NCBI RefSeq assembly: GCF_002744735.1
Contig: NZ_KZ319341.1
Coordinates: 545,848 to 609,847 of the forward strand
Length of the DNA stretch: 64,000 nt
From: Marinobacter guineae
Lineage (GTDB): Bacteria; Pseudomonadota; Gammaproteobacteria; Pseudomonadales; Oleiphilaceae
Direction: 5' to 3'
A program made the translations under genes and the position numbers. The notes under the pieces were generated by a model. It ran no database searches. It saw nothing but the letters and a program-made list of their open reading frames with translations, and had not been told where the DNA came from. Positions 1 through 64,000 of the stretch are shown in pieces; positions within the stretch are counted from its first letter, which is position 1; each line of letters starts with the position of its first letter.

Positions 1-114
1 GTGCGACGTCTTCCATTGCCGGAATTAACTGTTCAAACTCTGAGCAGGTCAATCTCACCACTCATATTGCGCCCAGCCCACTCTGGAACAGCCGCCCACA
101 TCAAGGCCGAAGCC

Positions 115-1776
115 ATGTCGATTTCCGCAAAAACCACTGCATTGATTGTGCTGATGGGTATTTTGCTTTCATTATCGGCCTTTTTTATCCAACGCAGCGT
201 TGTCTATCCCGCCTTTCATGAAATCGAGGTGGATTACGCCAGGAACAACATTGACCGGGTGGTCCGGCGACTGGATACCCAGCGACAAACCATTGATTTC
301 ACGGTGTACGACTGGTCGGCATGGAATGATACCTACTCGTTCATACAAAGCGGCGATCCGGAGTACATCGAGTCCAATCTGTATCCGGACACCTTCCTCA
401 ACTTCGGGTTCGATGTTGCGCTATTTCTTAACCTTGACGGGGAGGTGGTCTGGGGCAGTGTGTACGACTTCCCATCGGACGGCAGCATCGTCGACCTGAC
501 TGCAACCTACCTTGATGACATAGTGGCGGCTACGGCCAAATTCACTGGCCGAATTGATCCGGAAGAAGACATTGATGACCAGACAACGAGCGGTGTTGTC
601 CAGGTGGACGGCATCCCGGTTCTATTCGCCATGCGGCCAATTGTGCAGAGCGACGGCTCTGGTCCCCACAAGGGTTATGTGGTGTTTGGCCAGTTTCTGG
701 ATGACGAGCTGATAACCACCCTTTCAGATCAGATTGTCCAGGGTTTCAGCATTGAGCCAGTCTCGGAAAACACCGCCCCCGCTGCCCCCGACAACTACTC
801 GCTGAAAATCATTGACCAGAGCACACTGTCCGCCTCGAAGATCTACAGTATCGACGGCATACCAACCCTGAGGGCAACAGCCATTCTGCCCCGCAACATC
901 ACCGAACTTGGCAGAGACATTACCTATTACGGTATCGCCCTGCTAATTCTGTTGTGCATTGCCCTCGCAGCGGCACTACTGGCACTGTTCCGCTGGATTG
1001 TCGTAAAGCCGATCATGAGCCTTAAGGCCGATATATCGAGTATATCCAGTGCCATGGATTATTCCCTCCGGGCCAGTATCAGGAACAACGACGAAATCGG
1101 GGCCCTGTCACGGGAATTCAACTCCATGCTGCAGATGATTGAATATAACAACACGGAATTGCTGCGGCTGAATGCCGAGTTGACCTCGAAGCATCAAACG
1201 GTGCTTGCAGTCCAGAGTGACCTTCAGGCAGCCAACGCTGAACTGAAGCGTCTGTCAGAGCACGACCCTCTCACCGGCCTCTCAAACCGCCTGGCCCTCG
1301 AGAAGAAATTGGAGCAGGCCTGGGGAATACTCTGCCGAACCGGCGACCCTCTCACCGTCATGCTCGTCGATATCGACTTATTCAAACTGTACAACGACCG
1401 CTATGGGCATCAGGCGGGCGACCAATCCCTGAAGCAGGTTGCGGACATCCTGGCGAGCGCCATGCAGCGGAAATCGGACATGGCCGCACGATACGGTGGT
1501 GAGGAATTCCTTTTGGTGCTCCCGGGCACAAACGCCGAAGACGCCCTGGGTATCGCCGCGTCTATAAGGGAGCAAGTCATTGCCGCAAATATTGAGCACG
1601 ACTGCAGCCCTATCGAGCCCTTCCTGACTATCAGCATCGGAATTTCATCGGTGGTGCCCCATGGTGACCTTACGACGGGGGATCTTGTCAGGGCGGCAGA
1701 CAGGGCCCTTTACGCAGTCAAGGGGAGTGGCAGAAACAATTTCAGGTACGAGCCGGTTGGGACAACTGGCCATTAA
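115..1776 (+). CDS. Membrane diguanylate cyclase, CHASE4-HAMP-GGDEF
   Basis: Makes c-di-GMP from two GTP at the inner membrane under control of an extracytoplasmic sensor. From the ATG at 115 the protein is 553 aa: a first membrane helix at about 5-25, a CHASE4-like periplasmic domain with the DWSAWNDTY signature, a second helix at about 271-297, HAMP, a short coiled coil and a GGDEF domain. The active-site motif is GGEEF at about 461-465, and an inhibitory site RKSD lies five residues before it, so both catalysis and product inhibition look intact. The frame is open to base 1 with a GTG there. I prefer the ATG because it directly precedes the first membrane helix. The stop lies 14 bp from the convergent yjbQ stop. 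The signal sensed is unknown. Confidence 0.88.
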   Translation: MSISAKTTALIVLMGILLSLSAFFIQRSVVYPAFHEIEVDYARNNIDRVVRRLDTQRQTIDFTVYDWSAWNDTYSFIQSGDPEYIESNLYPDTFLNFGFDVALFLNLDGEVVWGSVYDFPSDGSIVDLTATYLDDIVAATAKFTGRIDPEEDIDDQTTSGVVQVDGIPVLFAMRPIVQSDGSGPHKGYVVFGQFLDDELITTLSDQIVQGFSIEPVSENTAPAAPDNYSLKIIDQSTLSASKIYSIDGIPTLRATAILPRNITELGRDITYYGIALLILLCIALAAALLALFRWIVVKPIMSLKADISSISSAMDYSLRASIRNNDEIGALSREFNSMLQMIEYNNTELLRLNAELTSKHQTVLAVQSDLQAANAELKRLSEHDPLTGLSNRLALEKKLEQAWGILCRTGDPLTVMLVDIDLFKLYNDRYGHQAGDQSLKQVADILASAMQRKSDMAARYGGEEFLLVLPGTNAEDALGIAASIREQVIAANIEHDCSPIEPFLTISIGISSVVPHGDLTTGDLVRAADRALYAVKGSGRNNFRYEPVGTTGH

Positions 1777-1790
1777 CAGTGTCCATCGGC

Positions 1791-2216
1791 TCACCACCGC
1801 CCCTGCAGCGTCGCCACGATCCTGCGAGCCCCAGGGCGATCTCGGTGCTCACAGAGGTAAATACCTTGCCAGGTACCCAGAGCGAGATGGCCATGGTTTA
1901 CCGGCAGGGTCAGGGACGGGCCGATCAGGATGCTCTTGATATGTGCGGGCATATCGTCCGGGCCTTCCATCACGTGTTCATAATGCGGCGCATTCTCCGG
2001 CACCATCACGTTGAAGTGGCGCTCCAGATCGCCCCGCACATCCGGATCGGCATTCTCATTAACCGCGAGAGACGCAGAGGTATGCTGAATGAACAGATGC
2101 AGCAACCCGACTTCACAATTGGTAAGTTGTGGCGCCTGGGCGAGGATTTCGTTGGTGACCAGGTGAAAACCTCTTGGTAGCGGCGCCAGTTCAATAAAGG
2201 TCTGATCCCAGATCAT
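1791..2216 (-). CDS. yjbQ: YjbQ/UPF0047 family protein
   Basis: Small cytosolic protein of the YjbQ family (141 aa, the usual length). Members have weak thiamine-phosphate synthase activity in the literature but no settled role. Family marks seen are HTSASLAVNEN in the middle and a C-terminal GTWQGIYLCEHR segment. A strong ribosome site GAGGTGAG precedes the ATG at 2216. It is the last gene of the minus-strand operon, 14 bp after the aspartoacylase-like gene, so it is probably co-transcribed with rimK. Family assignment is secure. Cellular function is not. Confidence 0.85.
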   Translation of the reverse strand: MIWDQTFIELAPLPRGFHLVTNEILAQAPQLTNCEVGLLHLFIQHTSASLAVNENADPDVRGDLERHFNVMVPENAPHYEHVMEGPDDMPAHIKSILIGPSLTLPVNHGHLALGTWQGIYLCEHRDRPGARRIVATLQGRW

Positions 2217-2230
2217 AGCTCACCTCATGA

Positions 2231-3295
2231 TTATCTCTGCCGGTCATCCCAGGGATGAACTGGAACAACATCGTCACCCACGTCTCCCTCGTAGCTACTG
2301 CGAAAATAATCCATGGCCTTTTCCGCCTCATTGAGTTCATCGAACCGGGCAATGTGGTAAATGGCCTCGCCCTCGTTGACCAGAGGCAGGTTATTCACGC
2401 AAATCACAATGCCGGAACACGGGGAAAGTATGGCCGCTTCCGCCTCACCGAACGGGTCCGCCACCATCGCCAACTTCTGGCCCTTGCGAACCTTTTGCCC
2501 GAGACTTGCCACCGGGCGCATGATGCCGTCTGTATCAGTTCGCACCCATTGTGAGTTGGCTGCGGTTTCCGAGCGTTTTCTGGGTGCTATCGGGCCCTTC
2601 TTGGCGGGAATCATTTCCAGTTCCCGCATCACCCGGATCACACCCTTCACGCCACTTGAAATCACCACATCGTCGAACCGCAGGGCTTCGCCCCCCTCGA
2701 AGGTAACTACCGGAATATCCTGGGAATCAGCATAGGCACGGAGGCTACCCTCCCGCAAACCGGCGTTGATGATGATCGGTGCACCAAAGGCCTCCGCCAT
2801 GCGGATGGTCTCCGGGTTTTTCAGCTCCGCCCGGATCTGCGGCAGGTTGAACCGATGGATGGCACCGGTATGGAGGTCAATGATGTGGGTAACATTTTCC
2901 ATAATCTGCGTTCGCAGCAAGTACGCAATACGTCCGCCCAGGGAACCGCGCTCACTACCGGGAAAGCACCGATTCAGGTCGCGCCTGTCCGGCAGATAAC
3001 GGGTACGCTGCACAAATCCGAGGATATTGACGATGGGCACCGCCACCAGGGTGCCCCGAAGATGCCGCAGGGCCGAATTGGTCAGCACACGGCGGACGAT
3101 TTCCACGCCGTTGATTTCATCTCCGTGAATGGCACCACACACCATCAGAACGGGGCCGTCCCGGCGACCATGAATTACTTCAACAGGAACATTCAGAGGC
3201 GTGTGGGTGTATAGCTTGGCGACCGGAATCTCTACTGTTACCCGGGTGCCGGCCTTGATCTGGGTACCGGCAATTTCAAAAGGCGCACGGGCCAT
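2231..3295 (-). CDS. Succinylglutamate desuccinylase/aspartoacylase-family deacylase
   Basis: Zinc-dependent M14-like amide hydrolase of the AstE/AspA family (354 aa). Visible motifs are the metal-binding GAIHGDEINGVE segment at about 54-65 and HIIDLHTG near 137-144, followed by a C-terminal beta-rich region. Family members remove acyl groups from glutamate or aspartate derivatives. The true substrate here cannot be read from sequence. It starts 3 bp after the rimK stop, with a GGGAGAGG ribosome site inside the end of rimK, so the two are translationally coupled. Pairing with a glutamate ligase suggests a role with glutamate-containing products, which is an inference. It is not astE itself, because no arginine succinyltransferase genes are nearby. 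Confidence 0.85.
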   Translation of the reverse strand: MARAPFEIAGTQIKAGTRVTVEIPVAKLYTHTPLNVPVEVIHGRRDGPVLMVCGAIHGDEINGVEIVRRVLTNSALRHLRGTLVAVPIVNILGFVQRTRYLPDRRDLNRCFPGSERGSLGGRIAYLLRTQIMENVTHIIDLHTGAIHRFNLPQIRAELKNPETIRMAEAFGAPIIINAGLREGSLRAYADSQDIPVVTFEGGEALRFDDVVISSGVKGVIRVMRELEMIPAKKGPIAPRKRSETAANSQWVRTDTDGIMRPVASLGQKVRKGQKLAMVADPFGEAEAAILSPCSGIVICVNNLPLVNEGEAIYHIARFDELNEAEKAMDYFRSSYEGDVGDDVVPVHPWDDRQR

Positions 3296-3298
3296 GCT

Positions 3299-4204
3299 CT
3301 AGCCTCTCCCCTTGGTTCTGGTTTTCCAGGGCTGCTGGTTCTTTTCTATCCAGGTGAGAATCATTCCGGCCACGTTCTTACCAGTCGCGTTTTCAATTCC
3401 CTCGAGACCCGGCGAAGAGTTTACTTCCATCACCAGTGGCCCGCGGCTGGAACGCAAGAGGTCAACGCCCGCCACATTCAGGCCCATGGCCTTGGCTGCG
3501 GTAATCGCAGTACGGCGCTCTTCCGGCGTAATCCGAATCAGCGAGGCAGTGCCGCCACGGTGAAGGTTCGATCGGAACTCGCCCTCGGCGCCCTGCCGCT
3601 TCATGGCCGCAATCACCTTGTCGCCAATCACGAAGCAGCGAATATCTGCACCGCCAGCTTCCTTGATAAATTCCTGCACGAGAATGTCGGCTTTCAGGCC
3701 CATAAAGGCCTCAATCACACTCTCCGCTGCCTTTCGGGTTTCCGCCAGCACGACGCCAATGCCCTGGGTACCCTGCAGCAACTTGATCACCACCGGCGCA
3801 CCGCCAACCATCTCCAGCAGTTCGGGAACATTGTCCGGCTTGTTGGCGAAGCCAGTGACTGGCATGCCGACGCCTTTTCGTGCCAGCAGTTGCAGCGAGC
3901 GCAATTTATCCCGGGAACGGGTGATGGCAACGGATTCATTGACCGGAAACACGCCCATCATCTCGAATTGGCGCAATACCGCTGTCCCGTAGAAGGTTAC
4001 CGATGCCCCAATCCGGGGGACCACCACATCAAAATTCTCGAGTACTTCTTCGTGGTAATGGATCTGCGGCTTGGCTGAGGTGATATTCATCGAGCAGTGA
4101 AGGCAGTCAATAACCTTCACTTCGTGGCCACGGTTGATACCTTCCTCAACCAGACGACGGGTCGAGTAGAGGTGACGGTTTCGCGACAATACTGCAATTT
4201 TCAT
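3299..4204 (-). CDS. rimK: RimK, S6--L-glutamate ligase
   Basis: ATP-grasp ligase that adds glutamate residues to the C-terminus of ribosomal protein S6. The 301-aa length matches the family. Visible features are an N-terminal fold starting MKIAVLSRN, the ATP-binding loop [15 protein letters not shown] near 140, and the metal-binding [13 protein letters not shown] segment near 255. It starts 3 bp after the upstream protease gene with an AAAGGA ribosome site. In Pseudomonas the homologous rimABK system changes S6 tail length and its output responds to c-di-GMP. This window also encodes S6 (43810-44226) with a tail ending EEE, a plausible substrate. Paralogues acting on other glutamate substrates exist, so the S6 target is likely but not proven. 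Confidence 0.9.
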
Positions 4205-4207
4205 TTT

Positions 4208-4699
4208 TCAGTCCTTTGGGGCCGGTTCACCGGCAAGATAGGAAGCTTCGGGATAGATCACTGAGCGCCCGGCCATGGCAGTCCGGCCAAGCAGCATCCG
4301 GAATCGCATGGAATCGCGGTTCGTCAATGTCATTTCAATGGGCCAGCTCTGGCCACCGACAACCAGTGTGGTTTCGATCACCAGGCGCATTTCCTTGTGC
4401 CCTCCCGAATCGGATACGTTTCGCTCATCCAGGACTTTGGCATCGCACTCCACAACCTGGTGCAGATCGTTCTGTATTGGATGCACCCAGAACCGCACTC
4501 GCCGCTCGCCGTTTTCAGTGTATGGCTCAGTTCGAAATGTATGAAGGCAGGAAGTTCGGGCACCGGTATCAATCTTCGCCTTGATACGGCCAATATCCAG
4601 ATCCGGCAACGCCACCCATTCACGCCAGCCGAGACTGATCTTGTTCTCGGCAGGTATAGGAGCAACGGTTTTGATGACTTCAGCTGTCTTTGTCGACAT
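4208..4699 (-). CDS. RimB-like retropepsin-fold protease (ATP-dependent zinc protease family)
   Basis: A 163-aa protein of the family usually named ATP-dependent zinc protease. The family has a retropepsin-like core, here KIDTGARTSCLH near 45-56 and a second half ending in LLGRTAM. The Pseudomonas member next to rimK is RimB, which counters RimK-driven S6 tail extension. A longer frame reaches back to 4813, but the ATG at 4699 (MSTKTAEV) is preferred because it gives the family length and overlaps the end of the channel gene by only about 20 bp. Its position directly before rimK supports the RimB role. Confidence 0.8.
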   Translation of the reverse strand: MSTKTAEVIKTVAPIPAENKISLGWREWVALPDLDIGRIKAKIDTGARTSCLHTFRTEPYTENGERRVRFWVHPIQNDLHQVVECDAKVLDERNVSDSGGHKEMRLVIETTLVVGGQSWPIEMTLTNRDSMRFRMLLGRTAMAGRSVIYPEASYLAGEPAPKD

Positions 4700-5567
4700 C
4701 CAGGAGATCCTTTTCAGTGATTTGTTCCGGCCCCAACAGCTGAACACGGAAGGGCTCCGAATGGCTACCTGCATAAACGCTGGTATGGGGGAACGGAATT
4801 TCAATGCCTTCACGATCCAGGGCTTTCTTGACCGCGACCATCATGCCACTTCGACCCTCAAGCACCTTGTCCCTGGGAACCCAGAAGGAAAACTGCAGAT
4901 CCACGGAAGACGGACCAAACGATGTCACCAGGGTAAATGGCTTGGGCTCTTCCAGGCAGCATGGATCTTTCTCTGCCAGCGCCAGGAGCAATGCCTCTAC
5001 TCGCTCTACGTCTTCAGCGTAGGCAATTCCCACCGTCAGGTCGAGCCGACGGATCGGGAACCGGGAACGATTAACCACCCGGGTCTTGATCAGGGTTTCG
5101 TTGGGAATACGTACATACAGGTTGTCCGGGGTGCGCAACTTCACGCTGAGCATATCGATACCAATCACTTCACCCAGGGTGGCATCCACTTCAATAAAGT
5201 CACCAATTTCAAAGGGCTTCTCAACCAGGAGAAACAGACCGCTGATCATGTTGGAGGCAGAGGTCTGTGACGCAAAACCGATAGCCACGGTGAGTATACC
5301 AGCGGCGCCCAGCACCACATCCAGAGAAAAACCGGCTTCCCGAAGCGCCGCGATACTGAACACGACGACAATGACGTAAAACACCAGCCGCCGCACCATC
5401 ACGGTATGATGGCGGGAGGACCGCTGCGCCATGAATCCGGAAACACTCCGGGCCGCCATCGACCCGAGAAACAGCCCGAGCACCAGCAAAAAGGCGGAAC
5501 TCAGCCACTGCCCCCAGGCAATGTCGGTAAACACCTTCATAACGCCTGATTCAATTGCCTCTAGCAA
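4680..5567 (-). CDS. MscS-family small-conductance mechanosensitive channel
   Basis: Tension-gated inner-membrane channel that releases solutes on hypo-osmotic shock. The 295-aa protein has an N-terminal membrane region with a helix near 20-40 and two more between 60 and 130. The glycine/alanine-rich pore helix includes GILTVAIGFASQ, followed by the typical EKPFEIGDFIEV segment and a soluble C-terminal domain that forms the cytosolic cage. This matches the length and order of E. coli MscS. It sits inside the rim operon, overlapping the next gene by about 20 bp. A start at the internal ATG (MKVFTDIAW) is possible. Confidence 0.9.
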   Translation of the reverse strand: MLEAIESGVMKVFTDIAWGQWLSSAFLLVLGLFLGSMAARSVSGFMAQRSSRHHTVMVRRLVFYVIVVVFSIAALREAGFSLDVVLGAAGILTVAIGFASQTSASNMISGLFLLVEKPFEIGDFIEVDATLGEVIGIDMLSVKLRTPDNLYVRIPNETLIKTRVVNRSRFPIRRLDLTVGIAYAEDVERVEALLLALAEKDPCCLEEPKPFTLVTSFGPSSVDLQFSFWVPRDKVLEGRSGMMVAVKKALDREGIEIPFPHTSVYAGSHSEPFRVQLLGPEQITEKDLLDVDKDS

Positions 5568-5591
5568 AGTATCAACTCCGTCAGTTCCGTA

Positions 5592-6395
5592 TTAACCAAA
5601 CATCCGGTCAAAAGCCCGCACCAGTCGACCACGGGCCAATTTTTCCCGGGCATCTGCCACGGGCCGACAGGTTCCAGCGGCCGCCAACACTGACTCGTCG
5701 ACATGCAGGCTGGCGGAATTCATGTCAGTCTCCACCTCCACCGTTACTCCGGGCGTCCAAAGCTGCCCGCGCTCGTTCTGATACAGCGAAAGCAACGGAG
5801 CGGGCAAGCTGAAGCGTTCCAGCAATAAAGGCTCGGAACGCCCGTTAATCAGGGTAACCGGCGTCACCCCCCGCCAGGGCCGCTTGGGTACAGCCTCAAG
5901 CACCAGCCGCGCGAAGCTGGCTGAGGAATAGCATAGCTCCCCTTCCATGGTATTCCGGCCGACCCAGGTCAGCGAGGGAAGCGCAAGCGGGACTTCCGTT
6001 AGCACGGTTTGCTGCTCACCCACACAGATCTTCATCCATAGGGGCGTTCCCACGTAAATCGTGCAGCGCCCGCCCGCGGGAATCGTCAGAGGCTGGTAAG
6101 GACGGATCACGATGGGAAGGTTGGCGACTGCCGGTATAAACGTTACGGTCGACGCCTCGTTCTCCCGGACGAACCGTTGCAGGGGAACCGTAGCTGCCGG
6201 CAGGGTGTGGCCAATGGTTTCCGTCCAACTGGCCGGATCGGTATCCAGATCAAGTGTTTCCGAGCGGATCTGCCATTCCAGATCCAGCAAAGTAACCCAT
6301 AAACGAATGTGGCCCAACTGATGATACTGGGTCTGCCCGGAAGCCAGAGCGTACGGCTGGGCCCAGACGCCGTCCCGACGGCCTTCTGTGTTCAT
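5592..6395 (-). CDS. Uncharacterised protein, possibly DUF432-like
   Basis: I do not recognise this 267-aa protein with certainty. It has no signal peptide or membrane segments and is rich in beta-prone stretches and prolines. A basic C-terminus (REKLARGRLVRAFDRMFG) stands out. It is the first gene of the minus-strand operon and precedes the MscS channel gene by 24 bp. From memory, DUF432 proteins occur next to mechanosensitive channels and rimK-like genes, so that family is a guess. The ATG at 6395 follows a GGGA ribosome site. A GTG at 6410 would add five residues. Confidence 0.65.
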   Translation of the reverse strand: MNTEGRRDGVWAQPYALASGQTQYHQLGHIRLWVTLLDLEWQIRSETLDLDTDPASWTETIGHTLPAATVPLQRFVRENEASTVTFIPAVANLPIVIRPYQPLTIPAGGRCTIYVGTPLWMKICVGEQQTVLTEVPLALPSLTWVGRNTMEGELCYSSASFARLVLEAVPKRPWRGVTPVTLINGRSEPLLLERFSLPAPLLSLYQNERGQLWTPGVTVEVETDMNSASLHVDESVLAAAGTCRPVADAREKLARGRLVRAFDRMFG

Positions 6396-6439
6396 CTCTA
6401 TTCCCGGCACAACACTCCCTGAAACGCTGCGGCCTGAGG

Positions 6440-6490
6440 TGTAGACAAAGGTTCAGGCAAAATTGTAGACAAAGGCGCATTAACTATAAT
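6440..6490 (+). promoter_or_regulatory. phrB promoter with two TGTAGACAAAGG direct repeats
   Basis: A perfect -10 TATAAT lies at 6485-6490, 16 bp after a -35 candidate TTGTAG at 6463-6468. Two exact 12-bp copies of TGTAGACAAAGG lie at 6440-6451 and 6464-6475, the second overlapping the -35 element. The start-to-start distance is 24 bp, so both face the same side of the helix. This layout suits an activator or repressor of photolyase, for example a light-responsive MerR-type protein, but the regulator is inferred. Confidence 0.6.
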
Positions 6491-6591
6491 CCAATCAGCC
6501 ACCCCGGGCGAATATCCAAATCAGTGATTTTATTGAAACACCGGGATGTAATTACCCCTACGCCAACTCATCGAACGACTATGGATGACGG

Positions 6592-7995
6592 ATGACGCAA
6601 CTGGTCTGGTTCCGAAACGATCTCCGGGTTGCCGACAACCCGGCCCTCACGGCTGCCTGCGACGGCTCCGAACAAGTGCGAGCCTGCTTTATTGTCACCC
6701 CGGGCCAGTGGCAGGAGCACGACTGCTCACCGGCACGCGTGCAATTTGTGATCGCCCATGCCAATGCCCTCTCTGAGGAACTGGCCAGCCTGGGTATACC
6801 GCTTTCTTTCATCCAGGCCGAATGCTTCGAAGACAGTATCCGTAAACTGGAAAGCCACTGCGCTGAACACGGCATTAAAACGGTGCGTTTCAACGAAGAG
6901 TACGGCGTAAACGAGCGTAAGCGGGACAAGGACATCAAGCACCGCTTTGATCACCTGGGCATCCGAGTGTGCAAATACCGTGACCAGACCGTTGCACCGG
7001 TAGGCGAGATCCTTACCCAGCAAAATGAGCCTTATTCGGTATTCACCCCCTTCTCACGACGCTGGCGCAGCTGGATCGACGAAACCCACCCCGGTGTTTT
7101 CCCGTCTCCCAAAGCCCGGGGCAATCCGGTGGCCCCGGAAAAAATCGGCACCGTCCCGGAAGCGTTCCAGAACGCACCGAAACCATTGGTGCCAACCGGC
7201 GAGGGCGCCGCCCACGACCAACTCGAACGTTTTCTGCAGGAACGCGGTGGTGACTACAAAGCCGAACGTGATTTCCCCGCCATTGACGGCACCAGCCAGC
7301 TCTCCCCTTACCTGGCCAACGGCATACTGTCCGGCCGCCAATGCCTGCTGGCCGCAAAACAGGCCCAGGGAATGGCCCGCAACCAGGAAGGCCTGGCCAC
7401 CTGGATCAACGAAATCGCCTGGCGGGATTTCTACATCAACATCCTGTACCACTACCCCCGGGTCAGTATGCATCGAGCCTTCAAGCCGGAAACCGAAGCC
7501 CTGGCGTGGAACGAAGCCGGCGACAAATTCGACGCCTGGAAAACCGGCAACACCGGCGTCCCCATCGTCGACGCCGCCATGCGCCAGCTCAACGAAACCG
7601 GCTGGATGCACAACCGCCTGCGCATGATCACCGCCATGTACCTCACCAAAAACCTGTTCATCGACTGGCGCCTGGGCGAGGCCTACTTCATGTCTAGACT
7701 GGTGGATGGCTTCTTGGCATCCAACAACGGCGGCTGGCAATGGAGCGCCTCAACCGGCACCGACGCCGCACCCTACTTCCGCGTGTTCAACCCGGTCACC
7801 CAAAGCGAACGCTTCGACCCCAATGGCGAATTCATCCGCCAATGGGTCCCGGAACTGGCCAAGCTGGACAATAAACGGATTCACGATCCCGGCGCAAAAG
7901 CTGGTGTTATTCCGAAGGAGTATCCGAGGCAGATCGTTGATCTGAAAGAAAGCAGGAAAGAGGCTATCGCAAAATTTCAGGCGCTGAAGAACTGA
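6592..7995 (+). CDS. phrB: Deoxyribodipyrimidine photolyase (class I CPD)
   Basis: Flavoprotein that uses blue light to split cyclobutane pyrimidine dimers in DNA. The 467-aa protein has the N-terminal antenna-binding domain (MTQLVWFRNDLRVADNPAL) and the C-terminal FAD domain. The FAD domain includes WINEIAWRDFY, the DAAMRQLNETGWMHNR segment and NNGGWQWSASTGTDAAPYF, all typical of E. coli-type PhrB. Length is normal. It has its own promoter and an untranslated leader of about 95 bases, and no downstream partner gene before the inverted-repeat element. Confidence 0.95.
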   Translation: MTQLVWFRNDLRVADNPALTAACDGSEQVRACFIVTPGQWQEHDCSPARVQFVIAHANALSEELASLGIPLSFIQAECFEDSIRKLESHCAEHGIKTVRFNEEYGVNERKRDKDIKHRFDHLGIRVCKYRDQTVAPVGEILTQQNEPYSVFTPFSRRWRSWIDETHPGVFPSPKARGNPVAPEKIGTVPEAFQNAPKPLVPTGEGAAHDQLERFLQERGGDYKAERDFPAIDGTSQLSPYLANGILSGRQCLLAAKQAQGMARNQEGLATWINEIAWRDFYINILYHYPRVSMHRAFKPETEALAWNEAGDKFDAWKTGNTGVPIVDAAMRQLNETGWMHNRLRMITAMYLTKNLFIDWRLGEAYFMSRLVDGFLASNNGGWQWSASTGTDAAPYFRVFNPVTQSERFDPNGEFIRQWVPELAKLDNKRIHDPGAKAGVIPKEYPRQIVDLKESRKEAIAKFQALKN

Positions 7996-8031
7996 GATAC
8001 ACAACGAGGCGGGCTAAATCAAAGCTCTGAC

Positions 8032-8226
8032 GCAGTGCCGGGGACGGCCTTCCCAAAACGGTGCGGAGCCATGGATGGCGGAGCCCAAGCGTCACAGGGG
8101 TGAGGCCGAGCGTTTATGAAGCGAAGCTTCATGCGACAGCCGAACGACTGCAATCTGCGATTGCAGGCTGGACCGCGGAGGGGTGCCGCAAGGAGCGTGT
8201 TTTGGGAAGGCCGTCCCCGGCGCTGC
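8032..8226. repeat. Structured inverted-repeat element A
   Basis: A 195-bp element whose ends form a long inverted repeat. The inner 23 bp (8037-8059 and 8199-8221) are perfect, and the arms extend to 28 bp with one mismatch. The interior holds two more perfect hairpins at 8116-8132 (ATGAAGC-GAA-GCTTCAT) and 8150-8164 (GCAATC-TGC-GATTGC). It sits between the convergent ends of phrB and moeB and has no convincing gene. Its CCTTCCCAAAA arm and GGATGGC core recur in the element at 33973-34082, so it belongs to a family, perhaps MITE-like or a structured RNA or terminator. Confidence 0.75.
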
Positions 8227-8260
8227 AGCCCGAAAGCTCGCAAGCCCGCCGGCACAGAAG

Positions 8261-9013
8261 TCAGACAGAACAAACCGGACAGGAAGGATCGCGAGCCAGC
8301 TTCATCTCCCGCCACTGCATCTCCCAGGCATCCAGAATCAACAACCGCCCAACCAAAGGTGTCCCCACGCCAGAAATCACCTTGATAACCTCCATCGCCT
8401 GGGCCGCCCCGATCATCCCCACCAACGGCGCAATCACCCCCGCCTCTGAACAGGTCAGATCCTCATTGCCCTGCTCCGGGTACAGACAGTGGTAACAGGG
8501 GCTTTCTTCCAAGCGGCTGTCGTACACCGAAACCTGTCCCTCGCCACGAATCGCAGCACCGGACACCAGGGGCACTTTTGCCGATACGCAGGCCCGGTTC
8601 AGGGCGAACCGGGTGTTGAAGTTATCCGTGCAATCGACCACCAGGGTCGCCTCTTCAACTTTCCGCGCCAGGGCTTCACCCTCAAGTCGCTGGTTCAGGG
8701 CAGCCACGGACACCAGCGGATTGATCCGCCGAATCCGGTCGGCGAGGCTTTCCGCCTTCGATTCACCCAGTTGCCCTGTTTCAAAACCAATCTGACGCTG
8801 GAGGTTGGCAAGTTCGATGTTATCGTCATCCACCAATGTGAGATGCCCAACACCGGCTGCGCCAAGGTAGAGCGCCACCGGGCAGCCCAGGCCGCCTGCG
8901 CCGATCACCAGAACCCGGGCGGATTTCAGCTTTTCCTGGCCGGCAATATCGAACCGCGACATCAGGATTTGCCGGCTGTAGCGCAATAATTCCTCGTCAC
9001 TGAGCATCCGCAT
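8261..9013 (-). CDS. moeB: MoeB/ThiF-type adenylyltransferase
   Basis: E1-like enzyme that adenylates the C-terminus of a sulfur-carrier protein (MoaD or ThiS type) before sulfur transfer. The 250-aa protein has the nucleotide loop GAGGLGCPVALYLGAAGVG near 38-56, the LVDDD and LQRQ elements, a zinc-binding CYHC pair with a second CPVC pair at the C-terminus, and the CSEAGV segment. The start codon overlaps the end of prmC by 17 bp, making it the last gene of hemA-prfA-prmC-moeB, an order common in gammaproteobacteria. HesA or ThiF naming is possible. Confidence 0.88.
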   Translation of the reverse strand: MRMLSDEELLRYSRQILMSRFDIAGQEKLKSARVLVIGAGGLGCPVALYLGAAGVGHLTLVDDDNIELANLQRQIGFETGQLGESKAESLADRIRRINPLVSVAALNQRLEGEALARKVEEATLVVDCTDNFNTRFALNRACVSAKVPLVSGAAIRGEGQVSVYDSRLEESPCYHCLYPEQGNEDLTCSEAGVIAPLVGMIGAAQAMEVIKVISGVGTPLVGRLLILDAWEMQWREMKLARDPSCPVCSV

Positions 9014-9893
9014 CTCCCCTGTTGAAATCCCGACCGTTCACCGCAGTTGAGCGGCACCATTGTCCGAGAGTCATCCGGTCACGACGGCCATAGTCCTGCA
9101 GGTTCTGCACCTTGGCAAACCCCCGTTCCCGGAACAGCCCAGCCACCGCCTCAGCCTGGTCAAAACCATGCTCCACCAACAACCAGCCACCTTCAATCAG
9201 CCAGTCCGGCGACTGTGTCACAATCAACCGGAGATCCTCCAGACCATCGCTGCCAGAGACCAGGGCCGAGGCCGGCTCGAAGCGCACATCGCCTTCGCCC
9301 AGATGGCGGTCGTTGTCCGGTATATAGGGCGGATTGGAAACAATCAGGTCAAAACGGGCGGGTTCCAGCCGCGAGAACCAGGAACTTTTAACCACTGAAA
9401 CCGGTAAGCCCAGCACTCGGGCATTTTCCCGTGCCAGCTCGACCGCCTCCTCCACGTCATCGCATGCCGTTATCCGCCAGCCGGAATGTTCACTGGCCAA
9501 AGCCAGGGCAATGGCGCCGGTACCGGTACCAAGATCCAGAACTCTGGCCTGTTCCGGCAACGGCAAACCAAGGGCGGCCTCCACCAGGCACTCGGTATCC
9601 GGCCGGGGGATCAGGGTGGAAGCACTCACTTTCAGCGGCAGCGACCAGAACTCCTGATGCCCGAGCAGGTAAGCCACTGGCTTGCCGGTAACGCGCTCAG
9701 CCACCAGCGCCTCGAACGCCCCGACCTGCGATTCGGTGACTTCGCGTTCCGGCCAGGCCCGGAAGCTGGTCCGGCCAAGCCCTGTGACGTGACTTAGCAG
9801 CAGCTCGGCATCCAGCCTTGGCGAATCACTGTCAATGCGACCAGCAGCCTGTTTCAAAAGTGTTTCACAGGTCAGTGAGGGTTTACTTGTCAT
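8997..9893 (-). CDS. prmC: Release factor glutamine methyltransferase
   Basis: Methylates the glutamine of the GGQ motif in release factors RF1 and RF2, using S-adenosylmethionine. The 298-aa protein starting MTSKPSLTC has an N-terminal helical domain, the SAM-binding [16 protein letters not shown] motif, and the catalytic SNPPYIPD motif. A longer upstream frame exists (to 9968), but the ATG at 9893 gives normal length and an 11-bp overlap with prfA, the substrate gene. This supports tight coupling. Confidence 0.93.
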
Positions 9894-10971
9894 CGGCGAG
9901 GGAGGCGAGCAGTTCCGCCTGGTGCTCCTGCTGCAACGGCACAACCACCGCATCCAGATCACCGGCAATCACTTCGTCGAGCTTGTAGAGTGTCAGATTA
10001 ATCCGGTGGTCTGTCACCCGGCCCTGAGGGAAGTTGTAGGTGCGGATGCGCTCGGAACGATCGCCGCTGCCAACAAGGCTTTTGCGGGTTTCCGCCATAG
10101 TCTTCTGCTGACGTTCAGTTTCCGCATTCTGCAACCGGGACGCCAGAAGGCTCATGGCCTTGGCCCGGTTCTTGTGCTGCGAACGCTCTTCCTGACACTC
10201 CACCACCATACCGGTAGGCAGGTGAGTTAGCCGGATAGCTGAGTCGGTCTTGTTCACGTGCTGACCACCTGCGCCTGATGAGCGGAAAGTGTCCACTCGC
10301 AGATCCGCCTTGTTGATCTCAATGGCCTCAGCTTCATCGACCTCCGGCATGACGGCCACCGTACAGGCCGAGGTATGAATACGGCCCTGGGATTCGGTTT
10401 CCGGCACCCGCTGCACCCGGTGCGCGCCAGATTCAAACTTGAGGGCGCCATAGACGCCATCGCCGGCGACCCGGGCAATCAGTTCCTTGTACCCGCCGTG
10501 TTCGCCCTCACTCTCGTTCAACACTTCAACCTGCCAGCGGCGACGCTCGGCGTATCGCAGATACATTTTGAACAGATCGCCGGCAAAAATGGCCGCTTCG
10601 TCTCCGCCGGTGCCAGCGCGGATCTCCAGGAACACGTTCTTGCCGTCGTTGGGGTCTTTCGGCAACATCAGGCGCTGGAGCTCTTCATCCAGCTCCTCGT
10701 TTTTCTGCTGCGCGAGTTTCAGCTCTTCCTCGGCCATCTCCCGCATGTCGGCATCGCCATCTTTTGCCAGCTCTCTGGCAGCCTCGATATCATCGAGCGA
10801 CTCCCGCCAGGCCTGGAAGCAATGAACAACAGGCTCAATCTCGGCGAACTCCCGGGAAAGGTCCCGGAATTTATCCTGCTGCGAGATGGTGGAAGAATCA
10901 CTGAGCAACGCGCTGACTTCCTCGAAGCGCTCTGTGAGCTGTTCGAGGCGGGATTGGATCGATGGCTTCAT
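9883..10971 (-). CDS. prfA: Peptide chain release factor 1
   Basis: RF1 reads UAA and UAG in the ribosomal A site and triggers peptide release. The 362-aa protein has a long N-terminal coiled-coil domain, the anticodon-like tripeptide segment [15 protein letters not shown] (PET in place of the PAT of E. coli), and the catalytic loop [13 protein letters not shown]. Its GTG/ATG-type junction with hemA is a 4-bp overlap (10968-10971), and prmC overlaps its end. Length and motifs exclude RF2. Confidence 0.96.
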
Positions 10972-12257
10972 AGTTTTTCCGGGGTAGTCGTCGCGTCCGC
11001 GTCCAGTGCATCCAGCTGGTGCAACTCACGCAGCCACTCTGTCACCTCGGTCCGACCTTCTGTCGTGGCCTTGCGAACCTGAACAGAAGGTTCGTGCAGG
11101 AGTTTGTTGGTAAGACCCCGTGCCATGCTGCGCAGTACGGTCTCAGGGTCTGTTCCGTTACGCAGGGCACGCAGGGCTTTTTCGGTCTCGGCATCGCGCA
11201 GTATTTCAGCGCGCTGGCGGAACTGCTTCAGAGTAGAGACCGCATCGAGCGCTCTCAGCTGGTTCAGAAAATCCTGAACCCCTGCAGCCACCAGATTCTC
11301 CGCTTCCCGGGCAGCGCCCTCACGGGAACGGATGTTTTCCTCGATGACCTGGCGCAAGTCATCGACGGTATACAAATAGACATCTGCCAGTGAGGCCACC
11401 TCCGGTTCGATATCCCGGGGCACCGCAATATCCACCATGAAGTAAGGGCGGTGCTTGCGCTTTTTCAGGGCACGCTCAACAGCGCCCTTGCCAAGGATCG
11501 GCAGTGGGCTCGCGGTGGAGGAAATAATAATGTCAACATCAGCCAGATGTTCCGGAATCTCGGAGAGGACGATGCCCTTGCCACCACGGGATTCGGCCAG
11601 CGCCTGCGCCCGCTCCAGGGTACGGTTGGCCACCAGGAAATCCTTGACCCCGGCATCCGCGAGGTGCCGGGCCACCAGCTCAATGGTTTTGCCGGCGCCA
11701 ATCAGCAACGCCTTGTTGTGGGACATGTCAGCAAAAATATGGTGAGCCATGCTCACGGCTGCATAGGCGACGGAAACCGGATTCTCACCAATGGCGGTCT
11801 GGGTGCGCACGCGCTTCGCAACAGAAAAGGTGTGCTCAAACAATCGGGAAAGGAAGGGGCCACTGGCACCATTCTCCCGCGCCAGAGAGTAGGCATCCTT
11901 GAGCTGCCCGAGAATCTGCGGCTCGCCCAGCACCATGGAATCAAGGCCGGCTGCCACTCGCATCATGTGCCGGACCGCTTCGCCGTCCCGATGCACATAC
12001 AGCACTTCTTCGAGCTCGCCGGCGTCCAGATCATGAAACCCGGCCAGCCAGCGAAGCACCATGGGGGCACAGTCGTCATCACCCGCCAGGTAAAGTTCGG
12101 TGCGATTGCAGGTAGAAAGGATGGCCGCCTCGCTGGCACCGGAGGTCGCCCGGAGCTCCGCAAACGCCTCCGCCATGCGCTCGGGCGTAAACGCCACCCG
12201 CTCCCGCAATTCAACGGGGGCCGTGCGATGATTGATTCCCAGCGTTACCAGTGCCAT
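10968..12257 (-). CDS. hemA: Glutamyl-tRNA reductase
   Basis: Reduces glutamyl-tRNA(Glu) to glutamate-1-semialdehyde with NADPH, the first step of C5 heme biosynthesis. The 429-aa protein starts [19 protein letters not shown], with the catalytic cysteine in [11 protein letters not shown] near 50, the [14 protein letters not shown] segment, an NADPH-binding fold ([14 protein letters not shown]) and a C-terminal dimerisation helix. The upstream extension to 12305 is rejected because family members begin at this ATG. It is first in the operon with prfA. Confidence 0.95.
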
Positions 12258-12404
12258 TTCGTGGTTGTACAACCTTTTGCCGATGAGCGGTGCGGATACG
12301 CGCAATTACCGGCCATTTTAACGGCCAGAGGCCTGACCTGCCACCCAAAACCGCAACAGCTTCGGCAAGTGCGGACAGGTTGGGCAAGATCAGGCGCTTA
12401 TGCC

Positions 12405-12410
12405 ATTATA
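12405..12410 (-). promoter_or_regulatory. Candidate -10 element for hemA
   Basis: On the minus strand this is an exact TATAAT about 150 bases before the hemA start, in the 246-bp gap between the divergent hemA and the TPR lipoprotein gene. No good -35 is seen at 16-18 bp, so it is only a candidate. The rest of that gap shows nothing else I can name. Confidence 0.3.
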
Positions 12411-12503
12411 GGGACTCGGCCGAGGCCGGCACCCGATCTACCTCAAAAAATGGGTAGAGAGTGGTTATTTCTGATGCGTTTTCGACTGATCATGGGAAGT
12501 TGC

Positions 12504-14249
12504 ATGCACAAATCCGTACCGTTCCTGGTTACCTGCCTGCTTGGCCTGACACTGACAGGCTGTGCCAGCTTCACCGGCACCGAGGAAATGCCCGCCCCGA
12601 AAGAAACAGCAGTTGCCGACAAAAAAACCGATGCACCGCCGCCGCTGGAATACGCGGATTTCGAGCCGGAAACGCTCTACCTGCTTCTGTCCGCCGAAAT
12701 TGCAGCCCAGCGCGGCCGTTATGACATTACCCTGGTGAACTACCTCAAGGCCGCCAAACAGTCCCGGGACTCAGGCGTAATTCAACGCGCCATGCGAATT
12801 GCCCAGTCCCTGAACGGCGACAACGCCCAGAAGCAGCTGGCCGACCTGTGGCTGGAGGTTGACCCGGACAACCTGCAGGCGCACCGGGTTTCCGCGATTC
12901 AGGCAGTGAAGAGCAATGACCTCCAGACCGCTATGTTCCACATGGAGCAGATCATGGAGCAAGGGGGCGATGCCGATTTCGACAGCCTCGCGGCGATGGC
13001 CTCCAATCTGCCCCCGGAACAACAGCACGAACTACTCTCGTTATATGAAGAAATGTCCCTACGCCACCCCAACACCCCTGAGCTTGATTACAGCATCGCG
13101 TTATTGCTCAAGATCACGGGGCAACCGGAACAGGCACTGGACCGGCTGAAGCCGCTGCAGGAAGAGAACCCCAACTTCCAGCCGGCGATCATCCTCAGAG
13201 CTGATCTGCTTTACCAGACCGGCGAGAAAGGCAGCGCCCTGGACTACCTCCTGGCAAATACCCGGCGATTTCCCGGCAACCGGCAGATGGGCACGCTTTA
13301 CGGCCGGATGCTGATTAATGAAGGCGAACTGCAGGCTGCCCAAGACGAATTCAGTCGCCTGGTGCAGCAACACCCGGACATCCCGGGCCTCCGACTTTCC
13401 CACGCCCTGGTCGCCATGGAAAACGGGCAGACAACCCTGGCGAAGGAAGAACTGACACGGCTCGCAGAACAGGGCCACCACGCCAGCGAAGCCAACTTCT
13501 ATCTGGGCCGCATTGAAGACCAGTCTGGCAATACCGAACAGGCCATTGGCTTCTATCAGAGCGTTGAACAGGGCAACTACTACTTCCCTGCGCTCGCCCG
13601 CGCCAGCTCACTGCTTGCCGAAAATGGTCAGCTGGACGACGCCGTTGACAGAATCCGGAGACTCAGGGATGCCAACCCCAGACAGGCAGAAAATTTCTGG
13701 TTACTGGAGGTAAATCTGCTCCTCGACGAAGGACAGCAACAAGAGGCCCTGAGCACAGCAACGGAAGCTCTGGAGGAACACCCGGACAGCCTTCAGATCC
13801 GCTACGCCCGGGCCATGCTTTACGACACACTTGATCGGCCGGCTGATGCGGAGGCCGACCTGAAACAGATCGTCGAGCGAGACCCTGAAAACGCCGTTGC
13901 CCTGAACGCCCTCGGCTACATTCTGACCACCCGTACCGATCGACTGAGGGAGGCCCGCGGTTACATCGAGCAGGCACTGGCACTGGATCCGGAGAATCCG
14001 GCCATTCTCGACAGCATGGGCTGGGTCCTGTTCCTTGAGGGACAGATCGAGCCTGCGCTCGAGTACCTGTCCCGCGCCTGGGCCGCCTACCCGGATCCGG
14101 AAGTCGCCGCCCATTACGGTGAGGCCCTGTGGATGAGCGGGGCCGAGGACCAGGCCAGAATCATCTGGCAGAAAGGCCTAGATCAGGACCCCGGTCACGA
14201 AGTACTCAATGAAACCATCGACCGGCTGACAAATGCTGGTGAGCAGTAA
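12504..14249 (+). CDS. TPR-repeat outer-membrane lipoprotein
   Basis: Secreted lipoprotein of 581 aa. The signal peptide MHKSVPFLVTCLLGLTLTGC ends in a lipobox with the lipidated cysteine at residue 20. The mature part is a long chain of tetratricopeptide repeats, clearest in the C-terminal half (for example LNALGYILTTRTDRLREA). Such proteins serve as scaffolds. This position before lolB is conserved in Pseudomonas and relatives. An in-frame ATG at 12474 would add ten residues. The frame is open as far back as 11451, but that part is the antisense of hemA and is not coding. It overlaps lolB by one base. Confidence 0.85.
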   Translation: MHKSVPFLVTCLLGLTLTGCASFTGTEEMPAPKETAVADKKTDAPPPLEYADFEPETLYLLLSAEIAAQRGRYDITLVNYLKAAKQSRDSGVIQRAMRIAQSLNGDNAQKQLADLWLEVDPDNLQAHRVSAIQAVKSNDLQTAMFHMEQIMEQGGDADFDSLAAMASNLPPEQQHELLSLYEEMSLRHPNTPELDYSIALLLKITGQPEQALDRLKPLQEENPNFQPAIILRADLLYQTGEKGSALDYLLANTRRFPGNRQMGTLYGRMLINEGELQAAQDEFSRLVQQHPDIPGLRLSHALVAMENGQTTLAKEELTRLAEQGHHASEANFYLGRIEDQSGNTEQAIGFYQSVEQGNYYFPALARASSLLAENGQLDDAVDRIRRLRDANPRQAENFWLLEVNLLLDEGQQQEALSTATEALEEHPDSLQIRYARAMLYDTLDRPADAEADLKQIVERDPENAVALNALGYILTTRTDRLREARGYIEQALALDPENPAILDSMGWVLFLEGQIEPALEYLSRAWAAYPDPEVAAHYGEALWMSGAEDQARIIWQKGLDQDPGHEVLNETIDRLTNAGEQ

Positions 14250-14881
14250 TGAAACTTGCCCGAATCCTGGCGGCACTCCTCATGCTCGCTACCCTCGGCG
14301 CCTGTACCACCATTCAGATCGAACCTCTGCCGGAGGGCATGACAGACCAGCCACCGGCGAACTGGGCCGCCCGATCAGCCAGTCTCGGGCAATTGGATCA
14401 CTGGAAGCTCACCGGTAAGCTGGCGGTCCGCCAGCCATCGGACAGCGGCACTGCCATCATCAATCACTGGATTCAGGACGGCGAGTCCTACGACCTGGCC
14501 CTTTCTTCCTCCTTTTTGGGCATGGGCAGCACCAGACTCAAAGGCGTTCCCGGCTTCATTGAGCTGACACTCCCCAATGGCGAGACCTACCGCTCTGGCG
14601 AACCGGAGTCCCTGGTGCAAGCAGCCACGGGCTGGCGGCTGCCCCTGGAGAACCTGACCTGGTGGATCCGCGGCCTACCCTCACCCGGCAGTGATTACCG
14701 CCTGCTGTTTGATGAACAAGGCAGCCTCGCGATTATCCGTCAAGACGGCTGGGAGATCCGCTACGACCGCTGGCAGGACTTTCTTGCCAGCTACCCGGAA
14801 CTGCCCGCCCGAATCACTGCCCTGAAAGAAGACAAACGGGTGAGGCTGGTAGTCTCCGACTGGCAGGAGGAGACACCGTGA
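14249..14881 (+). CDS. lolB: Outer-membrane lipoprotein receptor LolB
   Basis: Accepts lipoproteins from the periplasmic carrier LolA and inserts them into the outer membrane. The 210-aa precursor has a lipoprotein signal (LATLGAC, lipidated cysteine at residue 19) and a LolB-type half-barrel with WKLTGKLAVRQ and WWIRGLPSPGSDY segments. Its ATG shares a base with the preceding stop (TAATG), and its end overlaps ispE by 4 bp, so the three genes form one operon. This arrangement matches many gammaproteobacteria. Confidence 0.93.
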   Translation: MKLARILAALLMLATLGACTTIQIEPLPEGMTDQPPANWAARSASLGQLDHWKLTGKLAVRQPSDSGTAIINHWIQDGESYDLALSSSFLGMGSTRLKGVPGFIELTLPNGETYRSGEPESLVQAATGWRLPLENLTWWIRGLPSPGSDYRLLFDEQGSLAIIRQDGWEIRYDRWQDFLASYPELPARITALKEDKRVRLVVSDWQEETP

Positions 14882-15741
14882 GCCTCGGCATCACCCTGCC
14901 CTCGCCCGCCAAACTGAACCTGTTTCTGCACATTGTCGGGCGCCGGCCAGACGGCTACCACGAGCTACAGACCCTCTTCCAGTTTCTCGATTACGGCGAC
15001 GAACTCACCTTCACCCTTACCCCTGAACAGCCCGGCGTAAGGCTTGTGGAGTCCGTCCCGGACGTGCCCGATGACGACAACCTGATCACTCGGGCCGCCA
15101 AAGCGCTCATGGAACACAACGGCGAAGAACTACCCGGCGTAACCATCGCCATTACCAAACGACTGCCGATGGGCGGCGGCCTCGGGGGCGGCAGTTCCAA
15201 CGCGGCCACCACACTTCTCGGGCTCAACTATCTGTGGAACCTGGACCTCAGCATCGATCAACTGGCAAACATTGGCCTGGACCTGGGCGCCGACGTACCG
15301 GTGTTTGTTCGTGGCCACGCCGCATTTGGTGAGGGCGTTGGTGAAAAGCTGACCAACGCGAATCCACCGGAAGACTGGTTCGTGGTTATCAAGCCTGCGT
15401 GTAACATAAACACTGGCAAGATTTTTTCCGAGCAAGGGTTGACAAGGAACACCCCGAGAATCAAAATAGCGCCCGCTTTTGAGGGAGACGCCTCGAGGTA
15501 CCGAAACGACTGTGAGGGTGTAGTTCGCGAACTGTATCCTGAGGTTAATCAGAGCCTGGAATGGCTTTCAAAATTCGGACCTGCAAGATTAACCGGAACC
15601 GGGGCTTGCATATTTGGACGTTTCCCGACAGAATCCGCAGCCCGGATTATCTGGGAAAGCAAACCCTCCGGCGTCACGGGGTTCGTAGCTAAAGGGGTGA
15701 ACGTTTCACCTCTTCACACAAAGCTAACAGAGCTGAAATGA
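14878..15741 (+). CDS. ispE: 4-diphosphocytidyl-2-C-methyl-D-erythritol kinase
   Basis: Phosphorylates CDP-methylerythritol in the MEP pathway for isoprenoid precursors. The 287-aa GHMP kinase starts at a GTG overlapping the lolB stop by 4 bp. It shows the N-terminal [11 protein letters not shown] motif, the ATP loop [14 protein letters not shown] near 97-110, and the C-terminal [11 protein letters not shown] motif. It is followed by tRNA-Gln after 19 bp. Confidence 0.95.
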
Positions 15742-15760
15742 TGCCAAAAAAGCACGATAC

Positions 15761-15835
15761 TGGGGTGTCGCCAAGTGGTAAGGCAACGGGTTTTGATCCC
15801 GTCATGCGCAGGTTCGAATCCTGCCACCCCAGCCA
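15761..15835 (+). tRNA. tRNA-Gln (TTG)
   Basis: A 75-base tRNA with encoded CCA. The acceptor TGGGGTG pairs with CACCCCA-type bases at the 3' end, the anticodon loop is TTTTGAT with anticodon TTG, and the T arm is GGTTCGAATCC. It lies between ispE and prs on the same strand and is probably processed from the operon transcript. Confidence 0.96.
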
Positions 15836-15887
15836 CCTTTCTCCCGCTTCTCCTGAATCAACCGCCGATACTGAGAAGGATGCCGTC

Positions 15888-16838
15888 GTGTCCAAACTGA
15901 TGATTTTTGCTGGCAACGCGAACCCTGAGCTTGCCAAGGCCATCGCCCAGAAACTCCATATTCCAATGGGTCAGGCTACTGTAGGCCGTTTCAGCGACGG
16001 CGAAACCACCGTCGAGATCAATGAGAACGTCCGCGGTCATGATGTGTTCATCATCCAGCCGACCTGCTACCCCACAAACGATAACCTGATGGAACTGATC
16101 GTGATGGCCGACGCACTTCGCCGTGCTTCCGCAACACGTGTCACCGCCGTTATCCCATATTACGGATACGCCCGTCAGGATCGCCGTGTACGCTCCACCC
16201 GGGTCGCCATCAGCGCCAAGGTCGTTGCTGACATGATCTCAAGCATCGGCGTGGACCGCGTGTTGACGCTGGACCTGCACGCTGACCAGATCCAGGGCTT
16301 CTTCGACATTCCTGTGGACAATATCTACGCCACACCGGTCATGCTCGAAGACATCGAGAAGCAGCGCTTCGAAAACTTTGTTGTGGTGTCTCCGGACGTT
16401 GGCGGTGTGGTTCGCGCCCGCGCCGTTGCCAAGAAACTGGACGATGCCGATCTGGCCATCATCGACAAACGTCGCCCGAAAGCCAATGTCTCTCAGGTTA
16501 TGCATATTATCGGAGACGTTAAGGATAAAACCTGCATTCTGGTGGACGACATCATTGATACCGCCGGCACCCTTTGCAAGGCGGCAAAGGCGCTAAAAGA
16601 GCATGGTGCTGCCAAAGTCGTCGCCTACATCACCCACCCTGTTCTTTCTGGCCCTGCCATTGATAACATTAATGAGTCCGAGCTGGACGAACTTGTGGTG
16701 TGCGATACCATCCCGCTGGGTGACAAAGCGAAGAACTGTGATAGAATCCGCGTCCTCAGCATGGCTGGTCTGCTCGCGGAGTCCATCCGCCGCGTCAGCA
16801 ACGAAGAGTCCATCAGCGCCATGTTCGAGAACGCCTGA
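15888..16838 (+). CDS. prs: Ribose-phosphate pyrophosphokinase
   Basis: Makes PRPP from ribose-5-phosphate and ATP for nucleotide, histidine and NAD synthesis. The 316-aa length is standard. Motifs seen are [16 protein letters not shown] at the start, [20 protein letters not shown], and the PRPP-binding [14 protein letters not shown] loop. The GTG at 15888 follows a GAGAAGGA ribosome site. The open frame reaches back through the tRNA-Gln gene to 15738, which cannot be coding. A strong terminator follows. Confidence 0.96.
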
Positions 16839-16881
16839 GCCGGCACAGCGCCATAACGCTCTGGCAAAACAGGCAGTTACC

Positions 16882-16915
16882 GAGTCGGGAGCCTCATCAG
16901 GCTCCCGACTCTTTT
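16882..16915 (+). terminator. Rho-independent terminator after prs
   Basis: Perfect 12-bp stem at 16882-16893 and 16900-16911, loop TCATCA, then TTTT. It separates the prs operon from rplY. Confidence 0.92.
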
Positions 16916-17004
16916 AGTCAGCCGGAATAATCCGGCTTTTCAGAAACATCACCTGATCCAACGCCTGGTCGCGGGCAGTTCAGGTGACGATTGAGGTTAC
17001 TACC

Positions 17005-17649
17005 ATGTCTCAGGAATTTGTTATCGAAGCATTTCCTCGCGACGATCAGGGGAGAGGTGCGAGCCGCCGCCTGCGTCGTGAGGAACGAAAAATCCCGGCC
17101 ATCGTCTATGGCGGTGATAAAGAAGCCGTCTCAATCTCTATCTGGCACAACGAGCTGAAAAAAGCTCTGGAAAATGAGGCCTTCTTCTCTCACGTTCTGA
17201 CCATCGACCTGAACGGCAAGAAAGAAAGCGTCATCCTGAAAGATCTGCAGCGTCACCCGTACAAGCCGCTGCTGACTCACGCTGACTTCCTGCGCGTCGA
17301 CAAGGATCACGAGATCCACGTTAACGTTCCGCTGCACTTCCTTAATGAAGAAAGCGCACCGGCCATCAAGCTTCAGGGCGGCGTAGCGAACCACCAGATC
17401 ACCGAAGTAGAAGTGATCTGTCTGCCGCAGAACCTGCCCGAGTTCATCGAAGTGGACATGGCTACCGTGGAAATGGATCAGGTAGTTCACCTGAGCGACC
17501 TGAAACTGCCGAAAGACGTCAAGATCGCTGCTCTGCTTCAGGGCGAAGATCACGACCTGCCTGTTGTAGCTGTACACAAGCCGCGCGGCGCCAAGGTTGA
17601 TGACGCCGAAGAAGGCGAAGAAGGCGAAGAAGGCGAAGACAAGGAGTAA
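17005..17649 (+). CDS. rplY: 50S ribosomal protein L25 (Ctc type)
   Basis: Binds 5S rRNA in the large subunit. This is the long two-domain Ctc form (214 aa): an N-terminal L25 domain beginning after the ATG at 17005 with RGASRRLRREERKIPAIVYGG, then a C-terminal beta domain. It ends in an acidic tail of repeated EEG units encoded by a 9-base tandem repeat (GAAGAAGGC) around 17606-17638. A ribosome site GAGGT sits 8 bases before the ATG. A GTG start at 16984 is less likely. pth follows 30 bp on, a common pairing. Confidence 0.94.
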   Translation: MSQEFVIEAFPRDDQGRGASRRLRREERKIPAIVYGGDKEAVSISIWHNELKKALENEAFFSHVLTIDLNGKKESVILKDLQRHPYKPLLTHADFLRVDKDHEIHVNVPLHFLNEESAPAIKLQGGVANHQITEVEVICLPQNLPEFIEVDMATVEMDQVVHLSDLKLPKDVKIAALLQGEDHDLPVVAVHKPRGAKVDDAEEGEEGEEGEDKE

Positions 17650-17679
17650 TTACTCCTGTACCGATGAGGGCAATGGCGA

Positions 17680-18267
17680 ATGGCACAGGATATCCTCATG
17701 GTGGTGGGGCTGGGTAACCCAGGCCCCGACTATGCGAATACCCGCCATAACGCCGGCGCCCTGTTCGTCGAAGCTCTGGCCCGTTCTGCGGGCCAGACGC
17801 TCCGCCCCGAAAAGAAGTACCACGGGCTTTACGCCCGCATTCAGTGGCAGGGCCTCGACCTGCACCTCCTGAACCCCACCACCTTTATGAATCGCAGTGG
17901 CCTGGCCATCAAGGCGCTGGCGGACTTTTTCAAGATTGAACCCCAACAGATTCTGGTTGCCCACGACGAGCTTGATCTGCCACCAGGTACCGCAAAACTC
18001 AAGAAAGGCGGCGGCCACGGCGGACACAACGGCCTGCGGGACACCATCGCCCACCTGGGCACCAACGAGTTCCAGAGGCTGCGCATCGGCATCGGCCATC
18101 CCGGCGACAGCCGCAAGGTAACCGGCTATGTTCTCGGCCGCCTGAGCAAACAGGAAACCGAAGAACTGAACGCCGTGCTTGATGAAATCATACGGGTGCT
18201 ACCCGATGCAGCCAGCGGCAAACTCTCCGCCGCCATGAATCGCTTGCACAGTTTCAAACCGGTATAA
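17680..18267 (+). CDS. pth: Peptidyl-tRNA hydrolase
   Basis: Releases tRNA from prematurely dropped peptidyl-tRNA. The 195-aa protein has the [18 protein letters not shown] motif with the catalytic histidine, the [11 protein letters not shown] motif, and [14 protein letters not shown]. The ATG at 17680 follows a GAGGG ribosome site at 9 bases. It lies between rplY and ychF, the standard order. Confidence 0.95.
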
Positions 18268-18303
18268 TCCAGCCAAATTTTCCAGTACCAGCAGAGGCAT
18301 TCC

Positions 18304-19395
18304 ATGGGATTTAACTGCGGCATCGTCGGCCTTCCCAACGTCGGCAAATCCACCCTGTTCAACGCGCTCACCAAGTCCGGCATCGGTGCGGAAAACTTCC
18401 CTTTCTGCACCATCGAGCCAAACGCCGGTGTTGTCGCCATGCCAGACCCACGCCTGAACAAACTGGCCGAGATCGTAAAGCCCGAGCGCGTCGTGCCCAC
18501 CACCATGGAATTCGTCGACATCGCCGGCCTCGTAGCGGGCGCCTCAAAAGGTGAAGGCCTGGGTAACCAGTTCCTGGCCAACATCCGCCAGACCGACGCC
18601 ATCGCACACGTGGTACGCTGCTTTGAAGACGGCAACGTTATTCATGTGGCCAACAAGGTCGATCCCGCCTCCGACATTGAAGTAATCAACACCGAACTGG
18701 CGCTGGCCGATCTGGAAACGGTGGAAAAGGCCATTAAACGCGTACAGCGCGTAGCCAAGAGCGGTGACAAGGAAGCCAAAGCCCAGCTTGAGATGTTCGA
18801 GAAGCTTATGCCGGTGCTGAACGAAGGCCAACCGGTACGCAGCATGAACCTCGACAAGGACCAGATGGCCCTCATCCGTGAACTATGCCTGCTCACCGTC
18901 AAGCCCACCATGTACATCGCCAACGTCAACGAAGACGGCTTCGAGAACAACCCGCACCTGGATACCGTGCGCAAGATCGCCGAATCCGAGAACGCCGTCG
19001 TGGTGCCGATCTGCAACAAGCTGGAAGCAGAGATCTCCGAACTGGAAGACGACGAAAAAGCCATGTTCCTGGATGAGATGGGCATGGAAGAGCCGGGCCT
19101 CGACCGCGTGATTCGCGCCGGCTACAGCCTCCTCGGCCTGCAGACCTACTTTACCGCCGGGGTAAAGGAAGTACGCGCCTGGACCGTTAAAATCGGTGCG
19201 ACAGCGCCCCAGGCAGCTGCTGTAATCCACACTGATTTCGAGCGCGGCTTTATCAGGGCAGAAGTGGTGAGCTACGACGATTTCGTGAAGTACAACGGCG
19301 AAGCCGGTGCCAAGGATGCCGGTAAATGGCGCCTGGAAGGCAAGGAGTACATCGTTAAAGACGGCGACGTAATCCACTTCCGCTTCAACGTGTAA
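18304..19395 (+). CDS. ychF: Redox-regulated ATPase YchF
   Basis: OBG-family P-loop protein (363 aa) that hydrolyses ATP rather than GTP and is linked to ribosomes and oxidative stress. Motifs are [12 protein letters not shown] (Walker A), [22 protein letters not shown] (switch II region), and a C-terminal TGS domain ending VIHFRFNV. Length and order match E. coli YchF. It is the last gene before tRNA-Met. Confidence 0.95.
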
Positions 19396-19422
19396 CTTTT
19401 AAGAAAAAATGGGCTTCAAGCC

Positions 19423-19451
19423 TTGACACACGGGGCCCAAATACTGAAAAT
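19423..19451 (+). promoter_or_regulatory. tRNA-Met promoter
   Basis: An exact -35 TTGACA at 19423-19428, a 17-bp spacer, and a -10 candidate GAAAAT at 19446-19451, followed by a GC-rich stretch as usual for stable RNA genes. Confidence 0.6.
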
Positions 19452-19486
19452 ACGCGCCTCGTTTGGGGCGATGCCCAAAGCGAAAT

Positions 19487-19563
19487 GGCAAGGTAGCTCA
19501 GTTGGTTAGAGCACAGCACTCATAATGCTGGGGTCGGCGGTTCGACTCCGCCCCTTGCTACCA
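19487..19563 (+). tRNA. tRNA-Met (CAT), elongator
   Basis: A 77-base tRNA with encoded CCA, anticodon loop CTCATAA with anticodon CAT, and T arm GGTTCGACTCC. It resembles the elongator tRNA-Met of E. coli rather than the initiator. The first acceptor pair is G-U instead of G-C. It marks the left edge of the accessory island. Confidence 0.93.
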
Positions 19564-19571
19564 AGATTCAG

Positions 19572-19605
19572 AGGGTTACGACGCAAGTCGTGACCCTTTT
19601 TTTTT
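19572..19605 (+). terminator. Terminator after tRNA-Met
   Basis: An 11-bp stem (AGGGTTACGAC / GTCGTGACCCT, one G-U pair) with a GCAA tetraloop and nine T residues. Confidence 0.92.
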
Positions 19606-19622
19606 GGTTGACTACAAATTGT

Positions 19623-20354
19623 CTACATCGAGGACGGGGAGTGCGAGTCAACGTCGACAATCTCCGTATTAATAGCATCTTCTATTTTGCAGCGCTGGAC
19701 CGCCAGCATCAGAGCGCGCTTAACTTCGGTGCCCCGCCATTTTTTCGAAATGTATAAGGAAACAGGAATGACGCCGACTTCCCAGGAGGAAAGTACTTCC
19801 TGCTCGCGTTCCAGAAAATGCTTCGCCATACCTGATGGCATTACAGCAACATCGATTCGCTGAAGCTTGAGCATATCCACTAACTGCGACCAATCTGATA
19901 CTTCTTCGACTCTAACCGCAGACTCTGGAATAAACTGTTTGCCTACAAAACCCAAAACGATCCCATATCGTAGCCCGGGCGTTTCAGCAAAAGCCCCATC
20001 AAGCTGCAACGATCGCAAGCTTACGATCGAAAATCCAGCGTTGTACAAGGGGCCAGCGAAATCGGCTTTCTCGTCCCTTTGTGATGTTCTAGCTATTGGT
20101 AGCATGATATCGAGCCTGCCCAGATCAAGCTCAACCAGGCCACGCTTCAAAGAGACAGAGCTAGCTTCGATCTCTAACCCGGAGTGGTCGAATACGCAGT
20201 TATAAGGTTTAGATAAATCGCCAGTGAGCTGCCCTTCCTCAACGCCGATCCATCCGACAGTGTCATCAATGACACCAACAGACAGACGTTCTGAAGAGTG
20301 TGCGTAAGTCAAAGACCAAATAAGCAGCGCACAAGTTAAAATGACGAATCTCAC
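19623..20354 (-). CDS. Periplasmic substrate-binding-like protein (SBP_bac_3 type)
   Basis: A 243-aa protein with an N-terminal signal peptide (MRFVILTCALLIWSLTYAHS) and the fold pattern of small extracellular solute-binding proteins: RLSVGVIDD at the start, a LGRLDIMLPIARTSQRDEKADFAGPLY segment, and a second lobe with LKLQRIDVAVMPSGMAKHFL. No permease or ATPase is nearby, so it may be an orphan or sensor-type binding protein rather than part of a transporter. It sits just inside the island edge. The ligand is unknown. Confidence 0.7.
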   Translation of the reverse strand: MRFVILTCALLIWSLTYAHSSERLSVGVIDDTVGWIGVEEGQLTGDLSKPYNCVFDHSGLEIEASSVSLKRGLVELDLGRLDIMLPIARTSQRDEKADFAGPLYNAGFSIVSLRSLQLDGAFAETPGLRYGIVLGFVGKQFIPESAVRVEEVSDWSQLVDMLKLQRIDVAVMPSGMAKHFLEREQEVLSSWEVGVIPVSLYISKKWRGTEVKRALMLAVQRCKIEDAINTEIVDVDSHSPSSM

Positions 20355-20521
20355 CCTAAAGACCTCACAATACCGGCATTAACAAATTTTTCAGACTGAT
20401 TATCCCGGCTTCCAAACAAGAACTGAAAGCATGCCACGCACGCACAAAGTGCAAGATATATCACATCTGCAATCACTAGGAAGAATTACTCAATCGATTA
20501 CAAAGGATATTACGAATGCCT

Positions 20522-20765
20522 CTACAGTGTGTTTATGCGAACAACTGGCGAAAGCCGCACTGCCGATTCTAAGTGATCAGGCGAAAGATGTGCGTATTTC
20601 ATGGTCATGGTGATGTTGCCATGTCCGAGAATACGCTGAAGCGTGAGTATGTCCCCGCCATTCATAATGTAGTGACTGGCAAAGGTGTGCCGGAGGATGT
20701 GCGTCAGCTGTTGTGGCGTCGAGAATCCACACCGTTTATAAGCCGCCCGGAATGCCGACCGGCAG
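20522..20765 (-). pseudogene. Phage integrase (tyrosine recombinase), C-terminal fragment
   Basis: Only the C-terminal catalytic part of a phage integrase is present. It shows the HILRHTFASHYIMNGGD motif (Arg and His), LQRILGHGNITMTMKYAHLSP with the catalytic tyrosine near the end, and a stop at 20522. About 80 residues read as integrase, from near FRAAYKRCGFS. Upstream the same frame runs antisense-like through another gene, so the N-terminal half is missing. Similar integrases occur in P2-like and filamentous phages. The fragment would be inactive. Confidence 0.75.
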
Positions 20766-21135
20766 GGACCGAATAAACGCCCTGGTAGTAGTTCAGGTAG
20801 GCATCGAGGTTGGCGCGGATCTTCAAGGCCCTGGGGTTGTCGATGAATCGGACGACGTCGCCACCAACCGGCGGTTGGTCGATCCGGGAAGACACGAAGC
20901 GCCAGCCGGCGGCACCGTTGGTGTGGTTGCCACCAACCGCCAACCACTGACGGCCTGACTTGCTGACCGCAACGGTTCCCGGTCTGACCATTCGAGCGGG
21001 GCCCAGGCGGTCAGAGGACGCGACAAACTCAGAGCCATTGAAAAAGTAGAAGGTGCAGGAAAGTGTGCGGTCTTTGTCGTGAGCGACACGGACGATGGTC
21101 TGGGCTTTTTGACCGACTCGGTTCAGGGGCTTCAT
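20704..21135 (-). CDS. Unknown phage-remnant protein, probably truncated
   Basis: I do not recognise this 143-aa reading frame. The part before about residue 125 (for example YFFNGSEFVASSDRLGP, NPRALKIRANLDAYLNYYQ) looks like real protein. The last 20 residues (after YSVPAG) cross the junction with the integrase fragment and are probably not native. The ATG at 21135 is 2 bases after the stop of the upstream 71-aa gene, with GGAGG in that gene's end as ribosome site, so they were one operon. Position after a phage-type switch suggests an early phage gene. Confidence 0.45.
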   Translation of the reverse strand: MKPLNRVGQKAQTIVRVAHDKDRTLSCTFYFFNGSEFVASSDRLGPARMVRPGTVAVSKSGRQWLAVGGNHTNGAAGWRFVSSRIDQPPVGGDVVRFIDNPRALKIRANLDAYLNYYQGVYSVPAGRHSGRLINGVDSRRHNS

Positions 21136-21137
21136 GG

Positions 21138-21353
21138 TCATACCTCCTCTTCTTCCATCTGTTCCAGGAGACGGGGAATGTTGACCATGCGGTGACGACC
21201 GATCTTGTGGGTCGGGATGTAGGCGCGTTTGATCCAGCCCTCTACTACGCCCTGGTCTACTCGGACCCAGTCGGCGAACTCGCGCCAGTCCATCAGAACG
21301 GGCCAGTTCAGCTGTTTAATGCGTTCGGCTAGTTGTTCGTCTATCATAGTCAT
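21138..21353 (-). CDS. Small HTH/excisionase-like phage regulator
   Basis: A 71-aa protein with a predicted helix-turn-helix: VLMDWREFADWVRVD followed by GVVEGWIKRAYIPTHKIGRHRMVNI, the pattern of excisionase or MerR-like DNA-binding proteins. It is transcribed away from the repressor-like gene at 21462, with paired operators between them. This is the standard arrangement of a phage genetic switch. The start may be the first ATG (21353) or the second (21347). Confidence 0.6.
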   Translation of the reverse strand: MTMIDEQLAERIKQLNWPVLMDWREFADWVRVDQGVVEGWIKRAYIPTHKIGRHRMVNIPRLLEQMEEEEV

Positions 21354-21391
21354 TGGTCAAAAACGTCCAAAAACGGCTAATTCCAGATTCA

Positions 21392-21440
21392 CTTAAGCCA
21401 TATCAGCTTAGCTTTTCTGTCTTAGCCATATTGGCTTAAG
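21392..21440. promoter_or_regulatory. Paired operators in a divergent phage switch
   Basis: Two related 20-bp dyads in the gap between the divergent HTH genes: CTTAAGCCATATCAGCTTAG at 21392-21411 and CTTAGCCATATTGGCTTAAG at 21421-21440. Each contains TAAGC/GCTTA-type half-sites, and their centres are 29 bp apart, about three helical turns. They are likely bound by one or both flanking proteins. Confidence 0.6.
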
Positions 21441-21461
21441 TCATTTTTATACCTTTTTCTC

Positions 21462-21734
21462 ATGATCAAAGAACGGGTTATAACAATCATCAAACATTCA
21501 GGGATGAAGAACCCGGAGCTGGAAGCGCAAACGGGAATAGGTCGCTATACTTGGCAGAACATAAGGAACAAGCCGGAAAGAGAGTTAAAAACGGAAGAGA
21601 TAGAGGCAGTAGTGAAACTCTATCCTCACTACGCTTTATGGATTGCTTCAGGAGAAATAGCGCCTGAAATCGGCCAGACCAGCCCTGAATATGACGAAGT
21701 CAACTCAAAGTTAGACAGTCGCGCCGAGGGATAG
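21462..21734 (+). CDS. Phage repressor-like HTH protein
   Basis: A 90-aa protein whose first half has the pattern of a lambda-type helix-turn-helix (MIKERVITIIKHSGMKNPELEAQTGI, then RYTWQNIRNK) and whose second half resembles the short C-terminal part of small phage repressors. It is divergent from the 71-aa excisionase-like gene, with two operator dyads between. It most likely represses that operon. Downstream genes up to 22420 lie on the same strand. Confidence 0.6.
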   Translation: MIKERVITIIKHSGMKNPELEAQTGIGRYTWQNIRNKPERELKTEEIEAVVKLYPHYALWIASGEIAPEIGQTSPEYDEVNSKLDSRAEG

Positions 21735-21808
21735 CAGTAACGAATAGAGTCATGGAAAGATGGTTCCGTAAACGCGGCGATAGCAAACTGGATGATTGAG
21801 GCAGAAAG

Positions 21809-22132
21809 ATGGCACATAGACAAAACAGACCGAAGCCTTCTACCGCAAGAAATAGAACCCCGCAAAGGAATACTGCGCGAATGAAAGGCCAAGTGCTTGC
21901 AGCGCTGAAGAATTCGAATTGGGATTACCGGACTGTCGCAGGAATTGCCAAAGAATTAAAAATCCCAAAATACGTCGTTGTTGAGGTAATAAGGGAAAAC
22001 AGAGATAAAGTATTGATTTCGGCGATGAAAAGCCCAAAAGGGGAAGAGCTTTATGCGCTGAAAAACAAAAAAAGCAAGCTTCAAGACTATTGGTCTAGCT
22101 TTAGAAGCATGACAGCACAAAAATATGGATGA
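21809..22132 (+). CDS. Small basic winged-helix-like protein of unknown function
   Basis: A 107-aa protein with a basic, disordered N-terminus (HRQNRPKPSTARNRTPQRN) and a likely winged-helix core (DYRTVAGIAKELKIPKYVVVEVI, then a short wing with LYAL). A GAGG-type ribosome site precedes the ATG at 21809. An internal ATG at 21881 would give the core alone. It is 3 bp from the next gene and AT-rich like the rest of the island. No family is recognised. Confidence 0.5.
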   Translation: MAHRQNRPKPSTARNRTPQRNTARMKGQVLAALKNSNWDYRTVAGIAKELKIPKYVVVEVIRENRDKVLISAMKSPKGEELYALKNKKSKLQDYWSSFRSMTAQKYG

Positions 22133-22135
22133 ATC

Positions 22136-22420
22136 ATGACACCTGGAGAGGTCTTAGCTTTCGGAGTTATTGGTGGTGCGCTTCCTGAATTTTATGCTAT
22201 TTACAGAATAAGACACTATAAAAAGGAAAGCCGACCACTTTGGCTATCATCAGGGTTTTATTGGATAACCACAATATTTATGGTGGCATTGGGGGGAGGG
22301 ACCGCTTTCCTTTATCACCATATTGGCGTAAAAATAAATCCAATGATGGCGATACACTTGGGTCTGGCTACGCCAGTTCTAATACAGACCGCCATCAAAG
22401 AAAAGCCGAAGATAGATTAA
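22136..22420 (+). CDS. Small membrane protein of unknown function
   Basis: A 94-aa protein with three hydrophobic stretches: near 5-22, near 37-60 (LSSGFYWITTIFMVALGGGTAF) and near 69-86. It starts 3 bp after the winged-helix gene, so the two are probably co-translated, and it ends 26 bp from the convergent ATPase gene. I recognise no family. Association with the defence-like module is only by position. Confidence 0.5.
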   Translation: MTPGEVLAFGVIGGALPEFYAIYRIRHYKKESRPLWLSSGFYWITTIFMVALGGGTAFLYHHIGVKINPMMAIHLGLATPVLIQTAIKEKPKID

Positions 22421-22446
22421 TTTAAACTCCATCTATTAAAGGGGCG

Positions 22447-24198
22447 CTAGGCAATATTTATCATATCTAACGTGGACTGAATCAACTGTTCATGATCTTC
22501 ACCACATTCATTTAAAAAAGATCGTTCAGAGTCGCCATCTCCAATCTGAATTATCTTTCCTTTCCCTGAAAAGTATATCTCATTCACCAATTCAATATTA
22601 TTTGTAGTTTTATCATCACCTTTTGAATGCGATAACGATTCTGAAACCGAAAAAATCATTTGCGTATCGCTAGGGGCATGATCATTAAGAAATAAAAAAA
22701 TTGTCTTTCTATTTTCTTCTTCAATATCTTCCTTCATAACTGCGTCAAGAATAAATGGGAACCGATGAATACCCTGCGTCTTTGATATCAACTTATTTAA
22801 AGCAAAATGATATGCAATTACTGTTTTGTGAAGCTCGACACCTTGCCGTGGGAAGGAGTTTATCTTATAAAGTTGCTTGTATCTCGACTCTTCAAAATTT
22901 GCAAGATTCAAGTCTGAAAGACAATCCTTGAAATAACTCCAAAATAGCTGCTCCTTTGCGCTCCTAACACTATCAATATCCTTATCAACACCAAAACCTT
23001 CTATTTCTCGAATGATCTCCTTTAGTTCCACAGCCTTGTCAGATAATGAGTTATTTATATTTCCTATAAGCTTCACATTTGACTTATGATCTAACCAAGT
23101 GTCAAAACTAACATTTGAACTGGAAGACTGATAATTCATAACCACTGAGTACTTGTCTTCTAGAATGTCACTAATTTTGTCTATCTTATTATTTACAGAA
23201 TTTATTTTTGACTGCAAATCAACAATTTCGGCTTTCACCGAGACAATCTCACTCTCCGTATCATTTATATCCTGCTGATGGACATATACGTCCTCAAGAG
23301 AGTTTGGCAATAATTGAGAGCAAACCGGACAAGAATCTATTTCAGGTCGTTGATGTAAAATGTTACGCCTAACCCTATTAAGAACAACCTTCCTATTGGT
23401 AGCCAAACTTTTCTTATTACAAAGATGAACATGATGAGTTTCCTCTTTTACAAGACTTTCTCTAAGCTGAGAGTACTCACTGAGGTACTTAGATGCCTCA
23501 CCTCTAAATTCCTCATCAAGCAACTGAGAAAGCTGTAACTTTTCATCATTATTCTTCATTTTTTCTAGAAATTCTATTTCTCGAACAAGCTCTGATTTAG
23601 TACGCAGAAGCTTATGCAACTCAATCCTGTCGATATCAGAAGTTATTCCCAAATAGTAGTCAAGATAATCAAACTTGAAGTTCTTATAGTAATTCAGACC
23701 ACTAAACGATTCCCTTAAATAAACCCACCCAACAGATTGAGAAACATAATAAGGGAGAAGCATAACTTCCAAAGGAGCTGGCTTCAAATCTTCTTTACTT
23801 TCGAGAGCTAACTTGAACCCAAATATTGAAGACAATTTCTCTTTAAGCTTTATATGCTCGTTGGAATTATCTGAACCAATACCGTCAAACCGAAAGGTAC
23901 TTTTCCCAGGCTCAAGTATAAAATAAGACTGCCCGTCACGTATTAAAGTAATATCACTCACCGCATTGTCATTTTTCTTCTCAAGATCAAGTCGAAATAC
24001 AAGATCCTCGTCTAAAATTTCCTGCAGCTTATCATTGCTGTCATTTATACCAAAGCAATAAATTATTGATTGGATTAATGTACTTTTTCCAGACGTATTC
24101 TTCCCTTTGATGATATTGATTCCATCAGAAAAATCCGTATAGAAACACTTTTTATTTTTTTCAGAAAATACAAACAGACTTTTAAATTTGACCAACAT
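22447..24198 (-). CDS. Rad50/SMC-like ATPase with CPVC hook (LmuB-like)
   Basis: A 583-aa ABC/SMC-type ATPase. The N-terminal half-domain has Walker A GKNTSGKST at about 32-40. Two coiled-coil arms (about 190-290 and 300-400) flank a CPVC motif at 290-293 that could bind zinc with a partner hook. The C-terminal half has PFILDAV near 481-487 in the Walker B position, with aspartate 485 and no following glutamate. It starts by a TAATG overlap with the nuclease gene upstream. SMC-like subunits of this size paired with Cap4-type nucleases define Lamassu-family systems, and ABC-3C systems are an alternative. The gene is strongly AT-rich compared with its chromosome, a sign of transfer. Confidence 0.75.
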   Translation of the reverse strand: MLVKFKSLFVFSEKNKKCFYTDFSDGINIIKGKNTSGKSTLIQSIIYCFGINDSNDKLQEILDEDLVFRLDLEKKNDNAVSDITLIRDGQSYFILEPGKSTFRFDGIGSDNSNEHIKLKEKLSSIFGFKLALESKEDLKPAPLEVMLLPYYVSQSVGWVYLRESFSGLNYYKNFKFDYLDYYLGITSDIDRIELHKLLRTKSELVREIEFLEKMKNNDEKLQLSQLLDEEFRGEASKYLSEYSQLRESLVKEETHHVHLCNKKSLATNRKVVLNRVRRNILHQRPEIDSCPVCSQLLPNSLEDVYVHQQDINDTESEIVSVKAEIVDLQSKINSVNNKIDKISDILEDKYSVVMNYQSSSSNVSFDTWLDHKSNVKLIGNINNSLSDKAVELKEIIREIEGFGVDKDIDSVRSAKEQLFWSYFKDCLSDLNLANFEESRYKQLYKINSFPRQGVELHKTVIAYHFALNKLISKTQGIHRFPFILDAVMKEDIEEENRKTIFLFLNDHAPSDTQMIFSVSESLSHSKGDDKTTNNIELVNEIYFSGKGKIIQIGDGDSERSFLNECGEDHEQLIQSTLDMINIA

Positions 24199-25283
24199 TA
24201 TCTTGCATTCCTAGTTTCTACATAAGCAGCAACTATTGCAAAAGACACCAACGTTTCATTTAGCTGCGTTTGATGCATTCTTGCAAATCTTTCACTAAGC
24301 TTTGTTATACATTCCACGTCTGAAAATGACACTTCGTCAATATCTCTATTATCATCCACGAAACGGAAGATCTTCTGAAATTCAACCTGCTTCAGATCTT
24401 TAAAATAATCAAAACAATCGTTGAGATATTCCGCATACCTACTACTCTTACTAACCGGTATCCGAAGGGCTTTAGATAAATCCTGAGCATTCTCACGCCA
24501 CAACCTAAATGCTTTTGCTTTACTGCAAATTATATCTATAGCTTTAAATATCTCTTTACTATATACCCTCTTACTTACATCAAGAAGTTTGCTTTTATTT
24601 CCTTGATTGTAAACAGTTTCAACTTCCCTGAATAGCTTTAACAAGAGATCTACTGCAGCCGCAGAATCAGTCACTTTATCTTTAAAAAGATCTGAAAGCA
24701 TACCGGCTAGCTGATGTCGTTGGGATCTATCAGTATTTCCAACATCTATATATTTAAAATAAAGATTATCTAGCTGCTGATCGTCGAATGAAAAGTCACC
24801 CAACCTCTTTAATATATTGCTCTGTATATTGCCATGCAAATTGCTATAGCAAACAAAAACGTTGCTTTCTCTTATTATTTCACTGAACTTTTCACCCTTG
24901 CCTTTTTTACCACAACCTAATCTTATGCTCTTATTTGTCAAAAATATCAATTCATGTGAATAGCCGCTAACCTTAGAAATTTGGTCAGCTTCTAAAGCAC
25001 TCCCAACTTTCGTCATTTTCGCTATAATTTCAGCTAAATTTTTCCCAACAGCCCATTCAGACGAAGACTTTTTAGCTTGGTAAGCTTTTATTTTATCAAT
25101 TTCATTTGAGTCGTTAAGTTCGGCAAATATTACATCATCATGGTGCTCTATGCAGATGAAGAATTCGCTACCAACCAATATGTCGTAGTTCTCTAACACA
25201 AGAAATATGGCGCTGTTTCTTTGGAACGAAAATCCAGTTAAAGCTTCAACCCCCGCGTTAGTGTCATTTCTATTGTGAGACAT
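24198..25283 (-). CDS. DUF4297/Cap4-like nuclease (LmuA-like)
   Basis: A 361-aa protein whose N-terminus matches the dsDNA-nuclease domain of CD-NTase-associated Cap4 and LmuA. It shows GFSFQRNSAIFLVLE near 17-31, acidic residues in the IEHHDDV segment, then AYQAKK. This places an aspartate about 20 residues before a QxK, as in the PD-(D/E)xK variant of this family. The C-terminal two-thirds is helical and unrecognised, probably the partner-binding region. The ATG at 25283 follows AGG at 5 bases. A GTG at 25289 would add two residues. It is the first gene of the pair, and its stop overlaps the ATPase start by one base. Confidence 0.7.
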   Translation of the reverse strand: MSHNRNDTNAGVEALTGFSFQRNSAIFLVLENYDILVGSEFFICIEHHDDVIFAELNDSNEIDKIKAYQAKKSSSEWAVGKNLAEIIAKMTKVGSALEADQISKVSGYSHELIFLTNKSIRLGCGKKGKGEKFSEIIRESNVFVCYSNLHGNIQSNILKRLGDFSFDDQQLDNLYFKYIDVGNTDRSQRHQLAGMLSDLFKDKVTDSAAAVDLLLKLFREVETVYNQGNKSKLLDVSKRVYSKEIFKAIDIICSKAKAFRLWRENAQDLSKALRIPVSKSSRYAEYLNDCFDYFKDLKQVEFQKIFRFVDDNRDIDEVSFSDVECITKLSERFARMHQTQLNETLVSFAIVAAYVETRNAR

Positions 25284-25289
25284 AATCAC

Positions 25290-25986
25290 CTATAATTTTT
25301 CTGAATTCGACACAGTCAAGTCAAAAATAGCAAAAATTCTCAAATCAACTCTTGGCTAGAAAAACTGGACCAGTTCGTGTTTAAAAATCAAAAGGTTCCG
25401 CGCGTTTTCCTGAAGATCCAATGGAGAATGAGCATAGCCAAGCCTACCGAAGCTTTCCACTTATTCACTTAACTTCTAGTACTAGCTGGTAATCCCATAC
25501 CTCAAAAAAAGCAGTCTCGAACTCGCCTGCGATGATGAAGTAGTTTAAGCAGTTACCAGCCTAGCGCTCGCGAAGCCAGGATTAATGAGACTAGGATAAA
25601 ATTTTCTTTACAAGCTTCAAGGACAAAGGTTTGGATAACGCTGTAGTCTGTGGAGGTTTTTTCGCCCTCTAGATAGAGTTCAACCTGATGGATTCATTAA
25701 TCAACATGAGAGAGTCCGTTGGTCTCGCCGGGGAGGCTGCCAGGAAATTGGTACCTCCTACACGCTTAGGTTAGCCAGGCAACAGCCTGATCTCGGTTGC
25801 CCCCTTGCCTACCGCCATGTACCTTAGTGCCCGTTAACGACTGGACAGAATACGCAAGTAGCTGTTTTTGAACGCCTATGCACTTTAATGAACGCCTCAC
25901 ACAGGTCTCATAAAACGGTGTTCTTCAATACCCATAGAGTAAGCACGACGCGCCTTATTCCATACGAGTATTTCTCACCAGCACAG
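25290..25986. other. Non-coding, decayed island segment
   Basis: About 700 bases with no reading frame of note on either strand and no clear RNA gene. It contains one copy (25793-25810) of an 18-bp sequence repeated after the antitoxin gene. The promoter of the nuclease gene must lie in its first part, but I cannot pick a convincing -35/-10 pair. It may be the remains of deleted mobile DNA. Confidence 0.5.
25793..25810 (+). repeat. Direct repeat, left copy, flanking higBA
   Basis: TCGGTTGCCCCCTTGCCT, identical to 26641-26658. The bases just before each copy are also similar (GCCTGATC versus GCTTGATG). The pair brackets the toxin-antitoxin genes. Confidence 0.8.
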
Positions 25987-26004
25987 GTTATCATTTATGA
26001 TAAC
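25987..26004. promoter_or_regulatory. Palindromic operator before higBA
   Basis: GTTATCATTTATGATAAC, a perfect 8+8 dyad with a 2-base centre, about 25 bases before the toxin start. Antitoxins of this family repress their own operon by binding such palindromes. Binding by this HigA is an inference. Confidence 0.6.
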
Positions 26005-26027
26005 TATCCAAGGAAATGGGAGATGGA

Positions 26028-26348
26028 ATGGCCTGGGAAATTGAGCTTTACGGAAAGGTAGACGAAGACTTGGCAGCAATGCCACCCAAGATCCAGGCCC
26101 GAATGATTCGCCTGATGGAACTGATGGAGAAGCACGGCGCCAATCTTGGGGAGCCACACACAAAGCCACTGGGTGATGAGCTGTTCGAGATCCGGGCCAA
26201 GGCGAAAGAAGGGATCGGCAGAGGTATCTTCTGCTACATGCAGGGCAAACGAATCGTGGTGCTGCACGTATTTGTAAAAAAAGATCAGAAGACACCGAAG
26301 AAAGACCTGGAGCTCGCGAAAGAGCGGTTAAAGGAGGTCAGGAAATGA
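26028..26348 (+). CDS. HigB/Gp49-like (RelE superfamily) toxin
   Basis: A 106-aa protein of the phage-derived Gp49-like (DUF891) toxin family, ribosome-dependent mRNA nucleases. Family features are LMELMEKHGANLGEPHTKPLGDELFEIRAK and the closing VVLHVFVKKDQKTPKKDLELAKER. The ATG at 26028 has a GGGAGA ribosome site. The stop overlaps the antitoxin start by 4 bp. Toxin-first order fits HigBA. Confidence 0.85.
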   Translation: MAWEIELYGKVDEDLAAMPPKIQARMIRLMELMEKHGANLGEPHTKPLGDELFEIRAKAKEGIGRGIFCYMQGKRIVVLHVFVKKDQKTPKKDLELAKERLKEVRK

Positions 26349-26638
26349 AAAGCTTTAACGACTTTAAGAAGAAGGCACTGGAAAACCCCGAGGTCCGGAA
26401 GGAGTACGACGCCCTCCAGGACGAGTTCAACCTGATTGATCAGTTGGTCACCATGAGGACTTCGGCCGGTCTTACCCAGGAGGAAGTTGCCAATAAGCTG
26501 GGCACCAATAAAAGCAACATCTCCAGGCTTGAGCATGGCAAAGGCAATCCGAGCTGGAGCACGCTTAACAAATATGCTGCTGCCTGTGGATTTAGGGTGA
26601 AGCTGGAGGCCGTAGAAGACAACCGTGCATCGGCTTGA
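26345..26638 (+). CDS. HigA-type XRE antitoxin
   Basis: A 97-aa antitoxin with a Cro/cI-type helix-turn-helix (LTQEEVANKLGTNKSNISRLEHGKGNP at about 43-69) preceded by a helical N-terminal arm. It neutralises the upstream toxin and probably represses the operon through the palindrome at 25987. A 4-bp overlap links it to the toxin gene. The direct repeat begins right after its stop. Confidence 0.87.
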   Translation: MKSFNDFKKKALENPEVRKEYDALQDEFNLIDQLVTMRTSAGLTQEEVANKLGTNKSNISRLEHGKGNPSWSTLNKYAAACGFRVKLEAVEDNRASA

Positions 26639-26964
26639 TGTCGGTTGCCCCCTTGCCTCCCGATATAGACACTCTTCGCGGCTTCAACTCTTACACAACC
26701 TTTGACAATTCCAGAACGATTATTCAGATAAGATGGGAACTTCCCGCAGAATGCGTTTCAAGGCTGTATCGCATCATGAACTCCCGTCACACATTCAGTG
26801 TTTTTCTGGCAGCGGTCTTCGTGCCTGCTGCGCTTGCATTTGCTGCCGCAAGCCTGAAAGCTGCCGCTCTGTCGATATTGGTTTTTTGGGCCTGCCTCGG
26901 GATCTTTTTCTATCCATCGATAAACGATTACCTTAAAGACCGGAACAGACGAGGGCGAGACTGA
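26638..26964 (+). CDS. Small membrane protein, uncertain
   Basis: A 108-aa frame whose ATG overlaps the antitoxin stop (TGATG). The N-terminal part is encoded within the repeated sequence, and the C-terminal half has two hydrophobic helices (near 53-72 and 76-93), ending in a basic tail. No family is recognised. It could be a real gene whose start was rebuilt by the recombination that placed the toxin-antitoxin pair, or an internal start (MNSRHTFSVF, 26776) could be used. A terminator follows. Confidence 0.4.
   Translation: MSVAPLPPDIDTLRGFNSYTTFDNSRTIIQIRWELPAECVSRLYRIMNSRHTFSVFLAAVFVPAALAFAAASLKAAALSILVFWACLGIFFYPSINDYLKDRNRRGRD
26641..26658 (+). repeat. Direct repeat, right copy, flanking higBA
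   Basis: Identical to 25793-25810. It starts 2 bases after the antitoxin stop codon. Confidence 0.8.
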
Positions 26965-26994
26965 TATCGGCTATCCTTTAACTGTTCCAACCAG

Positions 26995-27024
26995 AAAGCC
27001 CTCCTCGAAAACGTCGGGCTTTTT
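26995..27024 (+). terminator. Rho-independent terminator at island right edge
   Basis: Stem AAAGCCC / GGGCTTT with a 14-base loop, and T residues running on from the stem. It ends transcription from the toxin-antitoxin side before the PACE gene. Confidence 0.65.
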
Positions 27025-27095
27025 CCGTTTTTGGGGACGACCCCACCCTTTGCGGGAACTGAACGCGGGACGACCCGCTTGTGTACTTCCCTGCT

Positions 27096-27599
27096 ATGCG
27101 AACAACGAAAGACAGAATCCGGCAAGCCGTTTCCTTTGAACTCATCGGTATATTCCTGTCCGTCCCCCTCGCTGCGCTTGCCTTCAGTTTTGACCTGGGC
27201 AAAACCGGCATCCTGGGTGTCGTGGGCGCAACCCTGGCAACCCTCTGGAATTATGTGTTCAACCTGCTCTTCGATCACGGCCTTAAAAAGCTGAACGGCT
27301 CCACCCACAAATCCCTGACAATCCGCTTCCTCCATGCCATTAGTTTTGAGCTGGGGTTGATGATGGCCTTTCTGCCAATCATCGCCTGGTGGATGGACAT
27401 CAGTTTGCTGGAAGCCCTGATCGTGGATCTTGCGTTTATCGCCTTCTACCTGGTGTATGCGTTCGTTTTCACCTGGTGCTACGACACGGTGTTTCCGGAC
27501 ACCGATGCCACGAATCAGCACAATCCACCACAGCCAAACTCTGTGGCATACTCACTGACCGAAACTCACAAAGAACAAATCACCAGCAAGGACCGTTGA
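27096..27599 (+). CDS. PACE-family multidrug efflux transporter
   Basis: Proton-coupled efflux protein of the AceI/PACE family, known for export of chlorhexidine and short diamines. The 167-aa protein has four membrane helices in two similar halves, each with the family signature (RIRQAVSFELIGIFLSVPL, and RFLHAISFELGLMMAFLPI). The conserved glutamate in the first FELIG is present. The preferred start is the ATG at 27096 (MRTTKDRIRQ). A start at 27081 is possible. It is one base before metY, so the two are likely co-transcribed. Substrate here is unknown. Confidence 0.88.
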   Translation: MRTTKDRIRQAVSFELIGIFLSVPLAALAFSFDLGKTGILGVVGATLATLWNYVFNLLFDHGLKKLNGSTHKSLTIRFLHAISFELGLMMAFLPIIAWWMDISLLEALIVDLAFIAFYLVYAFVFTWCYDTVFPDTDATNQHNPPQPNSVAYSLTETHKEQITSKDR

Positions 27600-27600
27600 C

Positions 27601-28878
27601 ATGAAACCGGAAACCCTCGCCCTGCACGCAGGCTTCAAAAGCGACCCTACTACCCGGGCCGCCACCACGCCGATCTACCAGACCACGTCCTATACCTTTG
27701 ACGACACCCAGCACGGTGCCGATCTTTTTGATCTGAAGGTCCAGGGCAACATCTACACCCGCATCATGAATCCAACCAACGCGGTTCTGGAAGAGCGGAT
27801 GGCCGAACTGGAAGGGGGCGTTGGCGCCCTGGCTGTGGCCTCTGGCATGGCCGCCATCACCTATGCCCTGCAGACTATCTGCAAGGTGGGCAACAACATC
27901 GTCAGCACCAGCCAGCTGTATGGCGGCACCTATAACCTGTTTGCCCATTCTCTGCCAAACCAGGGCATTGACTGCCGGATGGTGCGTCATGATGATTTCG
28001 ATGCCGTGGAAAAGGCCATTGATGACAACACCCGCGCCCTGTTCTGCGAGTCCATCGGCAACCCGGCGGGCAACGTGGTGGATATCCAGCGTTGGGCCGA
28101 GATTGCCCACAAGCATGGCATTCCGCTGATGGTGGACAACACCGTCGCGACGCCGTTCCTGTGTCGCCCCTTTGAGCATGGCGCCGATATTGTCATTCAC
28201 TCCCTCACCAAGTACATCGGCGGCCATGGCACCACGGTGGCTGGCGTTGTGGTGGATTCCGGCAAATTCGACTGGAAAGCCAGCGCTGCCAAATTCCCGA
28301 TGCTGAATGAGCCGGATCCCTCCTACCACGGTGTGGTCTATACCGACGCCCTCGGCCCTGCTGCCTTTATCGGTCGCTGCCGTGTGGTGCCACTGCGTAA
28401 CACCGGTGCCGCCCTGGCCCCGTTCAACGCCTTCCTGATCATGCAGGGCCTGGAAACCCTCGCCCTGCGCATGGAGCGCCATTGCGAGAACGCGGAGAAA
28501 GTGGCCAACTTCCTGCAGAACCACCCGTCAGTGGAGTGGGTGAACTACGCGACTCTTGCCAACAGCCCGTACAAGGCCACCTGCGACAAGATCTGTGGCG
28601 GCAAGGCCTCCGGGATTCTGAGCTTTGGCATCAAGGGTGGCCGGGAAGCGGGCGCCAGATTCATCGATGCGCTGGACCTGATCCTGCGCCTGGTGAACAT
28701 TGGTGACGCCAAATCCCTGGCCTGCCATCCGGCCACCACAACCCACAGGCAGCTGAACCCGGACGAACTGAAAAGTGCCGGCGTGAGCGAGGATCTGGTG
28801 CGGCTGTCGATCGGCATTGAACACGTCGACGACATCATCGCCGACATCACTCAGGCCCTGGACAAAGCCAAGGCTTGA
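27601..28878 (+). CDS. metY: O-acetylhomoserine sulfhydrylase
   Basis: PLP enzyme that makes homocysteine from O-acetylhomoserine and sulfide in methionine synthesis. The 425-aa length is typical of MetY and longer than MetB/MetC. Motifs include YTRIMNPTNAVLEERMAELEGG, the PLP-lysine segment HSLTKYIGGHGTTVAG near 200-215, and a C-terminal LVRLSIGIEHVDDIIADI. A ribosome site AAGGA precedes the ATG. No SAM riboswitch is visible upstream, where the PACE gene ends one base before. Confidence 0.92.
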   Translation: MKPETLALHAGFKSDPTTRAATTPIYQTTSYTFDDTQHGADLFDLKVQGNIYTRIMNPTNAVLEERMAELEGGVGALAVASGMAAITYALQTICKVGNNIVSTSQLYGGTYNLFAHSLPNQGIDCRMVRHDDFDAVEKAIDDNTRALFCESIGNPAGNVVDIQRWAEIAHKHGIPLMVDNTVATPFLCRPFEHGADIVIHSLTKYIGGHGTTVAGVVVDSGKFDWKASAAKFPMLNEPDPSYHGVVYTDALGPAAFIGRCRVVPLRNTGAALAPFNAFLIMQGLETLALRMERHCENAEKVANFLQNHPSVEWVNYATLANSPYKATCDKICGGKASGILSFGIKGGREAGARFIDALDLILRLVNIGDAKSLACHPATTTHRQLNPDELKSAGVSEDLVRLSIGIEHVDDIIADITQALDKAKA

Positions 28879-28888
28879 TGACGATCAA

Positions 28889-28914
28889 CCGGGTACGACC
28901 AATGTCGTGCCCGG
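28889..28914 (+). terminator. Hairpin after metY
   Basis: An 11-bp stem (one G-U pair) with a CAAT loop 10 bases after the metY stop. No T run follows, so it may be a weak or Rho-assisted end. Confidence 0.45.
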
Positions 28915-29006
28915 TATCCCCGTGATTGCCCCTACCCGTCTTGTAACTCCCCCGCCGGCCCATTACTCTTTAGTGTTCCCCAAGCCTTTATGAGAGTCCG
29001 GTTGCA

Positions 29007-30050
29007 ATGAGCGACAGCGCAAAGCCCCGCATTACCAGTGGTTCAAAATTCCGCAATGAACATGGTTTTTCAGCCATCAAGGATGGCGTCAAGCGATCAT
29101 CAAAGCAGGAAGCCACACCGGTAGAGCGCAAGCCCAAATGGCTGCGGGCACGCATGCCCGGAGGCGAACGCTATGAGGCTGTTCGCAAGAACGTGAGTGA
29201 ACACCGCCTGAGCACCGTTTGCCAGGAATCCCATTGCCCCAACATCGGTGAGTGCTGGACCGCGGGAACCGCCACCATCATGGTGATGGGGTCTGTGTGT
29301 ACCCGGGCCTGCAAATTCTGCGCAGTGGATACCGGCAACCCGAAAGGCTGGCTGGATGCGGAAGAGCCGGAGAATACCGCCAAATCGGTGGAGCTCATGG
29401 GCCTTCGCTACATCGTGCTCACCTCAGTGGACCGGGACGATCTGGACGACGGTGGTGCCGCGCACTACGCCGCCTGCGTCTCCGCCATCAAACGGCGCAC
29501 TCCGGAAGTGGCGGTGGAAGCCCTGACTCCGGATTTTGATGCGGTGATGTCCGATGTCGAAAAGGTGGTGGACTCCGGGCTGGATGTCTTTGCCCAGAAT
29601 GTTGAAACCGTGAAACGCCTGACCAGCCAGGTGCGGGACCCCCGCGCGGGATACGAGAAAACCCTGAGTGTGCTGGAACACGCCAAGAAGCACCGCCCGG
29701 ACGTGCTCACCAAGACCAGCCTGATGCTTGGCCTCGGTGAAACCGAGGAAGAAATCCTGGCAACCATGGACGACCTGCGCGCCATTGGCGTGGATATCCT
29801 GACTCTGGGCCAGTACCTCCGCCCCACCCCGAATCACCTGCCGGTGGAACGCTACGTAACGCCGGAAGAGTTCAATCGCTTCCGCGAGATCGGTCTGGAG
29901 AAAGGCTTCATGGAAGTGCCATCCGGCCCCATGGTGCGCTCCAGTTACCGGGCAGACAAAGTCTTTGACAAAAACAATCTTGGCCTTGGCGTGCAAGAAT
30001 TTCCCCAGGCCTCCGACGCCATGCAGATTCCGGTGAAGGCCGTCGACTGA
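29007..30050 (+). CDS. lipA: Lipoyl synthase
   Basis: Radical-SAM enzyme that inserts two sulfurs into octanoyl groups on lipoyl domains. The 347-aa protein has the N-terminal auxiliary cluster motif [12 protein letters not shown] and the radical-SAM motif CTRACKFC, with the C-terminal RSSYRADK motif containing the conserved serine. Length is slightly above E. coli LipA because of an N-terminal extension. lipB is not adjacent. An MCP gene follows after 8 bp. Confidence 0.95.
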
Positions 30051-30058
30051 GAGCGCCC

Positions 30059-31279
30059 ATGCTGAAACTGCTGCGAAATGCCCGGCTGAAGTACAAATTC
30101 TGGTTGTTGAACATTGTCGTTTTTGCAGTGCTTTGCCTGCTGGTGCTCTATTCCATGGACACCATTGCGGGGCAAACCGGCAAAGCCTTCAATGACGTGT
30201 TTGCCGAAACGGCGCCGGGATTTGCGCTGGTGGTTGCCATTCTCATGGCACTCGAAATGGCCGGTTCCCAATTACTGATCTCCTTTATTGAACGCCATGT
30301 GAATCGCTTGAAAGACACCATGGTGGACGTCCAGTCCTCCGGCAATCTGAGCCAGCGGGCTAATGTAGACTCCACCGACGAAATCGGCGAAATGGCCAGT
30401 GCCTTCAACGCCATGCAGGACCGAACCGTAGGTGTGGTCCGCAGCATGAAGGAAGCCATCGAACGGCTGCACAGCGAAGTTCAGGAACTGACCTCGGCCG
30501 CCGAAGCCCGCCGGGATGATCTGGGCCGACAGCAGGCCGGCGCTGACCGGTCTGCGGAGGTCATTGAAACCATGCTGCAAAGCTTTACCGGCATTGCCGA
30601 ACAGGCCGGGATCGCCAAAACCCTGTCCCACGAGGCCAGCGATGCCGCGCGGGACGGCAGCAAACGTGTTGGCCAGAGTGCCGACAGCATCCGCAAACTC
30701 GCCGATGTGGTGCGCAATTCTGCCAGCAGTGTCGAAGCCCTGGCCGAGAACAGCCACGAAATCAGCCATGCTATTACCGAGATCCGGGGCATTGCCGAGC
30801 AGACCAACCTGTTGGCCCTGAACGCAGCCATCGAGGCGGCCCGGGCCGGCGAACAGGGTCGAGGATTTGCAGTGGTGGCCGATGAAGTGCGAAATCTTGC
30901 GCAAAGGGTTCAGGACTCCACCGATCAGATTCAGGGCACTATCGATCGGTTGCTCAATGCCATGAATACCGCTGTGAACCAGATGACCGGCAGCTCCGAG
31001 GATGCCGGCCGCTGCGTCGAGGAATCCGAGCAAGGCCGCCGCGCCCTGGAGGCCATTAACGAGGTGGTCAGCCGGATTGATCAGACTAATCAGGAGATCG
31101 CGAATGTGTCGGCGGATCAGGCCGCCGGCACCGACGATGTCCTGGCCAATGTTCAGGGCATTCGCGAAACCACCCAGAACATGGTGACCCAGCTTGCCGA
31201 GAGCGCCGAAATGAGCAAGCGCCTGAAACGGCTGATTGATTCCCTGGAAGAAGCGTCCTCAAAGGTCACGGTTTACTGA
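30059..31279 (+). CDS. Methyl-accepting chemotaxis protein without a large sensor domain
   Basis: A 406-aa MCP. Two membrane helices lie near 15-33 and 54-75 with only about 20 residues between them, so it has no periplasmic ligand-binding domain. A HAMP region follows, then a cytoplasmic signalling domain with the hairpin-tip motif [34 protein letters not shown]. Such receptors may sense membrane state, energy or an intracellular partner. It begins 8 bp after lipA and is probably transcribed with it. Confidence 0.9.
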
Positions 31280-31327
31280 GGTTTATGGCACACTCTGCAC
31301 TCGTTTGAACCGGCAGAGTAGTAGTCC

Positions 31328-33832
31328 ATGAATCGTCTCCGCATCCTCTATGACCGCCTGATTTTTCCGCACCCGTTCATTATCCTCGCGGCCTTTGGCC
31401 TGTTACTGGCCCTCGCTGCCTTCAAATTCGGCGAGTTCCGCCTGGATGCCTCAGCCGAATCCCTGGTCCTGGAAAACGACCGCTCCCTCGAACAGTACCG
31501 TCAGGTAAACCGCCGGTTCACCACCTCCGACGACTTCCTGATCGTGACCTACACTCCGGAGGATGAACTCTTCTCCAAGGACGGCCTGGCCAGCCTGGCT
31601 TCATTGCGGGACGAACTGCAAAGTCTGGAAGCGGTGGGCTCCACCAACAGCATCCTGAACGTGCCCCTGCTCCACAGCCCGGAGCTGACCCTGGATACCG
31701 TGGACAGCCAGATCAAGACTCTCGACCAAAACGATGTGCCGCCGGAAACCGCCCGTAAGGCACTGCTGAACAACCCGCTCTACCCTAACCTGCTGATCAG
31801 TGAAGATGGCCGCACTACTGCCATCCAGGTGAACCTGCCCACACCGGATCGTTACTTTGAACTGCTGAGAAAACGTAACGACCTGCGAGACAAGGCCGAC
31901 GCCGGCAAAGCCTCCGAAGCAGAACTTTCGGAGCTGGAACAGGTAAAACAGGAATTCATCGCCTTCACCGAAACCCTTGGCGTCGAGCGCGATGCCACCA
32001 TACGGACCGTCCGCTCGATTCTCGATGACTACCGGGACGGCGCGGAAATTCACCTCGGTGGCGTGCCAATGATTGTGGCGGACATGATCCGATTCATTGA
32101 GAACGACCTCTCCACCTTCGGACTGGGGGTGCTTGCCTTCCTGCTGCTGACCCTGGCCATCATCTTCCGCCAGTGGCGCTGGGTGATAGTGCCACTTCTG
32201 TGTTGCGGGTTTACCGTGTGGCTGATGATCGGCTTCCTGGGCTGGGCCCAGTGGCCGGTCACGGTGATTTCCTCCAACTTCATTTCTCTGTTGCTGATCA
32301 TGACCCTGTCGCTCACCATCCACCTGATCGTGCGCTACCGGGAATTCCAGCACGACGATCCCGGAGCCGGCCCCAGAGATATCCTTCGCAATACGGTAAT
32401 GGCGATGATCAAGCCCTGCTTCTACATGGCCATTACCACCATCGTTGCTTTCGGCTCCCTCACCTTCAGCGGTATTCGCCCCGTGATCGACTTCGGCTGG
32501 ATGATGACCCTGGGCCTGACCGTCGCCTTCCTGATTACCTTTATCGTGTTCCCGGCCCTGCTGACGCTGCTGCCACCTCCCCTGGACAGCCGGGTAACGT
32601 CCGATCGGATTCCCTTTACCGATGCCTTTGCCCGGTTCACCGAGCATTTCGGCAAAACGGTGCTGGTGGGTTCCGGGGTGATTGCGGTGCTTTGTGTGGT
32701 CGGCCTCAGCAAGCTGACCGTGGAAAACAGCTTTATCGACTACTTCAAATCCTCGACCGAAATTCACCAGGGCATGATCACCATCGACAACCGCCTGGGC
32801 GGCACCACACCGCTTGACGTCGTAATCACCGACGACCCGCCCCCGGAAGGCGCGGGCACAGGCGACCCGTTCGCCAGTGACTGCGACCCGTTCGTGGAAG
32901 ACTGCGGCGAGACAGAGGAGTACCGCGACACCTGGTATACCTACCAGAAAATGGAAGAGCTGGAGGCTGTTCATACCTACCTGGAAGGTCTGCCGGAGAC
33001 CGGCAAGGTTCTGTCCATCAACACCACCCTGGATATTCTGGCGAAAATCAATCAGGGCGAGCCCCTGGATGCCCTGGAACTGGCCTTCGTGCCGGCAGCG
33101 GTGCCGGATGACCTACAGGATGTGCTGCTAACCCCCTACATCTCCGAGGAACACGACCAGGCCCGCTTCAGCGTCCGCCTCCTGGAAACCATGCCCGACC
33201 TCCGCCGACAGGAACTGCTGGACCGCATCCGCAGCCACCTGACAACGGACCTGGGTTACAACGACGACCAGATTCTCTTCGCCGGCATGACGGTAATGTA
33301 CAACAACATGCTGCAAAGCCTGTTCGATTCCCAGATCAAAACCATCGGCGTGGTCTTCGCCGCCATTATGGCGATGTTCCTGCTGCTGTTTCGTTCCCTG
33401 AAACTGGCATTGATCGGCATCGCCCCGAACCTCATTGCAGCGGGCTCGGTACTCGGCCTGATGGGCTGGCTGGGCATCCCGCTGGACATGATGACCATCA
33501 CAGTGGCCGCCATCACCGTGGGCATTGCGGTGGACGACACCATCCACTACATCCACCGTTTCCAGACCGAGTTCAAAAAAGACGGCGACTACATCGCCAC
33601 CATGCACCGCTGCCACCGCAGTATTGGCCAGGCCATGTTCTTCACCTCGCTGACCATTATCTCCGGGTTTTCGATACTGGTGCTATCCAACTTTATCCCG
33701 ACCATCTACTTCGGGTTGTTCACCGGGTTTGCCATGTTCATGGCCCTGGTGGGGGCGCTTACTTTGCTTCCGCGCCTGATTGTTCTGGTTAAGCCCTTTG
33801 GCTCCAGCGGTGAGTCTGGATTGGGTTCCTAG
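31328..33832 (+). CDS. MMPL/RND-family exporter
   Basis: An 834-aa RND-superfamily membrane protein with two repeated halves. Each half has one helix, a large periplasmic domain and a block of five to six helices (first block about 265-415, second about 670-820). The halves match the MMPL/sterol-sensing-like transporters, including the MTLSLTIHLIVRYRE and ITVGIAVDDTIHYIHRF segments with the conserved acidic residues. The second periplasmic domain has an unusual acidic, two-cysteine stretch (DCDPFVEDC, near 518-526). These proteins export lipids or hopanoids in other bacteria. The substrate here is unknown. Confidence 0.85.
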   Translation: MNRLRILYDRLIFPHPFIILAAFGLLLALAAFKFGEFRLDASAESLVLENDRSLEQYRQVNRRFTTSDDFLIVTYTPEDELFSKDGLASLASLRDELQSLEAVGSTNSILNVPLLHSPELTLDTVDSQIKTLDQNDVPPETARKALLNNPLYPNLLISEDGRTTAIQVNLPTPDRYFELLRKRNDLRDKADAGKASEAELSELEQVKQEFIAFTETLGVERDATIRTVRSILDDYRDGAEIHLGGVPMIVADMIRFIENDLSTFGLGVLAFLLLTLAIIFRQWRWVIVPLLCCGFTVWLMIGFLGWAQWPVTVISSNFISLLLIMTLSLTIHLIVRYREFQHDDPGAGPRDILRNTVMAMIKPCFYMAITTIVAFGSLTFSGIRPVIDFGWMMTLGLTVAFLITFIVFPALLTLLPPPLDSRVTSDRIPFTDAFARFTEHFGKTVLVGSGVIAVLCVVGLSKLTVENSFIDYFKSSTEIHQGMITIDNRLGGTTPLDVVITDDPPPEGAGTGDPFASDCDPFVEDCGETEEYRDTWYTYQKMEELEAVHTYLEGLPETGKVLSINTTLDILAKINQGEPLDALELAFVPAAVPDDLQDVLLTPYISEEHDQARFSVRLLETMPDLRRQELLDRIRSHLTTDLGYNDDQILFAGMTVMYNNMLQSLFDSQIKTIGVVFAAIMAMFLLLFRSLKLALIGIAPNLIAAGSVLGLMGWLGIPLDMMTITVAAITVGIAVDDTIHYIHRFQTEFKKDGDYIATMHRCHRSIGQAMFFTSLTIISGFSILVLSNFIPTIYFGLFTGFAMFMALVGALTLLPRLIVLVKPFGSSGESGLGS

Positions 33833-33856
33833 CCTTTTGGTTCGGGGGTTGGGTTG

Positions 33857-33883
33857 GCGCGGCGGGCATAGGGTTCGCCGCGC
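33857..33883 (+). terminator. GC hairpin after the exporter gene
   Basis: An 8-bp perfect stem (GCGCGGCG / CGCCGCGC) 25 bases after the exporter stop, without a T run. Weak terminator candidate. Confidence 0.35.
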
Positions 33884-33972
33884 TTCAGAATCCGGAGTGA
33901 TAGGAAAGCGAAGTTCGTTCACATAGTGCCCTGGGCCTTTAAAAGAAATCTGCGATATTTGCCAGACTTGAA

Positions 33973-34082
33973 GAACAGTGGTGTTTGGCCCTCCCAAAAA
34001 TGTTGGAGGCCAAGGATGGCCGGAAACAAGCGCACATGGACGTGCTCGTAGCGGTTTTTGGGAGGGCCAAACACCACTGTTC
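33973..34082. repeat. Structured inverted-repeat element B
   Basis: A 110-bp element with perfect 28-bp inverted arms (33973-34000 and 34055-34082) and a 54-base interior. The interior shares a core with element A (GGAGGCCAAGGATGGCCGG here, GGAGCCATGGATGGCGGAG there, then CAAGCG), and both arms carry CCNTCCCAAAA. It lies between the convergent ends of the exporter gene and the Spy-like gene, the same context as element A. No gene is encoded. Confidence 0.8.
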
Positions 34083-34107
34083 CTACCCCAAAACGATCAG
34101 GCTAAAA

Positions 34108-34141
34108 ACAAAAAAAGGGCCACACCAAACGATGCGACCCT
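34108..34141 (-). terminator. Terminator of the Spy-like gene
   Basis: On the minus strand a stem AGGGTCGCA / TGTGGCCCT (G-U pairs included) followed by a run of eight or more T residues, about 30 bases after the stop. Confidence 0.75.
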
Positions 34142-34169
34142 TCTCCAAAACAGCTAGCCCGAGGCTAGA

Positions 34170-34631
34170 TCACTGCATGCCCTGGCCTTGGCCCTGCTGC
34201 TGTTGCATCATCTGACGCTGCTGCATTTGTTGCTGCATCTGCTTCATGCGCTTATCCAGCTCGTCACGCTGCTCCTGGGTAAACACCTTGTCTACCTTGG
34301 CCTGCATCAGAGTGGACAGGGCGGCAATCTCGCCGGTTACATCGCCCAGTTCCTCGGCACGCTCGCGGATCGCGTCTTCGTCAAAGTCTGACTTGATCTC
34401 ACCCTGCATCTGCTGCTGCAGTGCACGGGCCTCCTGGCGGAGCTCACCGATTTCACCCTGCATCTCATCGATGATGGCGCGAATTTCGGTTTGCTGATCC
34501 TCAGACAGGCCCACCATTTGCGCCAGCTGATCAACCTGGTCTGGCTGGCCACCAGCGGCCTGTTGGGCCATGGCCGGGACCGAAAGGCTCAGGGCTACCA
34601 GGGCAGTACCAAACAGTTTTACAAGCTTCAT
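34170..34631 (-). CDS. Spy/CpxP-like periplasmic protein
   Basis: A 153-aa secreted protein with a signal peptide (MKLVKLFGTALVALSLSVPAMA) and an all-helical mature part. It has two LTxxQ-like motifs (LSEDQQTEIRAII and FTQEQRDELDKRM), the mark of the Spy/CpxP family of periplasmic chaperones. The C-terminus is a glutamine/methionine-rich tail, longer than usual, which could bind metal. The start at 34631 is chosen for the signal peptide. No CpxAR genes are nearby. Confidence 0.75.
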   Translation of the reverse strand: MKLVKLFGTALVALSLSVPAMAQQAAGGQPDQVDQLAQMVGLSEDQQTEIRAIIDEMQGEIGELRQEARALQQQMQGEIKSDFDEDAIRERAEELGDVTGEIAALSTLMQAKVDKVFTQEQRDELDKRMKQMQQQMQQRQMMQQQQGQGQGMQ

Positions 34632-34873
34632 AAAGTTCTCCGTTAACAGGGTGGCCACAACTTGAATACCACCGATATTTATTGGTTTCGATGTTCAGAC
34701 CCTACACCCTAAAACATCCGCACTCGGTTTTTCACCCCGACCAGCCCTGTTTTTGTACATACTTCTCACTGTCCCCCGCCACAAACCGCCACACACGGGC
34801 ATTCAAACAAATGTGAAAGTTTAGTCATTCCCCTTCATAATGGCGCCGATTACAGTCAGCCGGAGCAGAAACG

Positions 34874-35812
34874 ATGGCAATTAACTGGTTTCCAGGGCAC
34901 ATGCACAAGGCCCGCAAGGAGATCAAACAGGTAATGCCGCAGATGGACCTCATCATTGAGGTGGTGGATGCGCGGATTCCTTTCAGCAGCGAAAATCCGC
35001 TGGTGCCGGCCCTGCGTGGCGAAAAACCGCTGATCAAGGTTCTTAACAAACGCGATCTGGCCGATCCGGAAATCACCGAGCAATGGCGGGCCTGGCTGGA
35101 AAAAGAGCGTGGCGTGCGAGCCATTACCCTCACCCACAATCAACGCACCGAGGCACTGTCTATCCTCAAGCTGGCCGAGGAGATGACGCCGGATCACGAC
35201 CGCCAGAAAAGCGCGCTGCGGGTAATGATCCTGGGCATTCCCAATGTCGGCAAGTCCACCCTGATCAATACCCTGGCGGGACGGCCCGCCGCCAAAACCG
35301 GAAACGAGCCCGCGGTCACCAGGGCCCAGCAGGCCATCAAGCTGCCCAACAACATTCTTCTATACGATACCCCCGGCTTCCTGTGGCCAAAACTGTCTCC
35401 GGAAGCCTGCGGCTATCGCCTGGCAGTTACCGGCGCCATTCGCAGCTCGGTGCTGGATTTCGAGGACATTGCCATGTTCGAGGCCGAGTACCTGCTGGAG
35501 GTCTACCCGGAGCTGGTCAGAGCCCGCTATGGCTTTGATGAACTGCCGAAAGACGGGCTGGCGCTGATGGACGGTATTGCCGCGAAACGCCGGTTTTTTG
35601 GTCGGGGTGGCGTTCCGGATCTGCACAAGGTGTCGGAAGTGTTACTCAACGAATTCCGGGCCGGCACGCTGGGGCGTATTTCTCTGGAAACGCCGGAGAT
35701 GGTTGAGCATGAAGCCCGGGAGGCAGCGGCAGCTGCCGCCGAGAAGGCCGCTCTCGATGAAGCCAAAGGAACAAAAAAGGGAGCCAGAAAAGGCCGCAGC
35801 GGCAAACACTGA
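34874..35812 (+). CDS. ylqF: Ribosome biogenesis GTPase YlqF/RbgA
   Basis: Circularly permuted GTPase (312 aa) acting in large-subunit assembly. The G4 motif NKRDLAD comes before G1 [12 protein letters not shown], with G3 DTPGF after it, the expected permuted order. The C-terminus has an alanine-rich stretch and a lysine-rich tail (KGTKKGARKGR) that would bind RNA. Proteobacterial members are less studied than B. subtilis RbgA. It stands alone between Spy and fabB. Confidence 0.9.
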   Translation: MAINWFPGHMHKARKEIKQVMPQMDLIIEVVDARIPFSSENPLVPALRGEKPLIKVLNKRDLADPEITEQWRAWLEKERGVRAITLTHNQRTEALSILKLAEEMTPDHDRQKSALRVMILGIPNVGKSTLINTLAGRPAAKTGNEPAVTRAQQAIKLPNNILLYDTPGFLWPKLSPEACGYRLAVTGAIRSSVLDFEDIAMFEAEYLLEVYPELVRARYGFDELPKDGLALMDGIAAKRRFFGRGGVPDLHKVSEVLLNEFRAGTLGRISLETPEMVEHEAREAAAAAAEKAALDEAKGTKKGARKGRSGKH

Positions 35813-35948
35813 TCCAACCGTGAGTCCTACTCAAAACACCGCCCCTTACCAAGGTCAAATATCGCATCCGGCCCAAAGCGCCTAAACTGTTAAATAACGT
35901 AATTGATCGCAAGGTCGGCCATTTCGGCCGGCCGGTAAGGAGGAACTT

Positions 35949-37157
35949 ATGAGACGCGTCGTCGTCACCGGCATGGGCATCGTTTCCTGCCTCGGCAACT
36001 CACTGGATGAGGTTAGAGACAGCCTGAAAAACGGAAAGTCCGGCATCCGCTTCAACGAAACCTATAAGGAAATGGGATTCCGCAGCCAGATTGCCGGCTC
36101 TGTGGACGTAGACACATCCGTTATCGACCGCAAGATCCGCCGCTTCATGGGTCCTTCCGCCATGTACAGCTACCTGGCCATGGAACAGGCAATTGCCCAG
36201 GCGGGCCTGACCGAAGACCTGATCTCCAACGACCGCACCGGCCTGATTGCCGGTTCCGGTGGCGCCTCCTGCTCCAGCCAGGTGGAAGCCACGGATATCA
36301 TGCGTGCAAAAGGCGTCAAGCGTATCGGGCCCTATATGGTGCCGCGCATCATGACCAGCACGGTATCCGCCTGCCTGGCCACCGCCTTCAAAATTCGGGG
36401 CGTGAATTATTCCATGTCGTCTGCCTGTGCCACCAGTGCCCACTGTATTGGACATGCCATGGAGCAGATCCAGACCGGTAAGCAGGACATCGTGTTCGCC
36501 GGTGGTGGCGAGGAAGAAGACTGGAGCCTGACCATGATGTTCGACGCCATGGGAGCCCTCTCAACCAAATACAACGACGCGCCGGAAACGGCCTCCCGAC
36601 CCTTCGATAGCGGTCGGGACGGCTTCGTCATCGCCGGCGGGGGCGGCATGGTGGTTCTGGAAGAACTGGAGCATGCGAAGAAAAGGGGTGCCAGTATTAT
36701 TGCCGAGCTGACAGGCTATGGCGCCACCTCTGACGGCTATGACATGGTGGCCCCTTCAGGGGAAGGCGCTCAGCGCTGCATGAAGCAGGCCATGGCCACG
36801 ATCCGTGGCAAGGTCGACTACATCAACGCCCATGGCACCAGCACCCCGGTAGGTGATGTGGCCGAGATGGGCGCTGTGCGAGCCACCTTCGGATCGGACA
36901 TTCCCGCCATTTCCTCAACCAAGTCACTGTCAGGGCACTCCCTGGGGGCTGCCGGGGCACAGGAGGCGATTTACTCGCTGCTGATGTTGCAGAACGGCTT
37001 CATGGCCGGCACGGCAAACCTGGCAAATGTGGACGAGAAAATCGGCGATATTCCGTTAGTCGGCCCGCAAGGTCGGGAGGCAGAGCTTAACACCGTGATG
37101 TCCAACAGCTTTGGTTTCGGTGGCACCAACGCCTCACTGATCTTTGAAAAACTGTAA
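35949..37157 (+). CDS. fabB: Beta-ketoacyl-ACP synthase I
   Basis: Condensing enzyme of fatty-acid synthesis that is needed for unsaturated fatty acids. The 402-aa protein has the catalytic cysteine in [14 protein letters not shown] near 165, the two histidines in [12 protein letters not shown] and [12 protein letters not shown], and the C-terminal [13 protein letters not shown]. The N-terminus [16 protein letters not shown] and length match FabB rather than FabF. A strong ribosome site AAGGAGG precedes it. fabA is not adjacent. A terminator follows. Confidence 0.94.
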
Positions 37158-37168
37158 ACCGTCACCTG

Positions 37169-37192
37169 TAAGGGCCCTCGGGCCCTTATTTT
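37169..37192 (+). terminator. Rho-independent terminator after fabB
   Basis: Perfect 9-bp stem TAAGGGCCC / GGGCCCTTA with a 2-base loop, then TTTT after the stem. Confidence 0.85.
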
Positions 37193-37262
37193 AAAATACG
37201 ATATTCGAAGTTCATTCCGCTTGATCATTGGCAAAGACGGTCATCCGTATTAAGGTACATAG

Positions 37263-37276
37263 TTGATATGGATCAA
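37263..37276 (+). promoter_or_regulatory. FNR/Anr box before anr
   Basis: TTGATATGGATCAA is an exact match to the consensus TTGAT-N4-ATCAA. It ends 19 bases before the anr start codon. A second, imperfect site TTGATCATTGGCAA lies at 37221-37234. A possible promoter is TTGGCA (37228-37233) and TAAGGT (37251-37256) with 17 bp spacing, which would put the exact box over the transcription start, so autorepression is likely. Confidence 0.75.
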
Positions 37277-37295
37277 ATCGGACGGATTATCACGT

Positions 37296-38045
37296 ATGGC
37301 TCAAGCAATTCCGTTTCGTCAGGCATCTCCCCTGAAGGCGTCTTGCCACCAGTGCAGCCTTAGCAACCTGTGCCTGCCCCTGGCAATTGAAGAGAACGAT
37401 CTGGACCGGCTGGAAGATATTGTCCAGCAGGGGCGGATCTTCAACCGCGGCGAACACATCTTTGACCAGAGCACGCCTTATCGCTCCTGTTTTGCGGTGA
37501 AAAGCGGATCCATCAAGACGTCGATCATTACCGAAGGCGGTGAGGAGCAGGTCACCGGCTTTTTCATGCCCGGTGAACTGGTCGGCCTCGACAGCATTGG
37601 CAGTGAGAACTATGCCTGCACAGCCAAGGCCCTGGAGCGAACCAGCGTTTGCGAATTTCCGGTGGACAAACTGGAGGAGCTGACCGGCAAGCTGCCGGAA
37701 CTGCAGCACCACATGTACCATCTGATGAGCCAGGAAATCCAGAACAGCCACCAGCTCGCCATGCTGCTGAGCAAGAATACGGCCGAAGAGCGCATCGCCG
37801 CCCTGCTGCTGTCGCTGTCCAGTCGATTCCAGCGCCGGCGCATGTCCGCCACCAATTTCAGCCTGCCGATGGCGCGAAACGACATTGCCAACTTCCTCGG
37901 CCTTGCCGTGGAAACCGTCAGCCGGGTGTTCACACGGTTCCAGAACCAGGGGATTATCAAGGCCCGTGGCCGGGAAGTTGAATTGCTGGATGTCGAGGCC
38001 CTGCAGCTGGTTACCCGCGAGTTCTCCCGACAGTCTCACCCCTGA
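37296..38045 (+). CDS. anr: Oxygen-sensing regulator FNR/Anr
   Basis: Iron-sulfur regulator of the switch to low-oxygen metabolism. The 249-aa protein has the N-terminal cluster ligands CHQCSLSNLC (C-x2-C-x5-C), the fourth cysteine in YACTAKAL, a cAMP-receptor-type beta barrel, a dimer helix, and the HTH recognition segment LGLAVETVSRVFTRFQ (E-TVSR). This set is diagnostic of FNR. The ATG at 37296 is chosen. The frame extends upstream but overlaps the FNR box. Confidence 0.95.
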   Translation: MAQAIPFRQASPLKASCHQCSLSNLCLPLAIEENDLDRLEDIVQQGRIFNRGEHIFDQSTPYRSCFAVKSGSIKTSIITEGGEEQVTGFFMPGELVGLDSIGSENYACTAKALERTSVCEFPVDKLEELTGKLPELQHHMYHLMSQEIQNSHQLAMLLSKNTAEERIAALLLSLSSRFQRRRMSATNFSLPMARNDIANFLGLAVETVSRVFTRFQNQGIIKARGREVELLDVEALQLVTREFSRQSHP

Positions 38046-38074
38046 GCTCAGCCAATAAAGCGCCCGCCCGGGAG

Positions 38075-38953
38075 TTATCCGGCGGGCTCTCGGGCCACTT
38101 CCCTGCTGTTAGCCTGTTTCAGCATTGACAGCTCATCCACCAGCCCGGAGCGCCAGGGCTGCTGTTTGATACCGAAAGTATTGCGGATCTTGGTGCAGAT
38201 CAGTGTGGTATTCACTGGCTCAAGATGCCCCCAACCTGGCACCTCATCGACCACCCGGATACCCTCGGGGATACCCGGAAGCCCGGCAATGGCCAGCCCA
38301 AGCTCATACAGGTTGATTTCCTCGGCTCCGGCATATTGATAGGTGCCCCAGACTTCGGCCCCACAATCAATCTGCAACACCATCGCCGCCATAACCCGCG
38401 CCAGATCCCGGACTGCGACGGGTTGCCCCCGACAGCGCCCGGGCAGTGACAGGGTCTCGCCTGCAGCGGTACTGGCCTGCATCTTCCGGATGAACCGGGC
38501 CAGGCTCCAGCCGGTGCGCAGGATCATGTGCCTGGGCAGCAGAGTACGCAACGCCTGCTCACACTCCCATTGCCAGTTGCCCAACTCGTTCACCGGCTGA
38601 CCGGGGTTGGAGGTGATGTAGCCACTTTGCTTGCGGCCGTCAAAGACATAGCATGAGGACAGCTGGAACAGCGCCATACCGTGATCACGGGCAAACTCGG
38701 CCATGGCCACTGGCAGCGAAAACGCCGCCATATGAGCGCCCTCAGGGTCCTTCTCGGCGACTTCTGGATCCGCCATCCAGAGCGCATTCACGATCAGATC
38801 GGTGTCCTCGGGAATCCAGTTTTCCAGCGCGTCGAGATCCGCGTTGGAGGGGTCGCTGACGAGCAACGGGCTGACGTGCAGGTGGGTTTCCCGCAGTCGC
38901 TCCAGCAAAATCTTCCCCAAGGGGCCGTAATCGTGAACTACAAGTACATGCAC
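38075..38953 (-). CDS. RmlD-like NAD(P)-binding protein lacking the catalytic Tyr/Lys
   Basis: A 292-aa protein of the dTDP-4-dehydrorhamnose reductase (RmlD) superfamily, with an N-terminal Rossmann motif (VHDYGPLGKILLERL), the LIVNALW and LSSCYVFDG strands, and a substrate-side C-terminal half. The YxxxK catalytic pair is missing: where RmlD has Y-G-x-x-K, this protein reads L-G-N-W-Q. It is therefore not a standard reductase and may be a binding or regulatory protein. No other rml genes are near. Its stop codon lies in a GC-rich hairpin (38062-38087) convergent with anr. Confidence 0.75.
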   Translation of the reverse strand: MHVLVVHDYGPLGKILLERLRETHLHVSPLLVSDPSNADLDALENWIPEDTDLIVNALWMADPEVAEKDPEGAHMAAFSLPVAMAEFARDHGMALFQLSSCYVFDGRKQSGYITSNPGQPVNELGNWQWECEQALRTLLPRHMILRTGWSLARFIRKMQASTAAGETLSLPGRCRGQPVAVRDLARVMAAMVLQIDCGAEVWGTYQYAGAEEINLYELGLAIAGLPGIPEGIRVVDEVPGWGHLEPVNTTLICTKIRNTFGIKQQPWRSGLVDELSMLKQANSREVAREPAG

Positions 38954-39104
38954 GCGGGTTCAATGCCTCCGGATATCACTGATGTGACGGTAGTCCCGAA
39001 CCGGTCTGGCCAATGGCTTACCATTTCCGTTCCTTACACTGGGATTCAGCCTGAGATGACTTCTTTGCCATCCCTTTCAAGAGCATACAACAACAGGAAC
39101 TGTC

Positions 39105-39461
39105 ATGCTGAAACAACAGAGCCACATTGTGGCGCCAATTCCCGATGAATTGCGAACCCGCGCCCTGTATACCGTCAACGAACTGCGCGAGCGGGGCAAG
39201 GCCGACAAGGAAGCCATCGACAAACTTTTCAACCTGATCGTGGACATGACCGAACAAGGTCTGGATTTCTTTTTCCTTGAACCACTCCGGCGGCTGCACG
39301 CCAGCAGCATGATGATGGGCATGGCAAAAATGGGGATCAGCAGCATGCTCAAGGGCAGCAAGATGGTCGTTCACAAGGTACTGAAAAAACTGGACGACCG
39401 CAGCCTGGCTGCCATTCTCGACTTTATCGAGGAAATCATTCACGAGCCGGAGCAGACCTGA
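39105..39461 (+). CDS. Small helical protein of unknown function
   Basis: A 118-aa protein with no signal peptide. It is predicted mostly helical, with a methionine-rich middle segment (SSMMMGMAKMGISSMLKG) that could pack against a membrane or partner. AGGA 7 bases before the ATG supports the start. Its neighbours are a divergent RmlD-like gene and the convergent alr. I recognise no family and cannot propose a function. Confidence 0.7.
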   Translation: MLKQQSHIVAPIPDELRTRALYTVNELRERGKADKEAIDKLFNLIVDMTEQGLDFFFLEPLRRLHASSMMMGMAKMGISSMLKGSKMVVHKVLKKLDDRSLAAILDFIEEIIHEPEQT

Positions 39462-39478
39462 CGGCCAGCCCGGCACGA

Positions 39479-40555
39479 TCACCGGTATTGCCGCGTTACC
39501 CGCGCAGTGATACCGGTCAGAAGCTCATAGGAGATCGTGCCGGCACAGGCAGCCACCTCGTCAACACCGACCGTTCTACCCCAAAGCTCCACGCTATCTC
39601 CTTCTCTGGCCTCCGGGGCTCCAGTCAGATCGACCGCCAGCATGTCCATGGACACCCGGCCGATGAGCCGGATCCTCTGGCCGTTAATAGCGGCAGGAGT
39701 ATTGGTTCCGGCGTGTCTTGGGTAACCGTCACCGTAACCAATGGCCACCATGCCCATCCGGGTGTCCCGGTCAGCCACCCAACCGGCACCATAGCCGACG
39801 GATTCTCCGGAGCGAACAACGCGAGTACTGATTAGCGGCGCTTCCAGCGACATGGCCGGCTCAAGGCCAAGGTCAGGGCCGGTCTTGCCAATCATCGGAG
39901 AGCCGCCATAAAGCATGATGCCGGGGCGACTCCAGTCATACAGGGGTTGGTCGGCAAGAAAATGGGCGGCCGAGTTACCAACACTTCTCATTAATCCGGG
40001 CCAGGGCGCAGTTGCCTGCTCAAAGACCGACGTTTGCTCGGCCGTCATGGTGCTTTCGGCATCGTCGGCACAGGCAAAATGGGTCACAAAACCCAGCAGC
40101 CTGTCACTGGCCCTCAGGGCTTCCAGTCGAGCCATCACCCCGGCCAGCTCGTCCGGATGAAATCCCAGCCGGTTCATGCCGCTGTTCACTTTCAGCCAGC
40201 ATGCCGGCAGTTGATCAGAATTCTCCAGCCAGTCAAGCTGCTGGACACTGTGAAGCACCGGCTCAAAATCATGCTGCGCACATTCGGCCAGATCGGGACC
40301 GGCATGGACACCCTGAAGCAGCACAACAGGCTGTTCCAGCCCACTCTCACGAATGGCCACAGCCTCTTCCAGACAGGCCACCGCGAATTTTGGGACCAGG
40401 CTATCCAGGGCGGACGCCACCGGACCAATGCCGTGGCCGTAGCCATCGGCCTTTACCACAGCCATCACCTGAGTGCCGCCGGCACGCCGGCAGGCGGTCT
40501 GGTAATTCCGGCGAAGCGCCTCAAGATCAATCCGGGCGACGGTACTCCGGGGCAT
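39479..40555 (-). CDS. alr: Alanine racemase
   Basis: PLP enzyme that makes D-alanine for peptidoglycan. The 358-aa protein has the PLP-lysine motif VVKADGYGHG near 33-42, the SGMNRLGF segment, the RPGIMLYGG motif and the C-terminal catalytic tyrosine region (SVGYGAGW). Its start overlaps the dnaB stop by one base (TAATG), as in Pseudomonas. Confidence 0.95.
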   Translation of the reverse strand: MPRSTVARIDLEALRRNYQTACRRAGGTQVMAVVKADGYGHGIGPVASALDSLVPKFAVACLEEAVAIRESGLEQPVVLLQGVHAGPDLAECAQHDFEPVLHSVQQLDWLENSDQLPACWLKVNSGMNRLGFHPDELAGVMARLEALRASDRLLGFVTHFACADDAESTMTAEQTSVFEQATAPWPGLMRSVGNSAAHFLADQPLYDWSRPGIMLYGGSPMIGKTGPDLGLEPAMSLEAPLISTRVVRSGESVGYGAGWVADRDTRMGMVAIGYGDGYPRHAGTNTPAAINGQRIRLIGRVSMDMLAVDLTGAPEAREGDSVELWGRTVGVDEVAACAGTISYELLTGITARVTRQYR

Positions 40556-41961
40556 TAATACTCTCCACCGTAGTCGCTGTAATCGCCGTGGGCCAGATCC
40601 TCGAATTTGGTGTACTTGCCGATAAACGCTAGGCGAATGGTTCCGATAGGGCCGTTCCGCTGCTTGCCGATGATGATCTCGGCGATGCCCTTGTCCGACG
40701 TATCCTCGTTGTACACTTCGTCCCGGTAAACGAACATGATTACGTCGGCATCCTGCTCGATCGCACCGGATTCCCGCAGATCCGAGTTAACCGGGCGTTT
40801 GTTGGGCCGCTGCTCAAGACTCCGGTTAAGCTGCGACAGGGCAACCACCGGGCAACTCAGCTCCTTGGCAATCCCCTTCAGGGACCGGGATATTTCTGAG
40901 ATCTCCGCCGTCCGGCCCTCGGTATTACCCGGCACCCGCATCAGCTGCAGGTAGTCGACCATAATCAGGCCAATCTTGCCGCCGTTCTCACGGGCTATAC
41001 GTCGAGCCCGGGAGCGCAACTCGGTGGGGCTCAGGCCCGGCGTATCGTCAATATAAAGCGGTTTGTCCTTGAGCAGGCTGACCGCAGACGTCAGGCGGGG
41101 CCAGTCGTCTTCTTCCAGTTTGCCGCCCCGGACCTTGGTCTGGTCGATACGCCCGAGTGAAGAGAGCATACGCATGGCCAGTGCATCGGCCGGCATCTCC
41201 ATACTGAACACCAGAACCGGCGTGCCGGTGCTGATCAGGGCGTTTTCAACAATGTTCATGGCGAAGGTGGTCTTACCCATGGAAGGACGACCGGCCACAA
41301 TAATCAGGTCCGAAGGCTGCATACCCGAGGTCTGCTCATCCAGATCCTTGAAGCCGGTGGTCAGTCCGGTGGTTTGCTCACCGGATTCAAACAGCTCCTC
41401 GATCCGGCTCAGGGTCTTTGCCAGAATCGGGTTGATTGCCTGGGGTCCGGAACCTTCCTTGACCCGCGCTTCGGCAATCTGGAACACGTTCCGTTCGGCC
41501 TCATCCAGAATTTCGTTACTGTTCCGGCCCTGCGGGTTAAATGCGGAATCGGAAATTTTGCCGGAAACCTCCACCAGCTGGCGCAGGACAGAGCGCTCCC
41601 GAACAATATTGGCGTAGGCCTGGATGTTGGCCGCCCCCGGCGTCTTTTCCGCCAGTTCGGCCAGATAGGATAGCCCCCCGGCATCTTCAATATCTCCGGC
41701 CCGCTCCAGAAATTCGGCGAGGGTCACCACATCCAGCGGCTCACTTTCACTGGCCAGGCGCTCCACGGCGCCAAAAATCAACCGGTGATCCTGCCGGTAG
41801 AAATCGGCAGCCGATATAACTTCGGAAATCTCGTCGAACCGGCGGTTGTCCAGCATCAGGCCACCCAATACCGCCTGCTCTGCTTCAACAGAGTGGGGAG
41901 GAACCTTGATGCGACTGGTTTCGAGATCGGTACTCGCGGGCTTCAGATTGGGCTTGGCCAT
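40555..41961 (-). CDS. dnaB: Replicative DNA helicase
   Basis: Hexameric 5'-3' helicase of the replication fork. The 468-aa protein has the N-terminal helical domain (PHSVEAEQAVLGGLM), the Walker A loop GRPSMGKTTFAM near 207-218, and the C-terminal RecA-like core with VDYLQLM and ALSQLNRSLEQRPNKRP. Length and order are standard. It follows rplI by about 230 bp, with a long hairpin in the gap. Confidence 0.96.
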   Translation of the reverse strand: MAKPNLKPASTDLETSRIKVPPHSVEAEQAVLGGLMLDNRRFDEISEVISAADFYRQDHRLIFGAVERLASESEPLDVVTLAEFLERAGDIEDAGGLSYLAELAEKTPGAANIQAYANIVRERSVLRQLVEVSGKISDSAFNPQGRNSNEILDEAERNVFQIAEARVKEGSGPQAINPILAKTLSRIEELFESGEQTTGLTTGFKDLDEQTSGMQPSDLIIVAGRPSMGKTTFAMNIVENALISTGTPVLVFSMEMPADALAMRMLSSLGRIDQTKVRGGKLEEDDWPRLTSAVSLLKDKPLYIDDTPGLSPTELRSRARRIARENGGKIGLIMVDYLQLMRVPGNTEGRTAEISEISRSLKGIAKELSCPVVALSQLNRSLEQRPNKRPVNSDLRESGAIEQDADVIMFVYRDEVYNEDTSDKGIAEIIIGKQRNGPIGTIRLAFIGKYTKFEDLAHGDYSDYGGEY

Positions 41962-42059
41962 GAAAACATCTTCAGTTGGACGTCAAAACCACGACAGTTT
42001 AAGCGACCTGCCGCTGCAATGGGAGAGGGTTACCAGAAGATAACAGCATACCAGAAAGC

Positions 42060-42098
42060 AACAGGCCCGAAAGCCGCAAGATGCGGTTCGGGCCTGTT
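42060..42098 (-). terminator. Long hairpin between rplI and dnaB
   Basis: Outer 12-bp perfect stem (42060-42071 / 42087-42098) with a further inner CCGCA/TGCGG stem. On the minus strand it is followed by TTGCTTTCT, so it is a moderate terminator or attenuator after rplI. Confidence 0.65.
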
Positions 42099-42193
42099 GG
42101 GTTGGCCGGTGAATGCCTTCGAAAAGGCAGTGCCGGCCACCGGCGCATTACCAAGGCCGGGAAATACCCGGCTCCGCTTTCAGGGAAAACGGA

Positions 42194-42640
42194 TTACTCG
42201 GCAACAATCGCCAGCTTGATGCTAACTTCGACGTCTGAGTGCAGCTGAAGCTCGATCTCGTATTCGCCGGTCAGACGGAGCGGGCCTTCCGGCAGACGAA
42301 CTTCGCTTTTCTCAACTTCGGTGCCACCGGCAGTGATCGCGTCAGCAATGTCACGCACACCGATAGAGCCGAACAGCTTACCTTCTTCACCAGCCTTGGA
42401 GCTGATGGTGAAGGAAGCACCTTCCAGAGCCTCGGCACGGGCCTGGGCAGCAGACAGCTTTTCAGCGGCTGCTTTCTCAAGCTCGGCACGACGCTCTTCG
42501 AACGCCTTCAGGTTTGCTTCGCTGGCAGGTACAGCCTTGCCATACGGAAGCAGGAAATTACGACCGTAACCGGCCTTAACCTTTACCTTGTCACCTAGGG
42601 AGCCAAGGTTTGCAACTTTCTCGAGCAGAATAACTTCCAT
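42194..42640 (-). CDS. rplI: 50S ribosomal protein L9
   Basis: Large-subunit protein of 148 aa with the two globular domains and long connecting helix of L9. The N-terminus [32 protein letters not shown] is diagnostic. It is separated from rpsR by the DUF2232 membrane-protein gene, as in pseudomonads. Confidence 0.97.
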
Positions 42641-42660
42641 CTCGTTAACCTCTTCGTGCT

Positions 42661-43527
42661 TTATTCAGCCGGTCCGGCAGGCTTTATACGCCTCCGGATA
42701 TCCAGCCAGCTATCCACAAAAGCCAGAACCACTAACAGAATCATCAGGCTTGGGCCCAACAGAACCAGTGCTATATAAAACAGCGCCAACCACTGCCCAC
42801 TCAGCTTTTTCAAACCAACAATGCCGTGAACCAGCGCCAGACTCGCCAAAAACAGCGGCGTTCCCGCAGCCCAGGCCAGCAGCATGGCGTTCAGCCCGAG
42901 AAACGGACCCACCACCATGGTTACCGCACACAACACCGCAATCGGGGGAGACAGCTTCAGGCTATGGAACTCCCTGCGGAATCCGCCCGGGTTATAAAGC
43001 CCGGCCTGCCACGCCCGCGCCAGCAATGTCATGCCCACACCTGTTGCCAGGTAGGTGCCTGCCATACTCGCGTTCATGGTGTCCCGAATTACCCTCTCAA
43101 GGTCGTCCCCGAGACTCTTCGCAATTTCGGCGTTGTACTGTTGGTAAAAGCTCACCCCGGCCTGGACCAGATCATCCAGCAGTCCGGGATAGATCACAGG
43201 CAAGATCAGCCCTGTGACGATTCCGAGAAAACTCCCTCCGAGAAGGGCCTTCTCCCAGGACTGCGTCGTCCGGATAAGCGCCGCCATCAGCATTACCTGA
43301 AGCAGTACCGCAAGAGCCGTCGGGTCTTGCCCGAAAATGCTCCAGCCGAGTGCCGGTAGCAATGCCCAGAGCCCGATACTGAGCCCCTGGCTGATGCCGA
43401 GCCTGAGAAAAACCAGGCCGACAACGGCTGCGCCAATCCAGAACAGCAGGGGTATTGCAGTGGTTACTGCTGCTACCCCGCCCGCCTGCAGGGGACCGCG
43501 CATTACATACTGTGCAAGTGCACGCAT
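42661..43527 (-). CDS. DUF2232/YybS-like membrane protein
   Basis: A 288-aa polytopic inner-membrane protein with about eight hydrophobic helices and short loops. The place between rpsR and rplI matches the DUF2232 gene of Pseudomonas. The function is not established. It starts about 26 bp after rpsR and is 20 bp before rplI, so it belongs to the ribosomal operon transcript. Assignment is by position and membrane pattern. Confidence 0.8.
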
Positions 43528-43553
43528 GGTCCCAAATCCTGTGTTTCTGTTAC

Positions 43554-43784
43554 TTAGTTATCGTGGCTGTCCGAGTACGGCAGCAGTGCCAGGTAGCGGG
43601 CACGCTTGATAGCGGTTGCCAGCTGACGCTGATAACGTGCTTTGGTGCCGGTGATGCGGCTGGGCACGATTTTGCCGGTTTCAGTGATGTAGCCTTTCAG
43701 AGTGTCCAGATCCTTGTAATCGATCTCTTTAACACCCTCTGCCGTGAAGCGGCAGAACTTACGACGTCTGAAAAAACGAGCCAT
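43554..43784 (-). CDS. rpsR: 30S ribosomal protein S18
   Basis: A 76-aa basic protein with the S18 core ([15 protein letters not shown], then [11 protein letters not shown] and [25 protein letters not shown]). It pairs with S6 in the small-subunit platform. rpsF is directly upstream with no priB between them. Confidence 0.97.
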
Positions 43785-43809
43785 AACTTAACTCCTCAAC
43801 TCCGGTTAA

Positions 43810-44226
43810 TTACTCTTCTTCGTCCTGGGTTTCAGCCTGCTGACGTGGCTCGTCAGATTCAGCTGAACGACGCGGGCGATCATCGCCGCCACGACGGTCT
43901 TCACGGGACTCGGAAGCTTTCATCGGGGACAGGTCCGTGTCTGCACCATCGCGGCGCAGGATCATGTCGCGGATGATGGCATCGTTGAAACGGAAGTTGT
44001 GAGTCAGCTCGTCCATTGCGGCCTGCGAACATTCAACGTTCATCAGTACGTAGTGAGCCTTGTGAATCTTGTTGATCGGGTAAGCCAGGTGACGACGGCC
44101 CCAATCTTCCAGGCGATGTACCTGACCGCCATCTTCAGTGATGACGCCGGTATAACGCTCGATCATCGCGGGCACCTGCTCGCTCTGATCCGGATGTACC
44201 ATAAAAACGATTTCGTAGTGACGCAT
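43810..44226 (-). CDS. rpsF: 30S ribosomal protein S6
   Basis: A 138-aa S6 with the normal first 95 residues ([49 protein letters not shown]) and a long charged C-terminal tail. The tail ends in DEEE, the kind of terminus that RimK extends with glutamate. rimK is in this window at 3299-4204. First gene of the rpsF-rpsR-DUF2232-rplI-dnaB-alr series. Confidence 0.97.
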
Positions 44227-44411
44227 GAGTTCTCCCTACGGTTTAAACAGCTTCCTTTTTACCGGCCAGATTGAAAAATTCGCGACCGACAAATGTGAAA
44301 GCAAGGAGTTGACAGCCTGAGCTGCCGGTTTCTTTTTGCTTTATCAATAAGGCTTTGCAAGAAAGGCTTGATCAAAAGCGAGACTTTGCACTACCAACAT
44401 TCAGGCAATAC

Positions 44412-44436
44412 AAAACCACCCCTTAGAAAAGGGGTG
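44412..44436 (-). terminator. Terminator after rlmB
   Basis: Minus-strand stem CACCCC / GGGGTG with an 8-base loop, followed by GTTTTGT. Confidence 0.75.
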
Positions 44437-44472
44437 ACGTATTCTAGGCGGGTGAGCCCCTGTGTGCAAGGG

Positions 44473-45210
44473 TTAACCAAGTCGCTGACGCAGGGCTTCG
44501 TATAGGCAAACACCCGTAGCCACGGACACATTGAGGCTGTCCACATGCCCCAGCATGGGGATATTGATCAGCTGATCGCAGTGATCGCGGGTCAAACGGC
44601 GCATGCCCTTGCCCTCGGCGCCCATCACCAGCGCCATCGGCCCCTTGAAATCGGCCTGGTAAAGCGTTGCATCCGCTTCACCGGCGGTACCGATCAGCCA
44701 GACCCCCTGTTCCTGGAGGCCCCGGAGGAAGCGGGCGAGATTGGTCACCCGAACAAACGGCACCGTCTCTGCAGCACCACACGCAACCTTGCGGGCTACC
44801 GGTGTCAGTGTGGCGGATTTGTCTTTCGGCACAATCACCGCCTGAATACCCACGGCATCGGCCGTACGCATGCAGGCGCCAAGATTGTGGGGGTCGGTTA
44901 CCCCGTCAAGCACCAGCAGGAATGGCGGCTTGTCACTGCTGGCCAGCTGCGCCAGAAGATCATCTTCAGTCCACTCCCGGCTTTCACTGACCTCTGCCAC
45001 AATCCCTTGGTGTACACCGCCAACCCGCTCGTCGAGTTCCTTGCGATGCACCACTTTCCAGCGCACACCCAGCGTATCCAACGCATCGGTAATGCTCTTG
45101 ACCCGTTTGTCCTGCCTGCCGGTCTGAATCCAGACCTGCTGCAATCGTTCAGGCTCGCGCTTGAGAACCGCCTCAACCGCGTGCCAGCCAAACACAAACT
45201 CTCCGGACAC
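44473..45210 (-). CDS. rlmB: 23S rRNA (Gm2251) 2'-O-methyltransferase
   Basis: SpoU-type methyltransferase of 245 aa. It has an N-terminal L30e-like substrate-binding domain ([19 protein letters not shown]) and the trefoil-knot SAM domain with [27 protein letters not shown] and [15 protein letters not shown]. It follows rnr by 15 bp, the usual gammaproteobacterial pairing. Confidence 0.94.
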
Positions 45211-45225
45211 TGATTCTGTTTCCTG

Positions 45226-47769
45226 TTACTTGCCCGAATTACGGGGCTTGCGCTGTTTGCTGGCGCCGGAAGACTTGCCCGACCCTTTGGCGGGCTTCTT
45301 CTTTGTCGCTTCTTTGGCCGCGTCCGCGACCAGTTGGTCCCTGGCACTGGCAGGCTTTCCACCCTTTTTGGGCTTCGCGCTCGCGGGCTTCCCCTGATCG
45401 CCCGAGCCTGAAGGGCCGCCGCCTTTCTTGCGACTGCCTTTCCCTCCCCGGCTTTTCTCGCCACGCTTGCCGTCCTTGCCACGGGTCTCGCGCTTGGACA
45501 TGTCGAGGGCATCCCGGTCGGCCTGGCGCCGCTGCGGAGTGCTGATCAGCTCCAGATCGATTTTGCGATCTTCCATCCCCACGCGGACAACCCGTACACG
45601 GACTTCATCACCCAGACGGAAGCTTACCGCCGTCCGCTCACCAATCAGGCGGTGCTTGGCCGCGTCATGATGGAAATAGTCGCCACTGAGGGTGGAGACG
45701 TGAACCAGCCCTTCGATATAGATACCTGACAGATTCACAAAAAAGCCAAATGGCACCACGGCAGCAATAATGCCATCGTACTCTTGGCCTTCATGGTCCT
45801 TGAGAAACTCGCACTTGAGCCAGGCCATGACATCCCGGGTGGCATCGTCCGCCCGGCGCTCGGTCATGGACACGTGCTCGCCGAGCCGCTCCATGCTGGC
45901 ATAATCGTAGGGGTATTCAGCGAGCTGGGGATCCGTAACCGGTGGTGTTACGACATCCTTCTTCACCTCGGGATTGTGAATGCGGGACTTGATCGCCCGA
46001 TGCACGATCAGATCCGGATAACGGCGAATCGGCGAGGTAAAGTGGGTATAACTCGCAAACCCTAGGCCGAAGTGACCGCTCTCTTCCGGGCTATACACCG
46101 CCTGGCTGAGCGATCGCAACATGACCATCTGGATCACATTGGCATCAGACCGGTCGGCCACTTCCGCCAGCAAAGCCTGGTAATCGGACGAGGCCGGCTT
46201 GTCTCCGCCACCTAACTGCAGGCCCAACTCACCCAGGAACAGGCGAAGGGCATTCAGTCGTTCTTCCGAGGGGCCGTCGTGAACCCGGTACAGGGCGGGC
46301 ATCTCATGCTTCTTGAGGAAGCGGGCCGTGGCCACGTTGGCGCAGAGCATGCACTCTTCCACAATCTTGTGCGCATCGTTGCGTTGCACCGGCACGATTT
46401 CCTCAATCTTGCGCTCCGCATCGAACACAATCTTGGTTTCGGTGGTCTCGAAATCGATCGCCCCGCGCTCGGTCCGCGCCCGGCGCAGCAACTTGTACAG
46501 GTCGTACAGGTTGTGAAGGTGCGGCAGAAGATCCGCGTACTGGGCCGCCAGTCGGTAACCCTGCTCGGCATCCGGCCGCTCCAGCATGTCGCTGACCTTG
46601 TTGTAGGTCAGCCGGGCATGGCTGCGCATCACCGCCTGATAAAAGGTATAGCCGCTGATGTTACCGGCCGCACTGATGGTCATGTCGGCCACCATACACA
46701 GGCGATCGACATCCGGATTCAGGGAGCACAATCCGTTGGAGAGTTTCTCCGGCAGCATTGGCACAACATGGTCCGGGAAGTACACCGAGTTGCCCCGGCG
46801 GATGGCTTCTTCATCCAGCGGAGACTCAGGCCGAACATAATGAGACACATCGGCAATCGCCACGACCAGACGATAACCGCCACGGGGACGAGGCTCGCAA
46901 TAAATCGCGTCGTCAAAATCCCGGGCACTTTCATCGTCAATGGTGACCAATCGCATATTGCGGATGTCGACCCGGTTTGCCTTGTCTTTTTCGGCAACCT
47001 CGGAGGAAATTGACGCAGCCTGTTCCCCCACTGCAGGTGGCCAACTGTGGGGAATGTCGTAGGAACGGATGGCAACATCAATTTCCATTCCCGGCGCCAT
47101 GTGCTCGCCGAGAATCTCGATCACCTTGCCCGTTGGCTGGGTGCGAACTGTGGGCTGGCGCAGAATTTCCACCACCACATACTGGCCGTGATACGCCTCG
47201 CCGGCATGCTCCTCCGGTATCAATACCTCGTGGTTGATCCGGGCATTCTCCGGAACAACGAAGGCGATACCACTTTCCTTGAAAAAGCGACCAACTGTCT
47301 GCTCGGTGCGGTGCTCCAGCACCTCAACAATGACGCCTTCCCGCCGACCGCGGTCATCGATCCGGTCAACCCGGGCAGCAACCCGGTCACCATGGAACAC
47401 CTGGCGCATCTGGCGCGCAGTCAGGAACAGATCGGAGCCGCCATCGTCCGGCACCAGAAATCCGAAACCATCCTTGTGACCGGTAACCCGGCCCGTTACC
47501 AGATCAGCTTCTTCAATAGGAAGGTAAGCGCCACGGCGGTTACAGATGAGCTGGCCGTCTCTGCACATGGCAATAAGACGACGACGGAGGGCTTCGATCC
47601 CTTCCGGCGAGTTCTGTCCAAGCTCGGAACACAATGTTTCATGTGTTGCGGGAGCCCCGCGATCCTTAAGATGCGAGAGGATAAATTCCCGGCTTTGAAT
47701 AGGGTTATCGTAATTTTGGGCCTCACGACTGGCGTGAGGATCCCGGTCTTTCTTATTTCTGGAAACCAT
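45226..47769 (-). CDS. rnr: Ribonuclease R
   Basis: Processive 3'-5' exoribonuclease that degrades structured RNA. From the ATG at 47769 (MVSRNKKD) it has 847 aa: an N-terminal HTH, two cold-shock domains, the RNB catalytic domain (with DDESARDFDDAIYCE carrying the metal-binding aspartates), an S1 domain and a long lysine/glycine/serine-rich tail from about 720 on. The upstream start at 47805 is less likely. Expected operon with rlmB. Confidence 0.95.
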   Translation of the reverse strand: MVSRNKKDRDPHASREAQNYDNPIQSREFILSHLKDRGAPATHETLCSELGQNSPEGIEALRRRLIAMCRDGQLICNRRGAYLPIEEADLVTGRVTGHKDGFGFLVPDDGGSDLFLTARQMRQVFHGDRVAARVDRIDDRGRREGVIVEVLEHRTEQTVGRFFKESGIAFVVPENARINHEVLIPEEHAGEAYHGQYVVVEILRQPTVRTQPTGKVIEILGEHMAPGMEIDVAIRSYDIPHSWPPAVGEQAASISSEVAEKDKANRVDIRNMRLVTIDDESARDFDDAIYCEPRPRGGYRLVVAIADVSHYVRPESPLDEEAIRRGNSVYFPDHVVPMLPEKLSNGLCSLNPDVDRLCMVADMTISAAGNISGYTFYQAVMRSHARLTYNKVSDMLERPDAEQGYRLAAQYADLLPHLHNLYDLYKLLRRARTERGAIDFETTETKIVFDAERKIEEIVPVQRNDAHKIVEECMLCANVATARFLKKHEMPALYRVHDGPSEERLNALRLFLGELGLQLGGGDKPASSDYQALLAEVADRSDANVIQMVMLRSLSQAVYSPEESGHFGLGFASYTHFTSPIRRYPDLIVHRAIKSRIHNPEVKKDVVTPPVTDPQLAEYPYDYASMERLGEHVSMTERRADDATRDVMAWLKCEFLKDHEGQEYDGIIAAVVPFGFFVNLSGIYIEGLVHVSTLSGDYFHHDAAKHRLIGERTAVSFRLGDEVRVRVVRVGMEDRKIDLELISTPQRRQADRDALDMSKRETRGKDGKRGEKSRGGKGSRKKGGGPSGSGDQGKPASAKPKKGGKPASARDQLVADAAKEATKKKPAKGSGKSSGASKQRKPRNSGK

Positions 47770-47911
47770 TCGGATCCTTGCTTTACTTCTGCACCCCAAC
47801 GGCACAGTCTGGATTCATTTGCAATGGAGTATAACGTCGGGATGTAGCTCCTGCCTATCAACCTGCCTCGAATAGGCACAAATACCTGCCATTCTTTTTG
47901 CAAAAAAACGT

Positions 47912-47940
47912 TTGACAGCCCCGACGGGAATTATTAAAGT
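47912..47940 (+). promoter_or_regulatory. tRNA-Leu promoter
   Basis: Exact -35 TTGACA at 47912-47917, 17-bp spacer, -10 TAAAGT at 47935-47940, about 75 bases before the mature tRNA. Confidence 0.6.
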
Positions 47941-48021
47941 ACGCGCCATCGGTTGAGGGACAAACCTCAACGTTGGCAGAAACGTCTAGTTTTCAACAAG
48001 CTAACGATCTGCAAATCACCT

Positions 48022-48108
48022 GCCGAGGTGGTGAAATTGGTAGACACGCTAGCTTCAGGTGCTAGTGGGGGCAACCCCGTGGAGGTTCAAGTCCTCTCCT
48101 CGGCACCA
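48022..48108 (+). tRNA. tRNA-Leu (CAG)
   Basis: An 87-base class II tRNA with encoded CCA, acceptor GCCGAGG / CCTCGGC, anticodon loop TTCAGGT with anticodon CAG, the long variable arm GGGGGCAACCCC-type hairpin, and T arm GGTTCAAGTCC. A weak hairpin without a T run follows. Confidence 0.96.
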
Positions 48109-48308
48109 CTTCCTCCCTCAGGAAGTTGGTCAGAATTACTTTCCAGATTATATTGTCTTGATTGCCAGAAGGCCTTATCTGGCTGTCTCGCCGTAGCAAC
48201 ACCTCAACCCTTTGAACGCCCACTCCAACTACCCGGACGTCTATCGCTTGGGCCACAGTAACGATGGTGCCAACAGTCCCTGCGCAGCCGCAGATGCTCT
48301 GGTTCGGT

Positions 48309-49610
48309 CTACACCATCCAGGGCTCGTAGAATTGAACCTGATGGCCTCCATGCGCTTTGGCGGCTTCTTTAGCATTATGGGCATTGTGCATCATCTGGT
48401 CGATATTCTTGCCGTCATCGGGGAAAAGCGTTAGGCCAATACTGGCAGAAAGGTGGACTCGTTGAGAATCAACTTCAAACGCCTGCTCGAAGCTGGTCAA
48501 AAGTCCCTTGGCAGCTTTCTTTGCCCCGTCACTGCCGGTTTTCTTCAAGATCAGGGTGAATTCTTCTTCCTCTAGACGGGCGAAGGTGTCGATGGCCCTG
48601 ACTTTGGCGCTGATACGTTCGGCCACTTGCTCCAGGAGCCGGTCCCCGGCCTCCTTTCCGAGCTGGTCTTCGGCTTGCTTGAAGCGGTCGAAATCGATCA
48701 ATAACAGGGCAAAGGAGCTGCCCTCTCGTTGAGCCTCAAGAAAGGTCTGCTCGAGCCGATCGAGGAACAGTCGCCGATTGGGAAGGCCGGTTAGCGCATC
48801 AAAATTAGCGCTTCGCCAGACCTGAAAGTCTGTCTGTTTGCGCTCAGTGACTTTCCGCGACGTCTTGACGACAGCTTTCACTTCGTTGCGGTCGTTAAAA
48901 ACGGGGACAAACTGGCATTCAAAATTGAAGGGTACGCCGTGATGAAATTCCCTGTGCTGAGTCTCGCCGGTGGCAACGGTTGTGGTGATTGCATCTAGCA
49001 ACTCGGTGGCCAAGTCCAGAACCAGTTCAAGTGGAGTTGCGCCAATAACGTTCCGCTGCGACGCATTGACCAGGTCTGCTATCTCCGTTTCGACAAACAG
49101 GGGCTTGCCATTGGTATCAAATATGGCGGCGGGATCAATATAGGTTTTTAGCATGGTTTCTATCAGCCGCGTACCCTGTCCCTTGTGGGTTGAGAAGCTG
49201 GACACCAAGTTGGCAATCAGCCCGTCGATGGCCTCATTGAACCGCACCAGTTCATCGATGTCTTTTTCGGTGAGACTCCTCTGTTCATAGCCCCAAGCCC
49301 TGGTAACCCGGGCCCGGAGTTCTCGTATCATTTGAAGCATGGAAAAACCCTGTTGGAAACGGCGTGTTCCATGATCACTATCGAGGCCTAAGACTGGAAA
49401 TTTGCCTTTGGCAAGAGCCTTTCGTGTTGCCTCGTCTTCGGGTTGGGAAGTGTCCAGGCCTTGGGTTACCAGCTCCAGCATCTCACGGGCTTGATCCTTA
49501 AGGGCGCGGCGACGTTTGCCTTGCAATTCCGGGGCGATTTTGGGCTCGGCGTCTTCCCAGTGCTCGAGCAGCTGCTCCATTTCCATCTGGATAAATTGCA
49601 CCAGCTTCAT
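48309..49610 (-). CDS. RsbRD-like/PAS protein with degenerate GGDEF domain
   Basis: A 433-aa cytosolic signalling protein: an N-terminal helical RsbRD-type domain (MKLVQFIQMEMEQLLEHWED), a PAS domain near 155-265, and a C-terminal GGDEF domain beginning FDALTGLPNRRLFLDRLEQ. The active-site loop reads EEEEF instead of GGDEF, so the two glycines that hold GTP are lost and synthesis is unlikely. The inhibitory-site motif RAID lies exactly five residues before it, so it could still bind c-di-GMP as a receptor. The ATG at 49610 is chosen for its GGAGGAGG ribosome site. The frame is open to 49682. Confidence 0.8.
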   Translation of the reverse strand: MKLVQFIQMEMEQLLEHWEDAEPKIAPELQGKRRRALKDQAREMLELVTQGLDTSQPEDEATRKALAKGKFPVLGLDSDHGTRRFQQGFSMLQMIRELRARVTRAWGYEQRSLTEKDIDELVRFNEAIDGLIANLVSSFSTHKGQGTRLIETMLKTYIDPAAIFDTNGKPLFVETEIADLVNASQRNVIGATPLELVLDLATELLDAITTTVATGETQHREFHHGVPFNFECQFVPVFNDRNEVKAVVKTSRKVTERKQTDFQVWRSANFDALTGLPNRRLFLDRLEQTFLEAQREGSSFALLLIDFDRFKQAEDQLGKEAGDRLLEQVAERISAKVRAIDTFARLEEEEFTLILKKTGSDGAKKAAKGLLTSFEQAFEVDSQRVHLSASIGLTLFPDDGKNIDQMMHNAHNAKEAAKAHGGHQVQFYEPWMV

Positions 49611-49788
49611 AGCGATCGGCCTCCTCCGTGAAATATTATTAGCTCCCAACCTGGTTCCGTCATAATTTCCCGTTGGTCTCACGCTATCAGGAACAGCCGA
49701 CTTCCGTATGTGCGGTAACGTACTGACAATGTTGTTCTTCTGAGCCTAGAATCCGAAACTGTGATAGCCCGATTCTCAGGAGCGATAC

Positions 49789-51005
49789 ATGGCAGGACCG
49801 CCAAACAACAACGAGCTATTCACTGACCTCACCGAGGCGTTAGCCATGGCCTGCTCAGTGGTTTGCGCGGCGGTCATTATCAAAGACGAAGATTCTCCGA
49901 GCCATTTCGTCGGTGACCCGGAGGCCGCGAAGCTGTTGATAACGCTCGACAGCGTTCAGGCAACATTGGCTGACGGTATTCCCCGGACAGAAACACCGCC
50001 ATTCGACACGGCTCTGGCCGAAACCGCCTTCATCGCTGTTGAAGCCCTAAGCATCCCCCACCCACAATCACAGTCGTCAGTGATTGTGTTCGCGGGCAAG
50101 CACCTGATTGATTGCGAGCGCGCTGTGGCGCTGGTGCACGCCCTGACGACGGAAATCGCCAATGAACTGATGGCACCGTCTCCCACATAATTGGTATCCA
50201 GCTCGATGACGAAAGTAGACTTCTTGAGTGGATTGCCGCCTCTCAGGAAATTACTGAGTTGAAACGCGCCGAACAGGACCTCCAGCGAATTATTGACGCA
50301 GCGCCCACCGGGATGATCGTGATCAACAAAGTGGGCAGCATCACGCTCGCCAATACTCAAGCGGCGCTATTGTTTGGCTATTCGCCAGAGGAATTAATAG
50401 GCATGCCCGTCGACGCGCTCGTCCCATCCCTGGTCAGGTCACAGCATAGTCACTTGGGTGCAGATTTCCTGGAAGGCCCGGGGGCGCAACGGATGGGCCC
50501 AGAACGCGAAATAGAGGGCCTGCGCAAAGATGGAACCCAGTTTTCACTTGATGTGGGCCTGAGTTCCTATGGTGAAGGCGATGACTTTCGTGTTATCGCA
50601 GCCTTTTCCGACACCACTGAACTGAAACACGCACAGAAGGAAGTTGAACGTGCCGCTTTTGAGGACAGGCTGACTGGCCTTCTATCCCCGGAAGGCTTCG
50701 CCCAGCGCCTTGAAGAGCACCCCAGAAACAAGACTCTGCACCCGGCTAGCCCGATAGTGGTCGTCGACATCAAGGCGCTTGAGCATCAAACACGCGAAAC
50801 CGTGGACATGACAACAAAGCTGCGCCACGCCACGCGATCCCCGAGCCCAGTTGGCGTCAATTGCTCACCAGCCAAAACGTGCTTGAGAAATAAAGGGTGC
50901 GCCAGCGCACAGACCTTGATCACGCATGCGCACAGGGTAATCAGGAAATTCTGCCGGTCCACGTTAAGGAAGCTTGAATGGCCGGAACGCCGCAGGGAAA
51001 CCGTC
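49789..51005 (+). pseudogene. Broken PAS-GGDEF gene
   Basis: Two pieces of one decayed sensor gene. The first frame (49789-50190, 133 aa) looks like an N-terminal sensory segment. The reading then shifts: the other frame is open from 50166 and reads through a good PAS domain (LQRIIDAAPTGMIVINKVG, LFGYSPEELIGMPVDALVPS). It goes on into the first third of a GGDEF domain (FEDRLTGLLSPEGFAQRL), which stops matching near 50830, before any GGDEF motif. The rest up to 51005 is not recognisable. No active cyclase can be made. Frameshift and truncation both seem real unless there are sequencing errors. Confidence 0.6.
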
Positions 51006-51746
51006 ATGATGACTGAGGGTTGTGAACGGGAGAGAAACTCCATAATCGAAACGCTGCCGGGCAAGGAGGGCCACCGGTTTGCCGCGAAGTGTCACAGAAC
51101 CGCGCTCAATCAGGGCGATGTTCTCTGTGAGTCGAATCAGGACCTGCAAAAGGCGTACTTTCCGACATCCGGAGTCATTTCACTGGCTATGACGCTTGAT
51201 GACCGGTCGCCGCTCGAATTGGGCCTGATCGGCCGCGACGGTATGCTCGGAGCTACGTTATCACTGGGCATCCTGGCTGCGCCCATGCGCGCGATAGTTC
51301 AGGTAGCCGGCGCCTCCCTGGTGATGGCGACGGCACAATTGGAACAGGAACTGCGTGCCAACGCGCGTCTGCTGGAGTTGGTGCATCACTACCAGTTTCG
51401 GTTGATGATGCAGACCTTACAGACCGCTGCCTGCATACATTTCCACGAGATCGAGCCCCGCCTGGCTCGGTGGCTGCTGATGACCCAGGAGCTGGGCCTC
51501 ACCGATACGGTCCATCTCACCCACTCCCAGCTTGCCCATGCGCTTGGAGTTCGCCGAAGCGGAATTACCCTTGCCGTTTGCTCCCTGCATCGGCGGGGCC
51601 TGATCAGCCACTCCCGTGGCGAGATCCGCATTCTTGATCACGCCGGGCTTGAGAGCGCTGCCTGCGACTGCCATGCCACTCTCATCAACAGGTACCGCAT
51701 GGTGTTCGGGAAGGACACCGGGGGCCAGACGACGAGCCGAAAATGA
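51006..51746 (+). CDS. Crp/Fnr-family transcription regulator
   Basis: A 246-aa regulator with an N-terminal cyclic-nucleotide-type barrel (YFPTSGVISLAMTLDDRSPLELG, GRDGMLGATLSLG) and a C-terminal HTH (LTHSQLAHALGVRRSGITLAVCSLHRRGLI). It has no cysteine cluster of FNR type, so its signal is unknown. The frame is open far upstream through the broken PAS-GGDEF gene. I place the start at the ATG at 51006 because an AGGGA ribosome site precedes it and family proteins begin near here. A natural fusion with the PAS part is the alternative. Confidence 0.75.
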   Translation: MMTEGCERERNSIIETLPGKEGHRFAAKCHRTALNQGDVLCESNQDLQKAYFPTSGVISLAMTLDDRSPLELGLIGRDGMLGATLSLGILAAPMRAIVQVAGASLVMATAQLEQELRANARLLELVHHYQFRLMMQTLQTAACIHFHEIEPRLARWLLMTQELGLTDTVHLTHSQLAHALGVRRSGITLAVCSLHRRGLISHSRGEIRILDHAGLESAACDCHATLINRYRMVFGKDTGGQTTSRK

Positions 51747-51836
51747 CTACCTATGTTCGGCAGCTATCAGTCAACATCCGGCCAGCAACGTTGCGGCCCA
51801 TGCCCAACGCAATTCGGGAAACGGGCGCTTCTGTCT

Positions 51837-51898
51837 TATCCAGATTCTGCAAAAAACAGAACTTCGCTATCCGGTTTCTGCAAAAAATACAGAGAACA
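51837..51898 (+). repeat. Two imperfect 31-bp direct repeats
   Basis: Units starting TATCC at 51837 and 51868, each containing TTCTGCAAAAAA and CAGA, in the AT-rich gap of 340 bases between the Crp-family gene and the Aer-like gene. They could be regulator sites for the operon starting at 52087. The rest of the gap shows nothing further I can name. Confidence 0.4.
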
Positions 51899-52086
51899 AT
51901 CTTCAGAATTAACGATTAAATTTAATTTTTATCTTTAAAAACAAGGAACTAAAAACCTAAATTTGAAACATTCTGCTGTTTATGGCCTGTCTCTTAAAGC
52001 TCAACATGTAGTGATCTGAACCATACTTGAACCAGTAAAACCTGTCGAAATTTCATCCATCGTACTGTTTCAAGAGAGATTCATCC

Positions 52087-53685
52087 GTGCGAGCGAACCA
52101 TCCTGTCACCAACCGAAGCGTGCCTGTCAGTCAGGGCGCCAACATACTTTCGACAACAAACCCCAAGGGACAGATCACTCATATTAATGATGAGTTCGTT
52201 GAGATCAGCGGATTCTCGCGGGAAGAACTGATTGGTCAGCCCCACAACATTATTCGTCACCCGGATATGCCCCGGGCAGCCTACGAGGAGATGTGGCGAA
52301 GACTTAAAGCAGGAGAAACCTGGCTCGGCGCGGTAAAAAACCGCTGCAAGAATGGCGATCATTACTGGGTCAGAGCCTACGCGATTCCTGTGACCGGCAA
52401 GAACGGAGAAATTGTTGAGCTGCAATCGATTCGCTCAAAGCTATCCCCTGAGGCGGAATACCGGGCAGAGAAACTATACGCCAAACTGCGCCAGACCCAG
52501 CCGACCAAAGGCCCGGTCGAAGCAGCAAGCCTTCGCCGGGGGTTGTCATTGAATGTGAAGCTGATCATTGCGATGGCTCTTGTTCTTGCGGCGGCGGGCA
52601 TCGCGCAGTTCTTCGCTACCTCCCTCTACGCCATTCTCGGAATCTGGTTTGGCGCACTTCTGATAACCGCCGCCGTTATTACCGGGCTCACCAGCCCATT
52701 GAGAAAATGCGTTCAGAGAGCCCGCGAAGTCATCAATGACAGCGTTGCAGAGCAGATTTTTACCGGACGAGTCGATGATATCGGCAGTCTGGAACTGGTT
52801 ATAAGCCAACAGCAAGCAGAACTCGACGCCATCGTAAAACGGATGGACGATGTCATCGGTAAACTGGAAAGCGGTGCCGAGCACACAATTTCCCGAAGCA
52901 ATGACGCTCATTCTGCCGTTCAGGAGCAATCCACTGCTACCGATACCATTGCCTCTGCCAGCGAAGAGATGTCCGCCACCTCCCGGGAAGTGGCGAGTAA
53001 TGCGTCCGGCATGCTTGATCAGGTGCGCATGGCTAATGATCGGGTCTCCAGTGGCCAGGCCCTGACCCGGGAAACCCGCCACAGTATGGATGCGCTTTCC
53101 AAAGAGCTTTCCGAAGCTTCCCGGACCGTCGGCCAGTTAACTGAGGCAAGTAAGGGCGTCGCCCAGGCACTCAGCGTTATTGGTGAAATCACTGAGCAAA
53201 CCAACCTGCTCGCACTGAACGCCTCCATAGAGGCCGCCAGAGCAGGCGACGCTGGCCGGGGTTTCGCAGTGGTAGCAGACGAGGTCCGTAGTCTGGCTTT
53301 GCGAACAAAAACGACAACGGAGCAGATCAACGCCACCCTTGGCCACTTTCACGAGACCGTTTCGAACGCCACCGAGTCCATGCAGCGTTGCGACAGCTAC
53401 GCGCAAAAAACCGTTGAAAATGCCATCAGCTCCGAAAATACACTCGCAGAGCTGGTCACGTTTATAGAGCGGATTTCCGAGGCATGCGACGGCACCTCTG
53501 CCGCGGCAGAACAGCAGCACAACGCATCCTCTGAAATATCAGGGAAGATTGTCAGCATCAATGACCTTGGCGATACCGCCATGTCGGTAGTAAAAGAAGC
53601 TCAGGAATCCATGCACGAGCTGAAACGACAGATCGGTGAAGTTGCCGGGCTGGTTTATCGATTACGAGAGCGAAACAGCGCCTGA
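52087..53685 (+). CDS. aer: Aer-like aerotaxis receptor (PAS-MCP)
   Basis: A 532-aa chemoreceptor that senses redox or oxygen through an N-terminal PAS domain. The PAS (about 25-120) has [21 protein letters not shown], typical of FAD-binding Aer proteins. Two membrane helices follow near 160-200, then a signalling domain with [24 protein letters not shown] start at 52087 follows an AAGAGAGA-type ribosome site. First gene of a four-gene signalling operon. It ends 10 bp before the hybrid kinase gene. Confidence 0.9.
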
Positions 53686-53695
53686 CAACTCGCAA

Positions 53696-56600
53696 ATGAT
53701 TGATATCCAGGTATTGGGAAACGACAACACCATCGGTTGGCTGAAGCGGCAGCAAAAAGCGCTATCGGCTTCGGGGTTACATTGCCGGTATTCGCCTGCA
53801 TCAGATGCCTTCGAGGTCAGCGAAGCACCTGACATGTGGCTTATTGACGCCGATGGCTGCGAAACGAAAGCCTTGAGGGGCATCCTCCAGGAACTGGCGT
53901 GCAGTCAATCTGGCACCGCGCCCGCCGTGGTCATGGGGAAGTCAATATCACTGGACAAAGCCCGCGACGCTGTTGGCGCTGGCGCACGTCGCTTTCTGGC
54001 AAAGCCCGCAACCTCCCGAATGCTGGCGGATACCTGCAGGGAACTGGGTATTTCTGACCTGCTGGCAACCAGAAGCGTCCTGGTTCTGGAGGACCGGGAC
54101 GCTGTTCATAAAACAATCCATGCGGACCTCTCAAAGCAATCGGTGCAGGCAATCCGTGCAAATGATGCCAACTCCCTGTTTGACCTTCTCGCCAAATACA
54201 AGCCGGATGCGGTAGTGATAAGCCACTGCCCATGCGAAACAAACTATACCGACCTCATTGGCCTGTTGGGTTTTTTCCCAGGAAGCTCAGGCCTGCCAAT
54301 TATTCTCATAGCAGAAGAAGTACAGGATTCTGACTTGAGAAAGTGCCTGGCACAGGGTCGAGCTAACCTCTACTGTGTCGACTACCCAAATTTGGGTCAG
54401 GTCATCCTGGAACAATTGAGTCAGCGCGCCGAGCAAAAAACGCCAGGCGGCCGGGTCTACGATATCCTGTATGAGCGGGAACAGGAGCATTTGGCTCTTA
54501 ACCACCACGCCATTGTCAGCAAAACCAACCATCAGGGACAAATAACCGAAGTAAACAGACGCTTTTGCGATATCAGCCAGTACTCCGAACAGGAACTTCT
54601 CGGGAACAATCACCGTATCCTGAAATCCGGCCATCATTCACCCGAGTTTTACCGGGATCTCTGGAAAACCATATCCCGTGGCGACGTCTGGCAGGGTGAG
54701 ATATGTAACCGGGCAAAGGACGGTACCCTGTATTGGGTGTCCTCTACCATTGTGCCCTTTCTGGACAACAGAAAGCGCCCATATCAGTTCATTGCTATCC
54801 GCAAAGATATCACGCACGTTAAAAAATCTGAGCAGTACGTGGAATTACAAAGCAAGCTTGCAAGTCTGGTCAGCGAGGTAAGCGCGGGCATTCTTTCCGG
54901 ACACTGGGCTGATGCTCCGCTAACGCTTCTGGCTGCCCTCCAGCCTCTTAGCGAGTTTCTGGGGGTCAGCCATATCTCCATTAAAGTTCACCAGACTGAT
55001 CACATTCTGCCAACCTGGCAGAGGTTTACAACAGACGCGAGCACGATCCCGACCATTTCCATTTCAGACACTAACGATACTGCGCCGCTGGAAGCCAATA
55101 ACCAAAGATTTGAAACAACCCTACGGGCAAATGAGGCGGAAATAGGCTCCCTCGCGCTTTACGCAAAGGCCAGCAGACTGACTGAAGTCTTTTGCGAGCA
55201 GGGCCTGATTAACGTACTAGGTAACGTCGTTTCCCATTCCCTCGCCCGCTGGATATCGGAGTTCCATCAGGAACGCAGCCGCGAACGTCTGCGCAGGGCA
55301 CAATCTTTTGCAAATATTGGAACCTGGGAGTGGAACCTCGATAACGACGAACTGTTCTGGACTGAGCGGGTCCCCATGCTGTTCGGGTACCCTGAGGGCG
55401 ACCTCGAGACCTCTTTCGAGAACTTTATTGAAGCGATACATCCGGACGACAGGGACAGGGTACGGCAGGCGATACAGGCATCCATCGAACACGACGTTCC
55501 CTATCAAATAGAGCACAGGATTATCTGGCCCGACGGTGCTGTGCGGTGGTTACTCGAAACCGGAGCAGTCGTCCGTGGAACCGATGGCAACGCAAAACAG
55601 ATGCTGGGCGTGGTGGAAGATATCACCGCGATGCACGAAACCAAGCAGCAGCTGGCACGTCAGACCGCGCTCTTGAACATGCTTCACGACTCCCTCACTG
55701 CATTTGTTCTGGAAGGCAAATTCAGGGGAACCCTCAACTCCATGCTCAGGAGTTTGCTCGAGCTTACGGACAGTGAGTTCGGCTTCCTGGCGGAGGTGCT
55801 TTTCACTCCTGGCGATGTCCCTTTTCTCAGAGTGCAGGCTATTACGGATATTTCCTGGGATCCCGAATCTGCCGAAATGTACAGCCGTGTCGGTACTGAA
55901 AAATTCGAATTCCATGACCTGGATAACATGCTGGGGGAATCCATTCGCCAAAGAGAAATCATAACCGTCAGTGCGTCTCAGTCCGAGGGGCTTTTTACCG
56001 GCCTTCCCAACGGGCACCCGGAAATCCGGACGCTTCTCAGTGTGCCTGTTTTTATCGGCGCCGAGCTGGTTGGCAACTTTGCGCTTGCGAACCGGCGTTC
56101 AGGTTATGACGCTTCGATTATCGAGTTTTTACGGCCATTCATGGCGACCTATGGCGTCATCATCAATTCCCAGAGAATGCTCGATATGGAGGAGGTGAAC
56201 CGGAAGAGCCTGATCCGTGCAAAATTGCGGGCCGACCAGGCGAATCGCGCCAAATCCGAATTTCTATCCAGTATGAGCCACGAGCTGCGTACGCCTCTGA
56301 ACGCCATTCAGGGCTTTGGGCAGTTACTGCAAAGCGACCCGAAGCTCAATGAAGATCAGCAAGACAGCATTGGTGAGGTCCTTTCCGCCAGCACCCATCT
56401 GCTAGCACTGATAAATGAAGTGCTGGACCTGGCCAGAATAGAGTCCGGCAAATTGGAGCTGTCCCTTGAAAACTTACCGGTCAGCTCAGTTATTCATGAT
56501 GCGCTGATACTGATCAAACATTCTGCTGAACAGCGGGGCCTCACTATCACGACCTGTGGCATTGACAACTTCCACGTAACCGCTGACTGGACTCGTCTCA

Positions 56601-57367
56601 AACAGGCCCTGCTGAACCTCCTATCCAATGCAGTGAAATATAATCGGCTGAACGGGAGCATCGAGGTTGAAGCCAGGCGGTATCAGGAGTCCTGGATAGA
56701 CATCCGGGTCTCAGACACCGGGAACGGCATTCCCGAGTCCCGCTTCCCGGATTTATTCCAGCCCTTTAACCGACTGGGAGCAGAGCTCAGCCATATTGAA
56801 GGCACCGGGATCGGGCTATCGCTGACTCGACAACTGGTCGAGCTAATGGGCGGCAGCATGGGTGTCACCAGTACCGTCGGCAAGGGCTCAACCTTCTGGA
56901 TACGCTTGCCGGCTGAAAACCGCGACACATTTACCAACGGCTTGCCAACGCTCCATTCAAACCCTGCTCCGGATAACAGTGACGAGAATCTCCACGCAGG
57001 CGAATGCACGATACTCTATATTGAAGACAATCCTGCAAACCTGAAACTCGTTGAGCGAATTATTAATCGCCAACCCCGATTTACTCTAATCTCCGCAACC
57101 AGCGCGTCTGACGGCCTGAGACTCGCCAGCAACTATCCTCCGGATCTTATTCTGGTAGACATAAATCTGCCCGACATGGACGGTTTCTCGCTCCTTGGCA
57201 AACTGAAGTCTGTTAAACACCTGTGTGAGAAGCCCATGCTCGCGCTAACTGCAAACGCCATGAGCGACGATATGCAAAGGGCCAGGAATGCCGGTTTCGA
57301 TGACTATCTGACCAAGCCCATCAATATCAACGAACTGATGAACACACTGGAAAAATATTTAGGGTAG
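53696..57367 (+). CDS. Giant hybrid sensor histidine kinase
   Basis: A 1223-aa cytosolic kinase. Order: two N-terminal receiver-like domains of degenerate type (first ends RRFLAKPATSRML), a PAS-PAC unit (about 265-385) with RFCDISQYSEQELLGNNHRIL, a GAF-like region, a PAS_3 unit (about 540-660), a GAF domain, HisKA with the phosphorylated histidine at about 862 in MSHELRTPLNAI, HATPase with SDTGNGIP and GTGIGLSL, and a complete receiver domain with aspartate about 1155 in LVDINLPDMDG. No HPt domain is present, so the phosphate must leave through another protein, for example the next gene's receiver. The ATG at 53696 is 10 bp after aer; the GTG at 53636 is less likely. Confidence 0.85.
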   Translation: MIDIQVLGNDNTIGWLKRQQKALSASGLHCRYSPASDAFEVSEAPDMWLIDADGCETKALRGILQELACSQSGTAPAVVMGKSISLDKARDAVGAGARRFLAKPATSRMLADTCRELGISDLLATRSVLVLEDRDAVHKTIHADLSKQSVQAIRANDANSLFDLLAKYKPDAVVISHCPCETNYTDLIGLLGFFPGSSGLPIILIAEEVQDSDLRKCLAQGRANLYCVDYPNLGQVILEQLSQRAEQKTPGGRVYDILYEREQEHLALNHHAIVSKTNHQGQITEVNRRFCDISQYSEQELLGNNHRILKSGHHSPEFYRDLWKTISRGDVWQGEICNRAKDGTLYWVSSTIVPFLDNRKRPYQFIAIRKDITHVKKSEQYVELQSKLASLVSEVSAGILSGHWADAPLTLLAALQPLSEFLGVSHISIKVHQTDHILPTWQRFTTDASTIPTISISDTNDTAPLEANNQRFETTLRANEAEIGSLALYAKASRLTEVFCEQGLINVLGNVVSHSLARWISEFHQERSRERLRRAQSFANIGTWEWNLDNDELFWTERVPMLFGYPEGDLETSFENFIEAIHPDDRDRVRQAIQASIEHDVPYQIEHRIIWPDGAVRWLLETGAVVRGTDGNAKQMLGVVEDITAMHETKQQLARQTALLNMLHDSLTAFVLEGKFRGTLNSMLRSLLELTDSEFGFLAEVLFTPGDVPFLRVQAITDISWDPESAEMYSRVGTEKFEFHDLDNMLGESIRQREIITVSASQSEGLFTGLPNGHPEIRTLLSVPVFIGAELVGNFALANRRSGYDASIIEFLRPFMATYGVIINSQRMLDMEEVNRKSLIRAKLRADQANRAKSEFLSSMSHELRTPLNAIQGFGQLLQSDPKLNEDQQDSIGEVLSASTHLLALINEVLDLARIESGKLELSLENLPVSSVIHDALILIKHSAEQRGLTITTCGIDNFHVTADWTRLKQALLNLLSNAVKYNRLNGSIEVEARRYQESWIDIRVSDTGNGIPESRFPDLFQPFNRLGAELSHIEGTGIGLSLTRQLVELMGGSMGVTSTVGKGSTFWIRLPAENRDTFTNGLPTLHSNPAPDNSDENLHAGECTILYIEDNPANLKLVERIINRQPRFTLISATSASDGLRLASNYPPDLILVDINLPDMDGFSLLGKLKSVKHLCEKPMLALTANAMSDDMQRARNAGFDDYLTKPININELMNTLEKYLG

Positions 57368-57374
57368 CTCGCTC

Positions 57375-58460
57375 ATGTACGCTTTTTCAGAAAAAAACCT
57401 TCATGAACAGACCATATTTGTCGTGGACGACGAACTGGTCAATCTGAAGCTGCTGGACAAAATCCTTACCTCGGCGGGCTACACGAACCTGGTTTTAATC
57501 AGCGACCCTGGACAGGTACTTAATGCCTATCTGGAACACCGCCCTGCTCTGATTCTCCTGGATCTGAATATGCCAGGCATTGATGGCTATCATGTCATGG
57601 AACAGCTGGCCGGGCTGGATGACCCCCTTTTGCCACCGATTATTATCCTGACCGCCCAGCACCAACAAGAGTATCTGCTGAAAGCTTTGGAAGCTGGTGC
57701 CCGGGATTTCATCAGTAAGCCGTTTGATCGGCGTGAACTACTGATGCGAGTCCGGAATTTCCTTGACGCTCACGTTGCTCACAGGCTAGTACGCAACCAG
57801 AAAGACCACCTGGAAATTCTGGTAGGCCAGCGGACGCGGGAGCTACAGGAAACCCGGCTGGAAATCATTCGCCGGCTGGGCCATGCAGCGGAATACCGCG
57901 ACGAGGAAACAGGAAACCACATCATAAGAATGAGCAAAATGTGCGCCTTGCTCGCCAAAAAAGCAGGCTGGTCTGCGCAGCAATGCGACCTTATGCTTCA
58001 GGCCAGCCCGATGCATGACATCGGCAAAATCGGCATCCCCGACGCCATACTCCTGAAGCCGGGAAAGTTGGAGCCCAGCGAGTGGCAAACGATGAAAAAT
58101 CACGCCGAAATCGGCGGCCGGCTTCTGGAGGGTAATGACAGCGACCTCATAGTCCTGGCACGGGAAATTGCCCTGAATCACCATGAAAAATGGGATGGAA
58201 GTGGTTACCCTCGCGGGCTCAAAGGTGAAGAAATTCCAGTTTCAGGAAGAATTGCGGCATTAGCCGACGTATTCGATGCGCTCACTTCCGTGCGCCCTTA
58301 CAAAAAAGCGTGGTCTGTGGCCGATGCCGTGCAACTGATCAGAGATAATCGCGGCAAACATTTTGACCCGGAACTTACAGACCTGTTTCTTGAGGATATT
58401 GAGAGCTTCGTAGAAATAAAAAATGCCTATCAAGACTACCCGGAACAACTGCACCCATGA
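57375..58460 (+). CDS. RpfG-type response regulator with HD-GYP phosphodiesterase
   Basis: A 361-aa response regulator: receiver domain (aspartate in LILLDLNMPGIDG, about residue 58), a linker helix, then an HD-GYP domain (MHDIGKIGIPDAIL and HHEKWDGSGYPRGLKG), which cleaves c-di-GMP to GMP. All metal-binding and GYP residues look present. It starts 7 bp after the hybrid kinase, its likely phosphodonor, and overlaps the cyclase gene by 4 bp. Confidence 0.92.
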   Translation: MYAFSEKNLHEQTIFVVDDELVNLKLLDKILTSAGYTNLVLISDPGQVLNAYLEHRPALILLDLNMPGIDGYHVMEQLAGLDDPLLPPIIILTAQHQQEYLLKALEAGARDFISKPFDRRELLMRVRNFLDAHVAHRLVRNQKDHLEILVGQRTRELQETRLEIIRRLGHAAEYRDEETGNHIIRMSKMCALLAKKAGWSAQQCDLMLQASPMHDIGKIGIPDAILLKPGKLEPSEWQTMKNHAEIGGRLLEGNDSDLIVLAREIALNHHEKWDGSGYPRGLKGEEIPVSGRIAALADVFDALTSVRPYKKAWSVADAVQLIRDNRGKHFDPELTDLFLEDIESFVEIKNAYQDYPEQLHP

Positions 58461-59710
58461 ATCCTGAAAACCTGAAATGGATGATCAACGCGATTCCCGA
58501 TGCCGCCATTCTGGTAAATCAGGAACAGCAGATTGTCGCTGCCAACCTGAAGGCTGCCGATCTTTTCGACAGGACGACGGAGAGTCTGGAGGACGCTCCG
58601 CTGGACATCCTGATACCTGAGTCCTCTGTCAAATCTCACCATGACCATGTCAGACGGTATTTTAGCCAACCCCAACAACGTCCCATGGGAACAGGTCTTC
58701 GCTTTCATGGCCAGCGGGAGGATAGCTCCACTTTCCCTGTAGACATTATGCTGAGTCAGTTCAGGGTTGAATCTCTTGACTACACCCTTGCCGTGATTCG
58801 TGACGACTCCGAAAGAGCGGAGGTACAAGCGATGCAAGAGAAGCTTCAATCTGCTAATGCCCGTCTGGCGAGAGCCCAGGAAGTCGGTGGCCTGGCCTGG
58901 TGGGAAACTAACCTGGAGACCGGTCAACTAATTTGGTCAACGACAGTTCCACAACTTCTGGGGCTGCAACCCGATGAGAAGCCTTCCTTCCCGGCCGCAC
59001 AAAGTATGTGTGTCCCAGAAGACCGGCTGCAGTTCGACGCCTTTCATGGTCATTGGGGCGCCATTTCTGCCCGAACCGTTTGTTACAGAATTCGGAAGAA
59101 GGAGGGAGAAATCCGCTGGATCGAGGAAACAGTCCATCAAGAAGCGGACCATATCGTAATCGGCGTCATGCGTGACATAACAGACCAGAAGAATCTGGAA
59201 GAGAAATTACGAACAGAGTCGGTCACCGACGAGCTAACCGGACTGTTCAATCGAAAGCAGTTCAACCAGGATCTGAACAGCCGCTATTCTTCGTTTATCC
59301 GATCAGGAATTATATCCTCCATTGTCATGTATGACTTTGATCACTTCAAAAACATCAACGACGTATACGGGCATGCGATGGGAGACGAAGTTCTGAAACA
59401 GGCGGCTAGTCTGGTAGTGGACCAACTCAGACCGTCCGACAATGCTTACAGACTTGGTGGCGAGGAATTTGCCATTCTGCTCAACGGCACCGATACGGAT
59501 GATGCCAAGACTTTCGCGGAACGGATCCGCAAATCAGTCGAAGCGGCTCGCTTCAAAATCGACGACGTGCGGACATGCGCCACTATCAGCCTCGGCATTG
59601 CAAAATTCCGAAGCGACGACCGCTGCTTCGAAGATGCCTTAAAAAGGGCCGACGGAGCACTTTATCGGAGCAAAGCCAATGCCCGAAACAATGTCAGCAC
59701 ATGCGACTAA
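58457..59710 (+). CDS. PAS-PAS diguanylate cyclase
   Basis: A 417-aa cytosolic cyclase with two PAS units (about 1-125 and 135-245) and a GGDEF domain. The motif is GGEEF, with the inhibitory RPSD five residues before it, so it looks active and feedback-controlled. Overlapping the HD-GYP gene by 4 bp, it would make the signal that the neighbour destroys. Last gene of the operon. Confidence 0.9.
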   Translation: MNPENLKWMINAIPDAAILVNQEQQIVAANLKAADLFDRTTESLEDAPLDILIPESSVKSHHDHVRRYFSQPQQRPMGTGLRFHGQREDSSTFPVDIMLSQFRVESLDYTLAVIRDDSERAEVQAMQEKLQSANARLARAQEVGGLAWWETNLETGQLIWSTTVPQLLGLQPDEKPSFPAAQSMCVPEDRLQFDAFHGHWGAISARTVCYRIRKKEGEIRWIEETVHQEADHIVIGVMRDITDQKNLEEKLRTESVTDELTGLFNRKQFNQDLNSRYSSFIRSGIISSIVMYDFDHFKNINDVYGHAMGDEVLKQAASLVVDQLRPSDNAYRLGGEEFAILLNGTDTDDAKTFAERIRKSVEAARFKIDDVRTCATISLGIAKFRSDDRCFEDALKRADGALYRSKANARNNVSTCD

Positions 59711-59769
59711 GTCTGCCGCCCCAGTACATCGACATGAGAATTTTCATGCAGCCTGTCTTCGAATTCAAA

Positions 59770-60804
59770 TTAAGGAGAAGCTGACGATGTGTACCAGTAC
59801 TTTTTGCGTTTCATTGCCCCGGCATCCACCGACAGCACTTTTTCAGCATTTTGTTTAAGTGCGGTCAGGTTCTGAAGGGTTTCGCTGGGATACTCGCCAA
59901 AATGATCGTAATAATAGGATGAAAAGCGGCCAGCGTGGTTAAACCCCTGCCTCAATGCGTGGTCTGCAATCACTGGATTCTCGGAATGGTGACAGATCAA
60001 CGATTCACGGGCCTTGATTAACCGGCGTGACTGACAATAGCCGTACGGAGTCATACCCGTGTACTTTCGCATAAGGTAATAAAGGTTTCTGAGGCTCAGG
60101 CCAGAGCCCTTGGCGATTGCCTCCAGATCTACAGTTGTCTTCAGGTTGTCGTTAATTAATTCGAAAGCCTGACAAAGCCGCCGATCTGTACCGATCAGAA
60201 CCTTATTTTTTAACTCCCGGGTTTCGAGTCTTCCTTCGGAAAAGTAGTTGTTCAGCGCGTTCCCCAAAAGGCATGTTCGTTGATTGGCATGCTGGTGATC
60301 CCGAAAAAACGCCGTTTCCACCAGATAGGACTCAAGCAACTTTACCAACTCCGAATCACCATGCTGTGGAGGCCGGATGCCTTTCAGGAAAGTTGGCTGA
60401 CTCAACTGAACAATCAATAAGTGTAACTCTGGAGACAGACGAGCACAGAATTCCACATCAGGATCGAGTATAAAAGGAACTCCTGGCGCACTGACAAAAT
60501 GCTTACCATTAATATCGAAGTCTACCGTTCCGTGCAGGGGAAAAATAATCGCCGAGGTAGAGGCATTCGAACCACAAATACTAGATGCGGACTTCAGGTA
60601 GACACCGCAGACATTAATGCCACCGGCTTCCAGAAATGCCAGACGGGAGCAAAAACCCTGATGCTTACCGGCAAGATCAACTTCCATCGAAAGCCGCGGG
60701 CTGCGAGTCATGATCTGAAGAGAGGACAACCAGTCCTCAGGTATTTTGGTGGCCAATCGTAGGTAATGCTCAAGTACATAAAACTGGGTACTACACGCAC
60801 GCAT
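59770..60804 (-). CDS. AraC-family transcription regulator
   Basis: A 344-aa regulator with an N-terminal ligand-binding-like domain and a C-terminal AraC double HTH: DLEAIAKGSGLSLRNLYYLMRKYTGMTPYGYCQSRRL and IADHALRQGFNHAGRFSSYYYDHFGEYPSE. This is the classic pair of recognition helices. Targets are unknown. The nearest upstream gene on its strand is the large lipoprotein. Confidence 0.85.
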   Translation of the reverse strand: MRACSTQFYVLEHYLRLATKIPEDWLSSLQIMTRSPRLSMEVDLAGKHQGFCSRLAFLEAGGINVCGVYLKSASSICGSNASTSAIIFPLHGTVDFDINGKHFVSAPGVPFILDPDVEFCARLSPELHLLIVQLSQPTFLKGIRPPQHGDSELVKLLESYLVETAFFRDHQHANQRTCLLGNALNNYFSEGRLETRELKNKVLIGTDRRLCQAFELINDNLKTTVDLEAIAKGSGLSLRNLYYLMRKYTGMTPYGYCQSRRLIKARESLICHHSENPVIADHALRQGFNHAGRFSSYYYDHFGEYPSETLQNLTALKQNAEKVLSVDAGAMKRKKYWYTSSASP

Positions 60805-60969
60805 AACAGATAAGCCCCTTTAATGCGCATGCTAATTAACGCATGTCCCGGAAGCTTACAGAAGGGTACATTCTACCGATATCCAATTACTGCAATTATT
60901 TGCTTCTGCAATATAAATCTGCGCAGGCGAATAACACTGCCAGAGCTTCATTCCCAATATTTCAATCAA

Positions 60970-62871
60970 TTACTCAAGCAAATCCACCAGGTACTGAGAC
61001 AACCGCTGATAGCTGTACTCGACCTGCGCATAGGCTGAAGTTGGTAATTCATCGAGCTTCCGGCCACAGTCACCGGCGCCTTTATAACTCTTCAAAAACG
61101 CATCGCGAATAAGATTCGGCTGGTCAGGAACGAAGCCTGGCGCACCCACGACCTGATAATTCATCGCCCACTCAAAACTGCCATCGCCTGTCACCCGGCC
61201 CAGATCAGAAAGTGACGGATCCAGGAAACCGTAGCGCAACAGATGCAGGTTTGGCTGTTCCGACTCTGAAAAATCCCTGGTATCAAACTCAAGGAGCAGA
61301 TCGGCGAAACCGGTTGGCTGAGGCTCAAAACCGGCAAAATCATAGCTCAGATAACCGGTAACCACCTGGTTTGCTCCCACAGCGTCCAACTGGGAATCGC
61401 AGGTTTCTATGCCAGAGGTCAGGGTTACAGCTTCTTTTTCGACACCGTCCTCGAGAATCCGATACCCGGGGAATTCCTGTGGTGCGTCAGATCCATCCGG
61501 AAGAGGAGTGTTGTCAGGAACAAGAGTGCGGGTAACGCCCCCGGCGTATTCCGCAACAAGCTCCACAAGTACGCCGCCATCTTTTGTCCAGCGATATTCA
61601 ATTTCAGGATTGCCCGCCAGTTCGGTTGACCCCGCCGGAATGCCAACGTGCTGGTGGCAGGTGGTACTGGTCTCGAAATAGATTCGCTGGTTGTCCCAGT
61701 CGAAGATCAGGCGCTCATCGATACCCTCAAGATCGTAGTTCACCCGGCTCTGCCCGGAGAGCGCAACTGCCGGCAGCCACTGGGTTTCGAGGTTAGCCAT
61801 GTAGCCGTTTACACGCACAAGCCTGGCCAGCTCCAGCATGGACGGCGCAAGGCAGCCATTCGCTGAGACCGAGAGCAGGCGACCGCTCTCGGTGTAATCG
61901 AAGTTCAACTCTGCAGAGATCTGCAGGCCGGAGCGGAGTGAGGGCAAGGTTCCCTGGCTGGAGGGTTCGGCGAAAATGGCCTGGCTGGTCAGCAGAACCG
62001 GATCCCGAAGCTCCACATTCACCTGGGGCAGTTCCAGTGCATCGACATCAACATTGGCGTATCCCCCCTGAGCAGCCGCATCAACCACGGCGATCACATC
62101 CCCGGCGTTCTGGACCACGGAAAGACCCAGCAGGAATGCCGCCTCCTTGCTGAGAAAGCGCTCTGTACCGTCACTGCCTTCCTTCGCCAGCAGCTCGTTG
62201 TAGGCGTCGGGAATCTGGCTGGCCATGAATCGGGCCAGCGCGCGGGCGTAGGCGTGGGAGCGGTCATCCTGCGCCAGGATGTAATCCCGCACCAGGTTCA
62301 GATCCGCCAGACTGGCAGCTGCCCCTGCCGGGGTTTCCAGGAAAGACCCCAACCCCACCAGGCCGCGGTACCGGGCCAGAGTGGTAAGGGGTGTAAGGTT
62401 CCGGACACCGGGAGGCGCCGACATCATATAGGCACTGGCGACCGGCACCTCCCCACTGCGGGTCTCTTCCAGAGTCTTGCCGGGCAGCGCCAGGGCATAG
62501 AGCGGATAGTCCCGGGGATCAATATCCGGACCTACTGCCGGCTCCAGAACCAGCTCTGAGATATCCAGTGAGAACTGGCCCCCCGGTCCGCTCATGGCGG
62601 TCGGTTCGCCGGAGCCAAGGGTGACTTCGCGGCCATTCTCCAGTTTGATAACCAGAGGCCCGGGGGTGAATTGGCTGTCGCTATCCATATCCAGCCAGAC
62701 CCGGGCGTTGTTCAGGTAACCGTCGATGACCTTACCGGTATAGGGCGCAGGCTCACTGTACTCCACACCATCAAAATCGCGACCGTCCACGGGCAGCTGA
62801 TCGGATTCCTTGCCGCAACCGGCCAGGGCGAGGGATAAAGCAGAAACAGAGAGGCAGAGTAGGCATTTCAT
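60970..62871 (-). CDS. Large lipoprotein of unknown function
   Basis: A 633-aa precursor with a lipoprotein signal (MKCLLCLSVSALSLALAGC, lipidated cysteine at residue 19). After the cysteine it has a carboxypeptidase-like beta segment (GKVIDGYLNNARVWLDMDSD), where an EF-like DMDSD stretch could bind calcium, then a long alpha/beta region with no family I recognise. It is probably on the outer membrane. No operon partners are evident. Confidence 0.7.
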   Translation of the reverse strand: MKCLLCLSVSALSLALAGCGKESDQLPVDGRDFDGVEYSEPAPYTGKVIDGYLNNARVWLDMDSDSQFTPGPLVIKLENGREVTLGSGEPTAMSGPGGQFSLDISELVLEPAVGPDIDPRDYPLYALALPGKTLEETRSGEVPVASAYMMSAPPGVRNLTPLTTLARYRGLVGLGSFLETPAGAAASLADLNLVRDYILAQDDRSHAYARALARFMASQIPDAYNELLAKEGSDGTERFLSKEAAFLLGLSVVQNAGDVIAVVDAAAQGGYANVDVDALELPQVNVELRDPVLLTSQAIFAEPSSQGTLPSLRSGLQISAELNFDYTESGRLLSVSANGCLAPSMLELARLVRVNGYMANLETQWLPAVALSGQSRVNYDLEGIDERLIFDWDNQRIYFETSTTCHQHVGIPAGSTELAGNPEIEYRWTKDGGVLVELVAEYAGGVTRTLVPDNTPLPDGSDAPQEFPGYRILEDGVEKEAVTLTSGIETCDSQLDAVGANQVVTGYLSYDFAGFEPQPTGFADLLLEFDTRDFSESEQPNLHLLRYGFLDPSLSDLGRVTGDGSFEWAMNYQVVGAPGFVPDQPNLIRDAFLKSYKGAGDCGRKLDELPTSAYAQVEYSYQRLSQYLVDLLE

Positions 62872-62974
62872 CGCGGCAACCGTTTATCCTTGTTAGAGGT
62901 TGTGCCGCTACTTTAGGGGATGTGGTGGCCGGAGACCTTGATAGGTTTGGCAATTTGTAAAGTTTGGTAACAAG

Positions 62975-64000
62975 TCACGACGAGCAGCTGTAATGGGAAA
63001 AACCGCCAAGATCGAACAACTCTGACGGTTTCAGCCGGTAATATCGCGCCTCGACGGCATTCGACTGTTCGGCGTAGGGTTGAGTCAATACATCCTGCAG
63101 TGCTCTAAGTGGCCGGTAATCACCATCGGCCGCTCGCTGATAGGCAGGCACCACGAACCACTCGCGCATGGTGTATTTTGGATTCACGAGTTTCATGCTT
63201 CGGGAGAGTTCCTCGCGGAATTGGGAACCGCTGCTACCCGGGCCATCCCCGTCGATTCCAATTCGCGATTTCCACTCGGCAAGCCATTCTGACCAACGCT
63301 TGAGCAACGCGTCCGTGTCAGCCCCTCCCGCTTGATTCAGTGACCTGTAAAAGCTCTTTTCGATTGGCCCGATGTCGTCAGGTATTGATGAGAGTTCGCG
63401 AAAAAAGACGGTGTAATCCACGGGGGTTTGCGTCATCAGCATCATCAGCTCCCTGAAGAGTCCAGCGTCAAACGCGTCAAGCCCGAGCTTCGCTGCCCAC
63501 ATTTTCTGCAATTCCGCCTGCATCACTTCCGGGAAACCTTCCTGAATCTCCTCGAGCTCAGCCAGTTCGTCCTCGTGAGCGTTTAACAGAGGCTGCAGGG
63601 CTGAACAGAAACTCTTGAAGTTCCATTCTGCTGCCACGGGTTGGTTCAGAAAAGAGAAGTGCTGTCCGCCACCGGTCCATGGTTGGTAAAAGGGTTCAAA
63701 TACTTCACAGAAGCCGAAGGGACCATAATCCAGAGTGAAGCCTCCGGCGGCGCAGTTGTCACTGTTGAAATTACCCTGGCAGTAACCAACCCGGATCCAG
63801 TTCGCGACCAGGGAGGCAAGACGGCTGCGGAACGCCCGCGCGAGCATCACGATTTTTGTGGGAGTCGCAAGTGTTTGGTCAATAACGCCGTTGTATTCCC
63901 GGTCAATCAGGTGCAGTACCAGTTGCTCGAGTTCTTCAGGCGCACCGGGGTGCTCCTGCTTTCGGGCCCTGCGACCGAAGAGTTCGAGTTGACCCACCCG
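62975..64000 (-). CDS. selO: SelO/YdiU protein adenylyltransferase, C-terminal part
   Basis: Partial at the window edge: about 341 C-terminal residues of the SelO pseudokinase, which transfers AMP to proteins. The segment [31 protein letters not shown] contains the conserved NSDN and the metal-binding DYGPFGF motif. The C-terminus ends YSCSS, with cysteine at the place of the selenocysteine in animal SelO (encoded TGC, not TGA). The N-terminal half, with the ATP-binding region, lies outside. Confidence 0.9.

Follow-up and report, generated by a model that had tools for sequence, protein, structure and literature searches.

Within the 64,000 nt window (the whole stretch of DNA analysed here, to which all positions refer), two adjacent genes, lmuA and lmuB, very probably make up a type I (two-gene) Lamassu system, for which an anti-phage or anti-plasmid activity would follow by analogy with described members. 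The kind of system is already known, and this is a new instance of it. The pair comprises:

lmuA: 24198–25283, minus strand, 361 aa counted from the ATG; predicted effector with an N-terminal Cap4/DUF4297 PD-(D/E)xK dsDNA endonuclease domain (~residues 10–175) and a helical C-terminal domain
lmuB: 22447–24198, minus strand, 583 aa; SMC/Rad50-like ATPase with Walker A, coiled coils, a CPVC motif, and a Walker B motif without the catalytic Glu

Sequence features and family identity of LmuA and LmuB

Both ORFs are intact. The TAA stop codon of lmuA and the ATG start codon of lmuB overlap by 1 bp at base 24198 (TAATG), and an alternative in-frame GTG two codons upstream of the lmuA start would give a protein of 363 aa. 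LmuA carries an acidic motif (H47-D49-D50) followed by Q69-x-K71. LmuB has a Walker A motif (GKNTSGKS, residues 32–39), coiled coils, a zinc-hook-like CPVC motif (residues 290–293) and the Walker B sequence FILDA, in which D485 is followed by A486 and not by Glu. A first-pass annotation had already pointed to the TAATG fusion, the DD and QxK residues and the LmuB motifs, down to the missing Walker B glutamate, and all of these were confirmed in the sequence. It had also described the genes as more AT-rich than the chromosome, and their GC content is indeed ~34–37%, against 53–61% across most of the surrounding chromosome. Scans of the locus for promoters and terminators scored no better than shuffles.

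Adjoining lmuB is a plus-strand ORF (22136–22420) of 94 aa, apparently encoding a membrane protein, with only a weak match to DUF1129. Neither this ORF nor the other small flanking ORF (21809–22132) matched a PADLOC model.

Searches of PADLOC-DB matched both proteins to Lamassu models from end to end. LmuB matched PDLC00250 over residues 3–581 of 583 (780.8 bits, E = 2.1e-235) and LmuA matched PDLC00244 over residues 1–359 (453 bits, E = 2.8e-136). LmuA also matched the Pfam family Cap4_nuclease (PF14130), at 26.3 bits barely over the cut-off of 26.2, and a Pfam scan of this protein gave no SAVED match; for LmuB, Pfam offered SMC_N alone, below cut-off. When PDB sequences were searched with phmmer and hmmsearch, LmuA found no meaningful match, and the matches to LmuB were confined to the P-loop of Rad50, AriA and SMC proteins. 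A genome search with the Pfam family MC3 (PF20131), which represents one LmuC-type middle component, found none, the control genomes being equally silent.

Predicted folds and homologous loci

Structures of the single proteins were predicted by AlphaFold2 from alignments of 21 (LmuA) and 22 (LmuB) homologues, leaving out the plasmid-derived row, with mean pLDDT values of 86.5 and 80.9, respectively. Although searched separately, both models found the same PDB entry first, 9ux7 ('CryoEM Structure of LmuAB-DNA complex', released 2026-03-25). LmuA aligned to chain 9ux7_C with a VIA Z of 18.8 (285 residues, 4.0 Å, covering residues 19–359) and LmuB to chain 9ux7_A with a VIA Z of 26.6 over 496 residues. 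The rmsd of the latter alignment is 28.6 Å, a large value of the sort expected when coiled-coil angles differ. The type II Lamassu entries 9hqu, 9hqx, 9nyg and 9uxh rank below 9ux7 for both models; the best of their LmuA rows align over the nuclease part only (Z ~12.5–13, residues 11–254), and Cap4 entries align to the LmuA model over residues 8–256 only. The link to 9ux7 is one of fold only, as the searches of PDB sequences gave no such match. Since identity over the structural alignments is low (13% for LmuA and 16% for LmuB), the details of trigger and assembly may not be those of 9ux7. Profile searches and structure prediction had been suggested in the first-pass annotation as checks on its assignment of the pair to Lamassu LmuA-LmuB, with a Cap4-type nuclease and a Rad50-like ATPase, and both lines of evidence bear it out.

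The homologue set comprised 23 loci from Bacillota, Bacteroidota, proteobacterial and related groups, a plasmid and three viral contigs. An alignment query of two sequences found 19 bacterial genome loci and the three viral contigs, and close-relative scans of bacterial genomes and viral contigs with single-protein queries found nothing. A search of the class with an LmuB profile returned mostly short P-loop matches, which were not counted as Lamassu. All 23 LmuB homologues matched PDLC00250 and all 22 LmuA homologues matched PDLC00244. The nearest copy found was that of Thalassolituus maritimus (66% identity in LmuB and 68% in LmuA), the others showing 31–44%. Upstream sequence was readable at 21 of the 23 loci, and in every one of these an LmuA of 357–373 aa directly precedes LmuB with no gene between them. 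The intervals lie between −115 and +8 bp, the strongly negative ones hinging on the choice of start codon. Five more distant LmuBs (21–26% identity) likewise have an ORF of 360–388 aa directly upstream, with Q-x-K at the same place. No third gene recurs in the flanks of the homologous loci, where no family was seen at more than two loci.

Residues E46, H47, D50, Q69 and K71 of LmuA are invariant in the 22 homologues, as are G37, K38, S39, C290, P291, C293 and D485 of LmuB wherever the homologues cover them. Directly after the Walker B aspartate, all 24 members of the clade carry Ala or Ser, and six more distant two-gene LmuBs carry Ala, Ser or Thr. A review describes a glutamate-to-glutamine change in the Walker B motif of LmuB in general, and states that ATP hydrolysis by Vibrio LmuB may be slow or absent (PMC10586767). 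As it is common to every homologue examined, absence of the Walker B glutamate is, on the aligned sequences, a normal property of the family and nothing unusual.

In one genome of the same order (G722:C11, L054/L064), an LmuB of the clade close to the end of a contig is split between two overlapping frames, and is possibly a frameshifted or decayed copy.

An insert adjacent to tRNA-Met

There is clear evidence that lmuAB was acquired horizontally, on an insert at a tRNA-Met gene. The relevant features are:

tRNA-Met: 19487–19563
integrated element with lmuAB: 19573–26994, ~7.4 kb, directly 3′ of tRNA-Met
tyrosine integrase, element-borne and truncated (C-terminal remnant): 20522–20947, minus strand; Pfam Phage_integrase 48.9 bits, PHROG_1
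HigB/HigA-type pair within the insert: 26016–26638; a Gp49/DUF891 toxin-like gene, then an HTH antitoxin-like gene

One congener (G772) has an empty site, in which the homologue of 19225–19572 is directly joined to the homologue of 26995–27514; as these segments adjoin in G772, ~7.4 kb has been inserted in the window, the boundaries being placed to within about 10 bp. A search for an attR repeat at the distal end of the insert turned up no clear candidate. The integrase remnant covers only positions 112–170 of the 172 in the Phage_integrase profile, and the insert also carries a phage-type regulator and an excisionase-like ORF, the latter assigned by eye. The phage-derived island proposed in the first-pass annotation is real, but small. 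A search of 14 congener genomes gave no match to LmuB.

The interval between ychF and an O-acetylhomoserine sulfhydrylase-like gene (19395–27601) is 8.2 kb here and varies from ~1.1 to ~39 kb across congeners, a spread that suggests an integration hot spot by tRNA-Met. The segment 25663–25814 has no long ORF and shares 70–86% identity with portions of the HTH antitoxin region (26410–26483 and 26627–26662), apparently being a decayed second copy. An ORF of 109 aa (26635–26964) has no match in Pfam, PHROG or PADLOC. Relative to the neighbouring chlorhexidine-efflux-type gene, its counterpart in G772 (~71% identical) is found on the opposite side, a change in local gene order.

Alternative readings, mechanism and relation to known systems

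Type II Lamassu systems have three genes, including one for a small middle protein (PMC10586767, PMC12409362), and the missing LmuC might be taken to mean that a three-component ABC-3C or type II system has lost or displaced this gene, leaving a degraded pair. This is very improbable, as no gene separates LmuA from LmuB at any of the 21 readable homologous loci and no flanking gene recurs, the top fold match is an LmuAB complex without C, and both genes are intact with conserved active-site residues. The two-gene form without LmuC is, according to PMC12409362, which cites Doron et al. 2018, the original form (type I); of the Lamassu systems that PADLOC detected in 2021, about 10.2% had LmuC and were named type II (PADLOC paper, PMC8565338). 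A DNA-repair or restriction-type module of SbcC/Rad50-like ATPase and nuclease, with no role in defence, would be in keeping with the match of the LmuB heads to Rad50/SbcC structures (VIA Z 19–20) and with SMC_N, albeit under cut-off, being all that Pfam offers. The chance of this is extremely small: both partners match Lamassu entries best, none of the homologues examined has the glutamate that efficient ATP hydrolysis requires, and the genes are sporadic in occurrence, lying here on a mobile insert, recurring in distant phyla and unmatched in the searched set of 14 congeners.

It is somewhat more conceivable, though still unlikely, that the PDLC00244/PDLC00250 clade is a separate Lamassu subtype with a different ATP switch, and so a type I branch with a mechanism of its own. 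Its ABC-signature region reads FPxQGVELHK, against SGSxGPRA in other two-gene LmuBs, and the segment following Walker B reads D-A/S-x-x-K-E-D, against DSPxQQ; these motifs are near uniform in the 24 members, unlike the six more distant two-gene LmuBs. However, PADLOC already files both proteins as LmuA and LmuB, gene order, length, hook and Walker A are unchanged, the fold fits the solved LmuAB complex, and a difference in sequence does not by itself establish a different mechanism. The first-pass annotation was right that the nuclease-first order fits Lamassu and that there is no LmuC. Its suggestion that the pair could be a minimal or new subtype is not supported, because the two-gene form is the original type I, PADLOC models for it exist and the glutamate is absent in every homologue.

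For a type I Lamassu, the published work on these systems (PMC10586767, PMC12409362) supplies a mechanism, and conservation of the active-site residues together with the fold matches makes it the likeliest one for this pair as well. LmuB would dimerise via its CPVC hook and bind ATP, hold LmuA inactive in a complex of the kind described for Lamassu, and sense DNA ends or abnormal DNA structures arising from replicating phage or plasmid. On engaging a DNA target it would release LmuA, which would oligomerise and cut double-stranded DNA indiscriminately, and the infected cell would die or stall without the phage spreading. By analogy, therefore, DNA sensing by LmuB, release of LmuA and DNA cutting leading to abortive infection is the most likely mode of action. 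Release of LmuA and formation of a homo-tetramer are reported from three studies in a review addendum (PMC12409362), and also appear in the titles of type II PDB entries. With the Walker B glutamate lost, the switch may be set by ATP binding and not by rapid hydrolysis. The pair gives its genus, where type I Lamassu is rare, a compact and intact example of the type; as a small two-gene member it would be useful for testing Lamassu function in the absence of both LmuC and the Walker B glutamate.

Among known systems, the Rad50/SbcC repair ATPases differ in having a catalytic glutamate after the Walker B aspartate, which LmuB lacks. CBASS Cap4 (6vm6, 6wam) shares the N-terminal dsDNA endonuclease domain (VIA Z ~13), but carries a SAVED/CARF sensor at its C terminus and is partnered by a CD-NTase, whereas the C-terminal half of LmuA is helical and aligns to the LmuA of 9ux7, and the partner is LmuB. 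Type II Lamassu, ABC-3C and DdmABC systems (9hqx, 9nyg, 9uxh) have similar folds (Z 23–24 for LmuB and ~12.5–13 for the nuclease part of LmuA), but possess a third, small middle protein (LmuC/MC) that is absent here, their LmuB is longer (~650 aa) and the C-terminal part of LmuA fits less well. From type I Lamassu no defining difference separates the pair: it has the same two genes in the same order, abutting and with no LmuC, and full-length matches to PDLC00244 and PDLC00250, and the classification of Lamassu is left unchanged by it.
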